Shown here in pieces: positions 1 to 64,000 of a stretch of 64,000 nt of DNA. Every line of letters begins with the position of its first letter. Position 1 is the first letter of the stretch. Location of the stretch: positions 62,001 to 126,000 of the forward strand of contig CANJCB010000003.1 of assembly GCA_947473305.1 (NCBI GenBank), in the 5' to 3' direction. The notes below the pieces were generated by a model that did not search any database, was not told the origin of the DNA, and worked only from the letters and a program-made list of their open reading frames with translations. The DNA comes from Rhodospirillales bacterium. Lineage in GTDB: Bacteria > Pseudomonadota > Alphaproteobacteria > ATCC43930 > CGMCC-115725. The position numbers were made by a program, and so were the translations under genes.

Positions 1-102
1 GGCGCGGATCACTTCTTCCAGGGCAAGCTGGTCGAGCTCAACGAGGCGATCGAGGGCTATATCAACGAGAAGCCCAGGGTTACCAAGGCAGCGTCGAGGT
101 AG
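1..102 (+). CDS. Alpha/beta hydrolase, C-terminal end (partial)
   Basis: The first 33 codons of the window form an open frame ending in TAG. The residues near the start, GADHFF followed by GKLVEL, match the C-terminal catalytic-His segment seen in small alpha/beta hydrolases of the dienelactone-hydrolase/KANL3-Tex30 type, where the His of ADHFF is the triad base. The rest of the gene lies upstream of the window, so the substrate cannot be told. A palindromic repeat follows the stop after 8 bp. Confidence 0.6.
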   Translation, partial: GADHFFQGKLVELNEAIEGYINEKPRVTKAASR

Positions 103-110
103 GCACAAAA

Positions 111-240
111 GTCCTTCTCCGCCCTTCAGGGGGAGAAGGATTTAGGATGAGGTGGGGCGAGAGCGGGCTTTAAGCCCGAGCATCTCGCCACTGGCGAAAC
201 CTACTTCACCCTTCCCGCTCCGCGGGTTCCTTCCCTCACC
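111..240. repeat. Interspersed palindromic repeat, copy A
   Basis: Opens with GTCCTTCTCC, then GCCCTTCA and a returning GGGGGAGAAGGA, giving an outer hairpin. A conserved stretch (TTTAGGATGAGGTGGGGCGA) and an inner hairpin at 164-178 (CGGGC/GCCCG) follow, then a degraded inverted arm rich in CCTTCCC. It fills the gap between the hydrolase stop and the stop of the leftward GMC gene. Related copies lie at 4371, 27794 and 45432. Confidence 0.85.
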
Positions 241-1846
241 CCGCCCGGATGAAATCCGCGCAGCGTTCGCCGATCATGATCGAGGGGGCGTTGGTGTTGC
301 CGCCGACGATGGTCGGCATGACCGAGGCGTCCGCCACCCGCAGCCCATCGATCCCGCGCAGCCGCAACCGGCTGTCAAGCACGGCCAGCGGGTCGCCGTC
401 CGGTCCCATCCGGCAGGTGCCGACCGGGTGGTAGAGCGTGGCCACCGTCCGCAGGACATAGTTCCGCATACCCTCGTCATCCGCCCCGGCGGCCCCCGGC
501 ACGAGTTCCCCGCTGTTATAGGACGCCAGCGCCGGCGCCGAGGCGATCCGGCGGGAAATCTTCAGGCCCTGGACCAGAACCTCCACATCCGCCTCGTCCG
601 CCAGGAAATCGGGCTCCAGGGCCGGGCGGTCGGCGGGATCGGCGGACGCCAGCCGCACGCGGCCCCGGCTCTTGGGCCGCAGCAGGGTCGAATAGATCGC
701 GAAGCCGTGGCGACGGGGCACCGCCCGGTTGAGATCCTTCAGGGCGGCCATGAAGGTCAATTGCAGGTCCGGGGCTTCCACCTCCGGCCGGGTTCGGACG
801 AAACCCGCCGCCTCCACCATATTGGAGCTGATCGGCCCGCGCCGGGCGAAGGCATAGTTCAAGGCCCCCAGGGCCATGCGCGGGAAGGACCGGGGCGTGA
901 GCGCATAGCTCCGGGCGCTGGGGTCTTCGAGTTGCAGCACCACCGTCGGATGGTCCTGGAGGTTCTCACCGACGCCGGGGAGGTCGAGGATCGGCGCGAT
1001 CCCCAATCCGCGCAGCGTCTCCGCCGGGCCGATGCCGGAGAGCATCAGAAGCTGCGGGCTGTTGATCGCCCCGCCGCAGAGGATCACTTCCCGCGTGGCG
1101 GTGAGGTCGGCATTCTCCCCGTTCCGCCGGATCGAGAGGCCCACCGCGCGGCGGCCCTCGATGCGGATTTTCGTCACCAGCGTGTCCGGCAGGACCGTCA
1201 GATTCGGCCGGTCCAGCGCCGGATGCAGGAAGGCACGGGCGCTGCTCCAGCGCTCGCCGTTCTTCTGCGTCACCTCGACGAGGCCGAAACCGTCCTGGGT
1301 CGGGCCGTTGAAATCCTCGTTGCGCGGGAACTGCAACTCCGCCGCCGCCTCGACGAAGGCATGGGCGATGGGGTTGGGCGAGCGCACGGGGGCGACGTTG
1401 AGTTCCCCGCCCCTGCCGTGGAAGGGCGTCTCCCCCCGCTCCCGGTTCTCGTGGCGGCGAAAGACCGGCAGCACGTCCTTATAGGCCCAGCCCTCGTTGC
1501 CGAGAGCCGACCATTCGTCGAAATCACTCGCATGGCCGCGCATATAGACCATGCCGTTGACCGAGCTCGTCCCGCCGAAAAGCTTGCCGCGCGGACAGGG
1601 AATGGCATGGCCGAAGAGCCGCTCGGTCGGGGTGAAGCTGTGCTGCCAATTGTATTTGGCATGCGGCAGCAGCAGGGTGTTGCCGATGGGCAGCGTCGTC
1701 CTGACCTTGGCCGACAGCCCGCGATCCGAAGGCCCCGCCTCGACGAGGCAGACCCGGGTCTTGCCATCCGCCGTCAGGCGATTGGCGATCACGCAGCCCG
1801 CTGAGCCGGCGCCTATGACGATATAGTCGAAGGCGCCGGTTTCCAT
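236..1846 (-). CDS. GMC-family oxidoreductase (choline dehydrogenase-like)
   Basis: A 536-residue FAD-dependent glucose-methanol-choline oxidoreductase. The ADP-binding motif GAGSAG is at residues 12-17. The first GMC signature (GGTSSVNGMVYMRGH) lies around 91-105 and the second (GAINSPQLLMLSGIGP) near the middle. The catalytic pair is His473 (in YHPVGT) and an Asn in GGNTNAPS (517-519), the His/Asn arrangement of choline-dehydrogenase relatives. Length is normal for the family. It has no signal peptide or membrane segment, so it is probably cytoplasmic or peripherally attached, passing electrons from an alcohol to a quinone or oxygen. It starts 6 bp after the purA stop and may be cotranscribed with it. 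The substrate is unknown; choline is unlikely to be assignable without a betaine-aldehyde dehydrogenase nearby. Confidence 0.93.
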   Translation of the reverse strand: METGAFDYIVIGAGSAGCVIANRLTADGKTRVCLVEAGPSDRGLSAKVRTTLPIGNTLLLPHAKYNWQHSFTPTERLFGHAIPCPRGKLFGGTSSVNGMVYMRGHASDFDEWSALGNEGWAYKDVLPVFRRHENRERGETPFHGRGGELNVAPVRSPNPIAHAFVEAAAELQFPRNEDFNGPTQDGFGLVEVTQKNGERWSSARAFLHPALDRPNLTVLPDTLVTKIRIEGRRAVGLSIRRNGENADLTATREVILCGGAINSPQLLMLSGIGPAETLRGLGIAPILDLPGVGENLQDHPTVVLQLEDPSARSYALTPRSFPRMALGALNYAFARRGPISSNMVEAAGFVRTRPEVEAPDLQLTFMAALKDLNRAVPRRHGFAIYSTLLRPKSRGRVRLASADPADRPALEPDFLADEADVEVLVQGLKISRRIASAPALASYNSGELVPGAAGADDEGMRNYVLRTVATLYHPVGTCRMGPDGDPLAVLDSRLRLRGIDGLRVADASVMPTIVGGNTNAPSIMIGERCADFIRAG

Positions 1847-1852
1847 GGGATA

Positions 1853-3145
1853 TCAGTCCTCGAAGGGGTCTCGCACCAGGATCGTGTCGTCGCGTTCGGG
1901 ACTTGTCGAGAGGATAGCCACCGGCGTCTCGATCAATTCTTCCACACGGCGGACGTATTTGATCGCCGTCGCCGGAAGATCCGCCCAGGAGCGCGCGCCC
2001 CTCGTGCTTTCGGTCCAGCCGGGGAAGGTCTCGTAAATGGGCTCCACCGCCGCCTGGGCGGCCATGCCGGCGGGATAATAGTTCAAGGTCTCGCCCTTGA
2101 GCTTATAGCCGACGCAGACCTTGATCTCCTCGAAGCCGTCGAGCACATCCAGCTTGGTGAGCGCGATGCCGGTGATGCCGCCGACCTTGACCGCCTGGCG
2201 CACCATGACGGCGTCGAACCAGCCGCAGCGGCGTTTGCGCCCCGTGACCGTGCCAAACTCCTTGCCCCGCTCGCCCAGGCGCTGGCCGACCTCGTCGGTC
2301 AATTCCGTCGGGAAGGGGCCGGAGCCGACGCGGGTCGTATAGGCCTTGGTGATCCCGAGCACATAACCCACCGCCGAAGGCCCGATGCCCGACCCCGCCG
2401 CCGCCTGCCCCGACACGGTGTTCGAGGAGGTAACGTAAGGATATGTCCCGTGGTCGACATCGAGCATCAACCCCTGCGCGCCCTCGAAGAGGATGCGCTT
2501 GCCGGCCTTGCGCAGCTCGTCGAGCCGTTCCCAGACGCGATCCGCATAGGGCAGGATCTTCGGCGCGACCTCCAATAGGAGCTGCAACAGCTTCTCCCCA
2601 TCGACCTCGGGCTGGCTGAAACCGCGCAGGAGCGCGTTGTGATGGACCAGAAGTTGCTCGATCTTCAGCGGCAGGCTGTCGGGATCGGCCAGGTCGCAGA
2701 CCCGGATGGCGCGACGGCCGACCTTGTCCTCGTAAGCCGGGCCGATGCCGCGGCCGGTGGTGCCGATCTTGTTGGCGCCCTTGGCCTCCTCGCGCGCCCG
2801 GTCGATCTCGCCATGGGAGGGCAGGATCAGGGTCGCGTTGTCGGCGAGCTTCAGGTTGTCGGGCGTGACGGTGACGCCCTTGCCCTTGATGTTCTCGATC
2901 TCGCGCAAGAGCGCCCAGGGATCGACCACCACGCCATTGCCGATGATCGAGAGCTTCTCCTGCCGCACCACGCCCGAGGGCAGGAGGCTCAGCTTGTACT
3001 CGACATTGCCGATGACGAGCGTATGGCCGGCGTTATGGCCGCCCTGGAAGCGCACGACCACATCGGCCCTTTGAGAGAGCCAATCGACAATCTTGCCCTT
3101 GCCCTCGTCGCCCCATTGGGCGCCGATCACCGCTACGTTTGCCAT
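1853..3145 (-). CDS. purA: Adenylosuccinate synthetase
   Basis: 430 residues. The enzyme joins IMP and aspartate using GTP, the first committed step to AMP. The N-terminal glycine-rich loop GDEGKGK spans 12-18, with catalytic Asp13; GGHNAGHT carries catalytic His41. These match the known active-site numbering of the family. The frame stays open upstream to 3205, but the [18 protein letters not shown] start at 3145 matches family N-termini and lies 17 bp after the hisZ stop. The hisZ-purA order recurs in alphaproteobacteria, and the short gap suggests a shared transcript. Confidence 0.98.
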
Positions 3146-3162
3146 CGCTTCAGTCCGTTTCG

Positions 3163-4305
3163 TTAAACCGGCTTCGCCGTCCCGCCGCTCAAGACATGGC
3201 TGCATTGGAGCCGCCTTGCCTCGTTCTCAGCATCCGTCACCGGGGCCAGGCCCGCAACGGTAACCCATCCTTGCGTGCGAAGCTTCTTCGCAACCGTATC
3301 GTCGCTGGCCACCGGGATATAGACCCGCTTTGCCGGTTCCTGCGGGGGGAGCGCGCGGACGACCGTATCCGTATAGAGCGTGAAGCCCGTCGCGGGCTCG
3401 CCCTTGCCGCTGCCGGCCCGATAGCGCCCGCCGCGCCCCAACTCGCCCCTCACGCCCTTGGCGAAGAGGGTGAAGCTGATGCCGGTGTGATATTCGAAGC
3501 CGCGATTCTCGATGGGGTCGATGGTCACCGCGAGATCGGGCATCGCCGCTTCCAACTGCCGGACCACGGTTTCGAGGCTCTCGCGCTCCGCCGCCGCTTC
3601 CGGGGGGAGGTCGAGTTGCGCCAGCGCGGCCAATGCCGGCTTCGCCGGTCCCGCCGCCGAGAGCAATTTTCCGAGCACTTCCGCCGCTGCCCCGCCACTC
3701 GCCGCAACCGCCGCCGCGTCCTTGTGGTCGAGCGCCGCGCGCACCGCATCCGCCTCCTCGCCGACGATGCCGAAGGCGGCGCAGAGGGCCGGGACCAGGG
3801 TCGGCAGGGTAAGGTCTACGGAAAGCCCGGCGATGCCAAGGCTGCCAAGCGCTTCGGCCGCCAGGGCGACGACTTCCACATCGGCGGAGGGCTCGTCGGA
3901 GCCGATGAGTTCCGCGCCGACCTGGCCGACCTGACGCTCGGAGCGGATCTGGCTGCCCTTGACCCTGAGCGCCTGGCCCGCATAGCTCAGCCGCAGGGGT
4001 CGGGGGGATTTCAGCAGCCGCGTCGTCGCGATCCGCGCCACCTGGGGCGTCATATCCGCGCGCACGCCGATCATGCGCTGCGAGATCGGGTCCATCATGC
4101 GGAAGGTCGCGGTCGCCATGGCCGCACCCGCGCCGGTCAGAAGGTTTTCCTCGAACTCCACGAGAGGCGGCTTCACCCGGTCGTAGCCATGACTCGCCAG
4201 CACGGCCATCAGGCGTCCGACGGCTTCGGCTTCCACGCCCGCGCTGGGGGGCAGGAGGTCGCGCAGTCCGAGCGGCAGCAGGGCCGGATGCAAGGTCTCG
4301 TTCAT
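3163..4305 (-). CDS. hisZ: ATP phosphoribosyltransferase regulatory subunit
   Basis: 380 residues, a catalytically inactive paralogue of histidyl-tRNA synthetase. It forms a complex with short-form HisG at the first step of histidine synthesis. It shows class II synthetase features: an N-terminal [12 protein letters not shown] segment, the motif-2-like [15 protein letters not shown] near residues 90-105, and RGGRYRAG near 290. The usual HisRS anticodon-binding C-terminus is absent and the length fits HisZ. hisG is not in the window. It is upstream of purA and separated from serA by repeat copy B. Confidence 0.93.
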
Positions 4306-4370
4306 GCTGCGGAGATAAAGGTTTCAGAGGGATCGGGCAAACGGAAAAGGCCAATTTGGCTCAGCGGAAA

Positions 4371-4527
4371 GTCCTTCTCCGCCCTTCAGGGGGGAGAAGG
4401 ATTTAGGATGAGGTGGGGCGAGGGCAGTCTTTACTGCCCGAGCATCTCGCCACCGGTGAAACCCTACCTCACCCCTTCCCACTTCGTGGGTCCCTTCCCT
4501 CTTCCTCCCTAAAGGGCCGGAGAGGGA
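4371..4527. repeat. Interspersed palindromic repeat, copy B
   Basis: The best-preserved full copy. The left unit is GTCCTTCTCC..GGGGGGAGAAGG followed by the conserved TTTAGGATGAGGTGGGGCGA. The inner hairpin at 4422-4439 has arms GGGCAGT/ACTGCCC around CTTT. The right side carries an inverted, degraded unit ending in AAAGGGCCGGAGAGGGA. It lies between serA (stop at 4536) and hisZ (start at 4305), so it would sit inside a serCA-hisZ-purA transcript. Confidence 0.88.
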
Positions 4528-4535
4528 CATAACAA

Positions 4536-6110
4536 TCAGAACTTCAGGAACTTGGCCTGAACCACGTTCGGGATGACCCGGACCTTTTCCAGGACCGCGT
4601 CGCTCATGGCCTGGTCGATCTGCACGAGGCAGATCGCGTCCTGGCCGGCGGAGACGCGGCCCAGATGGAAAGTCGCGATGTTGATCCCCGCCTCGCCCAG
4701 GGTGCGGCCGAGGTTGCCGATGAAGCCCGGCTTGTCCTGGTTGCGGACGAAAAGCACATAGGGGCCAAGCTCGGCCTCCATGGGCACGTCCTCGACCTGG
4801 ACGATGCGCGGCTTGTCGCCGAACAGCGTCCCCGCCACGCTGCGGCTGCCGGCGCTGGTGGTCACGGTCACGCGCAGCAGGGTCTGATAGTTGGTGGGCT
4901 CGCTGCTGGTGGTCTCGCTGACCTTGATGTCGCGCTCGCGGCAGATGAGCGGCGCGTTGATCATATTGACCGTGTCGAGCTTGGGCGCGAGCAAAGCGGT
5001 CAGGGCGACCGCCGTCAGGGGCTTCGTGTTGAGTTCCGCCGCATGGCCCTCATATTCGATCTCGATGGCCTTGAGGTCCGCCTCGATGAGCTGGCCCGCG
5101 AAGCTGCCCAATTCCTCGGCGAGCTTCATATAGGGGCGGAGCCGCACGGCTTCCTCGGCCGAAAGCGACGGCATGTTGAGGGCGTTGGTCACAGCCCCCG
5201 TCAGCAGGAAATCCGCCATCTGCTCGGCGATCTGGAGCGCCACGTTCTCCTGGGCTTCCGTGGTGGAAGCGCCCAGATGCGGGGTCGCGATCATCTTCTC
5301 GTTGCCGAAGAGGGGATGGGACTTCGCCGGTTCCTCGACAAAGACGTCGAAGGCAGCACCCGCCACCTGGCCGCTGTCGAGTCCGGCCTTCAAATCGTCC
5401 TCATTGACGAGGCCGCCGCGGGCGCAATTGATGATCCGGACGCCCTTCTTCATCTTGGCGATGGACTTGGCGTCGATGACGCCCTTGGTCGATTCGGTCA
5501 AAGGCGTGTGCAGCGTGATGAAATCGGCGCGGGCGAAAAGCTCGTCCAATTCGACCTTCTCGACGCCCAGGGCCACCGCGCGTTCCGGCGACAGGAAGGG
5601 ATCGGCGGCCACGACCTTCATCTTCAGGCCCAGGGCCCGGTCGGCGACGATCGAACCGATATTGCCGCAGCCGATGACGCCCAGAACCTTGCCGAAAAGC
5701 TCCACGCCCATGAAGCGGGACTTTTCCCACTTGCCCGCATGGGTCGAAACGTTCGCCGCCGGGATGTCGCGGGCCAGCGCGAACATCATGGCGATGGCGT
5801 GCTCGGCGGTGGTGATCGAATTGCCGAAGGGCGTGTTCATCACCACGATGCCGCGCGCGGTCGCGGCGGGAATATCGACGTTGTCGACACCGATGCCGGC
5901 GCGGCCGACGACCTTCAGGTTGGTGGCCTGCTCAATCACCGCCTTGGTCACCTTGGTGGCGGAGCGGATGGCCAGACCGTCGTATTTGCCGATGATCTTC
6001 TTGAGGTCCTCGGGCGTGAGGCCGGTCATGACCTCCACCTCGATGCCCTTGTTGGCGAAAATCTCGACGGCGCGCGGACTGAGAGCGTCCGAAATCAGAA
6101 CTTTCGGCAT
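4536..6110 (-). CDS. serA: D-3-phosphoglycerate dehydrogenase
   Basis: 524 residues, the long form with an intervening domain and a C-terminal ACT domain. It oxidises 3-phosphoglycerate with NAD+, the first step of serine synthesis. The Rossmann motif GCGNIG is at 147-152. The catalytic trio is Arg231 (in NCARGG), Glu260 and His278 (in TPHLGAST). The ACT domain begins near residue 447 (YVLFVRNQDKPGFIGNLG) and is the expected site of serine feedback. It starts 57 bp after serC in the same direction, forming a serCA operon. Confidence 0.97.
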   Translation of the reverse strand: MPKVLISDALSPRAVEIFANKGIEVEVMTGLTPEDLKKIIGKYDGLAIRSATKVTKAVIEQATNLKVVGRAGIGVDNVDIPAATARGIVVMNTPFGNSITTAEHAIAMMFALARDIPAANVSTHAGKWEKSRFMGVELFGKVLGVIGCGNIGSIVADRALGLKMKVVAADPFLSPERAVALGVEKVELDELFARADFITLHTPLTESTKGVIDAKSIAKMKKGVRIINCARGGLVNEDDLKAGLDSGQVAGAAFDVFVEEPAKSHPLFGNEKMIATPHLGASTTEAQENVALQIAEQMADFLLTGAVTNALNMPSLSAEEAVRLRPYMKLAEELGSFAGQLIEADLKAIEIEYEGHAAELNTKPLTAVALTALLAPKLDTVNMINAPLICRERDIKVSETTSSEPTNYQTLLRVTVTTSAGSRSVAGTLFGDKPRIVQVEDVPMEAELGPYVLFVRNQDKPGFIGNLGRTLGEAGINIATFHLGRVSAGQDAICLVQIDQAMSDAVLEKVRVIPNVVQAKFLKF

Positions 6111-6167
6111 TTCATGGATCCGTTCGAAAAAGAATTCGGGAAAGGAAAAGCGCTTCAGGAGCCGGCT

Positions 6168-7316
6168 TTACGCCGGGCGAACCTCGCCATAGGCCCAGTC
6201 GAGCCAATGGAGAAGCGCTGCCAGATCGGAGGTTTCGACCGTGGCGCCGGCCCAGATCCTGAGACCCGGAGGCGCATCGCGATAGCTCGCGATATCGAAG
6301 CCAGCACCTTCCGCCTCGATGAGGCCGACAAAGCGCTTCAAGAGGGCGGCCTGCGCATCGGGCGCCAGCGCCGTCACCTTGGGATCCACCACATTGAGGC
6401 AGACCGAGGTGCAGGAACGGGTCGCGGGATCCACCGCCAGGAAGTCCACCCAGGGCGTCTTGGCGACCCAGTCGGATATCACCTTGAGGTTCGCTTCCGA
6501 CCGGCCCATCAGGCCCTTCAGGCCACCGACCTTTTCGGCCCAGGCCAAACCGTCCAGCGCATCCTCGACGGCAAGCATCGAGGGCGTGTTGATGGTCTCG
6601 CCCTTAAAGATGCCTTCGCTGATCTTGCCCTTGGACTTCATGCGGAAAATCTTGGGCATCGGCCAGGGGGGATCGTAAGCCTCGATCCGTTCGACCGCGC
6701 GGGGGCTCAGCACCAGCATGCCGTGCGCCGCCTCGCCGCCCAGCACCTTCTGCCAGGACCAGGTCGTCACATCGAGCTTGGCCCAGGGCAGGTCCATGGC
6801 GAAAGCGGCCGAGGTCGCGTCGCAGATCGAGAGGCCCTCGCGGTCGGCCTTGATCCAGTCGCCGTTGGGCACCCGCACGCCCGAGGTCGTGCCGTTCCAG
6901 GTGAAGACGACGTCCCGGTTCCAATCGACCTGGGAAAGATCCGGCAGCTTGCCGTAACCCGCCTGCAAGAGGCGCGTGTCCTTCAGCTTCAATTGCTTGA
7001 CCGCATCGGTGATCCAGCCCTCGCCGAAGCTCTCCCAGGCGAGGAGATCCACGCCGCGAGGCCCGAGCAGCGACCAGAGCGCCATCTCGACCGCCCCTGT
7101 GTCGGAGGCGGGAACGATGCCGATGCGATAATCTTTGGGGATGCCGAGGATAGCGCGGGAGCGCTCGATCACGTCGGCGAGCTTGGCCTTGCCCTCTTTC
7201 GCCCGGTGAGACCGGCCGAGAAACGCACCAGAGAGCGCCTCAATCGTCCAACCGGGACGCTTGGCGCAAGGACCAGAAGAAAAGCAGGGGTTAGCGGGCC
7301 GTGTATTCGGCTTCAT
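6168..7316 (-). CDS. serC: Phosphoserine aminotransferase
   Basis: 382 residues, a class V PLP aminotransferase converting 3-phosphohydroxypyruvate and glutamate to phosphoserine. The N-terminal [14 protein letters not shown] and the PLP lysine at residue 190 ([13 protein letters not shown]) mark the alphaproteobacterial/archaeal-type SerC branch (TIGR01365-like) rather than the E. coli type. The start at 7316 is preceded by a purine-rich GTGAGGAATAGC. It heads the serC-serA operon, and a structured leader lies directly upstream. Confidence 0.96.
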
Positions 7317-7395
7317 GATAGCTATTCCTCACAGAATAGATGCGACCCGTTGGGGGGCCGTGTCCCGCCGCGGACCCTATGAGGGAAGGTCGGAT
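7317..7395 (-). promoter_or_regulatory. Candidate serC leader RNA (two adjacent hairpins)
   Basis: On the transcribed strand just upstream of serC, two hairpins sit side by side. One is GUCC/GGAC at 7375-7362; the other is CGGCCC/GGGUCG around CCCAAC at 7360-7343. A short linker leads to the ribosome-binding region. A conserved serC RNA motif is known from alphaproteobacterial serC 5' regions, and this position and geometry fit it. I assign it from context and visible pairing only; a covariance-model search is needed. Confidence 0.45.
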
Positions 7396-7399
7396 TCGT

Positions 7400-7648
7400 C
7401 AACCGATGGATGAGCCTGCGGCGGTTGATCGCAGTTTTGACATGGGGTGGGTGTCGGATTTCACATATGTCGCCACCTGGGCGGGCTTCATCCACGTGTC
7501 TATCAAGTACACCGAGCGCCTTGCCGAGGCCGGGATCGAGCCATCGGTCGGCAGCGTCGGTGACAGCTCTGACAACGCCTTGGCCGAGACAATCAACGGC
7601 CTCCGACGAACCCGGCGCGGTTCAAACCTGGGATGGAGCAAATCCTAA
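7400..7648 (+). pseudogene. IS3-family transposase (OrfB) relic with internal deletion
   Basis: The frame reads WVSDFTYVATWAGF, which matches the start of the IS3-type DDE integrase core. It then runs directly into SIKYTERLAEAGIEPSVGSV, which normally lies tens of residues further on. The segment between, holding part of the catalytic triad, is missing. The following GDSSDNALAETINGL is the usual C-terminal core region; after that the reading degenerates. In the next frame, GAVQTW resembles a displaced tail. No OrfA and no terminal inverted repeats are evident. The relic sits between serC and the accessory region. Confidence 0.8.
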
Positions 7649-7740
7649 AAACGTAACGCGACGGTCTCCTTCACTCTGGCGCGATGTATGCAATCTGCTA
7701 GGCTCCATCCTCGAAGAAGACTTTGACAGGGTGGGGGACG

Positions 7741-9237
7741 ATGGGTGCGATGCGTTGGGCTGTGCTGGCTTTCCTCACGGTCTTGGCAGCAAGCGGGTCG
7801 GAGACCTCGGCCGCGGACCGGGATTATCTGGTGGTGGCGCGGCCCTCGGACATCAAGACGCTCGATCCCACGGTCGAGACCTCGGATATCGCAAGCTCGC
7901 TCTATAAGAGCCTCTACGACCAGTTAACCCAGACCGGCACGGACGGCAGCATCGCGCCGAAGCTCGCGACCTCCTTCTCGGCCTCGGAGGATGCCAAGAC
8001 CTGGACCTTCAAGATCCGCGGCGATGCCAAGCTGCCGGACGGATCGGCGCTGACGGCGGACGATGTGGTCTGGACCTATCGCACGATCCTGGGCGATGCG
8101 ACGTCGCCCATGAAGGCCTTTGTCGCCCAGGTGGATACGGTCGAGAAGACCGCGCCCGATACGGTCGTGTTCCATCTCAACACGGCCTTCGGGGCCTTCG
8201 ACCGGCAGGTGTCGCTGATCTCGGTGGTGCAGCAGAAGAGCTTTGAGACCATGGGCCGCGCGGCCTTCGCCCAGAAGGGCGTCGGCTCCGGCCCCTATCA
8301 GGTGGTGAACTGGGTGCGCGACAGCCAGATCGAGCTGGCCGCGAACCCGCACTATTGGGGCAAGGCGCCCAGCATCAAGAAGATCATCATCCGGCCCGTG
8401 GAGAGCGAGTCGGCGCGGCTCAACGGCTTGCGCAGCGGCGAGCTGGACCTGGCGCAGACCCTGCCCCCGGCGGGTGTCGCGGCCGCCGAGGCGGAGGGCG
8501 TCATCAAGGTCGCCAAGGTGCCGAGCAACCGGGTCATCTATCTCGGGTTCAACTACGACGACGCGATGGTCGGGAACGTGAAGTTCCGCCAGGCGGTGGA
8601 TGCCTCCATCGACCGGAACGCGCTGACGGCGCGGCTCTTACGCGGTCTCGGGAAGCCCGAGGGCGAGATGCTGGCCCCGGTGACCTTCGGCTACGATCCC
8701 TCGATCAAGCCGACTCCGCTCGACGCGGCCAAGGCGAAAAAGCTGCTCCAGGAAGCGGGCTATGCGGGGCAGAAGGTGCCCTTCCACTATGCGACCAACC
8801 GCTGGCCCTTCGCGGCGGAGGTGGCCCAGGCGATCGGCAACTATCTGAAGGCCGTGGGGATCGAGGTCGAGCTGGTGGGCGTCGATTACACGACGCTCTT
8901 CACCCTCTGGCAGACCAACAAGCTGCCGGGGATCTATATGTTCGGCTATGGCCCGACCAATCTGGACGCCTCCTTGCCGCTGAACAGTCTCTATGTGCTG
9001 CGCGCCGCCAAGGCCGATCCGGCCTACCTGCCTTGGGTGGAGACGCAGCGGTCCACGGCCGATCCCGCGAAACGCAAGGCCGCGATCTCCCTGATCCTGA
9101 AACGCAGCCAGGAAATGGCCGCCTATGCGCCGCTCTATAACGAGTTTGAGACCTACGGCTATGGGAAGAACGTCAGCTTCACCGCCCGGCCGGACGGGGT
9201 GATCCCGCTCGCGGAGGTTTCTTTCGTCGGGAAATAA
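7741..9237 (+). CDS. ABC transporter substrate-binding protein, family 5 (DppA/OppA-like)
   Basis: 498 residues from the ATG at 7741, preceded by AGGGTGGGGG. A signal peptide covers about residues 1-25 (MRWAVLAFLTVLAASGSETSAA), so the protein is periplasmic. The mature part has the SBP_bac_5 pattern: a DIKTLDPTVETS N-terminus, ASEDAKTWTFKIR, DGSALTADDVVWTYRTI, and VGSGPYQVVNW in the ligand-binding core. The family binds peptides, nickel or small organic acids. No permease or ATPase genes adjoin it, so it is an orphan binding protein or uses a transporter encoded elsewhere. The first gene after the IS3 relic. Confidence 0.93.
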   Translation: MGAMRWAVLAFLTVLAASGSETSAADRDYLVVARPSDIKTLDPTVETSDIASSLYKSLYDQLTQTGTDGSIAPKLATSFSASEDAKTWTFKIRGDAKLPDGSALTADDVVWTYRTILGDATSPMKAFVAQVDTVEKTAPDTVVFHLNTAFGAFDRQVSLISVVQQKSFETMGRAAFAQKGVGSGPYQVVNWVRDSQIELAANPHYWGKAPSIKKIIIRPVESESARLNGLRSGELDLAQTLPPAGVAAAEAEGVIKVAKVPSNRVIYLGFNYDDAMVGNVKFRQAVDASIDRNALTARLLRGLGKPEGEMLAPVTFGYDPSIKPTPLDAAKAKKLLQEAGYAGQKVPFHYATNRWPFAAEVAQAIGNYLKAVGIEVELVGVDYTTLFTLWQTNKLPGIYMFGYGPTNLDASLPLNSLYVLRAAKADPAYLPWVETQRSTADPAKRKAAISLILKRSQEMAAYAPLYNEFETYGYGKNVSFTARPDGVIPLAEVSFVGK

Positions 9238-9275
9238 GGGGGTAATCCCCATCTCTCGCCACATCCACACTCGTC

Positions 9276-9388
9276 ACCCTCGGGTTTAGTGTTTAGCCCG
9301 AGGGTCCACGACTAAGTGGAGGTTGGGCACGTTCGGTACTGATAGCACAGCGGAAGCTCTGCTTCCGCGAGAGGGGGCCAAGCCCCCT
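9276..9388. repeat. Cluster of three hairpins in the intergenic region
   Basis: Three inverted repeats follow each other: ACCCTCGGG/CCCGAGGGT (9276-9284 and 9297-9305), GCGGAAGC/GCTTCCGC (9350-9368), and AGGGGGC/GCCCCCT (9372-9388). The first resembles the palindrome at 61376 (both carry CCTCGGG and CCCGAGG cores). They can end transcription of the upstream gene, but no strong T-run follows, so a repeat-element origin is as likely. Confidence 0.7.
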
Positions 9389-9517
9389 AGGATGACGGCG
9401 GTGTGGTGGAGGGAGCCGGGCTAAAAACTGTCATCCGACATACGTTGACAATAATCGTCCGCCGGGCGGAGACTTCCGGCCCTTTTTGAGAAAATACCTT
9501 AGAGGAGCAATGCCGCC

Positions 9518-10753
9518 ATGAAGATCAAGGACGTCATTTCCACGGTCGGCCGCTCGGGCTATTTCAACAAGGACCTCGCCGCCGTGAAGGCGGGGGCCAA
9601 GGCCGATGGCTTTACCTATGTGGGCAAGCCCGTGACGCCCGGCTTTACGCGGGTGCTGCAGCCGGGCGCCGCCGTTTCCGTCATGCTGGTGCTGGAGGAC
9701 GGGCAGGTCGCTTTCGGCGACTGCATGGACGTGATCCTGAGCGCCGTCGCCGGTCGCGATCCCTTGTTCCGGCCGCAGGAGCATATGGACTTCCTGAAGG
9801 GCGAGCTTAGGGAAAGGCTCGTCGGCCGTGACATCTCGAAGTTCCGGCCCGTGGCCGACGAGGTCGACGGGATCACCAAGGGGAACAAGCAGCTGCATAC
9901 GGCGCTGCGCTATGGCATCACCCAGGCGCTGTTGCATGGCGCGGCACTCGCCAATCACAAGCAGATGGCCCAGGTCATCGCCGAGGAATACGACGCGCCC
10001 CTGGCGAAAGCGCCGGTGCCGATCCTCGCCAGCAGTGGGACCGGCGATTGGGAAGGGCTCGATCGGCTCATCCTGAAGGAGGTCGAGATCCTGCCCCATA
10101 GCTCCTTCACCAATGTGGAGCGCGACTTGGGGTGGAAGGGCGAGAAGCTCGTCGCTTATGCAAGCCGCGTGGTGAAGCGGATCAAGGAGATCGGCGAGCC
10201 CGGCTACAAGCCGACGATCCATCTCGACTGCTACGGCACCTTCGGCGAGCTTTTCAACAACGACCTGAAGAAGATCGTCGATTATTGCGGCGCCTTGAAG
10301 GATGCGGTGGGCGACCTTCCCCTGATGATCGAATCGCCGATCATCGCGGCGACCCGCCAGGAGCAGATCGAGATCTATCACAAGCTCTGCCGCGCCGTCG
10401 AAGCCCAGGGCCGGGGTGTCGAGATCATCGTCGACGAATGGTGCAACAACGTCGACGACGTGCGCGATTTCTCCGACGCTCAGGCAGGGCATCTCCTTCA
10501 AGTGAAGATGCCGGACATTGGTGGCCTCAACCGGACCATCGAGGGCGTGCTCTATGCCCGGCGCAAGGGGCTCGGCGTGTCGCTCGGCGGCTCGCTCAAC
10601 GAGACCGACCAATCCGCGCGGATTACCGCCCATGTGGGGCTCGCGACCCAGCCCACCTATATGTTCGCAAAGCCCGGCGCGGGGGGCGATACGGGGCTCA
10701 TGATCGAAGGCAATGAGATGCTGCGGGCGCTGGCGCTGATGGGCAGGGCTTAA
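9518..10753 (+). CDS. Methylaspartate ammonia-lyase
   Basis: 411 residues, enolase superfamily. The enzyme reversibly removes ammonia from L-threo-3-methylaspartate to give mesaconate. The known active site is complete: His194 (ILPHSS), metal ligands Asp237 (HLDCYG), Glu272 (MIESP) and Asp306 (IVDEW), and catalytic Lys330 (QVKMPDIGG). These fall within one residue of the numbering known for the Citrobacter enzyme. The ribosome site AGAGGAG (9501-9507) is 10 bp from the ATG. No glutamate mutase genes are in the window, so the classical glutamate fermentation pair is not here; a role in degrading or making mesaconate-type acids is possible. Confidence 0.92.
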   Translation: MKIKDVISTVGRSGYFNKDLAAVKAGAKADGFTYVGKPVTPGFTRVLQPGAAVSVMLVLEDGQVAFGDCMDVILSAVAGRDPLFRPQEHMDFLKGELRERLVGRDISKFRPVADEVDGITKGNKQLHTALRYGITQALLHGAALANHKQMAQVIAEEYDAPLAKAPVPILASSGTGDWEGLDRLILKEVEILPHSSFTNVERDLGWKGEKLVAYASRVVKRIKEIGEPGYKPTIHLDCYGTFGELFNNDLKKIVDYCGALKDAVGDLPLMIESPIIAATRQEQIEIYHKLCRAVEAQGRGVEIIVDEWCNNVDDVRDFSDAQAGHLLQVKMPDIGGLNRTIEGVLYARRKGLGVSLGGSLNETDQSARITAHVGLATQPTYMFAKPGAGGDTGLMIEGNEMLRALALMGRA

Positions 10754-10820
10754 GGACCGCGCATGGCAGGGTCGTGCGACCCTGTTAGCCTATGACGTGG
10801 CATTGGAATTGCGATACCGT

Positions 10821-10853
10821 GCAGTAACTTCGCAGTAACTTCGCGGTAACGTC
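10821..10853. promoter_or_regulatory. Three tandem 11-bp direct repeats (candidate operator)
   Basis: GCAGTAACTTC occurs twice in tandem, followed by a third copy changed at two positions (GCGGTAACGTC). The block ends 23 bp before the ATG of the DHA2 exporter. An 11-bp period places each copy on about the same face of the helix. It looks like a binding site for a regulator of the exporter, though the factor is unknown. Confidence 0.6.
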
Positions 10854-10876
10854 GCTTTTCCCCGGTCCTCCGCCTA

Positions 10877-12433
10877 ATGTCTGTTCAGGACGGCTCGTCG
10901 CAGCCGATTTTTACGCCACGCGAAATCCTGGCCACCATGGTCGGGCTCATGCTGTCGGCCGTGCTGGCGAGCCTCGACCAGACCATCGTGGCCTCGACCC
11001 TTTCGACCATGGCGCGGGATCTCGACGGCTGGGAGCTGATGCCCTGGGTGGTCACCGGCTATCTGGTGACCTCGACCACGACGACGCCGATCTACGGCAA
11101 GCTCAGCGACCTCTACGGGCGGCGGCCGATCGTCATGGTGTCGCTGGCGCTTTTTGTCCTGACCTCGGTGCTTTGCGCACTGGCTCAGACCATGCCGCAG
11201 CTGATCGTCGCGCGGGTGCTCCAGGGGATTGGCGGCGGCGGGCTCCGGGCGATGACCCAGGCGGTCATGGCCGACCTCGTCCCGCCCCGGGAGCGGGGCC
11301 GGTATCAGGGCATTTTCGTTACGGTCTATGCGCTGTCCACGGCCTTGGGGCCGGTGCTCGGCGGCTTCTTCGTCGATTACCTCTCCTGGCATTGGGTCTT
11401 CTGGATCAATGTGCCTCTGGGGGCGCTGGCCATCGGGCTCTCCAACCGGCAATTGAAGCGGCTGCCGAAGCCGAGCCGGAAGCCGGTCATCGATTGGCTG
11501 GGCGCCTTGCTGATCCTGGCATCCTCGACCCCGATCCTGATCGGTATCGGGCGCGTCGAGCAGTCCGGCGGCTGGGGCACCTTGGATGTGCTGGGGCCGA
11601 TCGCGCTGGGGATCGTGCTGACCGGGGCGCTGATCCTCCGCGAGATGGCGGCGCCGGAACCTATTCTGCCCCCGCGCCTCTTCACGAACCGGCATTACAC
11701 GGCGGCCTGCGTCGTGACCTTCCTGAGCTCGATGATCACCATGGCCATGATCGTGACCACCCCGATCAACTTCCAGCTTACCGCGGGCTTGAGCGCCAAG
11801 GACGCGGGCCTGCGTCTCATCCCCTTCACCGGCGGCATGGCGCTCAGCGCCTTCATCGCGGGTCAGGCCGTCACGGTCCTGGGGCGGTATCGGATATTTC
11901 CCATCATCGGCGCGGCTTCCGCCACGGTTTGCGCGCTGATCCTGGCATATTACGGCGTCGGCCATTCCGTCACGACCGACGTGTTGGCCATCCTGGCGCT
12001 CGGCCTCTGCTTCGGGCTGCAGATGTCGCCGATCACGGTGGCTTGCCAGAACGCGCTGGATTGGCGCGATACGGGCATCGGCATGGCCACCATGATGTTC
12101 GTGCGCCTCATGGCGGGCGCCTTCGGCGTCGCCTTTTTCAGCACCGTGCTGATCGTCAGCCTCAACAACGGCGCGCTGGCCGTGCCGGGTCATGAGGTGC
12201 TGGGCGCCCATCCCGGCATCGCGCTCTTCCATCTGGAGGCGCATCGGGAGCAGATCAGCGACGGGCTGCTTCTCGATCTGGTCGCGGCGATCCGCAACGC
12301 TTTCTCCACCTTCTACCTGACGGCGGCGGGCGTCTCGTTCCTTGGCTTTTTGGGGGCGCTTGCGATCAAGGAAATACCCCTTAAGGAACGCCGGCCGGTG
12401 GTCGCCCCTGCGACCACTGCCGACGCCGACTGA
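10877..12433 (+). CDS. MFS transporter, DHA2 family (EmrB/QacA-like multidrug exporter)
   Basis: 518 residues with a 14-helix hydrophobicity pattern. The first helix carries LASLDQTIVASTLSTMARDL, the DHA2 hallmark with an acidic Asp. Motif A follows as GKLSDLYGRRPIVM. Motif C-like glycine/proline-rich segments (GPVLGGFFVDYLSWHWVFWINVP) mark an exporter. It is an inner-membrane proton antiporter for drugs or small organic molecules. No EmrA-type membrane-fusion partner or TetR regulator adjoins it; three direct repeats lie just upstream. It converges with the DUF1993 gene, with stops 2 bp apart. Confidence 0.95.
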   Translation: MSVQDGSSQPIFTPREILATMVGLMLSAVLASLDQTIVASTLSTMARDLDGWELMPWVVTGYLVTSTTTTPIYGKLSDLYGRRPIVMVSLALFVLTSVLCALAQTMPQLIVARVLQGIGGGGLRAMTQAVMADLVPPRERGRYQGIFVTVYALSTALGPVLGGFFVDYLSWHWVFWINVPLGALAIGLSNRQLKRLPKPSRKPVIDWLGALLILASSTPILIGIGRVEQSGGWGTLDVLGPIALGIVLTGALILREMAAPEPILPPRLFTNRHYTAACVVTFLSSMITMAMIVTTPINFQLTAGLSAKDAGLRLIPFTGGMALSAFIAGQAVTVLGRYRIFPIIGAASATVCALILAYYGVGHSVTTDVLAILALGLCFGLQMSPITVACQNALDWRDTGIGMATMMFVRLMAGAFGVAFFSTVLIVSLNNGALAVPGHEVLGAHPGIALFHLEAHREQISDGLLLDLVAAIRNAFSTFYLTAAGVSFLGFLGALAIKEIPLKERRPVVAPATTADAD

Positions 12434-12435
12434 GG

Positions 12436-12948
12436 TCAGGTATTTGTGCTGTCGCCGGTGAAGTCGCGCTTGCCGAGTTCGACGCCGGCATGGCGCAGGA
12501 TGTCGTAGGTCGTGGTGGCGTGGAAATAGAAGTTGGGCATGGCGAAGCCCAGGAGATAGTTCGCGGCTTTGAAGGTCTTCGGACCCGCCATCATCTGAAG
12601 GACCACGTCCCGGTCTTCCGACCCGTCGATCTGCTCGGGCTTCAGCCCCTTCAAGAAATCGATCGTCTTGGTGATCCGGGCCTTCAGCTGTTCGAAGGTC
12701 GTCTCCCCGTCCTCGAACTTGGGTAATTCCACGCCGGCGATGCGGCCTGCGGAGAGCGCCATGCCGGTCATGGTCCGGATCTGGCGGTGCAGCGGGAACA
12801 TGTCGGGGAAAAGCCGCATGTTGATCAGCGTCGCTTCGTCGATCTTCTTAGCGGCGCAATGGGCTGCGGCCTTGTCGAGCACGGCGATCTGGGCATTGAG
12901 GATCTGCAGGAAAACGTGCACCGAGGCGCGATACATGGAAAGTGGCAT
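12436..12948 (-). CDS. DUF1993 family protein
   Basis: 170 residues from the ATG at 12948, which has a strong site (GGGAGGAAACCT) immediately upstream. An upstream in-frame start at 12990 lacks one. The sequence (SMYRASVHVFLQILNAQIAVLDKAAAHC near the start, FPDMFPLHRQIRTM, and a C-terminal FYFHATTTYDILRHAGVELGKRDF) matches the DUF1993 family, a DinB-like helical-bundle group of unknown role. His residues in PLHRQ and YFHA could bind metal as in DinB folds, by analogy. Soluble, no signal peptide. Confidence 0.85.
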   Translation of the reverse strand: MPLSMYRASVHVFLQILNAQIAVLDKAAAHCAAKKIDEATLINMRLFPDMFPLHRQIRTMTGMALSAGRIAGVELPKFEDGETTFEQLKARITKTIDFLKGLKPEQIDGSEDRDVVLQMMAGPKTFKAANYLLGFAMPNFYFHATTTYDILRHAGVELGKRDFTGDSTNT

Positions 12949-13080
12949 AGGTTTCCTCCCTTTTTGAGAATGCGTGTTGCGGGGGGACATTAGTCAGGTT
13001 CTGCCGCCGCGAGAAGGGATCTTGCCTCGGAAAGGTGCCGGGTATATCGCACCAGGCTCAATCCCGCGAAGGACGCCCCC

Positions 13081-13896
13081 ATGACCGACACTTATGTGCG
13101 CTACGAAACCGAGGGAAAGATCGGCTTCATCACCCTGGCGCGCCCGGCCAAGCTCAACGCCATCAATCAGGCAATGAAGAGCCAGATCATCGATACCTTC
13201 GCCGAGGCCGACAACGATCCCTCCACTTCGGTCATTGTCCTGCGCGCGGAGGGACGCAGCTTCTGCGTCGGTTTCGATATCGGCAACAATCCGGGACGCG
13301 ACGAGAAGCGCGACGATCCCCGGCGCTGGGACGCCTCGATGCACCGGAGCCTGGAAATGGCGCTGGCCCCCTGGCGCAACAACAAGCTCACCATCGCATC
13401 GGTCCAGGGTCATGTGCTGGGCGGCGGCTGCGAATTGGCCATGATGTGTGACATGACCGTGGCCGCCGACAACGCCACTTTCGGCGAGCCCGAGGTTCGT
13501 TTCGCGCATTTGGGTCCCGTGCTGGTCATGCCCTGGATCATCGGGTTGAAGCGGGCGCGGGAAATCCTGTTGTCCGGCGATACCATCGATGCACAGACGG
13601 CGCTGAACTTCGGCATGGTCAACCGGGTCGTGCCCTTGGCCGAATTGGAAGACGCCACCCTCAAATTCGCCAAGCGCTATGCCTTGATCGCGCCGGAGGC
13701 CTTGAAATGGGGCAAGCGCGCGATCAACCGGGGTGCAGAGATCGGTGGTTTCCGTGCCGCCATCGAGGCGGGGGCGGAGGCTCTCACCTCGCTCTGGACG
13801 ATCAAGACCGAAACCGGCGCCGAATTCGATCGCATGGTCGTGGAAAAGGGGCTGAAGGCCGCGCTCGAATGGCGTTCGGGCCAGTTCAAGGAATAG
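13081..13896 (+). CDS. Enoyl-CoA hydratase/isomerase family protein (crotonase fold)
   Basis: 271 residues. Oxyanion-hole segments are GRSFCVGFDIGNN (58-70) and GHVLGGGCELAMM (110-122). Both glutamates used by true enoyl-CoA hydratases are present: Glu118 in GCELA and Glu138 in FGEPEVRF. It is therefore likely active on an acyl-CoA, as a hydratase or isomerase; the exact substrate is not visible. It stands alone, 37 bp before the CobW gene. Confidence 0.9.
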   Translation: MTDTYVRYETEGKIGFITLARPAKLNAINQAMKSQIIDTFAEADNDPSTSVIVLRAEGRSFCVGFDIGNNPGRDEKRDDPRRWDASMHRSLEMALAPWRNNKLTIASVQGHVLGGGCELAMMCDMTVAADNATFGEPEVRFAHLGPVLVMPWIIGLKRAREILLSGDTIDAQTALNFGMVNRVVPLAELEDATLKFAKRYALIAPEALKWGKRAINRGAEIGGFRAAIEAGAEALTSLWTIKTETGAEFDRMVVEKGLKAALEWRSGQFKE

Positions 13897-13933
13897 TGGC
13901 GCCCGGCGCATCAGGCGTCCTAAACTCTCGCCC

Positions 13934-14974
13934 ATGATCGACGAACGCATCCCCATCAGCGTCCTCACCGGCTTCCTCGGCAGTGGGAAGACGACCTTGC
14001 TCAACGCCTGGCTGACCGATCCGGCGCTTGCCGATGCGGCGGTGATCGTCAATGAATTCGGCGAGATCGGCATCGACCATTCTCTCATCGCGTCGAGTTC
14101 GGACAATGCCATCGAGCTTCTCACCGGATGCCTTTGCTGCTCCGTGAGAGGCGATCTGATTTCGACGCTGGAAGAACTGATCGGAAAACGTTTCAGAGGC
14201 GAGGTCAGGCCCTTCGACCGGGTGGTGATCGAAACCACCGGGCTTGCCGATCCGGTGCCGGTTATTCAGGCGCTGACCACCCAACCGGTAAGCGACGACT
14301 ACCGGTTGAGCCGGGTGGTGACCGTGGTCGACGGCATGCAAGGCATGTCGACCCTAGACCGGCAACCCGAAGCGGTGAAGCAGGCGGTGGTCGCCGATCA
14401 GCTCATCGTGACCAAGACGGATCTGGCGCCGAAGGATATCGAGATCCTGAAAGCTCGCCTGAAGCATCTCAATCCCGGAGCGCCCATGGCCTTCGCGCTG
14501 ATGGGGGAAGGGCCGCCGGCCGATTTGCTGCGGGGCACCGACATCTACGACCCTTCGACAAAATTCGAGGAGGTGGCCGCCTGGCTTGCAGCGGATAATT
14601 ATGCCGATCATGGCCACCATCATCACCATGACGTTAACCGCCATGACGAGGCGATCTCCTCCTTCTGCCTGACTTTCGACAAGCCCCTGCATTGGCAGCA
14701 TGTCGCGGCATGGCTGGAGGGGCTGGTGGGAGACGATCTCTTGAGGGTAAAGGGCATCCTCTCGATCGTCGGATGGGACCCGCCCATCGTGTTGCAGGCG
14801 GTTCAAAACCTCTTTCAACCCCCCGCCAGATTGGCCGCCTGGCCGGATAACGATCGTCGCTCCCGCATCGTCTTCATCACCCGCAACATCTCCCGCGGCT
14901 ATGTCGCGGACCGTCTCGCGGAGATTCAGGCGCAAATTCCCGAGGAACTCTTTGAAACGGAGAAAGCCAGGTGA
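13934..14974 (+). CDS. CobW/COG0523-family GTP-binding metallochaperone-like protein
   Basis: 346 residues. The P-loop GFLGSGKTT is at 13-21. The CxCC metal motif follows (Cys66, Cys68, Cys69 in GCLCCSVRGDL), then the GTPase segments EFGEIGIDH and TKTDLAPKD. A His-rich stretch (DHGHHHHHDVNRHDE) in the later third probably binds Zn, Co or Ni. The C-terminal CobW_C domain contains GDDLLRVKGI. The family inserts or traffics metal to a client enzyme. Its stop overlaps the GTG start of the next gene by three bases (GTGA), so the two are translationally coupled; the dehydrogenase itself is not an obvious metal client. Confidence 0.93.
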   Translation: MIDERIPISVLTGFLGSGKTTLLNAWLTDPALADAAVIVNEFGEIGIDHSLIASSSDNAIELLTGCLCCSVRGDLISTLEELIGKRFRGEVRPFDRVVIETTGLADPVPVIQALTTQPVSDDYRLSRVVTVVDGMQGMSTLDRQPEAVKQAVVADQLIVTKTDLAPKDIEILKARLKHLNPGAPMAFALMGEGPPADLLRGTDIYDPSTKFEEVAAWLAADNYADHGHHHHHDVNRHDEAISSFCLTFDKPLHWQHVAAWLEGLVGDDLLRVKGILSIVGWDPPIVLQAVQNLFQPPARLAAWPDNDRRSRIVFITRNISRGYVADRLAEIQAQIPEELFETEKAR

Positions 14975-15918
14975 GCCAGAACGCATCGGGGGGCTCTCCC
15001 TGGGCAGATCGGTCGGTGGCCCTGCTCAATGTCGCGCCCCATTTCGTGACCCAGATCGCGCAGCGGTTCCGCATCCATCGCTGCGAGGAGGCCTTCGATC
15101 CCGAAACCGAGGCGCTCATCAGCCAGTTCGCGCCGGTTAATGGTGCGCTGATCGCCAAATATCCGAAGCTGAGGCTCGTCGCGACGACCATGGCGGGTTA
15201 TGACGCCATTGACACCAAGGCTTTGCAAGAACGCGGGATCCTGCTGTCGACCCGACAATCGATCCCGGATCCCTGCGTTTCCGATCTGGCGTTAGGCTTG
15301 CTGATCGCGGCCCTGCGCCGAATTCCGGCGGCGGAGCGTTTCACGAGAAACGGTAACTGGCCCGGGGGCCGCTTCACCATGACCCGGCGCGTCAGCGGCC
15401 GGCGCATGGGCATTTACGGCATGGGGCGTATCGGCAAGGGCATCGCCCAGCGGGCGGCCGCTTTCGATATGGAGATCGGCTACCATAACCGGACGGCCAA
15501 GGCCGATAGTCCCTATCGCTATTTCCCCACGCTCCTGGAGATGGCGGAATGGTGCGACTATCTGGTCGTCGCCTGTCCCTTGTCGGAGGCGACCCGCCAT
15601 AAGGTCGATGGCAAGGTCATCGCCGCGGTCGGGCCGGAGGGCTGCATCGTCAATATCGCGCGCGGCCCGATCATTGATGAGCCGGCCCTGGTTGAAGCCC
15701 TCGAGAAAGGCCTGCTGGGAAGCGCCGGCCTCGATGTTTTCGAGGACGAGCCCCGCGTGCCAGAGCGGCTCTTCGCGCTCGATAACGTGGTGCTGACGCC
15801 GCATCAAGGTGGAGTGACGCCGGAGAATCACCGGGACGCGATCGCGACGGCCATCGATAATGTGGAGACCTTTTTTCGCACCGGTCGCCCGTTGATCGCG
15901 ATCAACCTCGACGAATAA
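14971..15918 (+). CDS. D-2-hydroxyacid dehydrogenase (NAD(P)-dependent)
   Basis: 315 residues, GTG start overlapping the CobW stop. The Rossmann motif is GMGRIG (150-155). The catalytic trio is Arg231 (NIARGPIID), Glu260 (FEDEP) and His278 (TPHQGG). His followed by Gln-Gly is typical of the glyoxylate/hydroxypyruvate or phenylpyruvate reductase group. It reduces a 2-oxoacid to the D-2-hydroxyacid or the reverse. There is no ACT domain, which separates it from SerA in this window. Confidence 0.92.
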   Translation: MSQNASGGSPWADRSVALLNVAPHFVTQIAQRFRIHRCEEAFDPETEALISQFAPVNGALIAKYPKLRLVATTMAGYDAIDTKALQERGILLSTRQSIPDPCVSDLALGLLIAALRRIPAAERFTRNGNWPGGRFTMTRRVSGRRMGIYGMGRIGKGIAQRAAAFDMEIGYHNRTAKADSPYRYFPTLLEMAEWCDYLVVACPLSEATRHKVDGKVIAAVGPEGCIVNIARGPIIDEPALVEALEKGLLGSAGLDVFEDEPRVPERLFALDNVVLTPHQGGVTPENHRDAIATAIDNVETFFRTGRPLIAINLDE

Positions 15919-15929
15919 CGGGCTCGGCC

Positions 15930-17897
15930 TTATTCCGACGGCTTAGCCCCCGCGGGCTCGCTGCCTTTCGGCGTGACCGGCTGTCCTTTTACGCGAGCGC
16001 CGGCGGTTTGCAGAAGGGCGCGGCAATCGTTGTCCTTGCCGAGGCCGAGCTGGATCGTGAAGAACCCCAAGACGCTCGACAGCACGTTGTCGTCGTCAAC
16101 CACGATCTGAAGACCGGGGCGGATCGTCGGATTCTTGAGCGTGCCCCGAATATTGATGGGGAGGGGCAGCTTGCCCACGCTCGGGTGCTTGGGTTCGCTG
16201 GTGATCTGCATGTCGATGGCTTCGGTCTGGAAATTGACCCGACCCTTGCCCAGGACATTCGCCTCGCTAGTGTCGATCAGCAGGAGATGGCTGTCGAGCA
16301 TGCCCTTCTGAAGCCCGAAATTGGTGACCATGCAATTGAGCGGCGCGCGGTCCGGGATGCCCAGAAGCGATAGGACCGACTTACCAAGATCAAGCCCGGC
16401 GAGATCGACCAGCAGCGCGCTCATGTCGCCGCCCTTCATATACATCGTCAAATCGCCGTCGCCATGGCCGAGGAGTTGCGCCAGCGAATTACCGGTAGAC
16501 TTGATCGTCGCCCGACCGCCCACCAGACCCGCGCCTTTGAAATCCGTGAGCTTCGCGAGCAAGTCCTTGAGGTCGAGCTGGCGGAATTCGATCTCGGCGT
16601 CTGCCTTGACCGGGTCCTGGCGGCCGTCGAGCACGGCATTGATGGAAATCGTCCCCTTTCCGACCCCGAAACTCAAGGGGTGGAGAGTGATCTCGCCATC
16701 GTCGATGGTGAGGTCGGCGACGAAATTGTCGAGCGGTGTCTTGTCGCTGTCGATCCGTTTGCCGGTGTATTTGATCTTGAAATCGGCTGAGCGGATGCGG
16801 GGGAGGTCGAGCGGCAGGTCCGGTATGACCCTTTCGCTGGCCCTCTGGGCCTCGCGTTGCTGTTTCTGCTGCGGCGTTTCCTTGGGGGAATCGCCTTTGC
16901 CGGGTGTCGCGCCGATGAAACCGCCAAGGTCGGCCAGCGCCACCTTGTTGGAGGTCAGCGTCCCCGTGATGAGGGGCCGTTCCCGGTTCGGCTCGATCTG
17001 GAGATCGCCTGAAAGATCGCTGCTGCCAACGGTGCCGGCAAGCTTGGTGAGATGGATCTTGTCGTCGCTGTAGTCGATGGCGCTGCGCAGCTTATAGGGC
17101 GGTGTCGGTGGCAGCGGGATGCCGACCAGGAAATAAAGCTCGCTGAGCGTCGGCCCCTGCATGTCGATCCGCAGGCTCGCTCCGCCCAATTCCAGAGGCC
17201 GCTCCAGAGTGCCTTTCAGCCCAAGTTTGGTCTGCCCCCGAGTCACCTGAAGATCGATGGGATAGGGTTTGCTCGGATCCCGGAACGAGAGCAGCGAGCC
17301 TCCAACGAAATGGCCGGTGAGGTTCTCGCCGTTATAGGAACCCTTCGCATCGATGACGATGTGGGATTCCTGACCATCCTTGGCGGGTTCGGTCCGGATG
17401 GCGACCTGAAAATCGGCTTTGAGTTTGGGATAGGCCAGATGGAAGTTGCCGTCGGTTATCACCAGGTTGCCGATCTGGGGTGGCTTGTCGACGGGTTGAT
17501 CGTCGTGGTGCTGGAAGCCTGCGAAGCTCCAATTGCCGTTGCCGGAAGGACCGGGGCCGATATCGCCCTCGGGTTTTTCGATGACGATCTCCGGGATCAC
17601 GATCTCCTGGTGAAGGAGCGGCCCGAGTTCCAGCTTGGCGGTGATCCGGTTGATCGTCCCGAGACGGGTTCCTTCAGGAAATTCCGGCGGGTTGGCGATG
17701 GAGACGCCGTCGAAAACCAGAAGCGGCTCCCGGTGGAGTCTGACCGAGAAATGCTGGAGCGTGACGGGCCGCCCGAGTGCGGCGGAGGCTTTCGCCTCGA
17801 TCGTCGGCCGGAGCCAGTTCCAGTCCCAGACCAAGCAGGCAACGACAATGACCAGAACGACGACGCCCGATCCGATCAGCCACGGTCTTTTCTTCAC
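15930..17897 (-). CDS. AsmA family protein
   Basis: 655 residues. A single N-terminal membrane anchor (about 5-25) follows MKKRP, and the rest is a long beta-rich periplasmic region. AsmA features are visible: WLRPTIEAKASAALGRPVTL near residue 29-48, GRGRVNFQTEAIDM-like repeats near the C-terminus and KLPLPINIRGTLKNPTIRPG. AsmA-like proteins are thought to form bridge-like grooves moving phospholipid between membranes. It converges with the 2-hydroxyacid dehydrogenase, with stops 11 bp apart. A Lys/Gln-rich charged insertion (KETPQQKQQREAQRASER) lies near the middle. Confidence 0.9.
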   Translation of the reverse strand: MKKRPWLIGSGVVVLVIVVACLVWDWNWLRPTIEAKASAALGRPVTLQHFSVRLHREPLLVFDGVSIANPPEFPEGTRLGTINRITAKLELGPLLHQEIVIPEIVIEKPEGDIGPGPSGNGNWSFAGFQHHDDQPVDKPPQIGNLVITDGNFHLAYPKLKADFQVAIRTEPAKDGQESHIVIDAKGSYNGENLTGHFVGGSLLSFRDPSKPYPIDLQVTRGQTKLGLKGTLERPLELGGASLRIDMQGPTLSELYFLVGIPLPPTPPYKLRSAIDYSDDKIHLTKLAGTVGSSDLSGDLQIEPNRERPLITGTLTSNKVALADLGGFIGATPGKGDSPKETPQQKQQREAQRASERVIPDLPLDLPRIRSADFKIKYTGKRIDSDKTPLDNFVADLTIDDGEITLHPLSFGVGKGTISINAVLDGRQDPVKADAEIEFRQLDLKDLLAKLTDFKGAGLVGGRATIKSTGNSLAQLLGHGDGDLTMYMKGGDMSALLVDLAGLDLGKSVLSLLGIPDRAPLNCMVTNFGLQKGMLDSHLLLIDTSEANVLGKGRVNFQTEAIDMQITSEPKHPSVGKLPLPINIRGTLKNPTIRPGLQIVVDDDNVLSSVLGFFTIQLGLGKDNDCRALLQTAGARVKGQPVTPKGSEPAGAKPSE

Positions 17898-18004
17898 GTC
17901 GACGATCCTTAACCCTGCGGCGACAAAGGCATCGCCGAGCCGAAAAACTTCCGCACAGGATGCTGCGAAGCATTAACCGCTTCGAGCAAGGATCGTTCCG
18001 ATTT

Positions 18005-18040
18005 GAAAAGCATCGGCCGGCGTGCCCAGGCGCGCCGACC
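18005..18040 (-). terminator. Intrinsic terminator after the 18052-19632 binding-protein gene
   Basis: On the minus strand GGTCGGCG pairs with CGCCGGCC around a 10-nt loop (18040-18033 with 18022-18015), then GATGCTTTTC follows. The T-run is short (four T), so strength is uncertain. It lies 12 bp past the stop codon. Confidence 0.55.
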
Positions 18041-18051
18041 GAAGCTCAGCT

Positions 18052-19632
18052 TTATTTTTCGAGCCAGGCCTCGGTCCAGAGACCGTTGCCCTGGACTTTG
18101 CCCCAAAGACCGTGGAGCCGCTTGGACGCACCGTCGATATTCCGGTATTGGCGGATATTCGCCGTGGGAATGTCCTCGGCGAGGATTTTCTGGGCTTCCT
18201 GATAGAACTTTCCGCGCACGGCGAGATCGGTGGAGCGCTCGCCCTTGTCGAAGAGCTCGTCCACCTTGGGATTGGAATAGCCCGCGGGGTTGGAGAAGGC
18301 CTTGCCGATGCCGGAGGTGACGAAGGCGCGCGAGATGCCCAGCGCCGGATCCGCGTAGCTGGTGAAGGACCCCAGCGTCAGGTCGAAATCCCGGCCGATG
18401 AAGACGCGCTGAAGCATCAGCTGATCTTCCAGAGAATCGGTGACCAGCTCGACGCCGACCGCCTGGTACATGCTCTTCAACGCTGCCGCGACGAGCTGGA
18501 ATTCAGGATATTGATTGGCGTAGATCGCGATATGCATGGTGAAGCGCTTGCCATCCGCGCCCTTCTTGAGCCCGGCCTCTTCGAGTAGGGCATTGGCCTT
18601 GGCCGGATCGTAGGGATACATCTTGTCGTAATCGACCTCTGGATTGACCGCCCATTGGATATCCGTGGTGAAGGGCATCTTGCCGACCGCGCCAACCCCA
18701 TAGAAGGCGTTCTTGAAAAGATACTCGCGGTCGGTCGCCATCATCAGGGCGCGCCGCACCCGCACGTCGTCGAAGGGCTTCTTCGTCACGTTCAGGAAGG
18801 CCAGGGTCATGCCGGGCGAGGTGTCGCTCACGGCGATCTGCAGTTTAGGGTCGGCCTTGACGGTCGCTTGGTCGCTGCCGGGGAAGAACTGGATGAGATC
18901 GACCTCGCCGGCGCGCAACGCCTGGAGACGGGCGCCCGCATTGGTGATGACCTTGCCGATCACCTCGTCGAGGTAGGGCTTGCCCTGCTCGTAGTATTTC
19001 GGGTTCTTCGCGAGCTTGATGTAATCGCCGCGCTTCCATTCGGTGAGCTTGAAGCCGCCGGTGCCGACCGGCTGGGTCAAGGTCGCGGGATTCTTCAAGA
19101 CATCGGTGCCCTGGAAGACATGGGCCGGCATGATGGCGCCGCCCTGGGGGCAGGCGAAGGACAGGAGAAACGGCCCGAACTGGTACTTGAGCTTGATGAC
19201 CACCTTGTCCTTGGCGGGGGTCTCGATGCTCTCGATGGCCCGGCCGGCCGAGCCGAAGATGGCCGAGAGCTTGGTATTGACCTCGGTGAGGGAATACTTC
19301 ACGTCCTCGGAGGTGAAGGGCTTGCCGTCGTGCCATTCGGCCTGGTTGAGCTCGAAGGTATAGGTCAGCCCATCCGGCGAGACGCTCCAGGATTTCGCCA
19401 GCAGCGGCAGGATCTTGTAGTCGCTGCCGAGGTTGACGAGCCCCTCATAGACGATGCAGCCGATCATCCGGTCCGGCGGGTTGGAGGTCGTCGCCGGGTT
19501 CACGCTCGAAGGATCCTGGGCCAGGGTAAAGACCGCCGTTCCGCCCATCTGGGGAGCCTGGGCCTGGGCCGCCGTCGCGGCGAGCCAGCAGACGCCCGCG
19601 AGCGCCACATGGTGCAATTTCATCGACGGCAT
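18052..19632 (-). CDS. ABC transporter substrate-binding protein, family 5
   Basis: 526 residues. A signal peptide covers about 1-25 (ending TAAQAQA), so the product is periplasmic. SBP_bac_5 marks are QDPSSVNPATTSNPPDRM near the N-terminus, SWSVSPDGLTYTFELN, DGKPFTSEDVKYSL, and PVGTGGFKLTEW in the core. The ATG at 19632 and one three codons later both have usable GAGAGGAAGGA spacing. No permease or ATPase adjoins it. It is divergent from the Rieske operon across 221 bp, which suggests shared control and uptake of the same or a related compound, an inference. Confidence 0.92.
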   Translation of the reverse strand: MPSMKLHHVALAGVCWLAATAAQAQAPQMGGTAVFTLAQDPSSVNPATTSNPPDRMIGCIVYEGLVNLGSDYKILPLLAKSWSVSPDGLTYTFELNQAEWHDGKPFTSEDVKYSLTEVNTKLSAIFGSAGRAIESIETPAKDKVVIKLKYQFGPFLLSFACPQGGAIMPAHVFQGTDVLKNPATLTQPVGTGGFKLTEWKRGDYIKLAKNPKYYEQGKPYLDEVIGKVITNAGARLQALRAGEVDLIQFFPGSDQATVKADPKLQIAVSDTSPGMTLAFLNVTKKPFDDVRVRRALMMATDREYLFKNAFYGVGAVGKMPFTTDIQWAVNPEVDYDKMYPYDPAKANALLEEAGLKKGADGKRFTMHIAIYANQYPEFQLVAAALKSMYQAVGVELVTDSLEDQLMLQRVFIGRDFDLTLGSFTSYADPALGISRAFVTSGIGKAFSNPAGYSNPKVDELFDKGERSTDLAVRGKFYQEAQKILAEDIPTANIRQYRNIDGASKRLHGLWGKVQGNGLWTEAWLEK

Positions 19633-19790
19633 TCCTTCCTCTCAAGGGTTCGGCCCGGCGGGCTTTCGCTCTCCGCCGTAAGGCGGTCATTAGAAGGAAG
19701 GTTCCGAGCCGCGTCAACGGCTCCCGCTTCCTCCCGAAAACTCCCTTTTCCAGGGGCAAAAGGGGAATAACATGGAGCTTTCGGGCCTCA

Positions 19791-19839
19791 TTGACAGGAG
19801 AGGGTCTGGAGGCATAAAAATGGTACTTAGATACTCTAA
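19791..19839 (+). promoter_or_regulatory. Promoter and palindromic operator of the crotonase-Rieske operon
   Basis: A perfect -35 box TTGACA (19791-19796) is followed after 16 bp by CATAAA (19813-19818) as a -10. A perfect palindrome TTAGA-TAC-TCTAA lies at 19827-19839, between the promoter and the ATG at 19854. That position would allow a repressor to block initiation. The MarR gene at the far end of the operon is the natural candidate to bind it, by context only. Confidence 0.6.
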
Positions 19840-19853
19840 ATGAGGCGGATGGC

Positions 19854-20558
19854 ATGTCGGAAAACCTCGTTCAACTGACCGTCGCGGATCGGCTCGGCCG
19901 GCTCGTCATCAACCGGCCCGAGGCGGCCAACGCCTTCACGGGGGATATGCTCGGCGACGTGACCGCGGCTCTCAACCGCGCGGCGACCGAGGCGGATATC
20001 CTGGTCATATCCTCGGCGGGAGAGGACTTCACCCTGGGGCGCGACCGGAAGGATACGCCGCGCCCGCCCTTCGATGCCTTCACGCTGGTGACCGACTTCA
20101 ACACGGCGCTTTCAGGCTTTCCGGGCATCCTCATCACTGAGGTGCAGGGCCGGGCCTATGGGCTGGGCGTCGGCATCGTGATGCGCAGCGACATGGCTAT
20201 CGCCGCTTCGGATGCGCGTTTCGCGCTCGACGAGATCAAGCTCGGCATCGCACCGATGTTCATCATGGCGGAGATCCTGGAGCATCTTTCGCCGAAGGCG
20301 GCGCTCGACATCATGCTGACCAGCCGCGATTTCACCGCTGACGAGGCGCGGGAGATGGGCGTCGTGTCGCGTGTGGTGCCTGCGGACAAGCTGAAAGCCA
20401 GTGTCGAGGAATTGGTCGCGGAATTGAAATCCCGCGATCCCGGCGTGCTGAAGGCCAGCAAGCGCTATCTCCAGACCGTCAAACGGGTGCCGCCAGAGGG
20501 GCGGGCGTCCTTTGCCCTGGCCGAGCAGACCCGGTTCATTCTGGCAAAGCACAAATGA
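19854..20558 (+). CDS. Crotonase-family protein, one catalytic Glu missing
   Basis: 234 residues, slightly short for the family. The oxyanion-hole segments are GEDFTLGRD (55-63) and QGRAYGLGVGIVMRSD. The second general-acid Glu is present in FALDEIKLGIAP. The first Glu, which follows GGGC in standard hydratases, is absent (GLGVGIV). It may be an isomerase, hydrolase or lyase rather than a hydratase. Its stop overlaps the ATG of the Rieske alpha gene by 4 bp (20555-20558), so it is coupled to a ring-hydroxylating oxygenase, suggesting an aromatic- or alicyclic-CoA or acid substrate. Confidence 0.87.
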   Translation: MSENLVQLTVADRLGRLVINRPEAANAFTGDMLGDVTAALNRAATEADILVISSAGEDFTLGRDRKDTPRPPFDAFTLVTDFNTALSGFPGILITEVQGRAYGLGVGIVMRSDMAIAASDARFALDEIKLGIAPMFIMAEILEHLSPKAALDIMLTSRDFTADEAREMGVVSRVVPADKLKASVEELVAELKSRDPGVLKASKRYLQTVKRVPPEGRASFALAEQTRFILAKHK

Positions 20559-21796
20559 CCGCGCCGGCCGATCCTCTCGGCGGTTTCGTCTGGCCGGCGG
20601 AAGGCGATTCCCGGGCGCCCTATTGGATCTATCTCGACCAGGGCATCTATCGCCGCGAGATCGAACGGATCTTCGAGGGGCCGACCTGGAGCTATGCGGG
20701 CCTCGAATGCGAACTGCCCAACCCCGGCGACTGGAAGCGCAGCACCATCGGCGAGAAATCGGTCCTGATCGTTCGCGGCAAGGACGGTGTGGTTCGCGGC
20801 TTCCTCAACAAATGCGCCCATCGCGGCGTGAAACTCTGCGAGGAGCACACCGGCAGCGGCGAAGAGTTCATGTGCCCCTATCACCAATGGGTCTATGACC
20901 TCGAAGGCAAGCTGATGGGCCTGCCGTTCCGCCGGGGCGTGAAGGGCAAGGGCGGCATGCCCGACGACTTCGACCTGTCCGAGCACGGCCTGACCCCGAT
21001 CCGGGTCCATGTCAGGACGGGCGCGATTTTCGCCACGCTCCACGCCGACACCCCGGATTTCGAAAGCTATCTCGGCGAGACGATCCTCGGTTTCTACGAC
21101 CGTATCTTCAGCGGCCGGAAATTGAAGCTGCTGGGCTATCAGCGCCAGCGTCTCGCGGCCAATTGGAAGCTGATGCTGGAGAATATCAAGGACACCTGCC
21201 ACGCGAGCCTGCTGCACGTCTTCTTCGTGACTTTCGGGCTCTTCCGGGTCGACAATCCTTCCAAGGTGCGGATGGACGAGACCGGGCTTCACACCGGCCT
21301 CGTTTCGGAGCGAGGGCAGCAGGAACTGACCGACGGCACCCGGCAGATGGCATCCTTCCAGCAGCATCTGGCGCTCCAGGACCCGCGCCTGCTGGATACG
21401 GTGCGGGAATTTCCCGGCGATGCCACCGTCATCATGCATACGATCTGGCCCAACCTGATCCTTCAGCAGCAATCGAACACCCTGGCGACCCGCCAAATCG
21501 TGCCGCGCGGTCCCGGCGAATTCGATCTCCACTGGACCTTCTTCGGCTATGAAGACGAGCCGGAGGAACTGACCCAGCGCCGGCTTCGCCAGGCCAACCT
21601 CATGGGGCCGGCCGGGCTTGTGTCCATGGATGACGGCGAGATCATGATCCGCGCCCAGGAAGGCATGGCGGTCGATGCCCGTTCCGCCGGCGTGATCGAG
21701 ATGGGCGGGCGCGATTATGACAACGCCGACCATATGGTGACGGATGTGGCGCTGCGGGCCTTCTATCGCGGCTATCGCAAGGTGATGGGGCTGTGA
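20555..21796 (+). CDS. Rieske ring-hydroxylating oxygenase, alpha subunit
   Basis: 413 residues. The Rieske cluster ligands are Cys87-x-His89 (CAHRG) and Cys107-x2-His110 (CPYHQW). The mononuclear iron site is in ENIKDTCHASLLHVF, with bridging Asp213 and ligands His216 and His221. It thus hydroxylates or dioxygenates an aromatic ring using electrons from a reductase. The general look is that of the anthranilate/salicylate 5-hydroxylase/benzoate group, but the substrate cannot be read from sequence. No ferredoxin or reductase gene is in the window. It overlaps the neighbours on both sides. Confidence 0.95.
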   Translation: MTAPADPLGGFVWPAEGDSRAPYWIYLDQGIYRREIERIFEGPTWSYAGLECELPNPGDWKRSTIGEKSVLIVRGKDGVVRGFLNKCAHRGVKLCEEHTGSGEEFMCPYHQWVYDLEGKLMGLPFRRGVKGKGGMPDDFDLSEHGLTPIRVHVRTGAIFATLHADTPDFESYLGETILGFYDRIFSGRKLKLLGYQRQRLAANWKLMLENIKDTCHASLLHVFFVTFGLFRVDNPSKVRMDETGLHTGLVSERGQQELTDGTRQMASFQQHLALQDPRLLDTVREFPGDATVIMHTIWPNLILQQQSNTLATRQIVPRGPGEFDLHWTFFGYEDEPEELTQRRLRQANLMGPAGLVSMDDGEIMIRAQEGMAVDARSAGVIEMGGRDYDNADHMVTDVALRAFYRGYRKVMGL

Positions 21797-22260
21797 GCGG
21801 CGATCTGCAGCGAGAGCTCGAAGACCTTTTCGCGCATTATGCCGAGGTTATCGACGACGGCGACCTGGAGCGCTGGCCCGAATTCTTTACCGACCCGTCG
21901 CTCTACCGGATCGTGTCGAAGGAGAATTGGGACAAGAAGCTTCCCATGAGCCTCATGCGCTGCGAAAGCATGGGCATGTTGAAGGACCGCGCCTTCGCCT
22001 CGCAGAAGCTGAATGTCTACGGCCCGCGCGCCTGGCGGCATTTCGTGTCGCAGATCAGGGCCAGGGTCGAGGGCGACCGGATCGTGGCGCGGTCCAATTT
22101 CGTGCTCTACGAAACGCTGATCGAGCACCAGCCGCAGGTTCTCTGCCTCGGGCGTTATCTCGACGTGCTGGTGCGGCAGGAGGGCAAGCTGCTCTTCGCC
22201 GAACGCATCTGCGTCTATGACAACGCGATCATACCCGGTTCCATCGTCCTTCCCGTCTGA
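21793..22260 (+). CDS. Rieske ring-hydroxylating oxygenase, beta subunit
   Basis: 155 residues with a GTG start overlapping the alpha-subunit stop (GTGA). It has the SnoaL/NTF2-like beta-subunit pattern: LFAHYAEVIDDGDLERWPEFFTD near the start, then SLYRIVSKENWDKKLP and LGRYLDVLVRQEGKLLFAERICVYD at the end. Beta subunits support the alpha3beta3 hexamer and line part of the substrate pocket. The coupling with alpha is the usual arrangement. Confidence 0.94.
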   Translation: MSGDLQRELEDLFAHYAEVIDDGDLERWPEFFTDPSLYRIVSKENWDKKLPMSLMRCESMGMLKDRAFASQKLNVYGPRAWRHFVSQIRARVEGDRIVARSNFVLYETLIEHQPQVLCLGRYLDVLVRQEGKLLFAERICVYDNAIIPGSIVLPV

Positions 22261-22270
22261 GGAGATTTTC

Positions 22271-23035
22271 ATGCTCGGCATCGATGATCGGCTGCGCGGC
22301 ATGCTGCGGAGCGGCAAACCCCTTTATGGCGTCGGCGTCGGGATCCCGGAGCCGGCGCTGGTGGAGATGGTGGGCTATGCGGGCTACGACTATGTCGTGG
22401 TCGACAACGAGCATGGGCCAGCCAGCATCGAGCGGACCGAGCATATGTTCCGCGCCGCGCGCTGCGCCGGAATTCCGCCGGTGGCGCGGATTATCCAGGA
22501 GGCGGATATCCTCCGCTATCTCGATATCGGGGCCTCGGGCATCCAGATGCCGATGATCGAGACCGCAGAGCAGGCGGCCCGGGTGGTGGCGGCCTGCCGC
22601 TATTACCCGGAAGGCAACCGGGGCGCCGCCTTCTCGACCCGCGCCGCGAGCTACGGTTTCCTGGATCGGGCCGAGCACGTGAAGCGATCCAACGAGGGCG
22701 TCGCCGTCATCCTAATGATCGAGACCAAGACCGGCGTCGATAATCTCGACGAGATCCTGAAGGTCAAGGGCATCGACTGCGTGCTGGTCGGGGCGACGGA
22801 TCTCTCCTTCTCGCTGGGCTATCCCAACAACGCGAAGCATCCCGTGGTGCAAGAGGCGATCCGCAGTTGTGTCGCTAAGATCCTCGAAGCCGGGGTCGCT
22901 CCGGGCGGGCTCGCGATGAACGGACCCGATTGTCAGGAGGGCGTGAAGCTCGGCATGCGCTACATGACCTCGCTCATGAGCCTGGTGGTCGGCAAGGCGC
23001 TGCGCTCGACCCTGGCCGAATTGAAGGGCGGCTGA
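22271..23035 (+). CDS. HpcH/HpaI-family class II aldolase
   Basis: 254 residues from the ATG at 22271, 10 bp after the beta-subunit stop with GAGGAG as ribosome site. An in-frame upstream start at 22217 would overlap the beta gene and is less likely. The active-site segment VVVDNEHGP holds Glu47 and catalytic His48; ARIIQEAD supplies a substrate-contact Arg; ETAEQAARVVAACRYYPEGNRG follows the family pattern. It cleaves a 4-hydroxy-2-oxoacid to pyruvate and an aldehyde, the usual last step of meta-cleavage routes. That links the oxygenase to a ring-cleavage pathway. Confidence 0.92.
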   Translation: MLGIDDRLRGMLRSGKPLYGVGVGIPEPALVEMVGYAGYDYVVVDNEHGPASIERTEHMFRAARCAGIPPVARIIQEADILRYLDIGASGIQMPMIETAEQAARVVAACRYYPEGNRGAAFSTRAASYGFLDRAEHVKRSNEGVAVILMIETKTGVDNLDEILKVKGIDCVLVGATDLSFSLGYPNNAKHPVVQEAIRSCVAKILEAGVAPGGLAMNGPDCQEGVKLGMRYMTSLMSLVVGKALRSTLAELKGG

Positions 23036-23566
23036 TCAAGCTTCCTTTGTCGGGGCCGAGCCGACATAGAAGGCCATGATCTCATGGGCCGCCCGCTGCT
23101 GCTCGGCTGTTAGGGAGGCGCGGAAGGGGGCCATGGCCTCATGGACCTCCTCCACGATGACGTAGAGACACCTCGCCCCTTCCTCGGTCGTGCTGACCAC
23201 GGTGCCGCGCCGGTCGGTCTCGGAGCGCGTGCGAGTGACCAGGCCCGCCCCTTCGAGTTTCTGCACCAGGCGTGACGTGAAAGTTGGCACGATATCGAGC
23301 CGGTCGGCGAGTTGCCCCACCGGCAACCGTCGCTCCGTTGCCCCATGGATCTGGATCAGGGCCTGATGTTCCAGGGGTTCCAGCCCCTGCCGCTTGGCGC
23401 AGTCGTCGATGATCCGCTGCACCTTGCGGATGACGTAGCGGGCGCGGGCCACGTGCTCCATGTAATGGTCGAAGTCGTAGGAATGGACCCTTCGGTCGAC
23501 ATCCGTCCATTCGATGGTGCGGCGCTCCGACGCCATGGGCCGACCCTTGCCTTGCAGCGATTTCAT
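23036..23566 (-). CDS. MarR-family transcriptional regulator
   Basis: 176 residues. A winged-helix domain spans about residues 55-150: LEPLEHQALIQIHGAT, the recognition segment PVGQLADRLDIVPTFTSRLV, and the wing RTRSETDRRGTVVSTTEEG with the typical DRR. The stop directly abuts the aldolase stop (23035/23036), so it converges on the Rieske operon it may control through the 19827-19839 palindrome. The start is uncertain: 23566 or 23536, neither with a strong ribosome site. Confidence 0.9.
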   Translation of the reverse strand: MKSLQGKGRPMASERRTIEWTDVDRRVHSYDFDHYMEHVARARYVIRKVQRIIDDCAKRQGLEPLEHQALIQIHGATERRLPVGQLADRLDIVPTFTSRLVQKLEGAGLVTRTRSETDRRGTVVSTTEEGARCLYVIVEEVHEAMAPFRASLTAEQQRAAHEIMAFYVGSAPTKEA

Positions 23567-23636
23567 GAGGGGAAGACTAGCCGAAACTCATCCTCCACCC
23601 CAGGTAATTGGCTGTCGAATTTTTTAGGGGTTCGCG

Positions 23637-23885
23637 GTGAGCGGCCAGGGCTGGTACGGCAACATCCCTTTGAAGCGTCCGGGACTCGATCTCATCGGCG
23701 AGTGTCCGGCCTGCCATGCGTCCTGGAAGGGCGAGGCCATACCGCTATCCATGCGCGATCGCTGCGCGCCGGATAAAACCCACTACAGCCGGGCGATCAG
23801 GCTCTATGCCCGCGTCATGGGAGAGCCCGATAAGATCCGCTGCCCCGAATGCCGCGCGGTCTTCCCGGAACGGGAACCCGATTAG
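23637..23885 (+). CDS. Small zinc-ribbon protein, unknown function
   Basis: 82 residues, GTG start with AGGGG upstream. It has two CxxC pairs, CPAC at about residues 23-26 and CPEC near 70-73, spaced to form one zinc ribbon. The body between them is basic and aromatic. I do not recognise a named family. Its stop overlaps the convergent flavin-monooxygenase stop by 4 bp. The codon use and zinc knuckles make it a believable gene. Confidence 0.6.
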   Translation: MSGQGWYGNIPLKRPGLDLIGECPACHASWKGEAIPLSMRDRCAPDKTHYSRAIRLYARVMGEPDKIRCPECRAVFPEREPD

Positions 23886-25072
23886 GCTGCGGACGCCATG
23901 GACGGCTTGTATTCCTTGAGGCGCGGCAGGACTTCCTTGGCGAAGAGCGAAAGATTGCCGACCGTTTCCTTATGGGACATATCGCCCGCCTGGCCCATCA
24001 TCAGCAAGTTGCCGAGGCCGCCGACCGTTTCGCTGAAATCGATGATCTGGTCGTAGACCTGATCAGGGGTGCCGGCAAAGAGCAGACCGGTGTCGATCAG
24101 TTCCTGGACGCTGACATTGGGGGAGATCTGCACCGCCCGCCCGTCCTTGGTATAGGTGGCGCGCGGCGGAGGACCCTTCAGCATGCCCGCATATTCATCG
24201 ACCGAAATATAGCCGGGCGGCGTGCGGAAAGGAGGCGCGACGATTCCGAAGGTCCGGAGGTAACTCGCGACCATATCGCCACGGCGCCGGCCTTCTTCCT
24301 CCGTCTCGCCACATCCCACCAAGGCCAGATAGCCGAAGCGGTCGGGGCCGGGGGTTCCGGGCCGGTCCGCCGCGCGCCAGCATTGCCGATAGGAGGCGAA
24401 GAGGTCCTTGGCCCCCCAGCCGTTCAGCATGGTCGCCAGAACATAGCCGCGCTCGGCGATGGGTTTGACGCTGGATGGGCTCAGAGCGGTGATCCAGACC
24501 GGCGGATGGGGCTGCTGGAAAGGGCGTGGCCAGACGTTGACGTTTCGATAGTGGAAATACTCGCCTTCCCAATTGATCGGGCCGTCGTGGCTGGTCATCG
24601 CCTTCAGGATCAGGTCGTGGGATTCCCAGAACCGATCCATCATCTTGACCGGATTGAGATTGGCGGGCGCGATCTCGAAGGGCACCCCCTTGACGAAACC
24701 CATGTCGAGCCGCCCGCGCGAGATCACATCGACCATCGACAGTTCTTCGACCACCCGCAATGGGTCCGGCCGATTGGCGAGCGGCATCCCGAGAATGAGC
24801 AGCCGCGCCCTCTGGGTTTGACGGGCAAGAATGCCGAGGATGACACTGGCGGCAGAGGTCATGCAGGTCGAGGTCGCATGATGCTCATTGACCATGATGT
24901 CGAAGCCGAGTTCGTCGGCCAGCACCCACTCGTCAAGGTAGCGGTTATAGAGGTCGGAAGCCTGCGCCGGATCGCATTCACCATTGGGCATCGTCACCCG
25001 CAGCGATTCCGCGCCTTCCTTCCAGGCAGGGGGAAACGGCTGTTCGGTGAAGTGATAGACGCGCATCCTCAA
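23882..25072 (-). CDS. LLM-class flavin-dependent monooxygenase (luciferase-like)
   Basis: 396 residues. Bacterial-luciferase-fold marks are FTEQPFPP near the start, YLDEWVLADELGFDIMVNEHHAT (48-72), SVILGILARQTQRARLLILGMPLANR and GRLDMGFVKG. The NEHH segment and RPDPLRVVEELSMVD are usual for the LLM oxidoreductase group that uses FMNH2 (or F420 in other lineages) to oxygenate sulfonates, amines, EDTA-like chelators or aldehydes. No flavin reductase adjoins it. It is divergent from the hydrolase operon across 144 bp. Confidence 0.92.
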   Translation of the reverse strand: MRMRVYHFTEQPFPPAWKEGAESLRVTMPNGECDPAQASDLYNRYLDEWVLADELGFDIMVNEHHATSTCMTSAASVILGILARQTQRARLLILGMPLANRPDPLRVVEELSMVDVISRGRLDMGFVKGVPFEIAPANLNPVKMMDRFWESHDLILKAMTSHDGPINWEGEYFHYRNVNVWPRPFQQPHPPVWITALSPSSVKPIAERGYVLATMLNGWGAKDLFASYRQCWRAADRPGTPGPDRFGYLALVGCGETEEEGRRRGDMVASYLRTFGIVAPPFRTPPGYISVDEYAGMLKGPPPRATYTKDGRAVQISPNVSVQELIDTGLLFAGTPDQVYDQIIDFSETVGGLGNLLMMGQAGDMSHKETVGNLSLFAKEVLPRLKEYKPSMASAA

Positions 25073-25114
25073 AACCCCTCTCCGCGGGCCGATATCGAGG
25101 CCCGGCTATTTCTT

Positions 25115-25124
25115 TTGTATACCA
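25115..25124. promoter_or_regulatory. Candidate GntR-type operator in divergent promoter
   Basis: TTGTATACCA is a near-palindrome centred on GTATAC, the core bound by several FadR/VanR-subfamily GntR regulators. It lies in the AT-richer part of the 144-bp gap between the LLM monooxygenase and the hydrolase operon. No GntR gene is in the window, so this is a weak, context-only call. Confidence 0.3.
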
Positions 25125-25216
25125 TCCAGGTGCTGTAATACGATGAAACCGCGCCTAAGGGGGTGTCAAGCCGGAAGGTCTTGTAAAACCTGGGCGTTCA
25201 ATAGGGAGGAGGGATT

Positions 25217-26017
25217 TTGGCGGAGATGACCGATGAATCGCGGCAGCCGGCTTGGCCGGTCGAGATCGCCGGTATCCGCCTGGAACTGATCGAGCGGGGG
25301 AAGGGCAGGCCGATCCTGTTCCTGCATCCGGGCATCGGGCTCGATCCCAAAGCGCCGGTCCTGGACAAGCTCGCCGCGCAAGGCAGGCTCATCGCGCCTT
25401 ATCATCCCGGTTTCGGCCGGTCGGATCTGCCGGCAACGATGACCACCATCGACGACCTCGCCTATTACTACCTCGACTTTCTCGACGCGTGGGATCTGCA
25501 AGACGTGCTGCTCCTGGGCGTGTCCTTCGGCGCCTGGATCGCGGCGGAAATCGCGATCAAATCGACCGCGCGGATTTCACGCCTCGTCATGGCGGATGCG
25601 CTGGGCATCAAAGTCGGCGACCGGGAAACTCGCGACATCGTCGATGTGTTTGCCATCACCGAGAAGCGGTTTTCCGAGCTTGCCTATGCGGATGCCGGCC
25701 ACGCCCGGCTCGATTATCGCGGCGCCTCTGATGCGGAAGCGAAGGCGGCGGCCCGCAATCGCGAGGCGACCGCGCGTTTCGGCTGGTCGCCCTATATGCA
25801 CGACCCGAAACTCAAAGAACGGCTACATCGTATCAGCGTCCCGACCCTGGTTCTCTGGGGTGAGGAAGACCGCATCGTGTCTGAGGATTATGGCCGTGCC
25901 TATGCGGGCCTCATTCCCGGTGCCAGGTTCGAGACCCTGGCGAAGGCGGGTCATTTCCCGCATATCGAACAGCCGGACGACTTCGCGAAGCGGGTCTTCG
26001 CCTTCGCCGGCCAGTGA
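25217..26017 (+). CDS. Alpha/beta hydrolase
   Basis: 266 residues from a TTG start four bases after AGGAGG; the ATG at 25226 is an alternative. The triad is visible: nucleophile Ser103 in GVSFG, Asp218 in WGEEDRIV and His246 in AGHFPH. The oxyanion segment is LFLHPGIG. The pattern is that of meta-cleavage-product or enol-lactone hydrolases. Its stop lies 11 bp before the PhyH start, so it leads a hydrolase-PhyH-FAH operon, consistent with breakdown of an organic acid. Confidence 0.9.
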   Translation: MAEMTDESRQPAWPVEIAGIRLELIERGKGRPILFLHPGIGLDPKAPVLDKLAAQGRLIAPYHPGFGRSDLPATMTTIDDLAYYYLDFLDAWDLQDVLLLGVSFGAWIAAEIAIKSTARISRLVMADALGIKVGDRETRDIVDVFAITEKRFSELAYADAGHARLDYRGASDAEAKAAARNREATARFGWSPYMHDPKLKERLHRISVPTLVLWGEEDRIVSEDYGRAYAGLIPGARFETLAKAGHFPHIEQPDDFAKRVFAFAGQ

Positions 26018-26028
26018 AGGAGCATAAG

Positions 26029-26886
26029 ATGGGCAAGGTTCTGAGCGACGCGGCATTGGCCCAGCTTGACGAGGACGGCTATACGGCGCCCGTCCAGGTG
26101 CTGACGCCCGAGGAAGTGGCGCGCTACCGCGCCCATCTCGAAGGCTTCGAGGCGAAGCATCCGGAGCATACGAAGAAACTGAAGAGCAAGTCGCAGGTTC
26201 TTTGCCCCTGGGTGGTCGAACTGGCCGAGACGCCGCGCCTCATGGATGCCTTTGGCGATTTCGTGGGACCCGATGTGCTGCTCTGGAACATGGCCTGGCG
26301 CGTGAAGAAGGCGGACGGCTCGACTTTCGCCGGCTGGCACCAGGATTTCGCCTATGGTGGCGAGATGAAGCCCCGCCTTATCATCGGCGCGCTGGCGCTT
26401 TCGGAATGCGGGCGGGAACAAGGATGCCTGAAAGTCATCCCGGGGTCCCATAAGCAAAAGCCCCTGCCCCATCAGGACTTCGACGACCCCACCAGCATCC
26501 TGGCGCGCGGTCAGCAGATCACGGTGGATTTCGACAAGTCGGTGGCGGTCGATCTGGCGTTGAAAGCGGGCGAGATCGCCTTCTTCAATTGCAACGTTAT
26601 CCATGGCTCGGCACCGAACCTCGGCCCCGATCGCCGGCTCATGTGCCTCGTGGAGATGATCCCGCCTTCCGCCTATCGCACGGACGGGATCAAGGATACG
26701 GCGATGCTGCTGCGCGGCACCGACACCTTCCACAATTTCGAAGACGAGCCACGGCCCGACGCCGAATTTTCGCCGGAGGCCCAGGCCAATTGGAAACACA
26801 TCATCGACAAGCGCGCCAAGCTCATTTTCGAGGGCAGCACGCTCGCCGTGAGCGAGGCCTACGGCGGCCAGCGCGCGGCCTATTGA
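26029..26886 (+). CDS. Phytanoyl-CoA dioxygenase (PhyH) family protein
   Basis: 285 residues from the ATG at 26029, with GAAGGAG six bases upstream; an in-frame ATG at 26014 overlaps the hydrolase and is less likely. The iron facial triad is His104-x-Asp106 (GWHQDFAY) and His192 (VIHGSAPN), and Arg202/Arg203 can hold 2-oxoglutarate. It hydroxylates a small organic substrate using O2, Fe(II) and 2-oxoglutarate. Central operon position between hydrolase and FAH genes suggests a catabolic step. Confidence 0.9.
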   Translation: MGKVLSDAALAQLDEDGYTAPVQVLTPEEVARYRAHLEGFEAKHPEHTKKLKSKSQVLCPWVVELAETPRLMDAFGDFVGPDVLLWNMAWRVKKADGSTFAGWHQDFAYGGEMKPRLIIGALALSECGREQGCLKVIPGSHKQKPLPHQDFDDPTSILARGQQITVDFDKSVAVDLALKAGEIAFFNCNVIHGSAPNLGPDRRLMCLVEMIPPSAYRTDGIKDTAMLLRGTDTFHNFEDEPRPDAEFSPEAQANWKHIIDKRAKLIFEGSTLAVSEAYGGQRAAY

Positions 26887-26896
26887 GGAGAGTTTT

Positions 26897-27775
26897 ATGA
26901 GGATCGTTGCGTATAAGCAGGGCGGCAAGACAAAGGTCGGCAACCTCGCGAAAGATGGGCAGACTATTACCCCCTTTGCGTTGGGCGGAAATGCCGCCGA
27001 GCAAGGGGCTCTTGCCGTGATGGATCTGGTCCTCGCGGGCAAGACCCCGGAAGCCGAGAGCGGTACGGTGAAGCTCTCCGATGTGGAACTGCTGGCGCCC
27101 ATTCCGAAGCCGCGCCGCAATGTCTTCTGCGTCGGCAAGAACTACTTCGATCATGCTCACGAATTTGCCAAGAGCGGTTTCGATTCGAGCGCCGCGGCGG
27201 GTGCGGTTCCGGACGTGCCGATCATCTTCTCCAAGGTGCCGGAAAGCGTCATCGCATCAGGCCAGAAAATCCTTTTCGATCCGAAAGTGAGCACGGCCAT
27301 CGATTACGAGGTCGAGCTGGCGCTGGTGATCGGCAAGGGCGGGCGCGGCATCAGCAAGGCAGACGCGCTGAACCACGTCTGGGGCTATACGATCATTAAT
27401 GATGTGACCGCCCGCGACGTCCAAGGCCGGCACAAGCAATGGCTGCTCGGTAAGTCCTTCGACACCTTCTGCCCCATGGGGCCGGCGCTGGTAACGGCGG
27501 ACGAATTGGGCCACGGTCCTTTCGAGGTGCGCTGCTGGGTCAATGGCGAGCAGCGCCAGAAGGCTTCCACCGACCTCCTGATCTTCGACATTCCGACGCT
27601 GATCGAATGCATTTCCTCGGGCATCACGCTGATCCCGGGCGACATCATCTCCACCGGCACGCCCGCCGGCGTCGGCATCGGCTTCACCCCGCCGAAATAC
27701 CTTAAGGCGGGCGATGTGGTGCGGCAGGAAATCCCCGGCATCGGCGTGATCGAGAACACGCTCGCGGAGATTTAA
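26897..27775 (+). CDS. Fumarylacetoacetate hydrolase family protein
   Basis: 292 residues. The FAH fold is seen in the central KPRRNVFCVGKNYFDHAHEF, then IDYEVELALVIGKGGRGI with the metal-binding Glu residues, INDVTARDVQ, and the C-terminal GDIISTGTPAGVG. Members hydrolyse or isomerise 2-oxo acids such as fumarylpyruvate, acylpyruvates or 2-hydroxyhepta-2,4-dienedioate. It has an N-terminal FAH_N-like part (1-70). It starts 10 bp after PhyH with GAGGAG upstream, closing the operon; repeat copy C follows. Confidence 0.92.
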   Translation: MRIVAYKQGGKTKVGNLAKDGQTITPFALGGNAAEQGALAVMDLVLAGKTPEAESGTVKLSDVELLAPIPKPRRNVFCVGKNYFDHAHEFAKSGFDSSAAAGAVPDVPIIFSKVPESVIASGQKILFDPKVSTAIDYEVELALVIGKGGRGISKADALNHVWGYTIINDVTARDVQGRHKQWLLGKSFDTFCPMGPALVTADELGHGPFEVRCWVNGEQRQKASTDLLIFDIPTLIECISSGITLIPGDIISTGTPAGVGIGFTPPKYLKAGDVVRQEIPGIGVIENTLAEI

Positions 27776-27793
27776 GGAGAGGCACAGGGAAAA

Positions 27794-27930
27794 GTCCTTC
27801 TCCGCCCCTTGGGGGGAGAAGGATTTAGGAGGAGGTGGGGCGAGGGCAGCTATCTGCCCGAGCATTGTGCCGCCGGTAAGACCCACCCCACCCCGGCCCT
27901 CTCCCCCCTGAAGGGCGGAGAGGGAGAAGT
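27794..27930. repeat. Interspersed palindromic repeat, copy C
   Basis: The left unit is GTCCTTCTCCGCCCCTTGGG GGGAGAAGG-like and the conserved block reads TTTAGGAGGAGGTGGGGCGA. The inner hairpin is GGGCAG/CTGCCC at 27844-27859 around CTAT. The right half is a good inverted unit (GGCCCTCTCCCCCCTGAAGG then GCGGAGAGGG). It lies between two convergent operons and may also end transcription from both sides. Confidence 0.88.
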
Positions 27931-27935
27931 AGGAG

Positions 27936-28349
27936 TTACCCCACCACCGCGATCGCGTCGATTTCCACCATGAGGTCGGGGTGCGCCAGCCGGCGGACCT
28001 CGACCGTGGTGCTGGTCGGCAGGCTTTCGCCGAAATAGCGGGAGCGGATATCGGCGCATTTGAAGAAGGCGTCGATGTCGGTGACATAGGTGTTGGTGCG
28101 GACCAGATCCGCCAGGGTCGCGCCGGCGGCCTCCAGGCAGGCCTTCACATTCTCGCAGGCCTGCTCGACCTGGGCGCGCATGTCGCCGCGCCCGACGTTG
28201 GCGCCCTCCTTGTCGCGGGCGAGTTGGCCCGCCACGAAGATCATCTTCTTGCCGCCCTCGATGGTCACGCAATGGGAATAGAGCGCCTTGCCGTCGAGCT
28301 TGCGCACGTTGAGCGACGCCGGCTGGATGTTTTCGCGTTTTACCGCCAT
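27936..28349 (-). CDS. RidA family protein
   Basis: 137 residues. RidA/YjgF marks are MIFVAGQLARDKEGANVG, the central VEQACENVKACLEAAGATLADLVRTNTYVTD, and the C-terminal PDLMVEIDAIAVV. RidA proteins hydrolyse reactive imine/enamine intermediates; Rid-subfamily members in catabolic clusters often act as specific deaminases or aminoacrylate hydrolases. Last gene of the leftward amidohydrolase operon, 14 bp after the Pht5-like gene. Confidence 0.93.
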   Translation of the reverse strand: MAVKRENIQPASLNVRKLDGKALYSHCVTIEGGKKMIFVAGQLARDKEGANVGRGDMRAQVEQACENVKACLEAAGATLADLVRTNTYVTDIDAFFKCADIRSRYFGESLPTSTTVEVRRLAHPDLMVEIDAIAVVG

Positions 28350-28363
28350 TCCTCAGTCTCCCT

Positions 28364-29356
28364 TTAGATCTTGAACATCGCGGCCGTCGAGGATGCGAAA
28401 AGCTCCGTCGGATCGACAAGCCGGCCGATCAATCCGTCTTCATGGGCATAGCGCGCCATGGCTTTCAACTCGCCCATATTTTCCTGGATGCCGTAGCGCC
28501 AGTAATCGGACCCCATGACCTTCTGGACCCGCGCAACATCATCCTGCAGCCAGGGCAGGCTGGCCCGCGTGTAATTGATCATCTGCATGTCCTGCATGCA
28601 GATCGCCTTGGCCTGGACGAAGGCTTTCATGAGGCTCGCGGCGAGCCAGGGGTGGCGCTCGTGAAGCTCGCGGCGGATGCCGACGCAATGCATGAGCGGG
28701 AAGAAACCCGTCTTGGTGAAATAGGCTTCCTCGGCGGAACGATAGTCGGGAAATAGGCGGCCGATATGCTCTGGGTCCTTCGCCATGCAGGAGGGCACGC
28801 GCGGTGAAATGATCGCGTCGATCTCGCCGCTCGCCAGCATCCCCGACAGGGTCTTGTCGGCCGGAATATCTTGATGGTCGATAGAGGCGGGGAGCGTAAT
28901 CGGCGTCCGTGCGGTGCGGCCCGGCTGTTCCAGTCCTCCGGCGCGCCAGGCGACGTCGGTCGGCTTTACGCCGTATTCGTCGCTCAGCATGCCGCGGACC
29001 CAAAGCGCCGCCGTCTGCTGATAGTCGGGCAATCCGATCTTCCGGCCCTTGAGATCGGCGGGCGAGTTGATCCCGCGATCCTTGCGGATATAGACCGCCG
29101 AATGCCGGAACACGCGCGACAGGAACGCCGGCACGCCCACATAGGGGCTTTGGCTATTGCCGGCCATCACGAGGTGCGTTCCCAGCGAAAGCTCGCAGAC
29201 CTCGAATTCCTGCTCCCGGAAGGCGCGGTGGAAGATCTCCTCGGGATCGACCGGAAGCCAGGTGAGATCGACCCCTTCGATAGTGACGCGACCATCGATC
29301 AGGGGCCGGGTGCGGTCGGAATTCTGGCAGGCGAGGGCTATCGGCAGCCGGCGCAT
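28364..29356 (-). CDS. 4,5-dihydroxyphthalate decarboxylase-like / NMT1-type binding-fold protein
   Basis: 330 residues without a signal peptide. The fold is a type 2 periplasmic-binding protein. Marks are RTRPLIDGRVTIEGVDLTWL at the start, EVCELSLGTHLV, and DYQQTAALWVRGMLSDEYGV. Members of this family include Pht5, which decarboxylates 4,5-dihydroxyphthalate, but many are annotated as transport binding proteins. Lack of an export signal favours a cytoplasmic enzyme here. It abuts the hydrolase stop (29356/29357), so the genes are coupled. Confidence 0.82.
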   Translation of the reverse strand: MRRLPIALACQNSDRTRPLIDGRVTIEGVDLTWLPVDPEEIFHRAFREQEFEVCELSLGTHLVMAGNSQSPYVGVPAFLSRVFRHSAVYIRKDRGINSPADLKGRKIGLPDYQQTAALWVRGMLSDEYGVKPTDVAWRAGGLEQPGRTARTPITLPASIDHQDIPADKTLSGMLASGEIDAIISPRVPSCMAKDPEHIGRLFPDYRSAEEAYFTKTGFFPLMHCVGIRRELHERHPWLAASLMKAFVQAKAICMQDMQMINYTRASLPWLQDDVARVQKVMGSDYWRYGIQENMGELKAMARYAHEDGLIGRLVDPTELFASSTAAMFKI

Positions 29357-30199
29357 CTAGCGGTCCTCCAGGGTGCCGGTCTTGACGAGTTTGGCGAAGG
29401 CGGTGGCGAGTTGCCCCTCGGGCTTCGCCAATTCGTCGAGCGCGGAATAGTGGTGGCAGCCGGCGGGCTCGATGTAGCGGACCTTGAGGCCCTTGGCTCG
29501 GCAGGCCGCGGCATATTCCGTCGCCTGACGTCGGAATTCCGGAAGTTCTCCGCCGCCCGCACTGACGATGAGAGGCGGTGCTTTCGCCGGAATATGGGAC
29601 ATCGGTTCCACGAGGCGTGTCTCGGCCTCGTCGAGTTTCATCACGTCATTGACCGAGCCCAGGCGGATCGGCTCCATGTCGTAGAGACCGCTGACCGCCA
29701 GAGCGCCCTTGATCGCCGGATGGGCCATGTTCATGGCCGCCAGATGCCCACCCGCGGACCAGCCGGTCATATAGAGCCGTGCAGGGTCGGCGCCGAGGCT
29801 CGCGATATTTTCGTGCAGCCAGGTTGCGGCCTCGCCCACTTCCTCGACGATGCGCGGGAGCCGGGCGTGGGGGGCCAGCGTATAGCCGACGATGGCCGCA
29901 TTGAAGCCATGTGCGAGGAACCCTTCGGCCACGAAACTGAAAGTGTCCTTGGAATTGCGCTGCCAATAGCCGCCATGGAGGAACATCACGGTCGGCGCCT
30001 TGGGATCGGTGGCCGGGAAGAAATCGAGCTGGGGGCTCGGATTCTTCGTATAGGGGATGCCGATCTTGCCCTGATGCGTCTTGCGGAAGGCGGCGCTGCG
30101 GTCGAGCCAGCCTTGCCGCCAGCCATCGACATTCGGAATGCTTGCCGAGGTCGTATAGGCGGCGTCCAGGGCCGCCCGGTCCATCCCGCGATAGAGCAC
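29357..30199 (-). CDS. Alpha/beta hydrolase, arylformamidase-like
   Basis: 280 residues from a GTG at 30199 with AAAGGA upstream; the ATG at 30184 lacks a site. The oxyanion motif HGGYW, in VMFLHGGYWQ, and the nucleophile motif GWSAGGH follow the kynurenine-formamidase/BD-FAE group. A late His in GCHHYSALDE completes the triad. It probably cleaves an N-formyl amide or ester. It lies between an amidohydrolase and a decarboxylase-like gene, all leftward, which suggests stepwise loss of an N-acyl group. Confidence 0.88.
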   Translation of the reverse strand: MLYRGMDRAALDAAYTTSASIPNVDGWRQGWLDRSAAFRKTHQGKIGIPYTKNPSPQLDFFPATDPKAPTVMFLHGGYWQRNSKDTFSFVAEGFLAHGFNAAIVGYTLAPHARLPRIVEEVGEAATWLHENIASLGADPARLYMTGWSAGGHLAAMNMAHPAIKGALAVSGLYDMEPIRLGSVNDVMKLDEAETRLVEPMSHIPAKAPPLIVSAGGGELPEFRRQATEYAAACRAKGLKVRYIEPAGCHHYSALDELAKPEGQLATAFAKLVKTGTLEDR

Positions 30200-30228
30200 C
30201 GGGTTTCCTTTCTTATGGCTTCGAGCGA

Positions 30229-31599
30229 TCAGGCGCGGGCGACGAGGCCCTTCGGCTTGGCGAAGAGTTCCGCCACCCGCTCCTGGGTATAGAGATCGCT
30301 CCAGAAGCTCATGGCGAAATCGCTGACCTGCAGCGGGTTGTAGCTGGTGCGTTCGATGCGGATCTGCTCGCCGCCCTGGATGATGTGGCGGAAGCGCTTG
30401 CGGTCCAGCAGGATCGAGACATCCGCCAGCGGATTGCCTTCGATCACAACCATATCGGCCTTGGCCCCGGTCTCGATGACGCCGAGCTTGGAGCCGCCGC
30501 GCAGCATCTTCGCGGAAACGGAGGTCGCGCTCTGCAGCGCCGCCGCCGGAGACATGCCCACGTCCTTGACGAAAAGCTCGATCTCCTTGGCATGCCATTC
30601 GCCATAGGGCGTCACGGCGAAGCCCGAATCCGTGCCGGTCATGATCGGCACGCCCGCCTTGTGGGCCTTCAGCATGTTCTCGCAGGCGGTGTCGTATTCG
30701 ACGATGGAATTCTTCGGCCGGCCTTTGATGTGATAGGCGTCGGTCGGCATGGTGAAGTCGATCATGTTCCGCAGATAGGTCAGCGTCGGCCCGATGGCGC
30801 AGCCGTTCTCCAGCATCGCGTCGAGGCATTCATTGTCCATGAAGGACGCATGGAAAATGAGATCGACGCCGGCCTTGGCGGAATAGAGCGTGCCTTCCCG
30901 ACCCCGGCAATGGGTGATGGCCTTCTTGCCCAGCCGATGGATCTCATCGACCATGGCGGTCATCTCTTCCTGGTTGAAGGCGGCCACCAAGTCGCCGTTC
31001 TCCCGGGCAAGCTTGCCGTCCATGGCGATCTTCACGCAATCGACGCCGTCCTTCACCTGGCGGCGGATCGCCTCGATGGCCTCGTCCGTCGAGCGCACAA
31101 GCACGCCGATGGAGGTTTCCGGCACGCCGATCCAGGTCGGGTACCAGTCGGTGAGGCCCTGGCGGCTGGTGATATAGGGACCTGCGGTGGTGATGCGCGG
31201 ACCCTTGAAGAGGCCCGCTTCGATGGCGTCGCGGATAGCGAGCGTCACCCGGCCCGCATCGCCCGGCGCGCAGGTCGAGGTATAGCCAGCCGCCAGCACC
31301 TGCTGTGCGAAATAGAGGCCCCGGATCGCCCGGAACTCCACCGAGGCGTAGAGGTCGATATCCTCCTCGGTCTTGGCGTTGCCATAGGCGTAATGGGTAT
31401 GGACGTCGATCAGCCCCGGCATCACGAAAAGGTCGGAGCAATCGAGGATCTCGTCGCCTACGGAGGGCGGCGGGGCTTCCTGGGTCGGGCCGACATAGGC
31501 GAAGACGCCGTCCTTCACGACGATCGTCTGGTCCTTCTGAGCCGCGTCGTCGCGCGCCGTGAAGAGAGAGCCGCACCGCAACCGGGTCTGCTTCGCCAT
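30229..31599 (-). CDS. Amidohydrolase family protein
   Basis: 456 residues from the ATG at 31599; the in-frame ATG at 31614 overlaps the ribosome site GGAGGGA. The metal site begins with PGLIDVHTHYAYG (HxH). Later His residues follow in the barrel (HCRGREG, LIFHASF) and a C-terminal TGTDSGFAVTPYG holds the catalytic Asp. The C-terminal strand-rich segment GAKADMVVIEGNPLADVSIL is typical of imidazolonepropionase/prolidase-like members. It hydrolyses a C-N bond in a ring or amide. First gene of the leftward operon, transcribed away from the MetE-like gene. Confidence 0.92.
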   Translation of the reverse strand: MAKQTRLRCGSLFTARDDAAQKDQTIVVKDGVFAYVGPTQEAPPPSVGDEILDCSDLFVMPGLIDVHTHYAYGNAKTEEDIDLYASVEFRAIRGLYFAQQVLAAGYTSTCAPGDAGRVTLAIRDAIEAGLFKGPRITTAGPYITSRQGLTDWYPTWIGVPETSIGVLVRSTDEAIEAIRRQVKDGVDCVKIAMDGKLARENGDLVAAFNQEEMTAMVDEIHRLGKKAITHCRGREGTLYSAKAGVDLIFHASFMDNECLDAMLENGCAIGPTLTYLRNMIDFTMPTDAYHIKGRPKNSIVEYDTACENMLKAHKAGVPIMTGTDSGFAVTPYGEWHAKEIELFVKDVGMSPAAALQSATSVSAKMLRGGSKLGVIETGAKADMVVIEGNPLADVSILLDRKRFRHIIQGGEQIRIERTSYNPLQVSDFAMSFWSDLYTQERVAELFAKPKGLVARA

Positions 31600-31651
31600 C
31601 GGGATTCCCTCCATGAAACCAGTTTACACTTTGGTAGTACGGGAGACCGAG

Positions 31652-31732
31652 TCTGTCAATGTGGACAGAATTGACAAATGCTATGATGTCGTTTCTGATG
31701 TATGCAATAAATCATGTTATTCATGCATGATT
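31652..31732. promoter_or_regulatory. Paired inverted repeats in the divergent amidohydrolase/MetE-like promoter
   Basis: The gap 31600-31778 is AT-rich compared with its surroundings. It holds TGTCAAT-9-ATTGACA (31654-31676), with a nested TCTGTC-6-GACAGA (31652-31669). A second site has the same 7-9-7 geometry, AATCATG-9-CATGATT (31710-31732). TTGACA occurs on both strands of the first site and could be a -35 for either direction. This reads as a shared regulatory region with two dimer sites; the regulator is unknown. Confidence 0.55.
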
Positions 31733-31778
31733 ATTGAACGATTTCTTGAGATGCAAAGAATAGAGGGAGAGTTGGCGA

Positions 31779-32894
31779 ATGGCGATGCGCACAAAACCTC
31801 CTTTTCGAGCCGATCATGTCGGCAGCCTCATTCGCCCGCCAAAACTTGCCGCGCTGCGCGCCGCCTATAAGCGTAAAGAGATCTCCAAAGCGGTTCTGAA
31901 AGAGACGCAGGACGCCGCCATTCGCGATGTGGTGAAGCTTCAGGAGGACGTGGGCCTCAAGTCGATCACCGACGGCGAATTCCAACGCGACTGGTTCCAT
32001 GTCGATTTCCTGCAGGAAATCGAGAATATCACGGTCGTTCCGCCCAGCATGACGCTGCGCTTTCACACGCACGACCATGACATCGATGTCGTGGCGCCGG
32101 GCCTCAGGGTCGACGGAAAGCTGAAGCGTACGCATCCGATCTTCGTGGACCACTTCAAGACCTTGAAGCCTTTCGTCCACGAGACGCCGAAGATGACGCT
32201 GCCGTCGCCCTCGACCGTCCATTTTCGGGGCGGCCGCAAAGCGATCAACGAGCAGGCCTACCCCGATCTCGCCGAATTCTACGCGGATCTCGCCCGCGTC
32301 TATCGCGAGGAGATCGCCGATCTGGCGGAGGCGGGCTGCCGCTACCTGCAACTCGACGAGGTCAATCTCGCCTTTCTCTGCGATCCCAAGCTGCGGGACC
32401 AAGTCCGCAACATCGGCGAGAATCCGGAAACCCTGCCAAAAACCTATGCCTCGCTCATCAATGCGGCCATCGGGTCCCGGCCTTCCGACATGGTCGTCTG
32501 CATGCATCTCTGCCGGGGCAATTTCCGGGGCGCCTGGCTTGCCGAAGGCGGTTACGACCCGGTGGCGGAGGTGCTGTTCAACGAGGTCGCCGTGGACGGC
32601 TTCTTCCTTGAATACGACAGCCCGCGCGCCGGCAGCTTCGAGCCGCTGCGGTTCGTGCCTAAGGGCAAGACCATCGTGCTGGGGCTCGTCACGACGAAGC
32701 TCGGCAAGCTCGAAACCAAGGACGAGTTGAAGCGTCGCATCGAGGAGGCGTCCCGCTATATCCCGATTGAGCAGCTTGCGATAAGCCCCCAATGCGGTTT
32801 CGCCAGCGCGATCGAGCAGAACGTTGTCCAGGTGGAAGACCAGATCGCCAAGCTCCGCCTCGTCGTCGAGGTCGCGCAGGAGGTCTGGGGTTAG
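31779..32894 (+). CDS. Cobalamin-independent methionine synthase-like protein (MetE C-terminal/YxjG type)
   Basis: 371 residues, equal to the C-terminal half of MetE. The zinc ligands are kept: His243 and Cys245 (MHLCRGN), Glu278 and Cys339 (SPQCGFAS). The start FRADHVGSLIRP is typical. The N-terminal folate-binding duplicate domain of full MetE is absent. Such single-domain proteins are methyl transferases or, in some catabolic clusters, act on other thiols or alpha-hydroxyalkyl compounds. The location beside catabolic genes argues for a special methyl-transfer role, an inference. Confidence 0.9.
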   Translation: MAMRTKPPFRADHVGSLIRPPKLAALRAAYKRKEISKAVLKETQDAAIRDVVKLQEDVGLKSITDGEFQRDWFHVDFLQEIENITVVPPSMTLRFHTHDHDIDVVAPGLRVDGKLKRTHPIFVDHFKTLKPFVHETPKMTLPSPSTVHFRGGRKAINEQAYPDLAEFYADLARVYREEIADLAEAGCRYLQLDEVNLAFLCDPKLRDQVRNIGENPETLPKTYASLINAAIGSRPSDMVVCMHLCRGNFRGAWLAEGGYDPVAEVLFNEVAVDGFFLEYDSPRAGSFEPLRFVPKGKTIVLGLVTTKLGKLETKDELKRRIEEASRYIPIEQLAISPQCGFASAIEQNVVQVEDQIAKLRLVVEVAQEVWG

Positions 32895-32921
32895 CGGTTC
32901 TCTTTTCGAAGGACGGAAGCG

Positions 32922-34262
32922 ATGGGAACGATTGCGCAGGAACTGGGCTCCTTTATCGCGGGCGTAACGCCGAAGGACCTTCCTCGCGAGGTGCTCGAAC
33001 GGACGGCGCTTGCCGTGCTGGACACGATTGCCTCCGCTTTGCCGGGAGCGGCCACGCCCAATGCGGCGGCCATGCGGCTCGCGGGGACGCGGCTCTTCGG
33101 TCGGGGCGATCATCAGGCCTGGTTCACCGGGGAGACGATGCAGCTTTCCGCCGCCGTGCTCGCCAATTCGACGGCTGCCTTCTGCCTCGATCTCGACGAT
33201 GGGCATAGAGCTGCGATGGGGCATACCGGTTCCGCCGTGATCCCAGCCGTCCTGACTGCGGCGACGGGGCAGAATTGGACCGGGCCGCAGATCCTGACAG
33301 CCATCGCGATCGGCTACGATATCGCCTACCGGATTTCGGCCTCCCGCCAGCCGGGGGTGCGGAACAATCGGACGAGCGGTCATTGGTCCGGTTATAGCGC
33401 CGCGGCGGCGATGGGCTGGCTCCTGGGGCTCGATGCCGATCAGCATGCCCATGCCATCGCGGTGACCGGCACTGAGGCGCCCAAAAACCTTGCTTCGGAC
33501 GAAAGCAGCGACAAGGGCATGGTGAAGGGCAGCATCCCTTGGTCCACCCTCGTGGGAATGATGTCCGTCGAGCGCGCCCGGGCGGGCTTTACCGGTCCCA
33601 TCGACATGTTCGACCGGCCCCAGATTTATCGCCGCGAGATCATGCTCGACCGGCTCGGCAGCCGCTGGCTCGTGGGCGAGAGCTATATGAAACCCTATGC
33701 CTGCTGCCGCTATATCCACGCCTCCATGGACGCGGTGATCGAGCTTATGGGCCAGGACCGCAAGACCTCGATTGAGGATCTGACGGTCGAGATCTTTCCG
33801 ACGGCGCTCACGCTGCCCAATCATGCGGCGCCGACGACGCTCGAATCCGCGCAGTTCAGCGTGCCTTTCTGCGTCGCGCTGGCGGCTTTGCGCGGCGCTT
33901 CCGCGTTCCGACCCATGGTGGAGGGGGCGTTGCATGACGCTGAGGTGCTGGCACTCGCAAAGCGTGTGACGGTGCGCGCGGCAGAGGACTTCAAGGATTC
34001 TTTTCCAAGGGCGACGCCGGGGCGCGTCTTTCTTCGTCGGGATGGCGTCGAAACAAGCCGGACCGTGCTCAGCCCCTTCGGCGATTTCGACAACCAGATG
34101 GGTAAGAAGGATGTGGCTGAGAAATTCGCCGACCTTGCGCGGGGCATACTTTCCGCTTCGCAGGTCCGCGCCATAATCGAGGGCGTGGATGCGCTGGTCA
34201 TCGGCGAGGCAAAGCCTCTGCTCACCGCTTTGTCCGCGCCGGTTCTGAAGGCGACCGCTTAA
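32922..34262 (+). CDS. MmgE/PrpD family protein
   Basis: 446 residues. Family marks are the helical N-terminus (VLERTALAVLDTIASALPG), then DLDDGHRAAMGHTGSAVIPA (89-108) with the active-site His, and the later KPYACCRYIHASMDAVIEL. PrpD dehydrates 2-methylcitrate; other members include cis-aconitate decarboxylase and iminodisuccinate epimerase. It starts 27 bp after the MetE-like gene with GAAGGA upstream. No prpBC genes are here, so the methylcitrate cycle is not indicated. Confidence 0.92.
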   Translation: MGTIAQELGSFIAGVTPKDLPREVLERTALAVLDTIASALPGAATPNAAAMRLAGTRLFGRGDHQAWFTGETMQLSAAVLANSTAAFCLDLDDGHRAAMGHTGSAVIPAVLTAATGQNWTGPQILTAIAIGYDIAYRISASRQPGVRNNRTSGHWSGYSAAAAMGWLLGLDADQHAHAIAVTGTEAPKNLASDESSDKGMVKGSIPWSTLVGMMSVERARAGFTGPIDMFDRPQIYRREIMLDRLGSRWLVGESYMKPYACCRYIHASMDAVIELMGQDRKTSIEDLTVEIFPTALTLPNHAAPTTLESAQFSVPFCVALAALRGASAFRPMVEGALHDAEVLALAKRVTVRAAEDFKDSFPRATPGRVFLRRDGVETSRTVLSPFGDFDNQMGKKDVAEKFADLARGILSASQVRAIIEGVDALVIGEAKPLLTALSAPVLKATA

Positions 34263-34720
34263 GCCGCGGTGATGTGACTGCGGAAGGTGATGGGGTCGCT
34301 GATGTCGGCGATGGGCTCCAGCCCGCCGCCGGTGCCACGGATCGTCACTTTGCCATAGCCGAAGATGCGGCCCAGGATCGACTGGTCCACATCGACGCTT
34401 TCGACCTTGGTCCGGTTCATCTCGATGCTGTGCCGCGCGAAGATGCCGGCCTTGTAGATGACACGCTGGTCGGTCACGGCAAATTCGGTCGAGGACCGTT
34501 TGATGACAGCCGGTAGCCAAAACGCAAAGGCAATGGCGGTCAGAAAGGCTGCCAGGATCAAGGGCCAGGTCTGATCCTCTGTCGGCACAAAGAAGGATCC
34601 GGCGGCCGCGCCGAACGCCAGAATCAAAAAGACGAGGGCCGGCAGATAGACGAACCAGTGCAGGCCTGTCTCGTAGACGACCTTTTCATCAGGCTGAAGG
34701 ACTTTTGCGACATAGCTCAT
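34259..34720 (-). CDS. PH-domain membrane protein (YdbS/bPH2-like)
   Basis: 153 residues from the ATG at 34720; the frame is open further upstream but overlaps the divergent gene. Two adjacent transmembrane helices (about 23-45 and 55-72) are followed by a bacterial PH-like domain with STEFAVTDQRVIYKAGIFARHSIEM and GRIFGYGKVTIRGTGG, the classic bPH2 hallmarks. Role unknown; such proteins sit in the inner membrane. The stop overlaps the PrpD stop by 4 bp. Confidence 0.88.
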   Translation of the reverse strand: MSYVAKVLQPDEKVVYETGLHWFVYLPALVFLILAFGAAAGSFFVPTEDQTWPLILAAFLTAIAFAFWLPAVIKRSSTEFAVTDQRVIYKAGIFARHSIEMNRTKVESVDVDQSILGRIFGYGKVTIRGTGGGLEPIADISDPITFRSHITAA

Positions 34721-34835
34721 GGCATTCAACGGTCGAAACTTCCAAACGGGCGGGAAGTTCCGCCACCAAGGCTTCCAATTTCCGGCGAACCCGAATAGCC
34801 TTCGCGCTTTCCGGCGACCAGCCAACAGAGGCCTC

Positions 34836-35999
34836 ATGAAGAACAAAGATATTGCCATCATCGGCTATTCCGAAACGAAGATCCGGCATCGCACCAACCG
34901 CAGCGTCTATGACCTCGCGGGCGAGGCCTTTTCGATGCTTTTGGAATCGACGGGCATCGAGAAGTCCAAGATCGACGGCATGTCGCTCACCGCCCCCATG
35001 AGCGAGGCCAATCCCTTCATCGCCAATTACATGTGCGATACCCTGGGGCTCTCCCCGATCTGGCTCAACCTGAGCGCTTTGGGCGGTTGTTCGGCCATCG
35101 GCGGCGTCGCGCGCGCGGCGGCCGCGATCCGCAACGGCGACTGCGAGACGGTGGTGGTGATCTCCGCCGATGCGCCTTCGACCCGCATCCTGGCGCGCCA
35201 CGGCGCCTATCGCGGCGAGTTCCAGGACCCTATCGGCGTCCAGGGCCCGCCCGGCATGTTCGGCCTTCTCATGAGCCGCTACGAGCACAGCTACAAGCTC
35301 ATTCCCGAAGCACTCGGCAAGATCGCGATCACCCAGCGGGAACATGCGGTCCTCAACGACAATGCCTATGAGAAATTCCGCAAGACCATCACCATGGAGG
35401 AATATCTCGAAAGCCGCATGGTCTGCGATCCGCTCCGCCTCTACGACAGCGTCATGTATTGCGACGGGGCGAACGCGGTCATCGTGACCACGACCGAGAA
35501 CGCCAAGAAGATGGGGTTCAAGAAGATGGTCCATCCGGTGGCCTATTCGGAGGTCTCCAACTACAACGGCGACAAGGCCGCGCCCGACATCACCGAGACG
35601 GGTTTCGCCTATGCCGGGCCGACCGCGCTGAAGAAGGCGGGCATGACGCCCTCCGACATCAGCATGTTCCAGCCCTATGACGACTTCACCGTGGCGATCA
35701 TGCTCAAGATGGAGCAGATCGGTTTCTGCGGAAGGGGTGAGGGCTCGCGCTACATCCTGGACACCGACTTGTCCTACAACGGCAAGCTGCCGCTCAATAC
35801 CGGCGGCGGGCAGATTTCGGCGGGCCAGCCAGGTCTGGCGGGTGGCGGCCTCAATCTTGTGGAGGCGGTACGCCAGCTCTTCGGCGAAGGGGGAGCGAGG
35901 CAGGTGCCCAACCCCAAGAATGCGATGGTGACGGGCATCGGGGGCATCCCCTATGGCCGGAACTGGATGATCAGCGCCGTTATGATCCTGGAGGCTTGA
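34836..35999 (+). CDS. Thiolase-like protein (SCP-x/lipid-transfer type), altered active site
   Basis: 387 residues from the ATG at 34836, with AGAGG five bases upstream. Thiolase-fold marks are AIIGYSETK at the start and LGGCSAIGG with the nucleophile-position Cys85. The C-terminal GGGQISAGQPGLAGGGLNL has Gln331 where thiolases carry the His of the GHP motif. Such proteins pair with DUF35 partners, and characterised pairs of this type (Ltp2-ChsH2 DUF35) act as retro-aldolases on acyl-CoA side chains instead of thiolases. The DUF35 gene follows after 3 bp. Confidence 0.9.
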   Translation: MKNKDIAIIGYSETKIRHRTNRSVYDLAGEAFSMLLESTGIEKSKIDGMSLTAPMSEANPFIANYMCDTLGLSPIWLNLSALGGCSAIGGVARAAAAIRNGDCETVVVISADAPSTRILARHGAYRGEFQDPIGVQGPPGMFGLLMSRYEHSYKLIPEALGKIAITQREHAVLNDNAYEKFRKTITMEEYLESRMVCDPLRLYDSVMYCDGANAVIVTTTENAKKMGFKKMVHPVAYSEVSNYNGDKAAPDITETGFAYAGPTALKKAGMTPSDISMFQPYDDFTVAIMLKMEQIGFCGRGEGSRYILDTDLSYNGKLPLNTGGGQISAGQPGLAGGGLNLVEAVRQLFGEGGARQVPNPKNAMVTGIGGIPYGRNWMISAVMILEA

Positions 36000-36002
36000 G
36001 AG

Positions 36003-36437
36003 ATGAGCACGGCACCCACCACCAAGCCCGCGGCCAAGCGCCCGATCCCCACCCCCAACGCCTATTGCGACACCCAGGCTTTCTGGGACGCGGCGAAGGA
36101 GAAGAAGCTACTCCTGCAATACTGCACCGAGACGAAGCAGTATCAGCACTATCCCCGGCCCGTGAGCATGTATACGGGCAAGGCCAAGCTCGAATGGCGC
36201 GAGGCTTCGGGCAAGGGCACGATCTATGCCCTGAGCATCACCCGCGTGCCGATGCCCGGCTTCGAGGATCGCGGCCCCTATCCGGTCGTGACCGTGGACC
36301 TTGAGGAGGGCTGCCGGATGATCGGCCTTCTCCTCAATTGCAAGTTCGAGGACGCCAAGATCGGCATGCCGGTTCGAGTCCTCTGGGAAAAGCTCAGCGA
36401 GGAGTTCAACTACCCCTCCTTCGAGCTCGACCGCTGA
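36003..36437 (+). CDS. DUF35 OB-fold, degenerate zinc-ribbon protein (thiolase partner)
   Basis: 144 residues, ATG with GAGAG upstream. The N-terminal helix (TQAFWDAAKEKKLLLQYC) and the HYPRPVSMYTG segment correspond to the DUF35 rubredoxin-like part, but only Cys41 of the usual four zinc cysteines remains. The C-terminal OB fold has GTIYALSITRVPMPGF and PYPVVTVDLEEG. It should form a complex with the thiolase-like protein just upstream and gate or bind the CoA substrate. Confidence 0.9.
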   Translation: MSTAPTTKPAAKRPIPTPNAYCDTQAFWDAAKEKKLLLQYCTETKQYQHYPRPVSMYTGKAKLEWREASGKGTIYALSITRVPMPGFEDRGPYPVVTVDLEEGCRMIGLLLNCKFEDAKIGMPVRVLWEKLSEEFNYPSFELDR

Positions 36438-36441
36438 ACCT

Positions 36442-37626
36442 TCAACGCCGGATGTAGTATTTGTAGATATGGGAAACGATGCGGCTCGGCGTCCTCCAGC
36501 ATTGGAGGGAGTCGAGCCCTTCGTGTCTCAGGCATAGATTGCAGGAGACGCAATCGACCAGTCCGCGCCGGCCCGCCGCGAATTGCTTGGGCAGGTCTGG
36601 CTCGCGGATGAAGGGGCGGGCCATGGCGATGAAGTCGGCATCGCCCGATTGCAACACGTCGGCCATGGTCTCCGTGGTGCGCATCCCGCCGATCAGGATG
36701 ACCGGGATCTTCACCCGCTGCTTCACGGCCCGGGCGAAGGGGCGGTAATAGGCCTCGGGCACTTTGGCCGCGAAGATGCGATGGGGCAGCACATCCGCGA
36801 TGGCGCGCAGCGGCGTCACCCCGACATAGGGCCGGATGTTCTCCTGATAGGTATTCATGATGCCATAGGTAGTCTCGATCCCGTCGAGCCCCTGGGCTTC
36901 GAGTTCGGCCGCGCGATCGAGACTCTCTTCGACCGTCAGGCCATGTTCCACCGCGTCGGCGATCCCGATACGCGCGGTCACCGGGATGTTGGATCCGACC
37001 GCCATGCGGATCGCCTTATAGACCTCGATCAGGAAGCGGCCGCGCCGTTCCGCATCGCCGCCCCAAGCGTCGTTTCGATGATTCGCATGGGGGGAATTGA
37101 ATTCCGACAGCAGGTAGCCGTTGCCCGAGTGGATGTGGATACCGTCGAAGCCGGCCGCCATTGCCCGCTTGGCGGCGGCGCCGAAAAAGCCGATCACCTC
37201 GGCGATGTCGGCCTCGGTCATTTCCTGGGGCTCGCGGCCGAAGATTGCGTTGGGAATGACCGAGGGCGCGATCGGCGTGATGCCTTCGACGACCGACTGG
37301 CTGCCGGCATGGCTGAGTTCGGCGAAGATCACGCCGCCCTTGTCGTGAACGGCGCTGGTCACCCGCTTCCAGCCCGGGATGCGGGCGTCGTCGTCGAGGC
37401 CGGACTGCCGGGTCTTGTACTTGCCACGGGGCTCCACATAGAGATGCCCGGTGATGAGGAGCCCGGCGCCTCCCGCCGCGAGATCGCTGTAGAGCCTCAC
37501 ATGCTCGTCGGTCGCATCGCCGTTGGCCGCGGCCATCGATTCCGAGGTTGCGGTCCGGACAAGCCGGTTCTTGAGATGCAGAGACCCGATCTGCCCCGGT
37601 TCAAGAAAGGGAAGGGATGCGGCCAT
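36442..37626 (-). CDS. NADH:flavin oxidoreductase, Old Yellow Enzyme family
   Basis: 394 residues, an FMN TIM barrel. Family marks are LKNRLVRTATSESMAAANG near the start, FAELSHAGSQ (HAG active-site area), GFDGIHIHSGNGYLLSEFNSP with the catalytic His-x-His, and GDADFIAMARPFIREPDLP. The C-terminus carries four cysteines (CVSCNLC and a later QCWR) like the Fe-S site of the 2,4-dienoyl-CoA-reductase branch, but the FAD/NADPH domains are missing. It reduces an activated C=C bond. It converges on the DUF35 gene, with stops 4 bp apart. Confidence 0.9.
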   Translation of the reverse strand: MAASLPFLEPGQIGSLHLKNRLVRTATSESMAAANGDATDEHVRLYSDLAAGGAGLLITGHLYVEPRGKYKTRQSGLDDDARIPGWKRVTSAVHDKGGVIFAELSHAGSQSVVEGITPIAPSVIPNAIFGREPQEMTEADIAEVIGFFGAAAKRAMAAGFDGIHIHSGNGYLLSEFNSPHANHRNDAWGGDAERRGRFLIEVYKAIRMAVGSNIPVTARIGIADAVEHGLTVEESLDRAAELEAQGLDGIETTYGIMNTYQENIRPYVGVTPLRAIADVLPHRIFAAKVPEAYYRPFARAVKQRVKIPVILIGGMRTTETMADVLQSGDADFIAMARPFIREPDLPKQFAAGRRGLVDCVSCNLCLRHEGLDSLQCWRTPSRIVSHIYKYYIRR

Positions 37627-37673
37627 CGGTGCTTTCGCCTTGCCGTTTCGAGGTTAAGCCCATCCCGCATCAT

Positions 37674-37698
37674 CGTCATTGCGAGCGGAGCGACGCAA
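37674..37698. repeat. Half of a common alphaproteobacterial palindromic repeat
   Basis: CGTCATTGCGAGCGGAGCGA followed by CGCAA matches the left arm of a widespread intergenic palindrome. Its inverted right arm is missing, as if removed when the IS110 element arrived or was deleted. Confidence 0.6.
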
Positions 37699-37737
37699 CT
37701 GTGTTGTTCGCCGTCAAGCGTTTTGGAAGGGTCGTTG

Positions 37738-37964
37738 TTATTTGAGAGCGGCGTTGAGGGCGACGAAGAGCTTTCTGGCGATTGCGACAACGGCGAGCTT
37801 TGGCGGCTTGCCCACAGCTTTCATGGTCTCGACCAGCCCAATCAGCAGCCGGGCATCCCCGCCGGATCATTGGAAAACCCGCGAGCCTTCCCCATCGGCT
37901 GGACGTAGACATCCAGCCGCTTCGCAGAGACGTCGATCCCCAGTGTCGATTGCGATATAATCAT
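37738..37964 (-). pseudogene. IS110-family transposase relic (N- and C-termini fused by deletion)
   Basis: From the ATG at 37964 the frame reads MIISQSTLGIDVSAKRLDVY and MGKARGFSND, the start of the IS110 DEDD domain with the first catalytic Asp in GIDVS. It then shifts frame at about 37830 and continues as LLIGLVETMKAVGKPPKLAV and IARKLFVALNAALK to a stop at 37738, the usual IS110 C-terminus. About 300 residues between are missing, so the element is dead. Confidence 0.82.
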
Positions 37965-38023
37965 GGTCCCATCCTTGTCCTGCGGGCTGGCGCGCCAACG
38001 CCGTCCAGGCAACTGTTCGGGGT

Positions 38024-38110
38024 GGTTGATGAAAGGCGGGCGGCGCACCCTGCTCGGACATGGTCCTCAAAAACCAACGATGACGACGGTGCGCCACCCG
38101 CCAATCAACC
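38024..38110. ncRNA. Long hairpin upstream of the IS110 relic (candidate fossil bridge RNA)
   Basis: The arms pair over GGTTGAT / ATCAACC (38024-38030 and 38104-38110) and GGCGGGCGGCGCACC / GGTGCGCCACCCGCC (38035-38049 and 38088-38102, one mismatch), with a 38-nt loop. The region is the non-coding end just 5' of the transposase start, where IS110 elements of the IS621 type encode their bridge RNA. The assignment is by position; loop specificity cannot be read. Confidence 0.4.
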
Positions 38111-38177
38111 TAGCGCAGCCAGGTCACATACAGACAAGGATGACGCGTGAAGAAGGGGAGAGGTAAGTGCGTTGCCT

Positions 38178-38260
38178 CGTAGGGCGGAAAAGCGGAGCGT
38201 CTTCCGCCAAGACCGTGCGACGGATAGATGGCGGAAGGCGCTTTGCTTTTCCGCCCTACG
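38178..38260. repeat. 83-bp near-palindromic element
   Basis: Outer arms of 16 bp pair perfectly: CGTAGGGCGGAAAAGC at 38178-38193 and its inverse at 38245-38260. Inner arms CTTCCGCCA (38201-38209) and TGGCGGAAG (38229-38237) also pair. It ends 12 bp from the GNAT stop, so it may terminate that leftward operon. The form is that of a small non-autonomous repeat. Confidence 0.85.
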
Positions 38261-38272
38261 GTATCGGAATTC

Positions 38273-38683
38273 CTATCGCTTCCGGTGGATGATAAAGGCG
38301 TTATCCGCCTTCTCCATGCCGATATGCGGGTAATAGGTCATCGGCTTCGGCGCGCTCAAGAGCAGCAGCATCGATTGCGGCCCGGCGATCTCATGGGTGC
38401 GGCGGATCAACTCCTTGCCGATGCCCTGGCCTTGCAGTGCCTCGTCCACCGCGAGGTCGGAGAGATAGCAGCAATAGGAAAAATCCGTGATCGCGCGGGA
38501 GATGCCGACCAGCAGCCCCGCCCCATCCCGGGCGCAGAGCATGATGTCCGCCTCCATCACCATGCGCTGGATGCGGTGCGGGTCATTGATGGGGCGGCGT
38601 TCGCCCAGGGTCGACCGGCGTAGCACGTCGATGAATTCGTCGGGATCGAGGCCCGGTTCTTCCCCGTAAGTGATGTCAGCCAT
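38273..38683 (-). CDS. GNAT-family N-acetyltransferase
   Basis: 136 residues. The acetyl-CoA loop is in LAVDEALQGQGIGKELIRR (Q/RxxGxG/A form QGQGIG). Preceding beta strands GLLVGISRAITDFSYCCYLSDLAV follow the GNAT fold. The C-terminal YPHIGMEKADNAFIIHR is typical of the small YhbS/ElaA-like group. Substrate unknown. Its start overlaps the thiD stop by 8 bp, so it is the last gene of the ftsH-folP-glmM-thiD run. Confidence 0.9.
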   Translation of the reverse strand: MADITYGEEPGLDPDEFIDVLRRSTLGERRPINDPHRIQRMVMEADIMLCARDGAGLLVGISRAITDFSYCCYLSDLAVDEALQGQGIGKELIRRTHEIAGPQSMLLLLSAPKPMTYYPHIGMEKADNAFIIHRKR

Positions 38684-39470
38684 CGTCGCGCACCGTATGA
38701 GCGTGGTTCAGGGGGCCATGCCCGCGCCCAAAGCCCGGCGCGGTCTCAATGGCTTTTATCACATAGGCCCGCGCCCGCTCGATGGCGGCGCGCAAGGCCA
38801 GACCCTGGGCGATGCCCGTGGCGATGGCCGAGGCCAGGGTGCAGCCGGTGCCATGGGTATGCGCCGTCTCGATGCGGGGGCTCTCCAGCACGAAGGACCC
38901 CGCCTCCCCGTCGATGAGATCCTGGACCAGGGCGCCGCGCATATGCCCGCCCTTCAGCACTACTGTCCCGGCCCCCATCGCCCTAAGATCGGATGCTGCC
39001 CGGCGCATGTCGTCGAGGGTTTCGATCCGGCGGCCGGTCAGCGCCTCGGCCTCCGGCACATTCGGGGTGAGGACGGTGGCGCGGGCAATGAGGCCGCTCT
39101 TCATGAGTTGGATCGCATCGGGATCGAGCAGCGAGGCCCCGCCCTTGGCGATCATCACCGGATCGACCACCAGCGGCACCTTCACATCCGCGAGGCTTTC
39201 CACCACCGCCGCGATCACGGGACTGGAATGAAGCATCCCGGTCTTGATGCAATCCGCGCCGATATCCTCCAGGACCACCTCGATCTGGCGGCGTATGAAA
39301 GCAGGATCGATGCCCAGCACCCCGTGGACGCCCAAGGTATTCTGCGCGGTGAGCGCCGTGATCGCCGTCGCGGCATAGCCGTTCAGCGCCGTCACGGTCT
39401 TCACATCGGCCTGGATCCCGGCACCGCCGCCCGAATCCGAGCCCGCGACGATGAGGACCCGGCCTTTCAT
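38676..39470 (-). CDS. thiD: Hydroxymethylpyrimidine/phosphomethylpyrimidine kinase
   Basis: 264 residues, ribokinase-fold enzyme that phosphorylates HMP and HMP-P for thiamine synthesis. Marks are AGSDSGGGAGIQADVKTVTALNGYAATAITALTAQNT at the start (substrate loop), VVDPVMIAKGG, and the catalytic GTGCTLASAIAT near residue 211 with the general base Cys/anion hole. It begins 10 bp after glmM. The start of thiE lies at the far right of the window, so thiamine genes are dispersed here. Confidence 0.96.
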   Translation of the reverse strand: MKGRVLIVAGSDSGGGAGIQADVKTVTALNGYAATAITALTAQNTLGVHGVLGIDPAFIRRQIEVVLEDIGADCIKTGMLHSSPVIAAVVESLADVKVPLVVDPVMIAKGGASLLDPDAIQLMKSGLIARATVLTPNVPEAEALTGRRIETLDDMRRAASDLRAMGAGTVVLKGGHMRGALVQDLIDGEAGSFVLESPRIETAHTHGTGCTLASAIATGIAQGLALRAAIERARAYVIKAIETAPGFGRGHGPLNHAHTVRDDG

Positions 39471-39480
39471 GCGCCGGAGA

Positions 39481-40836
39481 TCATTCGGCGGCCTTGGCCC
39501 CCGCCAGGAGCACGGCGGCGGAAACCGCTTCGACCACTTCGGCGACCAGGATCTCGTCCTCGCCCTCGGCCATGACGCGGATCAGAGGCTCGGTGCCGGA
39601 TTTCCGGACCAGGAGCCGCCCGCTCTTGCCGAGGCGGCGTTCCGCATTGCCGATGGCATCCTTGACGATCATCGCCTCCAACGGCGCGCCGCCGGAGAAA
39701 CGTACGTTCTTCAAAAGCTGCGGCATCGGCTTGAAGATGCTGCAGACCCGGCTCGTGGGGGCCTTCGCCTCGACCACGGCCGAGAGCACCTGGAGCGCCA
39801 CCATCAAGCCGTCGCCGGTCGTCGCATGGTCGCCCAGGATGATATGGCCGGATTGCTCGCCGCCGAGGTTGAAGCCCGAGCGGCGCATATGCTCCACCAC
39901 ATAGCGGTCGCCCACGGCGGTGCGGGCAAGCGTCAGGCCCTGGCCTTCCAGATGGCGCTCCAACCCCAGGTTCGACATGACGGTGGCGACGATGCCGCCG
40001 CCGCTCAAGCGTCCCGTGCCGTTCCATTGCGAGGCAATGAGGCCCATGAGCTGGTCGCCGTCGAGGAGATTACCCGCCTCGTCCGACACCAGCAGGCGGT
40101 CGGCGTCGCCGTCGAGGGCGATGCCGATATGAGCGCCCTGCTCCACCACGGCCTTCTGCATGGCCTCGGTGCCCATGGTGCCGCAGTCGCGGTTGATGTT
40201 GATGCCGTCGGGCTTCACGCCCAGGGGAATGACCTCGGCTCCCAACTCCCAGAGCACCGTGGGGGCCACGCGATAGGCCGCGCCATGGGCGCAGTCGATG
40301 ACGATCTTCAACCCGTCGAGGCGAAGCCCGCGCGGGAAGGTGTTCTTCACGAATTCGATATAGCGGCCGCCCGCGTCGTCGAGCCGCCGGGCGCGGCCCA
40401 ATTGCGCCGATTTCGCGCGGCCGTTGCCGCCGGCTTCCATCTCCGTTTCGATCTCGGTCTCGATCTCGTCGGAGAGCTTGTGGCCGTCGGGACCGAAAAG
40501 CTTGATGCCGTTGTCGTAGAAGGGGTTGTGCGAGGCCGAGATCATCACGCCGAGATCCGCGCGCAGGCTGCGGGTCAGCATGGCGATGGCCGGCGTCGGC
40601 AGCGGCCCCACCAGCACCACGTCGAGCCCCATGGCGATGAAGCCGGCCGTCAGCGACGGCTCCAGGAGGTATCCCGAGAGCCGCGTGTCCTTGCCGATGA
40701 CCACGGTGTGCCGGTGCGAGCCCCGGTTCAGCACGCGGGCGGTGGCCATGGCGACGGCCAGAGCCGTCTCGGCGGTCATGGGATCTTCGTTGGCTCTGCC
40801 GCGAATGCCGTCGGTGCCGAATAATCTGCGCGTCAA
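39481..40836 (-). CDS. glmM: Phosphoglucosamine mutase
   Basis: 451 residues. It isomerises glucosamine-6-phosphate to the 1-phosphate for cell-wall and LPS sugars. The phosphoserine loop is [13 protein letters not shown] with Ser102. The metal loop is DGDADRL near 243 and the phosphate-binding loop [15 protein letters not shown] near 410. The N-terminus [12 protein letters not shown] is diagnostic. It lies 63 bp after folP in the classic ftsH-folP-glmM order. Confidence 0.98.
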
Positions 40837-40899
40837 GGGGAGGACTCTTTCACTGTCTGGGTCGGCACCTATGTATAGCGCAACGACACCAAGTCGAGT

Positions 40900-42015
40900 T
40901 CAAGAAACGACAATGGCGCGCCAAACGTCCACCGCCTGGCGGGTTTCCGCCACGTCATGGACCCGCAGGATCTGGACGCCCCGGTCGAGCCCGGTGAGCC
41001 CCGCAGAGACCGACCCCGGCATGCGGTCTTTCGGTTCGGGCGCATGGCCGAGCCGCCCGATGAAGCTCTTGCGGGACACGCCCAGCAGGATCGCGCAGCC
41101 CGTCCCATGGAGCAGTCCCAGACGGGACAGCAGCGGGAGATTGTGGGAAAGCTGCTTCTTGCCGAAGCCGATGCCGGGATCGACGACGATGCTCGCGCGG
41201 TCGATGCCCGCCGCCTCGCAGGCCTGGATCCGGGCTTCGAGGTAATCCAGCACATCGAGCGCAGGATCGATGTAATGGGGCTCCTTCTGCATGGTGCGGG
41301 GCTCGCCCTGCATATGCATCAGCACCAGCGGCGCCTTGGTCCGCGCCGCCACGGCGAGGCTCCCGGGATCGCCGGTCAGGGCGGTGATATCGTTGAGGAT
41401 CCGCGCGCCGGCCGCCAGCGCCGCCTCCATGATCGCCGCATGGCGCGTGTCGATGGAGACCGCCGCCCCCGCCTCGGCCAAGGCCCGGATCACCGGCAGC
41501 ACGCGGGCCATCTCCTCTTCCGCCGAAACGGGGTCGGCCCCCGGCCGGGTCGATTCCCCCCCCACATCGACGATATCGGCCCCCTGCTCCAGCATCGCGC
41601 GGCCTGAAGCGATGGCCCGGTCGGATGCCAGATGGTCGCCGCCGTCCGAGAAGCTGTCGGGGGTGACGTTGATGACGCCCATGACGAGCGGCTTATCCAA
41701 CGCGAACCCGGCCCAGGGCGCGCGGGGCGTGCTGAGTTTCCGAAGCTCGCCCTCCCAGCACCGCGCTTCGGCGACCGGGCCGATGGCGGAGATGACGCTG
41801 CCATCCGCTGCCCGCGCGAAAGCTTCGACCAGAGAGAAGGCGAAAGGCCCTGATGCGAGCGGCAGGGCCAGGCCTTCCTCCACCGCCCTCTCGGCGCGGA
41901 GGCCCGAGAGCAGCCCCAGGGGCAGGAGCCGCACCGCCCCCGCGTCGGCGGGAGCAAAAGCAGCGAAGCCCCGCTGGGATGCGGGGCTTCGGTCTTCAGG
42001 TTTGAAGGCGGTCAT
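40900..42015 (-). CDS. folP: Dihydropteroate synthase, with N-terminal extension
   Basis: 371 residues; the core enzyme usually has about 270-285. The core begins near 107 with PLVMGVINVTPDSFSDGG, then GADIVDVGGESTRPGA, RILNDITAL, LMHMQGEPRTMQ, IVVDPGIGFGK and GVSRKSFIGRL, all folate/pterin contacts. The first about 100 residues form an extra domain of unknown function (FARAADGSVISAIGP region), not obviously catalytic. It condenses pABA with the pterin diphosphate. The ATG at 42015 overlaps the ftsH stop by one base (TGATG). Confidence 0.95.
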   Translation of the reverse strand: MTAFKPEDRSPASQRGFAAFAPADAGAVRLLPLGLLSGLRAERAVEEGLALPLASGPFAFSLVEAFARAADGSVISAIGPVAEARCWEGELRKLSTPRAPWAGFALDKPLVMGVINVTPDSFSDGGDHLASDRAIASGRAMLEQGADIVDVGGESTRPGADPVSAEEEMARVLPVIRALAEAGAAVSIDTRHAAIMEAALAAGARILNDITALTGDPGSLAVAARTKAPLVLMHMQGEPRTMQKEPHYIDPALDVLDYLEARIQACEAAGIDRASIVVDPGIGFGKKQLSHNLPLLSRLGLLHGTGCAILLGVSRKSFIGRLGHAPEPKDRMPGSVSAGLTGLDRGVQILRVHDVAETRQAVDVWRAIVVS

Positions 42016-43940
42016 CAGGAACCCGGTTGCGGCTCCGGCTCGAAGCCGCCCGCGGTCTTGCCCGAGGGCGGGACCGAGGAACGGCGGCCCGGCGACTTCG
42101 GCGGATCCTCGGCGGGTCCCCCTGTGTCGCGGACGATCTTTTCGCCGCGCATGATGCGACGGATCTCGTCCACCGCCAGCGACTCGAATTCGAGCAAGCC
42201 GTTGGCGATCAAATGCAGCTCGTCGAGATGCTCGGTCAGGATGACGCGGGCCTTGCCCTCGCCTTCCTCGATGATGCGGCGGATCTCCTCGTCGATCACC
42301 CGGGCGGTGGCGTCGGAGACATTCTTGCGCTGGGTCACCGAATGGCCGAGGAAGACTTCCTCCTCGTTCTCGGCGTATTGCAGCGGCCCGAGCTTCTCGC
42401 TGAAGCCCCATTCCGTGACCATCCGGCGGGCGATGTTGGTCGCCTGCTTGATGTCCATGGAAGCGCCCGTGGTCACCATGTCGGCCCCGAAGATCAGTTC
42501 CTCGGCCACGCGGCCGCCGAAGCTTGAGGCGATCCGGCCCTCGTATTCCCGCTTGGAGACGGAATACTTGTCCCGTTCCGGCAGGTACCAGGTGATGCCG
42601 AGCGCACGGCCGCGCGGCACGATCGTCACCTTGTGCAGAGGATCGTGGCCTTCGGTATAGAGGCCGACCAGGGCATGGCCCGCCTCGTGATAGGCGGTCA
42701 GCTTCTTCTCGTCCTCGGTCATGACCATGGAGCGGCGTTCCGCGCCCATATAGACCTTGTCCTTGGCGTGCTCGAATTCGGCCATGGTCACCGACCGTTT
42801 GCCCTTGCGGGCCGCCATCAGAGCCGCCTCGTTGACGAGGTTGGCGAGATCCGCACCCGAAAAGCCCGGCGTGCCGCGCGCGATGGTGCGCGGGTCGACG
42901 TCGGAGGCCAGCGGCACTTTGCGCATATGCACTTTGAGGATCTTCTCGCGACCGACCACATCCGGGTTCGGCACCACGACCTGACGGTCGAAGCGGCCGG
43001 GACGCAGCAAAGCCGGGTCGAGCACGTCGGGACGGTTCGTCGCGGCGATCAGGATCACGCCTTCGTTCGCCTCGAAGCCGTCCATCTCCACCAGCAACTG
43101 GTTGAGGGTCTGCTCGCGCTCGTCGTTGCCACCGCCCAGGCCGGCACCGCGATGGCGGCCCACGGCGTCGATTTCGTCGATGAAGATGATGCAAGGCGCG
43201 TTCTTCTTGCCCTGCTCGAACATGTCACGGACACGGGAGGCACCCACGCCGACGAACATTTCGACGAAGTCCGAGCCCGAGATCGTGAAGAAGGGCACAT
43301 TCGCTTCGCCGGCGATGGCGCGGGCGAGCAGCGTCTTACCGGTGCCGGGAGGACCGACCAGCAACACGCCCTTCGGGATCTTGCCGCCGAGGCGCTGGAA
43401 CTTCTGGGGATCCTTCAGGTAGTCGACGATCTCCTCAAGTTCCTGCTTGGCCTCGTCGATGCCGGCCACGTCGTCGAATGTGATCCGGCCGACCTTCTCG
43501 GTCAGAAGGCGCGCCCGGCTCTTGCCGAAGCCCATGGCCCGACCGCCGCCGCCCTGCATCTGGCGCATGAAGAAGATCCAGACACCGATCAGGAGCAGCA
43601 TCGGGAACCAACTGATCAGGATGCCCAAGAGCGAGGGCGAGCCGTCGTCGGCAGGCGCAGCCTGGATGCGGACACCCTTTTCCTTCAACTGGGCGACGAG
43701 ATTGGGGTCGCTCGGCGCATAGGTGGAGAAGGTGTGATTATCCGTGAGCATCCCGTTGATCGTGTTGCCCTGGATCGTCACCGAGGAAACCTGCCCCCGG
43801 TTCACGTCGTTGAGGAAGTCCGAATAAGCGAGGACCTGCTGCGCGCCGGGCTTCGACGAAGACTGGAAGAGATTGAAGAGCGCCACAAGCAACAGCGCTA
43901 TGATCACCCAAAGCGCCAGATTCTTGCCGAGATTATTCAC
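42015..43940 (-). CDS. ftsH: ATP-dependent zinc metalloprotease FtsH
   Basis: 641 residues, an inner-membrane AAA+ protease. Two transmembrane helices (about 8-25 and 105-125) flank a periplasmic loop. The Walker A motif GPPGTGKT is at 196-203, Walker B is [11 protein letters not shown], the second region of homology is [20 protein letters not shown], and the zinc site is HEAGH near 418. The C-terminal tail is Gly/Pro-rich. It degrades membrane and regulatory proteins. Upstream of folP, downstream of tilS, a conserved order. Confidence 0.98.
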
Positions 43941-44061
43941 AGTCTACGCCCTTCCTTCACCGAACCGGGACATCGGCACTGGCGCACCCCGATGCGCTTG
44001 CCCTATGTCCCACGCCCTCCAGCGACGCTGGCTCAGCTAAAGAGATAAGATGCCCTTGTCT

Positions 44062-45981
44062 CTAAACAACTGTAAAGCCCGCGGTAGAGAGCGGCCGGGT
44101 CGGACGGAAGCTTATCTTTAAGCCGCCAGGGCCGCAAAGCCCTTCGCCGAACCCGTTTCTTGCATAGGGCAGGTGGGGGACCAGGACCACGCCTTCAAGA
44201 TCCCGGATCGCGGGAAGGCTCGGACGCACCGCCGAAGGAATGGCGTCGGCCGCCTTGCCGCAGGCCTTGGCGAGGGCCGGAGCGTCTTGGCCCAAAGCCC
44301 CGAGCGTGAGGCCCGACGGCAGGCTTTCCGGGGCTTCCAAGGCAAATCGCCCATCCCAGAGGGTGGTCGTTCCGGGAACGATCGGGAGCGGCGCCGCGAG
44401 CGCCGCGGGCTCCCGGCAGAGGAGCACCCTGCCCTTCCGGGAGAGGATGCGGCAGCCGCCGAGCGTCGCGCCCGCCCCGAAATCGCCCGCCCCGAGATTG
44501 CCCGCCCCGAGATTGCCCGCCCCGAGATTGCCTGCCGAAAGCCGGTCGTAGAGCCGTTCCAGCCGGTCGAGCCGGGGAGTGTAGTCTTCGCCCCCCACGG
44601 TCGCCAGAAGCGCTGCCAAAGCCCGCAACCCCACCTCGCCGGAGCCGGTGGTGAGCGCCTTCGCCTCGACCCAGGCGAAACCCGCCGGATGGATCATGGC
44701 CGAGCGGACGAGGCATCGGGCGGCAGCCTCCTCGACGGCGGCGCGGCTCCGGGCAAGGCGGGAGGCGGTCTCGGCCAACCGCCGGGGGGTGAGCCCCTCG
44801 GTCGCCAGCAGCGCCGCCGACCGCCGCAGCCGGACGCGCGCATAGGCGGGATCGCGGTTGCTCGGATCCTCGATCCAGGGTTGGCCCAGGGCTTCGAGGG
44901 TCGCGGCGAGGCGCGCGCGGGGAATGGTGAGGAGGGGGCGCAGGAGGCGGCAATCCCGATGCTCCGCGATGGCCGCCATGCCCGCGAGCCCGTCGAGCCC
45001 GCTGCCCCGCGCCAGCCTGAGAAGGAAGGTCTCCGCCTGATCTTCGAGATGATGGGCGAGGAGGAGATGAAGGATGCCGGCTTCCGCGCAGGCCGCTTCG
45101 AGCAGGCGGTAGCGGGCGGAACGCGCGGCGGCCTGGCGCCCCTTGGCGGGATGAGGGCCGTCCCAGCGCAGGGTGCGGTGCCGGATATCTCGGGCGGCGA
45201 GCCAGGACGCCACCTGCCGCGCCTCGGCGGCGGCTTCCGGGCGCAGGCCGTGGTCCACGGTGAGGGCCAGGATCCCGCCGCCCAGATCCCGCGCCCAGCG
45301 GTCGGCGAGGAGGGCCAGGGCGAGACTGTCCGCACCGCCCGAGACGGCGATGGCGAGACGCGGCCCCCGCTCGAAAGGTCCGAGGGGGGACATCAGACGA
45401 GCGAAATCGGATACAGCAACCGCACTGACAGAGCCCTCTCCGCCCTTCAGGGGGGAGAGGGTTGGGTGAGGTGGGTGATTGCCGCTTGAGAGATGCTCCG
45501 GCGCCTCAGCGCCCTCGCCCCACCTCATCCTAAATCCTTCTCCCCCCTCAAGGGTGGAGAAGGACTTTTCTGACGGAGCAGCGGAAGGATCAGAAATCTC
45601 AATAGCTACTCCCTCTCCGCCCCTCCGGGGGGGAGAGGGCCGGGGTGAGGTGGGGCCTTCTTCCAGCTCCCGCCGAATCACCTCCAGCACGCCATCGGTG
45701 TTCTCCAGAACCTCGTTGTTCCAGAATCGGATAATCCGAAACCCGCGCTTTTCGATCTCGGCCGTACGCGTCGCATCCACCTCCGGCGAATGCTGCCCAC
45801 CATCCAGCTCGATCACGAGTTTCCGCGCCACGCAGGCGAAATCGGCAATTCGTCCCTGAATCGGATGCTGCCGCCGGAATTTCCAGGGTAAACCCGCTTC
45901 CCGCAACGCCCACCAAAGCCGCTTTTCGGCCTCAGTCGGCTCGCGCCGCAGCCTTTGCGCGATCGTCGTCGGGCGCGCCAC
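44062..45981 (-). CDS. tilS: DUF559 endonuclease-domain / TilS fused ORF (tRNA(Ile)-lysidine synthetase)
   Basis: One uninterrupted 639-codon frame. Residues 1-109 are a DUF559 domain (Vsr-like PD-(D/E)xK nuclease) with ADFAC and VIELDGGQH as probable active-site strands. Residues about 110-186 are translated from three palindromic repeat half-units (copy D). Residues from 197 on are TilS, with the PP-loop motif SGGADS at 214-219 and VDHGLRPEAA, HHLEDQAETFL; it modifies C34 of tRNA-Ile(CAU) with lysine. The GTG start directly follows the cpoB stop (TAAGTG). A TilS-only ATG at 45393 has no clear ribosome site. A five-residue tandem repeat (GNLGA) lies in the TilS C-terminal half. Whether the product is one protein or TilS alone is open. 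Confidence 0.85.
   Translation of the reverse strand: MARPTTIAQRLRREPTEAEKRLWWALREAGLPWKFRRQHPIQGRIADFACVARKLVIELDGGQHSPEVDATRTAEIEKRGFRIIRFWNNEVLENTDGVLEVIRRELEEGPTSPRPSPPRRGGEGVAIEISDPSAAPSEKSFSTLEGGEGFRMRWGEGAEAPEHLSSGNHPPHPTLSPLKGGEGSVSAVAVSDFARLMSPLGPFERGPRLAIAVSGGADSLALALLADRWARDLGGGILALTVDHGLRPEAAAEARQVASWLAARDIRHRTLRWDGPHPAKGRQAAARSARYRLLEAACAEAGILHLLLAHHLEDQAETFLLRLARGSGLDGLAGMAAIAEHRDCRLLRPLLTIPRARLAATLEALGQPWIEDPSNRDPAYARVRLRRSAALLATEGLTPRRLAETASRLARSRAAVEEAAARCLVRSAMIHPAGFAWVEAKALTTGSGEVGLRALAALLATVGGEDYTPRLDRLERLYDRLSAGNLGAGNLGAGNLGAGDFGAGATLGGCRILSRKGRVLLCREPAALAAPLPIVPGTTTLWDGRFALEAPESLPSGLTLGALGQDAPALAKACGKAADAIPSAVRPSLPAIRDLEGVVLVPHLPYARNGFGEGLCGPGGLKISFRPTRPLSTAGFTVV
44472..44531. 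repeat. 15-bp tandem repeat in tilS
   Basis: The 15-bp unit ATTGCCCGCCCCGAG occurs three times in tandem at the right end, preceded and followed by diverged copies. It encodes GNLGA repeats on the minus strand. Because the unit is a multiple of three, copy-number changes keep the frame. Confidence 0.85.
45432..45656. repeat. Interspersed palindromic repeat, copy D (three half-units, inside an ORF)
   Basis: Three half-units: one forward from 45432, one inverted at 45487-45571 and one forward from 45611 to about 45656. The inverted unit restores the conserved block when read on the minus strand and has inner arms GGCGC/GCGCC (45500-45513). Unlike copies A-C it lies within an open frame, forming the linker of the DUF559-TilS ORF without adding a stop. 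Confidence 0.88.
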
Positions 45982-46938
45982 TTAGCACGCGAGCTTCTGC
46001 TTCTCGCCGGTGCTCACGTCCTTGATGTTCTGGGGCACGATGGGGAAGTCGCGGTCGAGGCGCTGATAGGCCTTGCAGGCGTCCGCCTTCTGGCCCATCC
46101 GGCCCAGCGACATGCCGAGCTTCAGGAGATAGTCCGGCCCCTTCCCGCTCTTGGGGAACTTCTGGTAGCCCTCGGCGAAGGTCGCGGCGGCGTCCTTGAA
46201 GTCGGAGCGCACGTAGAAGGTCTCGCCCAGCCAGTATTGCGCGTTGGCGGTCATCGGATGGGCCGGATTCTTCTGGATGAAACTGCGCAGCGCCTGTTCG
46301 GCGTCCGGATATTTGCTGGAGCGCAGCAGGCCGATGGCATAGTCGTATTGCTCCTCGGCCGTGCCCGCCGGGACGTTGGCGCCAGGGCCCCGCGCGGCGG
46401 CCGGGGTCGGCGCGCCGCTGCCGGTGGTGGAAAGCGTGCCGAGATTGCCGGACTGGCTGGCCGGGGCGGTGGGGTCGCTGGCACCGCGCGGCGGCGGCGG
46501 GACGGAGGCGGTGGTATTGCCCGCGCCCCGGGGCGGCGGCGGGACGTTGGCGGCCTGCTCCTTCGGCGCGTCGCCCGGGCGCTCCAGCGCCGAGAGGCGC
46601 AGATCCACGTCGTTCACCAGCTTTTCGAGCCGGGTGCGGAGCTGGCTGATCCCGTTGTTGGCCTCTTCGAGCTGGCCGCGCAGGGAGCGCATCTGGTCGT
46701 CAATCTGGCCGAATCGCACCTCGGCGTTGAGCGCGGCCGAGGAATCGACCGGAGCCATGGGCACGGGCGCGCCGGCGGCGCTACCGGGACGATAGACCTG
46801 ACGCTGAAGCTGGTTGATGTCCCGTTCGAGCCGGTCCATCCGGTCGAGCAAGGGGCGCACGTCCTGGGCGCGGGAAACGCCGCAGAAGGGAATAAGCATC
46901 AGCCCGGTCAGGGCCGCGGTGAGAGCCAGTCGTCGCAT
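45982..46938 (-). CDS. cpoB: Tol-Pal system protein CpoB (YbgF)
   Basis: 318 residues from the ATG at 46938. The signal peptide ends near SRA (about 24). An N-terminal coiled coil (LLDRMDRLERDINQLQRQV and a second at 77-112) is followed by a Pro/Gly-rich linker with two PPPPRGA blocks and a C-terminal TPR region (YDYAIGLLRSSKYPDAEQAL, AQYWLGETFYVRSDFKDAA). CpoB is periplasmic and links Tol with PBP1B peptidoglycan synthesis. It follows pal after a terminator and abuts the DUF559 start. Confidence 0.95.
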   Translation of the reverse strand: MRRLALTAALTGLMLIPFCGVSRAQDVRPLLDRMDRLERDINQLQRQVYRPGSAAGAPVPMAPVDSSAALNAEVRFGQIDDQMRSLRGQLEEANNGISQLRTRLEKLVNDVDLRLSALERPGDAPKEQAANVPPPPRGAGNTTASVPPPPRGASDPTAPASQSGNLGTLSTTGSGAPTPAAARGPGANVPAGTAEEQYDYAIGLLRSSKYPDAEQALRSFIQKNPAHPMTANAQYWLGETFYVRSDFKDAAATFAEGYQKFPKSGKGPDYLLKLGMSLGRMGQKADACKAYQRLDRDFPIVPQNIKDVSTGEKQKLAC

Positions 46939-47031
46939 GGTCCCAATACCTTCAGCCGATCGGCGCCGGCGAACGCCGGGAACGGCGGGCCGCGCGTCGA
47001 ATGAATCGACAAGCTGCATTAGATTCTAGGC

Positions 47032-47099
47032 AAAAAAAGGGCGTCTGCCCATTCCCCAACCGGGTCATGACCCAAGCTGGGGAGAGGCAGGCGCCCTTT
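47032..47099 (-). terminator. Intrinsic terminator after pal
   Basis: On the minus strand AAAGGGCGCCTGCC pairs with GGGCAGACGCCCTTT-like sequence across a branched loop (inner CCCCAGCTTGGG and GGTCATGACC), and a run of seven T follows. It lies 22 bp after the pal stop and would separate tol-pal from cpoB, at least in part. Confidence 0.85.
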
Positions 47100-47120
47100 A
47101 TGCGTCTGATCTGACAGAGA

Positions 47121-47624
47121 TCAGTTGACGACAGAAACGCCGCGGCGGTTCTGGCTGTAGGCGGCGTCGTTCGAACCGACCACGGCCGGACGTTCCTTGC
47201 CGTAGCTGATCGTCGAAACGCGGTTCGCGGGGATGCCCAGCGCGACGAGCGCCTTCTTCACCGAATTCGCGCGACGCTCGCCGAGCGCCAGGTTGTACTC
47301 GCGCGTGCCGCGCTCGTCGCAATGGCCTTCGACGGTCAGGGTCACGTTCGGGTACTGCTTCAGCCAAGCGGCCTGCTTCGCGAGGGTCTGCTGACCTTCC
47401 GACGCAATGTCGCTCTTGTCGAAAGCGAAGAACACGCGATCGCCGACGTTCTGCTTGAAGTCTTCAGCCGAACCGGGGCGAATAGCGGTCGAAGTCGTCG
47501 AGCCGCCCGTCGCCGGCGACGTGGTAGCCGACGTACCGCCAGTGGCCGCCGTCGTCTTCGTGTCATCGGCGCAACCCGCCAGCAGCAACACAGCCGCAAC
47601 CAAACTCAATGCTTTAATATTCAT
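47121..47624 (-). CDS. pal: Peptidoglycan-associated lipoprotein
   Basis: 167 residues from the ATG at 47624 (ribosome site GAGGAG). The lipobox LLAGC gives a lipid-anchored Cys near residue 18, followed by a Thr/Ala-rich linker of about 40 residues. The OmpA-like domain has VFFAFDKSDIASEGQQTL and VTVEGHCDERGTREYN-like segments, with LALGERRANSVKKAL for diaminopimelate binding. It tethers the outer membrane to peptidoglycan and binds TolB. Confidence 0.97.
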   Translation of the reverse strand: MNIKALSLVAAVLLLAGCADDTKTTAATGGTSATTSPATGGSTTSTAIRPGSAEDFKQNVGDRVFFAFDKSDIASEGQQTLAKQAAWLKQYPNVTLTVEGHCDERGTREYNLALGERRANSVKKALVALGIPANRVSTISYGKERPAVVGSNDAAYSQNRRGVSVVN

Positions 47625-47769
47625 GTTATGCTCCTCAGCCACATCCGAGCCAGGTTAGTGAGATTGTTGGACGGCGTTGCCTTTCAAGGGCTTTTTTTAC
47701 TCGAAACACCGAATCGGCCGCGGACACCGACCACGGTAGGCGAATCGCCGGGACTATACTTGCCGATAC

Positions 47770-49116
47770 TCAGGGAATCAAGGGGGACCACGCAGGATCC
47801 GACGCATCTTGCGGTGTAATCACCTCGCGTTCGTTTCGACCCGTCAAGTCAATCGAGTAAAGACGAGACGATCCTCCCCTTCCCCTTGTATCGGTCGGCG
47901 TCTGCTTAAAGTACATCAACACTCGACCGTTCGGAGCCCAAGTCGGGGCTTCGACTAAAAAACTGTCGGTCAACAGCCGTTCGCCCGAGCCGTCGGGCCG
48001 CATGACGCCGATGTAGAACTTGCTGGCGTCGAACTTCGTGAAGGCGATGAGGTCGCCGCGCGGCGACCAGACTGGCGTGCCATAGCGGCCCTGACCGAAA
48101 CTGATCCGCTTGGCGTCGCTGCCGTCCGCATTCATCGTATAGAGCTGCTGCGTGCCGCCGCGATCAGAATTGAACACGATCCTGCGACCGTCCGGCGAAT
48201 AGCTGGGCGAGGTGTCGATGGCGGCGGAGTTCGTGATCCGGGTGGCCGCGCGGGTCCTGAGGTCGAGCGTGTAGATATCGCTGTGACCTTCGGCCGCAAG
48301 GCTCATGATGACCTTGTTGCCGTCGGGCGAGAAACGCGGCGCGAAGGTCATGCCGGGGAAATCGCCCAGGACCTCCTGCTGGCCCGTGTCGATGTTGAAG
48401 AGGAAGACCCGGGGGCTGCCGCGCCCATAAGAGAGATAGGTGATCTCCTGGGTCGTCGGCGAGAAGCGCGGGGTCAGCACGAGCGACCGCCCGTCGGTCA
48501 TATAGCGGTGGTTCGCCCCGTCCTGGTCCATGATCGCCAGCCGCTTCACCCGCTTGTCCTGGGGACCGGTCTCCGAGATATAGACGATGCGGGTGTCGAA
48601 ATAGCCTTCCTCGCCGGTGATCCGCTTATAGATCTGGTCGGCGATCTGATGGGCGATGCGCCGCCAATTCTGCTGGGTCGCGATATAGCGGTTGCCCACG
48701 AGCTGCTGTTCGGCGGTCACGTCCCAGAGGCGGAACTCGACCTGGAGCCTTCCGTCGGGCTGGACCGTGGCGCCGCCCGTGACCAGGGCCTGCGCCTTGA
48801 TGATGCGCCAATCGCCGAAACGCGGCGGAGCGCTGGTATCGACGACGTTCTGGATGAAGGAGCGCGGATCCAGGGGCAGGAAAAGCCCGGACCGCTCCAG
48901 GTCCGTCGAGATGACCTGGGCGAGGTCGCGGCCGACCTGCGTCTCCGAAGGGGATTTGCCGACGAAGACCGGAACCGCGATCGGCATGGGCTCGGTCACG
49001 CCCTTGTTGATGTCGATATTGAGCAAGGCCTTGGCGGGCACGGACCCCAGCGCCAGCAGCGCCACGAGGGTCAGGCCGAGGCAGAGGGCGCCACGGCGAA
49101 GCGAGAATAAGGTCAT
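47770..49116 (-). CDS. tolB: Tol-Pal system beta-propeller protein TolB
   Basis: 448 residues. The signal peptide ends near AKA (about 30). The N-terminal domain ([21 protein letters not shown]) precedes a six-bladed propeller marked by repeats such as [45 protein letters not shown] and [11 protein letters not shown]. It is periplasmic and binds Pal. Its start overlaps the tolA stop by 4 bp. Confidence 0.97.
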
Positions 49117-50081
49117 AGGACATCCTTCGGATCAAAGGTGAAGGTGAAGACCTTCCACTGGTCGTATTTATCGCGGGGAAGCTTCAGGACTTTGCAGGCG
49201 TCCAGGCGAAGCGCGCGCTGGGCGCTCTCCGCCGCGGCCCGGTAATAAGGGTCGTTCATGCGGGACGTGTCTTCAATGGTGGCGCTCGTGACCCGCCCGT
49301 CGGGCTCGGCGGTGATGCGAACCACCACGCGCAGGTCCTTGGCATCGCGGGCGCCTGCCGGGATGTTCCAGCAGCCGGCGATCTGCTGGCGCACCATGTC
49401 CATCTCGCTGGTCGAGATCTGCGCGCCCAGGGGGGCGATCGGCTGCGACGACGCGGCGGAGGCCATCTGCCGCGGCGGTTGCGGCCGGTTGGGCGGCGTC
49501 TGCTCCTGGGGCTGCACCGGGGCCTGCTTCGCCAAGTTCTTCAAGAGCGAGTCGAAGTCGTCGTTCTGCGTCTTCTTCGGCGGCTCGGGCTTGGGCTGCG
49601 GCGGCTTGGGCGGCGGCGGCGGCACCTTGGGCGGCTCGGGCTTGGGCTCGGGCGGCTTCGGCGCGGGCGGGGCCGGCACCGGCGGCGGGGGAGCCGGCGG
49701 AGGGGGGATGGGTGGCGGAGGCGGCGGCGGTGGCGCCGGAGGAGGTGGCGGTGGCGGTGGCGGAGGAGGCGGCGGTGGCGGAGGAGGCGGCGGCGGAACC
49801 GGCTTCGGCGGCTCGGGCTTCGGCGGCGGCGGAACCGGGTCGTTCTGGGCGACCTGCTGATCGGCCTTGGGACGCGGCGGGGCCTGGTTCACCTGGGTCG
49901 CACGGGTTTCGGGCGCGACATTCACCAATTCGACGACGATCGGGGCGTCTTCGGGTTCCGGCGGCTTGAACAGCGCCGGAATGCCCCAATAGGCGAGCGC
50001 CATCACGGCGACATGGCCAACCGCCGATGCCGCCAGAGCGCCCCGAAGGACGGTGTTACTGTCCTTAGCGTCTGCGGGCAC
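49113..50081 (-). CDS. tolA: Tol-Pal system protein TolA, proline-rich form
   Basis: 322 residues. One N-terminal transmembrane segment (about 13-37, [19 protein letters not shown]) is followed by a very Pro-rich domain (about 75-180) including runs of eight or more prolines in place of the Ala/Lys/Glu coiled coil of enterobacterial TolA. The C-terminal TonB-like domain has [20 protein letters not shown] and [10 protein letters not shown]. It transmits energy from TolQR to Pal. It overlaps tolR by 17 bp. Confidence 0.93.
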
Positions 50082-50538
50082 CGGCGCCGGACCTGTTGTC
50101 CCGGGGCAGTTCCGCGACCAGCGAAACCTTGGTGAAACCGGCGGCGCTCACGAGGCCCATGACCTCCAGCACCTTTCCGTAGTTGATCGCCTTGTCGCCG
50201 CGCACATAGATGCTGGCTTCGGGATTGTTGCGGGTGATCGCCTGGAGCCGGGGGGCGAGTTGGTCGGGCTCGACCTGTGTTTCCTGGAGGAAGAGGCTGC
50301 CGTCGGCCTTCACGGTGATGACCAGCGGTTCCTTCTGCTCGTTGATGGTGGGCGCCTGGGTCTGCGGCAGGTCGACCGGCACGCCCACGGTCAGCAAGGG
50401 CGCCGTCACCATGAAGACGATCAGCAGCACGAGCATCACGTCCACCATGGGCGTGACGTTGATCTCGCTCATCGGCTTGTAGGCGGCCCGCCGGGAACTG
50501 GAGCCCCGGCCGGCGCGGGCGAGGAAAGTGGCGGCCAT
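50065..50538 (-). CDS. tolR: Tol-Pal system protein TolR (ExbD family)
   Basis: 157 residues. One transmembrane helix holds the proton-path Asp in INVTPMVDVMLVLLIVF, the ExbD/TolR signature. The periplasmic domain has PVDLPQTQAP and VYVRGDKAINYGKVLEVMGL. With TolQ it forms a proton-driven stator. It starts one base after the tolQ stop. Confidence 0.96.
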   Translation of the reverse strand: MAATFLARAGRGSSSRRAAYKPMSEINVTPMVDVMLVLLIVFMVTAPLLTVGVPVDLPQTQAPTINEQKEPLVITVKADGSLFLQETQVEPDQLAPRLQAITRNNPEASIYVRGDKAINYGKVLEVMGLVSAAGFTKVSLVAELPRDNRSGAGARRR

Positions 50539-51273
50539 CTAGTCGGAACCCTTCTCATCGAGCTGACGAGACAGGATGGCACTGAATTCTGTCGCAAATG
50601 CGTCGAGCCGCGCCGCATATCTGCCAAAATCGGTGGAGAACTTATTATAGGCGATGACCGCCGGAATGGCGGCGACCAGGCCCAGCGCGGTGGCGAAAAG
50701 CGATTCCGCGATACCCGGCGCCACCACGGAAAGACTGGTATTCTTGGAGGCCGCGATCGCCTGGAAGCTGTTCATGATGCCCCAGACCGTGCCGAAGAGC
50801 CCGACGAAGGGCGCGGTCGAGCCAACCGTGGCGAGAAAGGCCATGAAGCGTTCCAGCCGCTCCATCTCGCGGCCGACCGTGACCTGCATGACCCGCTCGA
50901 TGCGTTCCTGGAGGTTCAGCCGCGTGGCCGAGCCGCTGACCAGCCCCTTGGCGGCGCTGCGCCGCCATTCGCGCATGGCGGCGGAGAAGATCGCCGACAT
51001 CGGGTCCTGCGGGCGGGAGCCGATCCGGTCGTAGAGGTCGTCGAGCGACCCGCCGGACCAGAAAGCCTCCTCGAAGCTGGCGGCTTCCTTCCGCAGGCGG
51101 CGGATCTTGATGACCTTGTCGAAGATCACCGCCCAGCTCCAGAAGGAGGCGAGCAGCAGCATGAACATCACCACCTTGACGATGATGTCCGCCTGGAGGA
51201 AGAGCCCCACGATGGAGAGGTCGTGGGGGACGACGGAGCCGGCGAGGGCCGCCTGATCGACGCTACCTTGCAT
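50539..51273 (-). CDS. tolQ: Tol-Pal system protein TolQ (ExbB family)
   Basis: 244 residues with three transmembrane helices (about 25-50, 140-165, 180-205). The proton-channel region LATVGSTAPFVGLFGTVWGIMNSFQAI and GIAESLFATALGLVAAIPAVIAYN are family hallmarks. It overlaps ybgC by 11 bp. Confidence 0.97.
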   Translation of the reverse strand: MQGSVDQAALAGSVVPHDLSIVGLFLQADIIVKVVMFMLLLASFWSWAVIFDKVIKIRRLRKEAASFEEAFWSGGSLDDLYDRIGSRPQDPMSAIFSAAMREWRRSAAKGLVSGSATRLNLQERIERVMQVTVGREMERLERFMAFLATVGSTAPFVGLFGTVWGIMNSFQAIAASKNTSLSVVAPGIAESLFATALGLVAAIPAVIAYNKFSTDFGRYAARLDAFATEFSAILSRQLDEKGSD

Positions 51274-51739
51274 GTTCTTCTTTCGTCACGAGGTGGGTTG
51301 CGGAAAGCGGCTCGAGCGCCGCGCGAAGAGGTTTCGGAATGCGCGCCGGCCGCCCCGCAGGGCCCACGCAGGCAATAAGCAACTTGAGGCGAACGAGTTC
51401 CCTGTCTCCAAGACGCACATCCTGAAGGATGTCCATCGTCGCCGCGCCGACGCCGACGAGACGGGTCGCCACGGTGAGGTCGTCGTCGAGCCGCGCGGGG
51501 GCCAGGAAATCGACGGTGCAGCGGCGGACCGCGAACATGACCCCGTCCCGCGCCCGCATCGCGCCCTGCTCGATGCCGAGGCGGCGCAGCATCTCGCTTC
51601 GCGCCCGTTCGGCGAAGCGCAGGTAATTGGCGTGGTAGACGATGCCGCCGGCATCCGTGTCCTCATAATAGACGCGCACGGGATAGAGATAGGCCCCATC
51701 CTCGATGAGGCCAGCGCGGGGCAGGCTCTCGACGCTCAA
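51263..51739 (-). CDS. ybgC: Tol-Pal-associated acyl-CoA thioesterase YbgC
   Basis: 158 residues, hot-dog fold 4-hydroxybenzoyl-CoA thioesterase type. The active-site segment is [23 protein letters not shown], with Asp in TDAGG. It hydrolyses short-chain acyl-CoA or acyl-ACP. It overlaps ruvB by 4 bp and precedes tolQ, the usual place. Confidence 0.96.
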
Positions 51740-52794
51740 GACTGCCCCTCGGGCGTGCCCAACAGGTCGAGCTGGGGCTGGGGCGGCCGTGTCGAGGGCA
51801 GCTTCAGGCCCAGGTAATCGTAGCCGAGCTGGCTCAGCATCCGGCCGCGCGGCGTGCGCTGCACGAAGCCCTGCTGCATGAGATAGGGCTCGATGACTTC
51901 CTCGACCACATCGCGCTGATCGCCCAGGGCCACGGCCAGGGTTTCCGCGCCCACCGGCCCGCCGCCGTAGTTCTCGGCAAGGCAGCGCAGATAGCGGCGG
52001 TCCATGGCGTCGAGCCCGCGCCCATCCACCTCCAGCCGGTTGAGCGCCCCGTCCGCGACCTTGGCGTCGATCCGGGTCGAGCCCGCCACCGCGGCGAAAT
52101 CGCGCACCCGCCGCAGAAGCCGCGCGGCAACCCGGGGCGTGCCCCGCGCGCGCCGAGCGATCTCGGCGGCTCCTTCGGGCGTCATATCCATGGCGAGGAC
52201 GCGGGCACCCCGGCTGACGATGAGTTCCAATTCGTCCGGCTCGTAGAAGACGAGCCGCAAGGGAATGCCGAAACGTTCCCGCAAGGGCCGCGTGATGAGG
52301 CCCGAACGCGTCGTCGCGCCCACCAGGGTGAAAGGCGGCAGGTCGATGCGCACCGACCGCGCCGCCGGCCCTTCGCCGATGATGAGGTCGAGCTGGAAAT
52401 CCTCCATGGCGGGATAGAGGATTTCCTCCACCGCCGGGGTCAGGCGATGGATCTCGTCGATGAAAAGGACGTCGCGCGGCTGGAGATTGGTCAAGAGCGC
52501 GGCCAGATCCCCGGCGCGCTGGATCACCGGGCCGGAGGTGGCGCGGAAACCGACGCTCATCTCGCGCGCCACGATCTGGGCGAGCGTCGTCTTGCCCAGG
52601 CCCGGCGGCCCGAAGAAGAGCACATGGTCGAGCGAATCGCCGCGCGACCGCGCCGCCTCGATGAAGACGCTGAGGTTCTCGCGCAACTGCCGCTGGCCGA
52701 CGAATTCCGAAAGGCTCAGGGGCCGGAAGGAGGTTTCGGCATCGTCCTCCTGGCGTTCCGGCGTCACGAGCCGGTCTTCCTCGTCTTCTATCAT
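51736..52794 (-). CDS. ruvB: Holliday junction branch-migration helicase RuvB
   Basis: 352 residues. Walker A is GPPGLGKTT, Walker B DEIHRL, sensor/arginine finger segments [17 protein letters not shown]. The C-terminal winged helix has [19 protein letters not shown]. Motor of the RuvABC complex. Start overlaps the ruvA stop by 4 bp. Confidence 0.98.
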
Positions 52795-53408
52795 CGGCCG
52801 AGTTCCTGGAGACCGGCGCGGATCACCGCGTCGAGCTTGGCGTCAGCGCCCAGCTTGCGGACGGCTTTGGAGACGGCGGTATAGGCATCGGCGCGGGGAT
52901 AGCCGAGGTTGACCAGCGCCGAGAGCGCATCGGCGGCGATGCCCGTCGCGCCAGCCGCGACGGGCGACGAGGCCGCACCGGGGATCGCTCCCGGCCCGAG
53001 CGCGATGCCGCCGACCTTGTCGCGCAATTCGTTGCAGATCCGGGCCGCGAGCTTCGGTCCCACCCCATCGGCCCGGGCGAGCGCGGTCTTGTCCTGGGAC
53101 AGGATGGCGGCGGTCAGGGGCTCCGGCGCGAGCACGCCCTGGATCGCGAGCGCCAGCCGCGCGCCGACGCCCTGCACCGTGGTGAGAAGCCGGAACCAGC
53201 TGCGCTCGCCCTCGTCGGCAAAGCCGTAGAGGTGGATATGGTCCTCGCGCACATGGGTCTCGATGAGGAAGCGCACCGGCTCGCCCTTGGCCGGCAGGTT
53301 GCCCAGCGTGCGCGACGAGGCGAAGACGAGATACCCCACGCCCCGCACATCGACGATGACGCTGTCGACCGCGACCTGATCCACGAGACCGGAAAGCATC
53401 GCGATCAT
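52791..53408 (-). CDS. ruvA: Holliday junction DNA helicase RuvA
   Basis: 205 residues. The N-terminal OB fold ([28 protein letters not shown]) is followed by HhH motifs ([16 protein letters not shown] and [15 protein letters not shown]) and a C-terminal domain III that binds RuvB. It binds four-way junctions. The 4-bp overlaps with ruvC and ruvB show tight coupling. Confidence 0.97.
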
Positions 53409-53917
53409 CGGACGACCGCCGGTATCGCGGTGCGGGCCCAGGCCCTCTGGGTCGCCGCGTGATGGGCATGGCAGATCGCGACGGCCAGCGCATCGGCCGC
53501 GTCGGCGCTCTGGATGAGGCAGCCCGGCAGCAGCCGGCGGACCATCATCTGGACCTGGGTCTTGTCCGCGTGCCCGACGCCGACCACCGATTTCTTGATG
53601 AGATTGGCCGAATATTCCGCCACCGGCAGGCCGCGCTCGGCCGGGACCAGCAGAACGACGCCCCGCGCCACGCCCAATTTCAGGGTCGAGGCCGGGTTCT
53701 TGTTGACGAAGGTCTCCTCGACCGCCGCCTCGTCGGGCTGCTGGGCGTCCAGCACATCGTTCAACTGGCGGAAAAGCTGGACCAGGCGTTCGGGCAGGGA
53801 CTTCTTGCCGTCGGAATGGACCACGCCGTCGGCGCGATGCGTCAACCGGTTGCCCGAGACGTCGATGACGCCCCAGCCGGTATGCCGCAAACCTGGATCC
53901 AGTCCCAGCAGTCGCAT
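53405..53917 (-). CDS. ruvC: Crossover junction endodeoxyribonuclease RuvC
   Basis: 170 residues. Catalytic acids are visible: Asp7 in [13 protein letters not shown], a Glu in [12 protein letters not shown], and Asp residues in [16 protein letters not shown]. It cuts Holliday junctions. First gene of the ruvCAB-ybgC-tolQRAB chain, 24 bp after yebC. Confidence 0.97.
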
Positions 53918-53941
53918 GTAGATCCTGAAAGCGACGAGGAC

Positions 53942-54691
53942 TCAGGCGCTGAGACGCGCCATGACCTCGTCGGAAACCTCGAAATTGACGAATACGGTCT
54001 GGACGTCGTCACTGTCCTCCAGCGCTTCCAGCAGCTTGAAGAGCGAGACGGCGGCCTCCTCGTCGATGGGAGCCATGACCTTAGGCTTGAAGACGAATTT
54101 GGCCGAGGCGGGCGCACCGAAGCGCTGCTCCAGCGCATCCCGCACGGGGATGAGGCCCTCGAACCCGCAGGTCACCGCATGCTCTTCCTCGCTGCTCTCC
54201 ACATTGTCGGCGCCGGCCTCGACCGCCGCCTCGAACATGGTGTCCGCATCGCCGACCGAGGCGGGATAGGTCACCTGCCCGACCCGGTCGAACATGAAGC
54301 TGACGGAATTGGTTTCACCGAGATTGCCGCCATATTTGGTGAAGGCCGCGCGCACATCCGACGCCGTGCGGTTGCGGTTATCGGTCAGCGCCTCGACGAT
54401 CACCGCCACGCCGCCGGGGCCATAGCCCTCGTAGCGCACCTCTTCGTAATTGTCCCCGTCCTCGCCGCCGGCCCCGCGCTTGATCGCGCGATCGACCGTA
54501 TCCTTGGACATATTCGCCTGCTTCGACGCCATGATGGCGGCGCGCAGGCGCGGGTTGGCGGCGGGGTCGGGCAGCCCCGTCCGGGCCGCGGTCGTCAATT
54601 CGCGGATCAGCTTGGTGAACACCTTGGCGCGCTTTTTGTCCTGCGCGCCCTTGCGGTGCATGATGTTCTTGAATTGAGAATGACCAGCCAT
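53942..54691 (-). CDS. YebC/PmpR-family DNA-binding regulator
   Basis: 249 residues. The start [20 protein letters not shown] and [29 protein letters not shown] are diagnostic of the family. The middle [35 protein letters not shown] also matches. It acts as a regulator, and YebC-type members can also relieve ribosome stalling at proline runs. That would suit the neighbouring polyproline TolA, an inference. Confidence 0.95.
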
Positions 54692-54827
54692 GTCTTTTCG
54701 CTAACTGTCTGTGTGTCGCGCGTGCGACCATACCATATCTTGTAGTATGCCCCAGGGGTCCGGCAAAGCGTTTTCGCCCCGGTCAGCCCTGATTATCCGC
54801 AGGATATGGCAGCAATATGGCGCGGTT

Positions 54828-55094
54828 TCAGCCTTTTCCCCGCCCCAGGGGATTGGCGAAGCGGTCGAGCCGCCCCAGAAGATCCCGAAGCTCGCCCCCA
54901 TCCGCCTCGCCCGGCCGCCGGTTTTCCAGCGCGTCGGAGATGGCATGGAGGATGAGGCTCCAGGCCCTGTCGCCCGCCTTGTCGCCTTTCTGCCGGGCCG
55001 AGAGCCTGCCCTGGTTGGCGATATGCTTGGCGTCGCGGCCGTAGCGGCCGATCAGGCTTTGCGCGTAGCTCGCGATCTCGGGATCGAGCGCCAT
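54828..55094 (-). CDS. Small conserved-looking protein, unknown function
   Basis: 88 residues, highly charged, helical, no membrane segment. It reads MALDPEIASYAQSLIGRYG at the start, then KHIANQGRLSARQKGDKAGDRAW, and has an acidic then basic tail. It begins 15 bp after the ymdB stop and is followed by a 136-bp gap before yebC. I do not recognise a family. Confidence 0.6.
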   Translation of the reverse strand: MALDPEIASYAQSLIGRYGRDAKHIANQGRLSARQKGDKAGDRAWSLILHAISDALENRRPGEADGGELRDLLGRLDRFANPLGRGKG

Positions 55095-55109
55095 GGCATG
55101 CCCGAAGGC

Positions 55110-55925
55110 TTAAGCGAGCGTCGGCATATGCGGCTGGAGTCGGCCGCCGACCCTCACCGGCGAGATCCCACGGGCGAGCCCCGTATCGTCGTCGATCTCC
55201 ACGAAGAGGCCGCAGAGCGTCCCCTCCCCTTCGGCAACCTCCATCTTTTCGCCCGGCGTCTTGCGGGTGAAGCGGGCCACCGAGCCCTCCTTCTTCATGC
55301 CGATCACCGAATCGTAGTCGCCGCACATGCCGAGATCGGTCAGATAGGCGGTGCCGCCCGGCAGGATCTGGGCGTCGGCGGTCGGGACATGGGTATGGGT
55401 CCCCACCACGACCGACACCCGCCCGTCGCAGAAATGGCCCATGGCCATCTTCTCCGAGGTCGCCTCGCCGTGGAAATCGATCAGGATCGCCTGGACCTCG
55501 CCCAGAGGCGTCTCGGCCAGGAGCCGGTTTACCGCCGCGAAGGGATCGTCGAGCGGCTCCATGAAAAGCCGCGCCATGGGATTGATGACCAGGACCTTGC
55601 GCCCATCGCCGAGCGTGAAGACGCCGCTGCCCCGGCCCGGCGTGTCGGCGGGAAGGTTCAAGGGCCGCAGGAGCTTGGGGTCTTCCCCGATATAGGAAAC
55701 GATCTCGCGCCGGTCCCAGGCGTGGTTGCCCGTGGTGATCGCATCGACGCCGGCCTCGTAAAGCTCTCGGCAGATCTTGTCGGTGATACCGAAGCCGGCG
55801 GCCGCGTTCTCGCCGTTGACGACGACAAAATCGAGCCGGAGTTCAGCCCTCAATCGCGCCAGGTTGTCGACCACCACGGTCCGGCCGGCGCGGCCGACCA
55901 CATCGCCGCAGAGAAGGACCCGCAT
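55110..55925 (-). CDS. YmdB-family metallophosphoesterase (TIGR00282)
   Basis: 271 residues. Di-metal motifs are CGDVVGRAGR (Asp8), VVNGENAAAGFG, TTGNHAWDRREI, VDFHGEATSEK and VGTHTHVPTAD. The family is a 2',3'-cyclic nucleotide phosphodiesterase. It lies 32 bp downstream of the 6S RNA. A 5-formyltetrahydrofolate cyclo-ligase gene often sits between 6S and this gene in relatives; it is absent here. Confidence 0.94.
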   Translation of the reverse strand: MRVLLCGDVVGRAGRTVVVDNLARLRAELRLDFVVVNGENAAAGFGITDKICRELYEAGVDAITTGNHAWDRREIVSYIGEDPKLLRPLNLPADTPGRGSGVFTLGDGRKVLVINPMARLFMEPLDDPFAAVNRLLAETPLGEVQAILIDFHGEATSEKMAMGHFCDGRVSVVVGTHTHVPTADAQILPGGTAYLTDLGMCGDYDSVIGMKKEGSVARFTRKTPGEKMEVAEGEGTLCGLFVEIDDDTGLARGISPVRVGGRLQPHMPTLA

Positions 55926-55957
55926 GTCGCTTTAAGAACCTGTCATCGGAAATCGGT

Positions 55958-56117
55958 GGATGGAGCCGCCCAGACCGTCGGCATAGCAAATCCTCCGTGG
56001 CCCGCTAGTGCAGGTGGGAACCATATACCGAAACCAGGGCTTCGGCAGGGACAGTCCCCGAGAGGTGATTATCGGCCCCGGGACATATGCGGCCTAACGA
56101 GAAGAGCAGCCCCATCC
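55958..56117 (-). ncRNA. ssrS: 6S RNA
   Basis: 160 nt directly after the zapA stop codon, the conserved ssrS position. The ends form a 14-bp closing stem: GGAUGGGGCUGCUC at 56117-56104 with GGGCGGCUCCAUCC at 55971-55958, every position paired (three G-U). The middle carries GGUUCCCACCUGCACUAGCG, like the bubble region of alphaproteobacterial 6S RNAs, flanked by purine/pyrimidine arms. 6S RNA binds RNA polymerase and mimics an open promoter. No product RNA (pRNA) start is assigned. Confidence 0.82.
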
Positions 56118-56118
56118 A

Positions 56119-56469
56119 TTACCCAATGTGGGACGTTTCGAGCCGCTCCGCAATCGCCTCGATGCGCGCGGCGAGATTTTCGATGCCATTTGCCACAACG
56201 CCCTGGACCGCGACGCTCTCTCCGGTGTCGGCGGAAACGTCGCGAACCTTGTGCTGGCGCAACGCCTCGCTGGTCTCCGCAAGCTCGTCGGCGATGACGA
56301 GCGCGGCCAGCAGCAGGAGCCGCGATTCCCCGACCTGGCCGAAGCTGCGGGCGAAATCCGCGACCTTGCCGTCGAGATATTGGGCGAGCTGCTTGATACG
56401 GTTTTCCTGGCCCTCGTCGCAGGCGACGGGATAGGGGCGGCCGTTCACCGTGACATTGACGATCGGCAT
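56119..56469 (-). CDS. zapA: Cell division protein ZapA
   Basis: 116 residues. The start VNVTVNGRPYPVACDEGQENRIKQLAQYLDGKV is the ZapA head domain, and a helical coiled-coil tail follows (SRLLLLAALVIADELAE and GIENLAARIEAIAERLE). It promotes FtsZ bundling. Its ATG overlaps the stop of the preceding small gene by one base, and its stop is followed at once by 6S RNA. Confidence 0.94.
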   Translation of the reverse strand: MPIVNVTVNGRPYPVACDEGQENRIKQLAQYLDGKVADFARSFGQVGESRLLLLAALVIADELAETSEALRQHKVRDVSADTGESVAVQGVVANGIENLAARIEAIAERLETSHIG

Positions 56470-56678
56470 CAGGAGCCCAGGACCTGATCGAGCCGGCCGA
56501 TGGCCGCGTCGAGCCGATGGGCGACCGTGCTCGTGAGATCGCTCAGCGCGGCGCGTTCGGCCTTGGCCTCGGCAAGCTGGGTTGCGAGGGCGTCGCTGCC
56601 GCCGACCCGGCCCATCGCCGCTTCGAGTCGCGCCACGGCGTTCTCCAGCCGCTGCGCAGCCTCCTCGATCCTGCTCAT
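56469..56678 (-). CDS. Small coiled-coil protein, DUF4164-like
   Basis: 69 residues from the ATG at 56678 (a TTG three codons upstream is possible). It is almost wholly heptad-like: SRIEEAAQRLENAVARLEAA, then LAEAKAERAALSDLTS. Such genes precede zapA in many alphaproteobacteria and are annotated DUF4164. The overlap with zapA (TGATG) suggests coupled translation and a division-related role. Confidence 0.82.
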   Translation of the reverse strand: MSRIEEAAQRLENAVARLEAAMGRVGGSDALATQLAEAKAERAALSDLTSTVAHRLDAAIGRLDQVLGS

Positions 56679-56877
56679 CCCATTCAAATCCGACGATTGC
56701 CCGAGATTCGTAACCTTACGCGCGAGGCGACGGCGGCGTCAATCGCAAGGCCATGGGCCTGATTGTTGCTTCGCGGCAACAGGGCCTCGAAAAGATGACC
56801 CTCCCCCTTTTTTCGTCCGGACGCGTTCTATCTCAAGTGGCCGTCGACCCACCTCGTCTTTACCCCCCGGAGGAGTG

Positions 56878-57486
56878 ATGAATAAGTTTCTTGGTGTGCT
56901 GAGCGTTGCCGCGATCGTGCTGACCGCGACTGCCGGCGCCACGAAAGCCGCCGAATACGGCCCCTATGTCAGCGGCAGCCTCGGCTATCTCGGCCTTAAC
57001 GACAGGTCGGCCGGCGGCAGCACCGCGAAATTCGACGACGGCTACGCCATCAATGGCGCCGTGGGCTACAAATACGGCTTCGGCCTGCGCGTCGAAGGCG
57101 AATTCGGCTACGGCCGCAGCCGGTTGAACGCCCTATCGACCGGCGCGACCAATGCCCCCGTCTCGGGCGCGGATGCCGATATCTTCACCTTCACCGGCAA
57201 CGCCTTCTACGATTTCAAGACGAATTCCCGCTACACGCCCTATCTGGGCGGCGGCCTCGGCCTCGCCCATCAGAGCAACGGCTCGGGATCCACGGGCGGC
57301 GTGCCCTTCGCCGGCAGCGACCGCGACGACTTCATGTTCCTGCTCGAGGCGGGCGTCTCGGTCCAGTTGACCGACAACATCGCGGTCGTCCCGTCCTATC
57401 GCTACATGCAGATCAATAACGGCAGCAGCGGCAACGCGGATACCACCGCGAACATCTTCAAGGTCGGGATGCGCTACAACTTCTGA
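56878..57486 (+). CDS. Outer-membrane beta-barrel protein (OmpA-like N-terminal barrel)
   Basis: 202 residues from the ATG at 56878, with GGAGGAG just upstream; the open frame further 5' is not coding. A signal peptide ends near TKA (about 24). Alternating aromatic/hydrophobic strands follow (YVSGSLGYLGL, YAINGAVGYKYGFGLRVEGEFGYG, YTPYLGGGLGLAHQ), and the last strand ends in Phe (VGMRYNF), the BAM-recognition sign. This fits the PF13505 barrel group. It is followed by a strong terminator and is transcribed away from zapA. Confidence 0.92.
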   Translation: MNKFLGVLSVAAIVLTATAGATKAAEYGPYVSGSLGYLGLNDRSAGGSTAKFDDGYAINGAVGYKYGFGLRVEGEFGYGRSRLNALSTGATNAPVSGADADIFTFTGNAFYDFKTNSRYTPYLGGGLGLAHQSNGSGSTGGVPFAGSDRDDFMFLLEAGVSVQLTDNIAVVPSYRYMQINNGSSGNADTTANIFKVGMRYNF

Positions 57487-57508
57487 TCCCTGCCGGAATA
57501 TCCTAACG

Positions 57509-57546
57509 AAAGGGCGGTGGGACCCTAGGGTCTGCCGCCCTTTTTT
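57509..57546 (+). terminator. Intrinsic terminator after the outer-membrane barrel gene
   Basis: AAAGGGCGG pairs with CCGCCCTTT, with an inner palindrome GACCCTAGGGTC, followed by TTTTTT. It begins 23 bp after the stop. It lies between convergent genes and may also work weakly leftward. Confidence 0.92.
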
Positions 57547-57555
57547 CGTGCGGGA

Positions 57556-57912
57556 TCAGCCGTTGCTGACGACGAGGCGGGGATGGAAGCCGCGGGGCGG
57601 CCGCGGGCGGAACCAAGCCCCCCGGATTTCCATGCCGGCGGTTTCCCGAACCAGGAACCGGGGCAGGACGACGGCCGCCAGCGTCACCAGCGGAACCGCC
57701 GCGCCGAGCCAGAAGCCGAGCGTCGGCTCGATCTTCAGCATATGCGAGATCAGAAGACCGAAACCGCCGCAAACCGTTCCCACGCCCCAGACGGCCAAAA
57801 GAAAACCGAGGGCGAGGAGCAAGGATGTGAAAGCATTCGGCAGGGGTCGGAAAGAGCTGCGCGGCAGCGCCGTAGGAAATTGATCCATGGGAGTTCTTTC
57901 TGAACTGGTCAT
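57556..57912 (-). CDS. Small membrane protein, unknown function
   Basis: 118 residues from the ATG at 57912, or 110 from that at 57888; neither has an ideal ribosome site. Two transmembrane helices are visible: AFTSLLLALGFLLAVWGVGTVCGGFGLLI and LGFWLGAAVPLVTLAAVVLP. A Pro/Arg-rich tail (FRPRPPRGFHPR) follows. The two-helix form recalls AtpI/AtpZ-type small proteins, but nothing else supports that. Confidence 0.6.
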   Translation of the reverse strand: MTSSERTPMDQFPTALPRSSFRPLPNAFTSLLLALGFLLAVWGVGTVCGGFGLLISHMLKIEPTLGFWLGAAVPLVTLAAVVLPRFLVRETAGMEIRGAWFRPRPPRGFHPRLVVSNG

Positions 57913-57990
57913 GCCTCGTGATAGGATGTCAGTTTACTCGAAATCCCCGAGATAGATAAAATTTTTTCTATCTGCGAGCGAGTATCGAAA

Positions 57991-59151
57991 TCACTCGCAA
58001 AGATGCTTGTCGAAAATCACCTGGGCCATGCTGGCGGCAGGCGGGCTCGCATAAGCGCGGCAGATGCGGGCGGCGACCTCCCTCGCCTCGGCCTCGCGGT
58101 CGAGGTCCAGGAGATCGAGCGCCAGGAGCCCCCGCAGGCTCTCGATCAGCGGCCATCCCCAATAATAAGTCTCATGCGGTTCGGCCAGCGCCAGACCTAT
58201 CCGCAGCTCCTTCTCCGCCCGCAGCGCCTCCTGGGCCATGACCAGCGCGATCGCCTGCTGGAGATGAGCCCGGGGATCGTCGGGATAGCGGGCCAGGAGG
58301 CCAGCGGCGCGTTTCTCGATCTCGGCCGTGCCGTGCGGCATCTCACTTTCCGGGATGAGACGGCCGAGAGGGGCGAAAGCCGGATAGATGACGACGGCCC
58401 GAGCCCCGGCGGCGACCGAGAGCAGAACGCCCAGCGCGGCGATCGTCGCCGCAGCCGGTTTCCAGGGCGGCAATCGCCTCTCCTCGCCCCAAACCGCCAG
58501 CAGCAGACCCGCCGCCGCCCCTCCCGCCAAGGCGCCACCGAGATGCGCGCCGTAATCGACCTGCATTCCCGATCCGTTGGTGGCCACGGGAATGAGCGAG
58601 GGGATCAGGACACGCGCGCCCAGGGACAGAACGCGCTTGCGCGCCTGGCCCTCCGGCAGGTGGAAGGCCGCGACCAGGATCGCCGCGCAAAGTCCCATGA
58701 TCGCCCCGGAAGCTCCCACCGAGGTGAGGGTCGGATCGTTGAGGGCCAGGGACATGAGCGCCCCGCCGAGGCCTCCGATGACATAGAGCGCCAGGAACCA
58801 GAGGGGGCCCACCAGGCGCTCCAACACCCGGCCGACCAGGATCAGCACAACGCCGTTGAGCAGGATATGGATGGCATTGGCGTGGAGAAGCGGCGCGGTG
58901 AAGAGGCGGTACCACTGCCCGCCGTCGAACACGAGGGACCGGTTGAGCCCGCCCATGGCGATCAGGGTCGGGACCGAAAAATCGAGCTTCGGCCCCTCCA
59001 GGGAAAACAGAACCTCCAGGAGGAAGGCTCCGACCACCACGGCGAGGATCGCCCAAGTGAGCCAGGGCCGGCCGCTCATCGGCGCCGGACGGGGCGCATC
59101 TTCAACGCCATTGGGTTCAACGCCATTGGGCGAAAGTTCCGCTCCGGTCAT
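57991..59151 (-). CDS. Rhomboid-family intramembrane serine protease
   Basis: 386 residues. Rhomboid core: [16 protein letters not shown] (N in the HxxxN region), catalytic Ser in GASGAIMG, and catalytic His in [13 protein letters not shown]. Six or more transmembrane helices lie in residues 28-275. A C-terminal soluble, helical region of about 110 residues ([25 protein letters not shown]) looks TPR-like. The N-terminus holds a duplicated 15-bp unit (NGVEPNGVE). It cleaves membrane proteins within the bilayer; substrate unknown. Confidence 0.93.
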
Positions 59152-59317
59152 CCGTCCCCCCTCTGGACCGCCATCGCGACCGCGTTTCTACCTTGGGGGC
59201 GATCAGGGCGAAAGAGAGCGCTTATGCCGCGAAGCCTGCCGCAGATCACCGTTGACGGCGGGGGGCTCGCTCGGCAAGGTGCGGCGGCCCCTCCTCCGCC
59301 CCCGATATAAGGTGCCC

Positions 59318-61333
59318 ATGAGCGCCCCCGAGACGACCCAGAATAAAGCCGCCGGTCCCCTTCCGAAGCCCAAGAACCAGGAGCTTTGGCGGATGGCCAA
59401 TGCGCTCCGGGCGCTGGCCATGGACGCCGTGCAACAGGCCAACAGCGGCCATCCCGGCATGCCCATGGGCATGGCCGATGTGGCCACCGTGCTGTTCAAG
59501 GACTTCCTGAAATACGACGCGGCGGATCCCAATTGGCCGGATCGCGACCGCTTCGTGCTCTCGGCGGGCCATGGCTCGATGCTGCTCTACGGGCTCTTGC
59601 ATCTGACGGGCTATTCCGGCATCGGCATCGACGAGTTGAAGCGCTTCCGGCAATTGGGCAGCCCCACCGCGGGCCATCCGGAATACGGCCATGCGGCGGG
59701 GATCGAGACGACCACCGGTCCCTTGGGCCAGGGCATCGCCACCGCCGTCGGCATGGCGCTCGCCGAGCGGATGATGGCGGCGCGGTTCCCCGGCCTCGTC
59801 GATCACAAGACCTATGTGATCGCGGGCGACGGCTGCCTCATGGAGGGCATCAGCCATGAGGCGATCTCGCTCGCGGGGCACCTGAAGCTCGGCAAGCTCA
59901 TCGTGCTTTGGGACAACAATTCCATTTCCATCGACGGCGGCACGGATCTGTCGGTTTCCGACGATCAGGTGAAGCGGTTCCAAGCGCATGGCTGGAAGAC
60001 CTATAGCGTCGACGGCCACGATACCGACGCCGTGACTAAGGCCCTGAAGGCCGCCCAGCGCTCGGCGAAGCCCGTCTTCATCGCCTGCCGCACGACCATC
60101 GCTTTCGGCGCGCCGACCAAGGCTGGAACTTCCGCCTCGCACGGCTCCCCCTTGGGACCGGAAGAAATCAAGGGCGCACGGGAACGGCTCGGCTGGAACT
60201 ATCCGCCTTTCGTGGTGCCGGACGAAATCCGCAAGCCCTGGCTCGATGCCGGCAAGCGCGGCGCTTCCAAGACCGCGACCTGGCGCAGGAAGCTCAAGAA
60301 AGACGCCAACCGCGCGGAGTTCGAGCGGCGGGTCGCGGGACAATTGCCCGATGGCTGGCAGGCAGGTCTCGACGCCCTGAAGGCGAAATATGTGGCCGAT
60401 GCCCCGTCGCTCGCGACCCGGCAATCCTCCAACCAGGCGATCGAGGCAATCCTGCCCTCGCTGCCCGAATTCCTCGGCGGGTCGGCGGATCTCACGGGCT
60501 CGAACCTCACCAAGGGCAAGAACCAGAAGCCGATCACGCCGGACGATTTCTCCGGCTCCTACGTCTATTACGGCGTGCGCGAACACGGCATGGCCGCCGC
60601 GATGAACGGCCTGGCGCTGCATGGGGGCTTCATCCCCTATGGCGGCACCTTCCTCGTGTTCACCGATTACTGCCGGCCGTCGATCCGCCTGGCGGCGCTC
60701 ATGGGGATCCGCGTCATCTATGTGATGACCCATGACAGCATCGGCCTCGGCGAGGACGGCCCGACCCATCAGCCGGTCGAGCATCTGACCAGCCTGCGCG
60801 CCATGCCGAACCTGCAGGTCTTCCGGCCCGCCGATGCGGTGGAGACGGCGGAATGCTGGGCGCTGGCGCTGTCCACGCCCAAGACCCCCTCGGTCCTGTC
60901 CTTGACCCGCCAGAACGTTCCGACCCTTCGGAAGGACGTTGCCGAGAACCGTTCCGCCAAGGGCGGCTATGTGCTTGCGGAAGCGGAAGGCACGCGCCAA
61001 GTGACGCTTCTAGCGACAGGCTCGGAGGTCACCATCGCGATGGCGGCGCGGGAGATGCTGAAGGCGAAGGGTGTTGCAGCGGCGGTCGTGTCGTTGCCTT
61101 GCTGGGAGCTTTTCGACGCGCAGTCCGAAGCTTATCGCCAGACGGTACTGGGCCAGGTTCCCCGCATCTCTGTCGAGGCGGCGGCGACCTATGGTTGGGA
61201 GCGCTATATCGGCGACAAGGGCGAGAGCGTCGGCATGACGACCTTCGGCGCCTCGGCCCCCATTGGCGATCTTTACAAGCATTTCAACATCACCGCCGAG
61301 CATGTGGCCGGCGTGGCGCTGAGCAAAATTTGA
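59318..61333 (+). CDS. tkt: Transketolase
   Basis: 671 residues from the ATG at 59318. TPP marks: [46 protein letters not shown], and [32 protein letters not shown]. The pyrimidine-domain Glu is in [15 protein letters not shown]. It exchanges two-carbon units in the pentose-phosphate pathway. It heads the tkt-gap-hyp-fba-thiE direction. Confidence 0.98.
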
Positions 61334-61375
61334 CGGCGGCGGATAAGACGGCGAGATATTTGACCACGCATTGAG

Positions 61376-61406
61376 CGTCATCCTCGGGCTTGGCCCGAGG
61401 ATGACG
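61376..61406. repeat. 31-bp perfect palindrome between tkt and gap
   Basis: CGTCATCCTCGGGC and its inverse flank TTG. Arms of 14 bp pair perfectly. The sequence is of a type scattered in alphaproteobacterial genomes. It could attenuate or stabilise tkt-gap mRNA; no T-run follows. Confidence 0.88.
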
Positions 61407-61473
61407 ATTAGTGAATATGAGGAACGGGTTGCGAACCGACGCCCTTCCGAGTGACGAACTGGAGGAAAAGAAC

Positions 61474-62484
61474 ATGACGATCAAGGTGGCGATCAACGGG
61501 TTCGGGCGCATCGGGCGGCTGGTGCTGCGGGCGGCGCATGAGGCGCGGCGCGACGATCTGGAAGTGGTCGCGATCAACGATCTGGGCTCGGTGAAGGCCA
61601 ACGCCCACCTCCTGAAGCACGACAGCGTCCATGGCCATTTCCCTGGCGAGATCACCACCGGCGACGACTGGATGGACCTCGGCCACGGCAAGATCAAGGT
61701 CACCGCCGAGCGCGATCCCGCCAAGCTCCCCTGGAAGGACCTGAAGGTCGATGTGGCGCTCGAATGCACCGGCATCTTCACCAAGCGCGAGGCCGCCTCC
61801 AAGCATCTCGAAGCCGGAGCCAAGCGCGTGCTGGTTTCCGCCCCCGCCGATGGGGTCGATTTCACCCTGGTCCTGGGCGTCAACGGCGACCAGTTGAAGC
61901 CCGAGCACAAGATCCTCTCGAACGCCTCCTGCACGACCAACTGCCTGGCGCCCGTCGCCTATGTCCTCAGCAAGGGCATCGGGATCGAGCAGGGCTTCAT
62001 GACCACGATCCATTCCTATACGGGCGACCAGAACACGGTCGATACGCTCCATTCCGATCTGCGCCGCGCGCGCGCGGCGGCTTTGTCGATGATCCCGACC
62101 TCGACGGGAGCGGCCAAGGCCCTTGGCCTCGTGCTGCCGGAGCTTGTCGGCAAGCTCGACGGCACCTCGATCCGGGTCCCGACCGCCAATGTCTCGCTCA
62201 TCGACTTCAAGTTCAACGCGTCGCGCGACACCAGCAAGGAAGAGATCAACGAACTGATGACCAAGGCGGCCAATTCCGACCGCTTCCGGGGCATCCTCGG
62301 GGTCAACAGCGAGGAACTCGTCTCCTGCGACTTCAACCACAACTCGCATAGCTCGACCTTCGACCTGACGCAGACCGTGGTGCTGGGCAAGCGCTTCGGC
62401 CGCGTCATGAGCTGGTACGATAACGAATGGGGCTTCTCGAACCGCATGGTCGAGGCGGCGGCCAAGGTCGGCAAGCTCGGCTGA
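61474..62484 (+). CDS. gap: Glyceraldehyde-3-phosphate dehydrogenase
   Basis: 336 residues from the ATG at 61474 with GGAGGAAAAG upstream. The Rossmann start is INGFGRIGRL. Catalytic Cys153 is in SNASCTTNCLAP and His180 follows. C-terminal WYDNEWGFSNRM is typical. It serves glycolysis or gluconeogenesis. The usual pgk gene does not follow. Confidence 0.98.
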   Translation: MTIKVAINGFGRIGRLVLRAAHEARRDDLEVVAINDLGSVKANAHLLKHDSVHGHFPGEITTGDDWMDLGHGKIKVTAERDPAKLPWKDLKVDVALECTGIFTKREAASKHLEAGAKRVLVSAPADGVDFTLVLGVNGDQLKPEHKILSNASCTTNCLAPVAYVLSKGIGIEQGFMTTIHSYTGDQNTVDTLHSDLRRARAAALSMIPTSTGAAKALGLVLPELVGKLDGTSIRVPTANVSLIDFKFNASRDTSKEEINELMTKAANSDRFRGILGVNSEELVSCDFNHNSHSSTFDLTQTVVLGKRFGRVMSWYDNEWGFSNRMVEAAAKVGKLG

Positions 62485-62485
62485 C

Positions 62486-62926
62486 GTGCTGCCTCGGATC
62501 GTCATCCATTCGCTCGATCAAGCGCGGGCGGCCCTCAGGGCCGCCCGTGAGCTTAAGGAGGACGTGATTCTCGAAAGCGCCGCCGGGGCCGCCTCCTATC
62601 TCGGCCCCCTCTGGTTCAAGGCCCTGCTGGAAACGCTCGCCGAGGAAACCCCCGACGTCGAGATCGACGGTCTTCTCGATTGCGGCGACGCGCCGGGCCT
62701 GGTGCTGGCCGCCTTCCGCGCCGGGATCGGGCGGGTCCGTTTCACCGGCCCGTCCGAAATGGGACAGCGGCTCCAGGAGATCGGTGAGAATTTCGAGGCT
62801 TCCGTCGAATTGGCGCCACAGCCCGCCCTCGACCTCATGAATTCATCCGACGTGGCCTCCGCCTGCCACGCCTTTCTCGAAACCCGCCCTTCTGCTATAT
62901 CCGGCTCCCATAAGAGCCGCCCCTAG
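62486..62926 (+). CDS. Hypothetical protein of the gap-fba cluster
   Basis: 146 residues, GTG start right after the gap stop (TGACGTG). Soluble; motifs ESAAGAASYLGPLWFKALLE and IDGLLDCGDAPGLVLAAFRAGI suggest an alpha/beta fold. A gene of this kind recurs beside fba in related alphaproteobacteria, to my knowledge without assigned function. Its end lies 14 bp before fba. Confidence 0.8.
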   Translation: MLPRIVIHSLDQARAALRAARELKEDVILESAAGAASYLGPLWFKALLETLAEETPDVEIDGLLDCGDAPGLVLAAFRAGIGRVRFTGPSEMGQRLQEIGENFEASVELAPQPALDLMNSSDVASACHAFLETRPSAISGSHKSRP

Positions 62927-62940
62927 GAGACTTCCCCGTC

Positions 62941-63870
62941 ATGGAACTGAGCGCCGCCGTCAAACGCATCCTCGCCAACTACGAGAGCGACAATCCCGGC
63001 ACCAAGGCCAATCTCGCCCGCATCCTGATGCAGGGGCGTCTCGGCGGCACCGGCAAGCTCGTGATCCTGCCGGTGGACCAGGGCTTCGAGCACGGCCCCG
63101 CCCGGAGCTTCGCGCCCAACCCGGCGGGCTATGATCCGCATTACCATTTCCAACTCGCCATCGACGCCGGGCTTTCGGCCTATGCCGCACCCCTGGGCAT
63201 GATCGAGGCGGGCGCCGCCACCTTCGCCGGAGCGATCCCGACGATCCTGAAGGTCAACAGCTCCAACAGCCTCGCCCGCGCCAAGGAGGACCCCTCGCAA
63301 GCCCTGACGGGCAGTGTGCAAGACGCCCTGCGGCTTGGCTGCTCGGCCATCGGCTTCACGATCTATCCCGGCTCCGATGTCGCCTTCGACATGATGGGCC
63401 AGATCTCCGCCATGGCCGAGGAAGCGAAGTCCGTGGGTCTGGCGGTCGTCGTCTGGTCCTATCCGCGCGGCGGCAATCTTTCCAAGGCCGGCGAGACGGC
63501 CATCGACATCTGCGCCTATGCCGCCCATATGGCGGCGCTGCTCGGCGCCCATATCATCAAGGTGAAACCGCCGACCGAGGCGCTGGAACTCGACGCCGCC
63601 AAGAAGGTCTACGAGAGCCAGAAGATCGACATCTCCACCCCGGCGGCCCGCATCAAGCATGTGGTGCAGTCCTGCTTCAACGGCCGCCGCATCGTCGTCT
63701 TCTCCGGCGGCGAGGCTAAGGACATGGAGGGCGTCTGCAACGAGGCCCGCGCCATCCGCGACGGCGGCGGCAACGGCTCGATCATCGGCCGCAACACCTT
63801 CCAGCGGCCAAGGGACGAGGCGCTGAAGCTCCTCGACACCATCGTCAAGATCTACCAGGGTCAGGCATAA
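62941..63870 (+). CDS. Fructose-bisphosphate aldolase class I (DhnA/FbaB type)
   Basis: 309 residues. Marks are [20 protein letters not shown] at 41-60, the Schiff-base Lys in HIIKVKPP, and phosphate-binding FSGGEAKD and [11 protein letters not shown]. It cleaves fructose-1,6-bisphosphate to triose phosphates. The archaeal-type class I enzyme is common in alphaproteobacteria. It is followed by thiE after 4 bp. Confidence 0.95.
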
Positions 63871-63874
63871 GGGC

Positions 63875-64000
63875 TTGAGCGACAGCGAGACGCCCGCCCG
63901 CCTCTACCTGATCACTCCGCCGGCCCTGGAGCCGGCGGATTTCGCTCCTCGCCTCACCGCGGCGCTCGACGGGGGCGATGTCGCTTGCCTGCAACTGCGC
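63875..64000 (+). CDS. thiE: Thiamine-phosphate synthase, N-terminal part (runs off window)
   Basis: 42 codons from a TTG. The segment [20 protein letters not shown] and the ending DVACLQLR match the first strand of ThiE (LYLIT..) and the strand that opens the substrate pocket. The start choice is uncertain because the fba stop is only 4 bp upstream and no strong ribosome site is visible. Confidence 0.82.

Follow-up and report, generated by a model that had tools for sequence, protein, structure and literature searches.

A DUF559 nuclease gene with triplex-type motif ends at the ybgF-tilS junction of a Rhodospirillales bacterium: a proposed REPtron-like cassette

In the genome of a Rhodospirillales bacterium (GenBank assembly GCA_947473305.1) a nuclease-like domain and the tRNA-modifying enzyme TilS share one open reading frame, and the locus raises the question of how the two came together and whether either depends on the other. 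The window, i.e. the whole stretch of DNA analysed, covers 64,000 bp of contig CANJCB010000003.1 (positions 62,001 to 126,000). The frame of 639 codons (44062..45981, minus strand) begins with a GTG that abuts the TAA stop codon of ybgF (45982..47019, minus strand; TolA-binding/TPR protein with TPR_16 and TolA_bind_tri matches), the usual upstream neighbour of tilS, adjacent to it in relatives. Residues 1-108 (45658..45981, minus strand) form the DUF559 nuclease domain, identified by its Pfam match (PF04480, residues 5-106, E 1e-32; 112.4 bits against a cut-off of 20.6, profile positions 4-108 of 109), its conserved residues and its fold. TilS homology runs, apparently intact, from about residue 186 to the end (44062..45426, minus strand), with Pfam ATP_bind_3 at residues 209-387 (E 2e-48), NCBIfam TilS_N at residues 209-388 and the TilS PP-loop ATPase domain (TIGR02432 equivalent) at 163 bits against 93.6. 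A 15-base tandem repeat that encodes AGNLG-type pentapeptides is located in the tilS interior (44470-44529), near the C-terminal part. Between the domains lie approximately 77 residues (about 109-185) whose codons come from three palindromic motifs (45611-45650, 45504-45563 and 45434-45471). The open frame, the pairing of a DUF559 domain with an intact TilS, and the linker derived from repeats within 45434-45650, all described in a first-pass annotation, are confirmed.

The ybgF-tilS junction was compared in other species, the source genus being represented by a single genome in the collection. YbgF was found at 28 of 29 loci (L004-L032; the 29th, L023, begins at a contig end) and was located directly upstream of TilS in 28/28, none of which had DUF559 at tilS. 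The gaps between the two genes were mostly below 90 bp, the longest, counted up to the first residue aligned, being about 200 bp. DUF559 was likewise missing from all 80 further tilS loci of a named collection, which may overlap with the first set in species; YbgF adjoined TilS in 75 of them, with the repeat motif in 0/75 of the intervals. Three of the 75 (L239, L245 and L259) have gaps of 677-758 bp that contain no DUF559. Since DUF559 is missing at tilS in other species, its presence here is an insertion. The 28 and 75 loci in which YbgF adjoins a TilS free of DUF559 also undercut the suggestion that tRNA modification may depend on the fused frame.

That suggestion had its origin in the start codon. 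The ATG at 45391..45393 (minus strand) had been proposed as the start of TilS alone, with the remark that no ribosome site is visible. The remark holds, as no Shine-Dalgarno sequence (SD) is present there. The codon itself is an internal methionine (M197) and not a start, because the homology with TilS of relatives extends 10-15 residues beyond it on the N-terminal side and the relatives' own starts are located upstream. An in-frame ATG carried by the repeat (45526..45528, minus strand), with the SD AGAAGGA at 45535-45541, is a candidate start that would give TilS without DUF559 and leaves the dependence unsupported. Pairing with the anti-SD gave -3.2 kcal/mol for GTG 45981, -11.0 for ATG 45528 and 0.0 for ATG 45393, which places ATG 45528 in the best 1.3% of the 4,799 NTG codons of the window. 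Its SD sits within a stable hairpin; this could be opened by ribosomes that arrive from DUF559 and read across it. The string GGAGAAGGATTTAGGATG was found in most of 29 further copies of the repeat aligned from the same genome, and the start is therefore portable and was overlooked in the first-pass annotation. Insertion can thus replace the start of an essential gene by one that the repeat carries.

By sequence, the repeats match the intrastrand triplex motif (TM) that, in the parts of Holder et al. 2015 (PMC4666352) drawn on here, is recorded with 23 copies in E. coli MG1655 and in more than 260 prokaryotic genomes, and whose E. coli form adopts a triplex in vitro. Positions 45434-45471 and 45611-45650 follow the same order of pyrimidine arm, purine arm and third purine tract, and copies of the repeat are close to entries in the compared part of Table 1 of that paper. 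The motif at 45611..45650 marks the right end of the cassette, with its tag (45643-45650) facing DUF559; on the left side the window cassette has no TM. The other two linker motifs form a gene-less unit of about 135 bp (45434..45568) that consists of palindrome, tag, interior, tag and palindrome. Several of the 29 further aligned copies of this unit are incomplete, and the flanks of the copies are unrelated to each other. Other copies in the window are located at 113-162, 4373-4526 and 27796-27924. In the motif lists the tag is GGGTGAGG-like. Chance does not account for the repeats: the motif pattern matches 40-46 times in this genome, its reversed control 0 times. A search of 43500-47500 against Rfam at gathering scores gave no match.

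The surroundings of DUF559 genes in other genomes were examined at 77 loci (76 distinct, as L040 and L086 are the same), 20 of them hand-picked among the best DUF559 places and 57 selected automatically as the best matches. An earlier, looser scan, which found motifs at 73/77 loci in mixed orientations (tag inward 36/23 upstream and 36/26 downstream), was replaced by a stricter one. With the latter, a TM occurs within 150 bp of 64/77 DUF559 loci and in 5/432 shifted control intervals, about equally often upstream and downstream of the gene (49 vs 53). When the upstream flank was compared with the reverse complement of the downstream flank, 43/77 loci scored at least 40, as against 3/812 shifted intervals; at a score of at least 31 the numbers were 53/77 loci and 0/199 window ORFs. 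At the latter score 121/759 pairings of flanks across genomes also matched, and the cassette ends therefore belong to one family. Examples are a DUF559 gene in G131 between identical 39-mers (C10:211031-211336) and one in G390 (495148-495405) between motifs at 495046 and 495484. At L118 (G376 C31) DUF559 lies between inverted flanks some 100 bp long, and the contig has two more DUF559 matches; at L037 (G040 C559) TM-type palindromes separate the first DUF559 frame from a second, partial one after it. The records of the plasmid collection were poorer: 2/10 DUF559 loci pass the inverted-flank score of 31, several others have a one-sided motif, and no clean empty sites were found among the Azospirillum, Sinorhizobium and E. 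coli records.

Across genomes the association of DUF559 with TMs is strong. Among 193 alphaproteobacterial genomes, a narrow motif pattern was found in 34/43 that carry a full DUF559 (best E at most 1e-20) and in 7/150 without (Fisher 1e-22, uncorrected for kinship); at least ten copies were present in 20/43 and 0/150, respectively, and the reversed pattern had 0 matches in the genomes listed. The first pattern was drawn up after the cassette flanks had been seen. A wider motif, applied to 199 genomes of the phylum, was found in 48/59 DUF559-positive genomes and 17/140 others (Fisher likewise uncorrected for kinship), and outside the Alphaproteobacteria in 17/20 and 14/108; its reversed control was not zero throughout, e.g. 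12 matches in G283. Compared family by family with the narrow motif, 16/19 discordant families are in favour of the association, 3 are ties and 0 are against, a result that depends on the pattern since G077 goes from 0 matches with the narrow pattern to 47 with the wider one. DUF559-positive genomes devoid of TMs number 9/43 (narrow motif) and 11/59 (wider motif). TM copies are also numerous in genomes that have no DUF559 (47 in G077, 60 in G283, 109 in G377, 36 in G278, 20 in G354 and 11 in G251). When these were searched again with a DUF559 profile of 50 rows, nothing was found in G077, G283 and G251, and G377, G354 and G278 gave weak matches only, in frames of about 2,000 aa. The TM-rich genome G315 has a frame-broken DUF559 copy. 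Unlike those of the cassette, the paired TMs of G077 and G377 have their tags pointing outward and are separated by spacers of fixed length (in G077 often 24 nt).

The existence of such TM-rich genomes would be expected if DUF559 were a passenger lodged between TMs that act as recombination hotspots or insertion targets and spread by other means, as would the raised variability at TM sites that Holder et al. (PMC4666352), in the parts drawn on here, link to genome instability in E. coli. This reading is unlikely, as the tags face the DUF559 gene in 93/102 cases under the stricter scan and other genes in these loci, used as gene-bounded controls, are bracketed in 1/168 at the inverted-flank score of at least 31. 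The type of the ends moreover follows the genome: for 13 cassette-adjacent TMs, with strings chosen and copied by hand, the nearest dispersed TM is in the same genome for 12.5, compared with 1.3 by chance. Read by eye, the cassette of L034 shares both its ends with the gene-less unit of this genome.

Residues E19, D47, E58, D60 and H64 of DUF559 do not vary across an alignment of 50 homologues that has the window protein as row 1, and E19, D47, E58 and D60 are the conserved acidic residues of the PD-(D/E)XK type. The predicted model (pLDDT 88.6) matches a Neisseria DUF559 structure, 3hrl (Z 13.9), the catalytic domain of I-Bth0305I, a homing endonuclease (Z 11.3), and Vsr (Z 9.4 and 8.5). Mitochondrial ribosomes have RAP-type parts that reach Z 9.2 to 9.7. 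Searches of PADLOC and PHROGs with the domain gave no match. YcjD had already been linked to Vsr in the part of Kosinski et al. 2005 drawn on here. By its modelled fold, a nickase or homing-type role of DUF559 is plausible. The Vsr-like fold of the model would also suit a housekeeping nuclease of the host whose task is to process or remove TM structures and which selection keeps in their vicinity, the TMs not being its mobile ends; Caulobacter VsrA, a DUF559 protein, is tied to DNA damage in the portion of PMC12907096 consulted. We consider this improbable. The patchy occurrence of DUF559 (43/193 and 59/199 genomes) and its insertion inside hsdM both resemble the behaviour of a mobile gene. 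In G260 the cassette is placed in frame within HsdM at residues 477-629, with DUF559 at 501-608 and both N6_Mtase and HsdM_N found; the HsdM of the congeners G277 and G250 is devoid of residues ~477-629, and in G335 the same spot is occupied by a gene-less palindrome pair.

HsdM is one of three neighbours into which DUF559 frames run or in which they are nested (3/77 loci). The other two are MurB in G361, where the DUF559 frame continues into a gene that has an ATG of its own, and CbiG_C in G341, entered in the same way. It is very unlikely that, as first proposed, selection built a DUF559-TilS fusion that carries a tethered nuclease and is required for lysidine modification. The frame is open through the repeats, the ancestral TilS start was not found, and DUF559 frames elsewhere mostly end within 60 residues past the domain (71/77), all of which would fit such a fusion; against it, the fusion was seen in this genome only, the in-repeat start at 45528 is strong, and the fusions with MurB, CbiG and HsdM are comparable accidents. 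Fusion appears to be a recurrent by-product of the cassette, and the predicted 639-aa protein a chance product of the insertion; a functional tethered nuclease is not needed to account for it. The DUF559 gene with its TM ends would have entered the junction, and a gene-less 135-bp copy of the ends would have come with it or later. The ancestral tilS start would have been displaced and its role taken over by the ATG at 45528, which comes with its SD from the repeat; that the DUF559 frame continues into TilS would be accidental. That the repeats serve a small gene merely as terminators or as stabilisers of its mRNA is hardly tenable, for all the strength of their hairpins, given that upstream copies are as common as downstream ones, that the Rfam terminator families had no match over 43500-47500, and that earlier work cited in the part of Holder et al. 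(PMC4666352) used here reported neither promoter nor terminator activity.

Presence and absence of TMs were also followed in E. coli. Between hrpB and mrcB, MG1655 has a TM pair where the two strains compared have 12 bases, and 13 of the 40 matches listed share 89% coverage in two pieces. Between alx and sstT, part of a TM pair is missing in one strain and unrelated sequence is present in another. TM copy no. 9 of MG1655 (1351239-1351204) is located 168 bp 3' of ycjD, the DUF559 gene of E. coli, whose region is covered to at least 80% in 3333/5426 genomes. The ycjD locus was rejected as a clean empty site, the two strains examined having other genes between fabI and sapF: in L270 and L271 (SMS-3-5 and JCM 20135) transport/efflux genes replace ycjD in this interval. 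The loci compared showed neither a transposition event nor a duplicated target.

Based on the insertion relative to other species, the TM bracketing, the orientation of the tags, the co-occurrence, the same-genome ends, the hsdM insertion, the fold, the L034 ends and the hrpB-mrcB difference, we propose a REPtron-like element whose enzyme is a PD-(D/E)XK nuclease. The locus probably holds a cassette inserted at ybgF-tilS, namely a DUF559 gene of the Vsr/homing-endonuclease fold with TM ends. The nuclease would recognise the TM end, a hairpin plus purine tag, while single-stranded during replication or repair, and would nick or cut there; repair would then copy the unit, including the nuclease gene, to a new place. 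Gene-less TM pairs would be mobilised by it in trans. The proposal is weakened by the TM-rich genomes free of DUF559 and the DUF559 genomes free of TMs, by the low yield of the plasmid records, the missing left TM of the window cassette and the tag-outward pairs, and by the lack of a clean empty site at ycjD and of an observed transposition or target duplication. Such cassettes are present in many bacteria and may be spreaders of the long-unexplained triplex-type repeats. More tentatively, and short of what we would call probable, DUF559 genes with inward TM ends could constitute widespread minimal mobile elements. Their homing-type nuclease would recognise the hairpin/triplex end and spread both its own gene and, in trans, gene-less pairs, and it would be the source that has been missing for bacterial TMs.

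The repeats share with TM_ECO/PIT, as given in the parts of PMC4666352 drawn on here, the sequence plan CCCTCTCCC and the arrangement in inverted A+B pairs. Those parts leave the origin of TMs unclear, report no transposase or integrase remnants nearby, name no mobility gene and do not contain the string DUF, whereas here the motif brackets DUF559 genes. Full-text searches of an open-access library turned up no link of DUF559, YcjD or Vsr-like genes to TMs. If the proposal is true, a motif of open origin in more than 260 prokaryotes becomes a testable system with a dedicated nuclease, and a large family of unknown function gains a function. The window protein is a full-length member of the DUF559/YcjD family (PF04480), but is joined in frame to TilS. 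Rickettsia palindromic elements are likewise read in frame within a protein gene, but here the repeat brings along a nuclease gene. I-Bth0305I and Vsr share the predicted fold; the cassette differs from them in that it has no intron or intein host and its ends are structured repeats. The CGTC REPs, an alphaproteobacterial class without known transposase in the portion of Di Nocera 2013 (PMC3733652) used here, were rejected as the repeat family, as the repeats here match neither the CGTC tag nor the stems that start with AT. In its workings the cassette resembles REP/REPIN with RAYT, the REPtron of the same portion of that paper: inverted palindromes bracket one gene, gene-less pairs are scattered over the same genome, and the repeat type is matched to the gene. 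Bracketing by dispersed inverted palindromes is found across the DUF559 family and, in the window, on the right side only. The REPtron enzyme is an HUH tyrosine transposase with the tag GTAG; the cassette has the PD-(D/E)XK enzyme DUF559 and another motif and tag, different also from CGTC. The cassette works like a REPtron with a Vsr/homing-type nuclease and falls outside the RAYT family; if its mobility is true, it represents a second, unrelated way of building a REPtron-like element.
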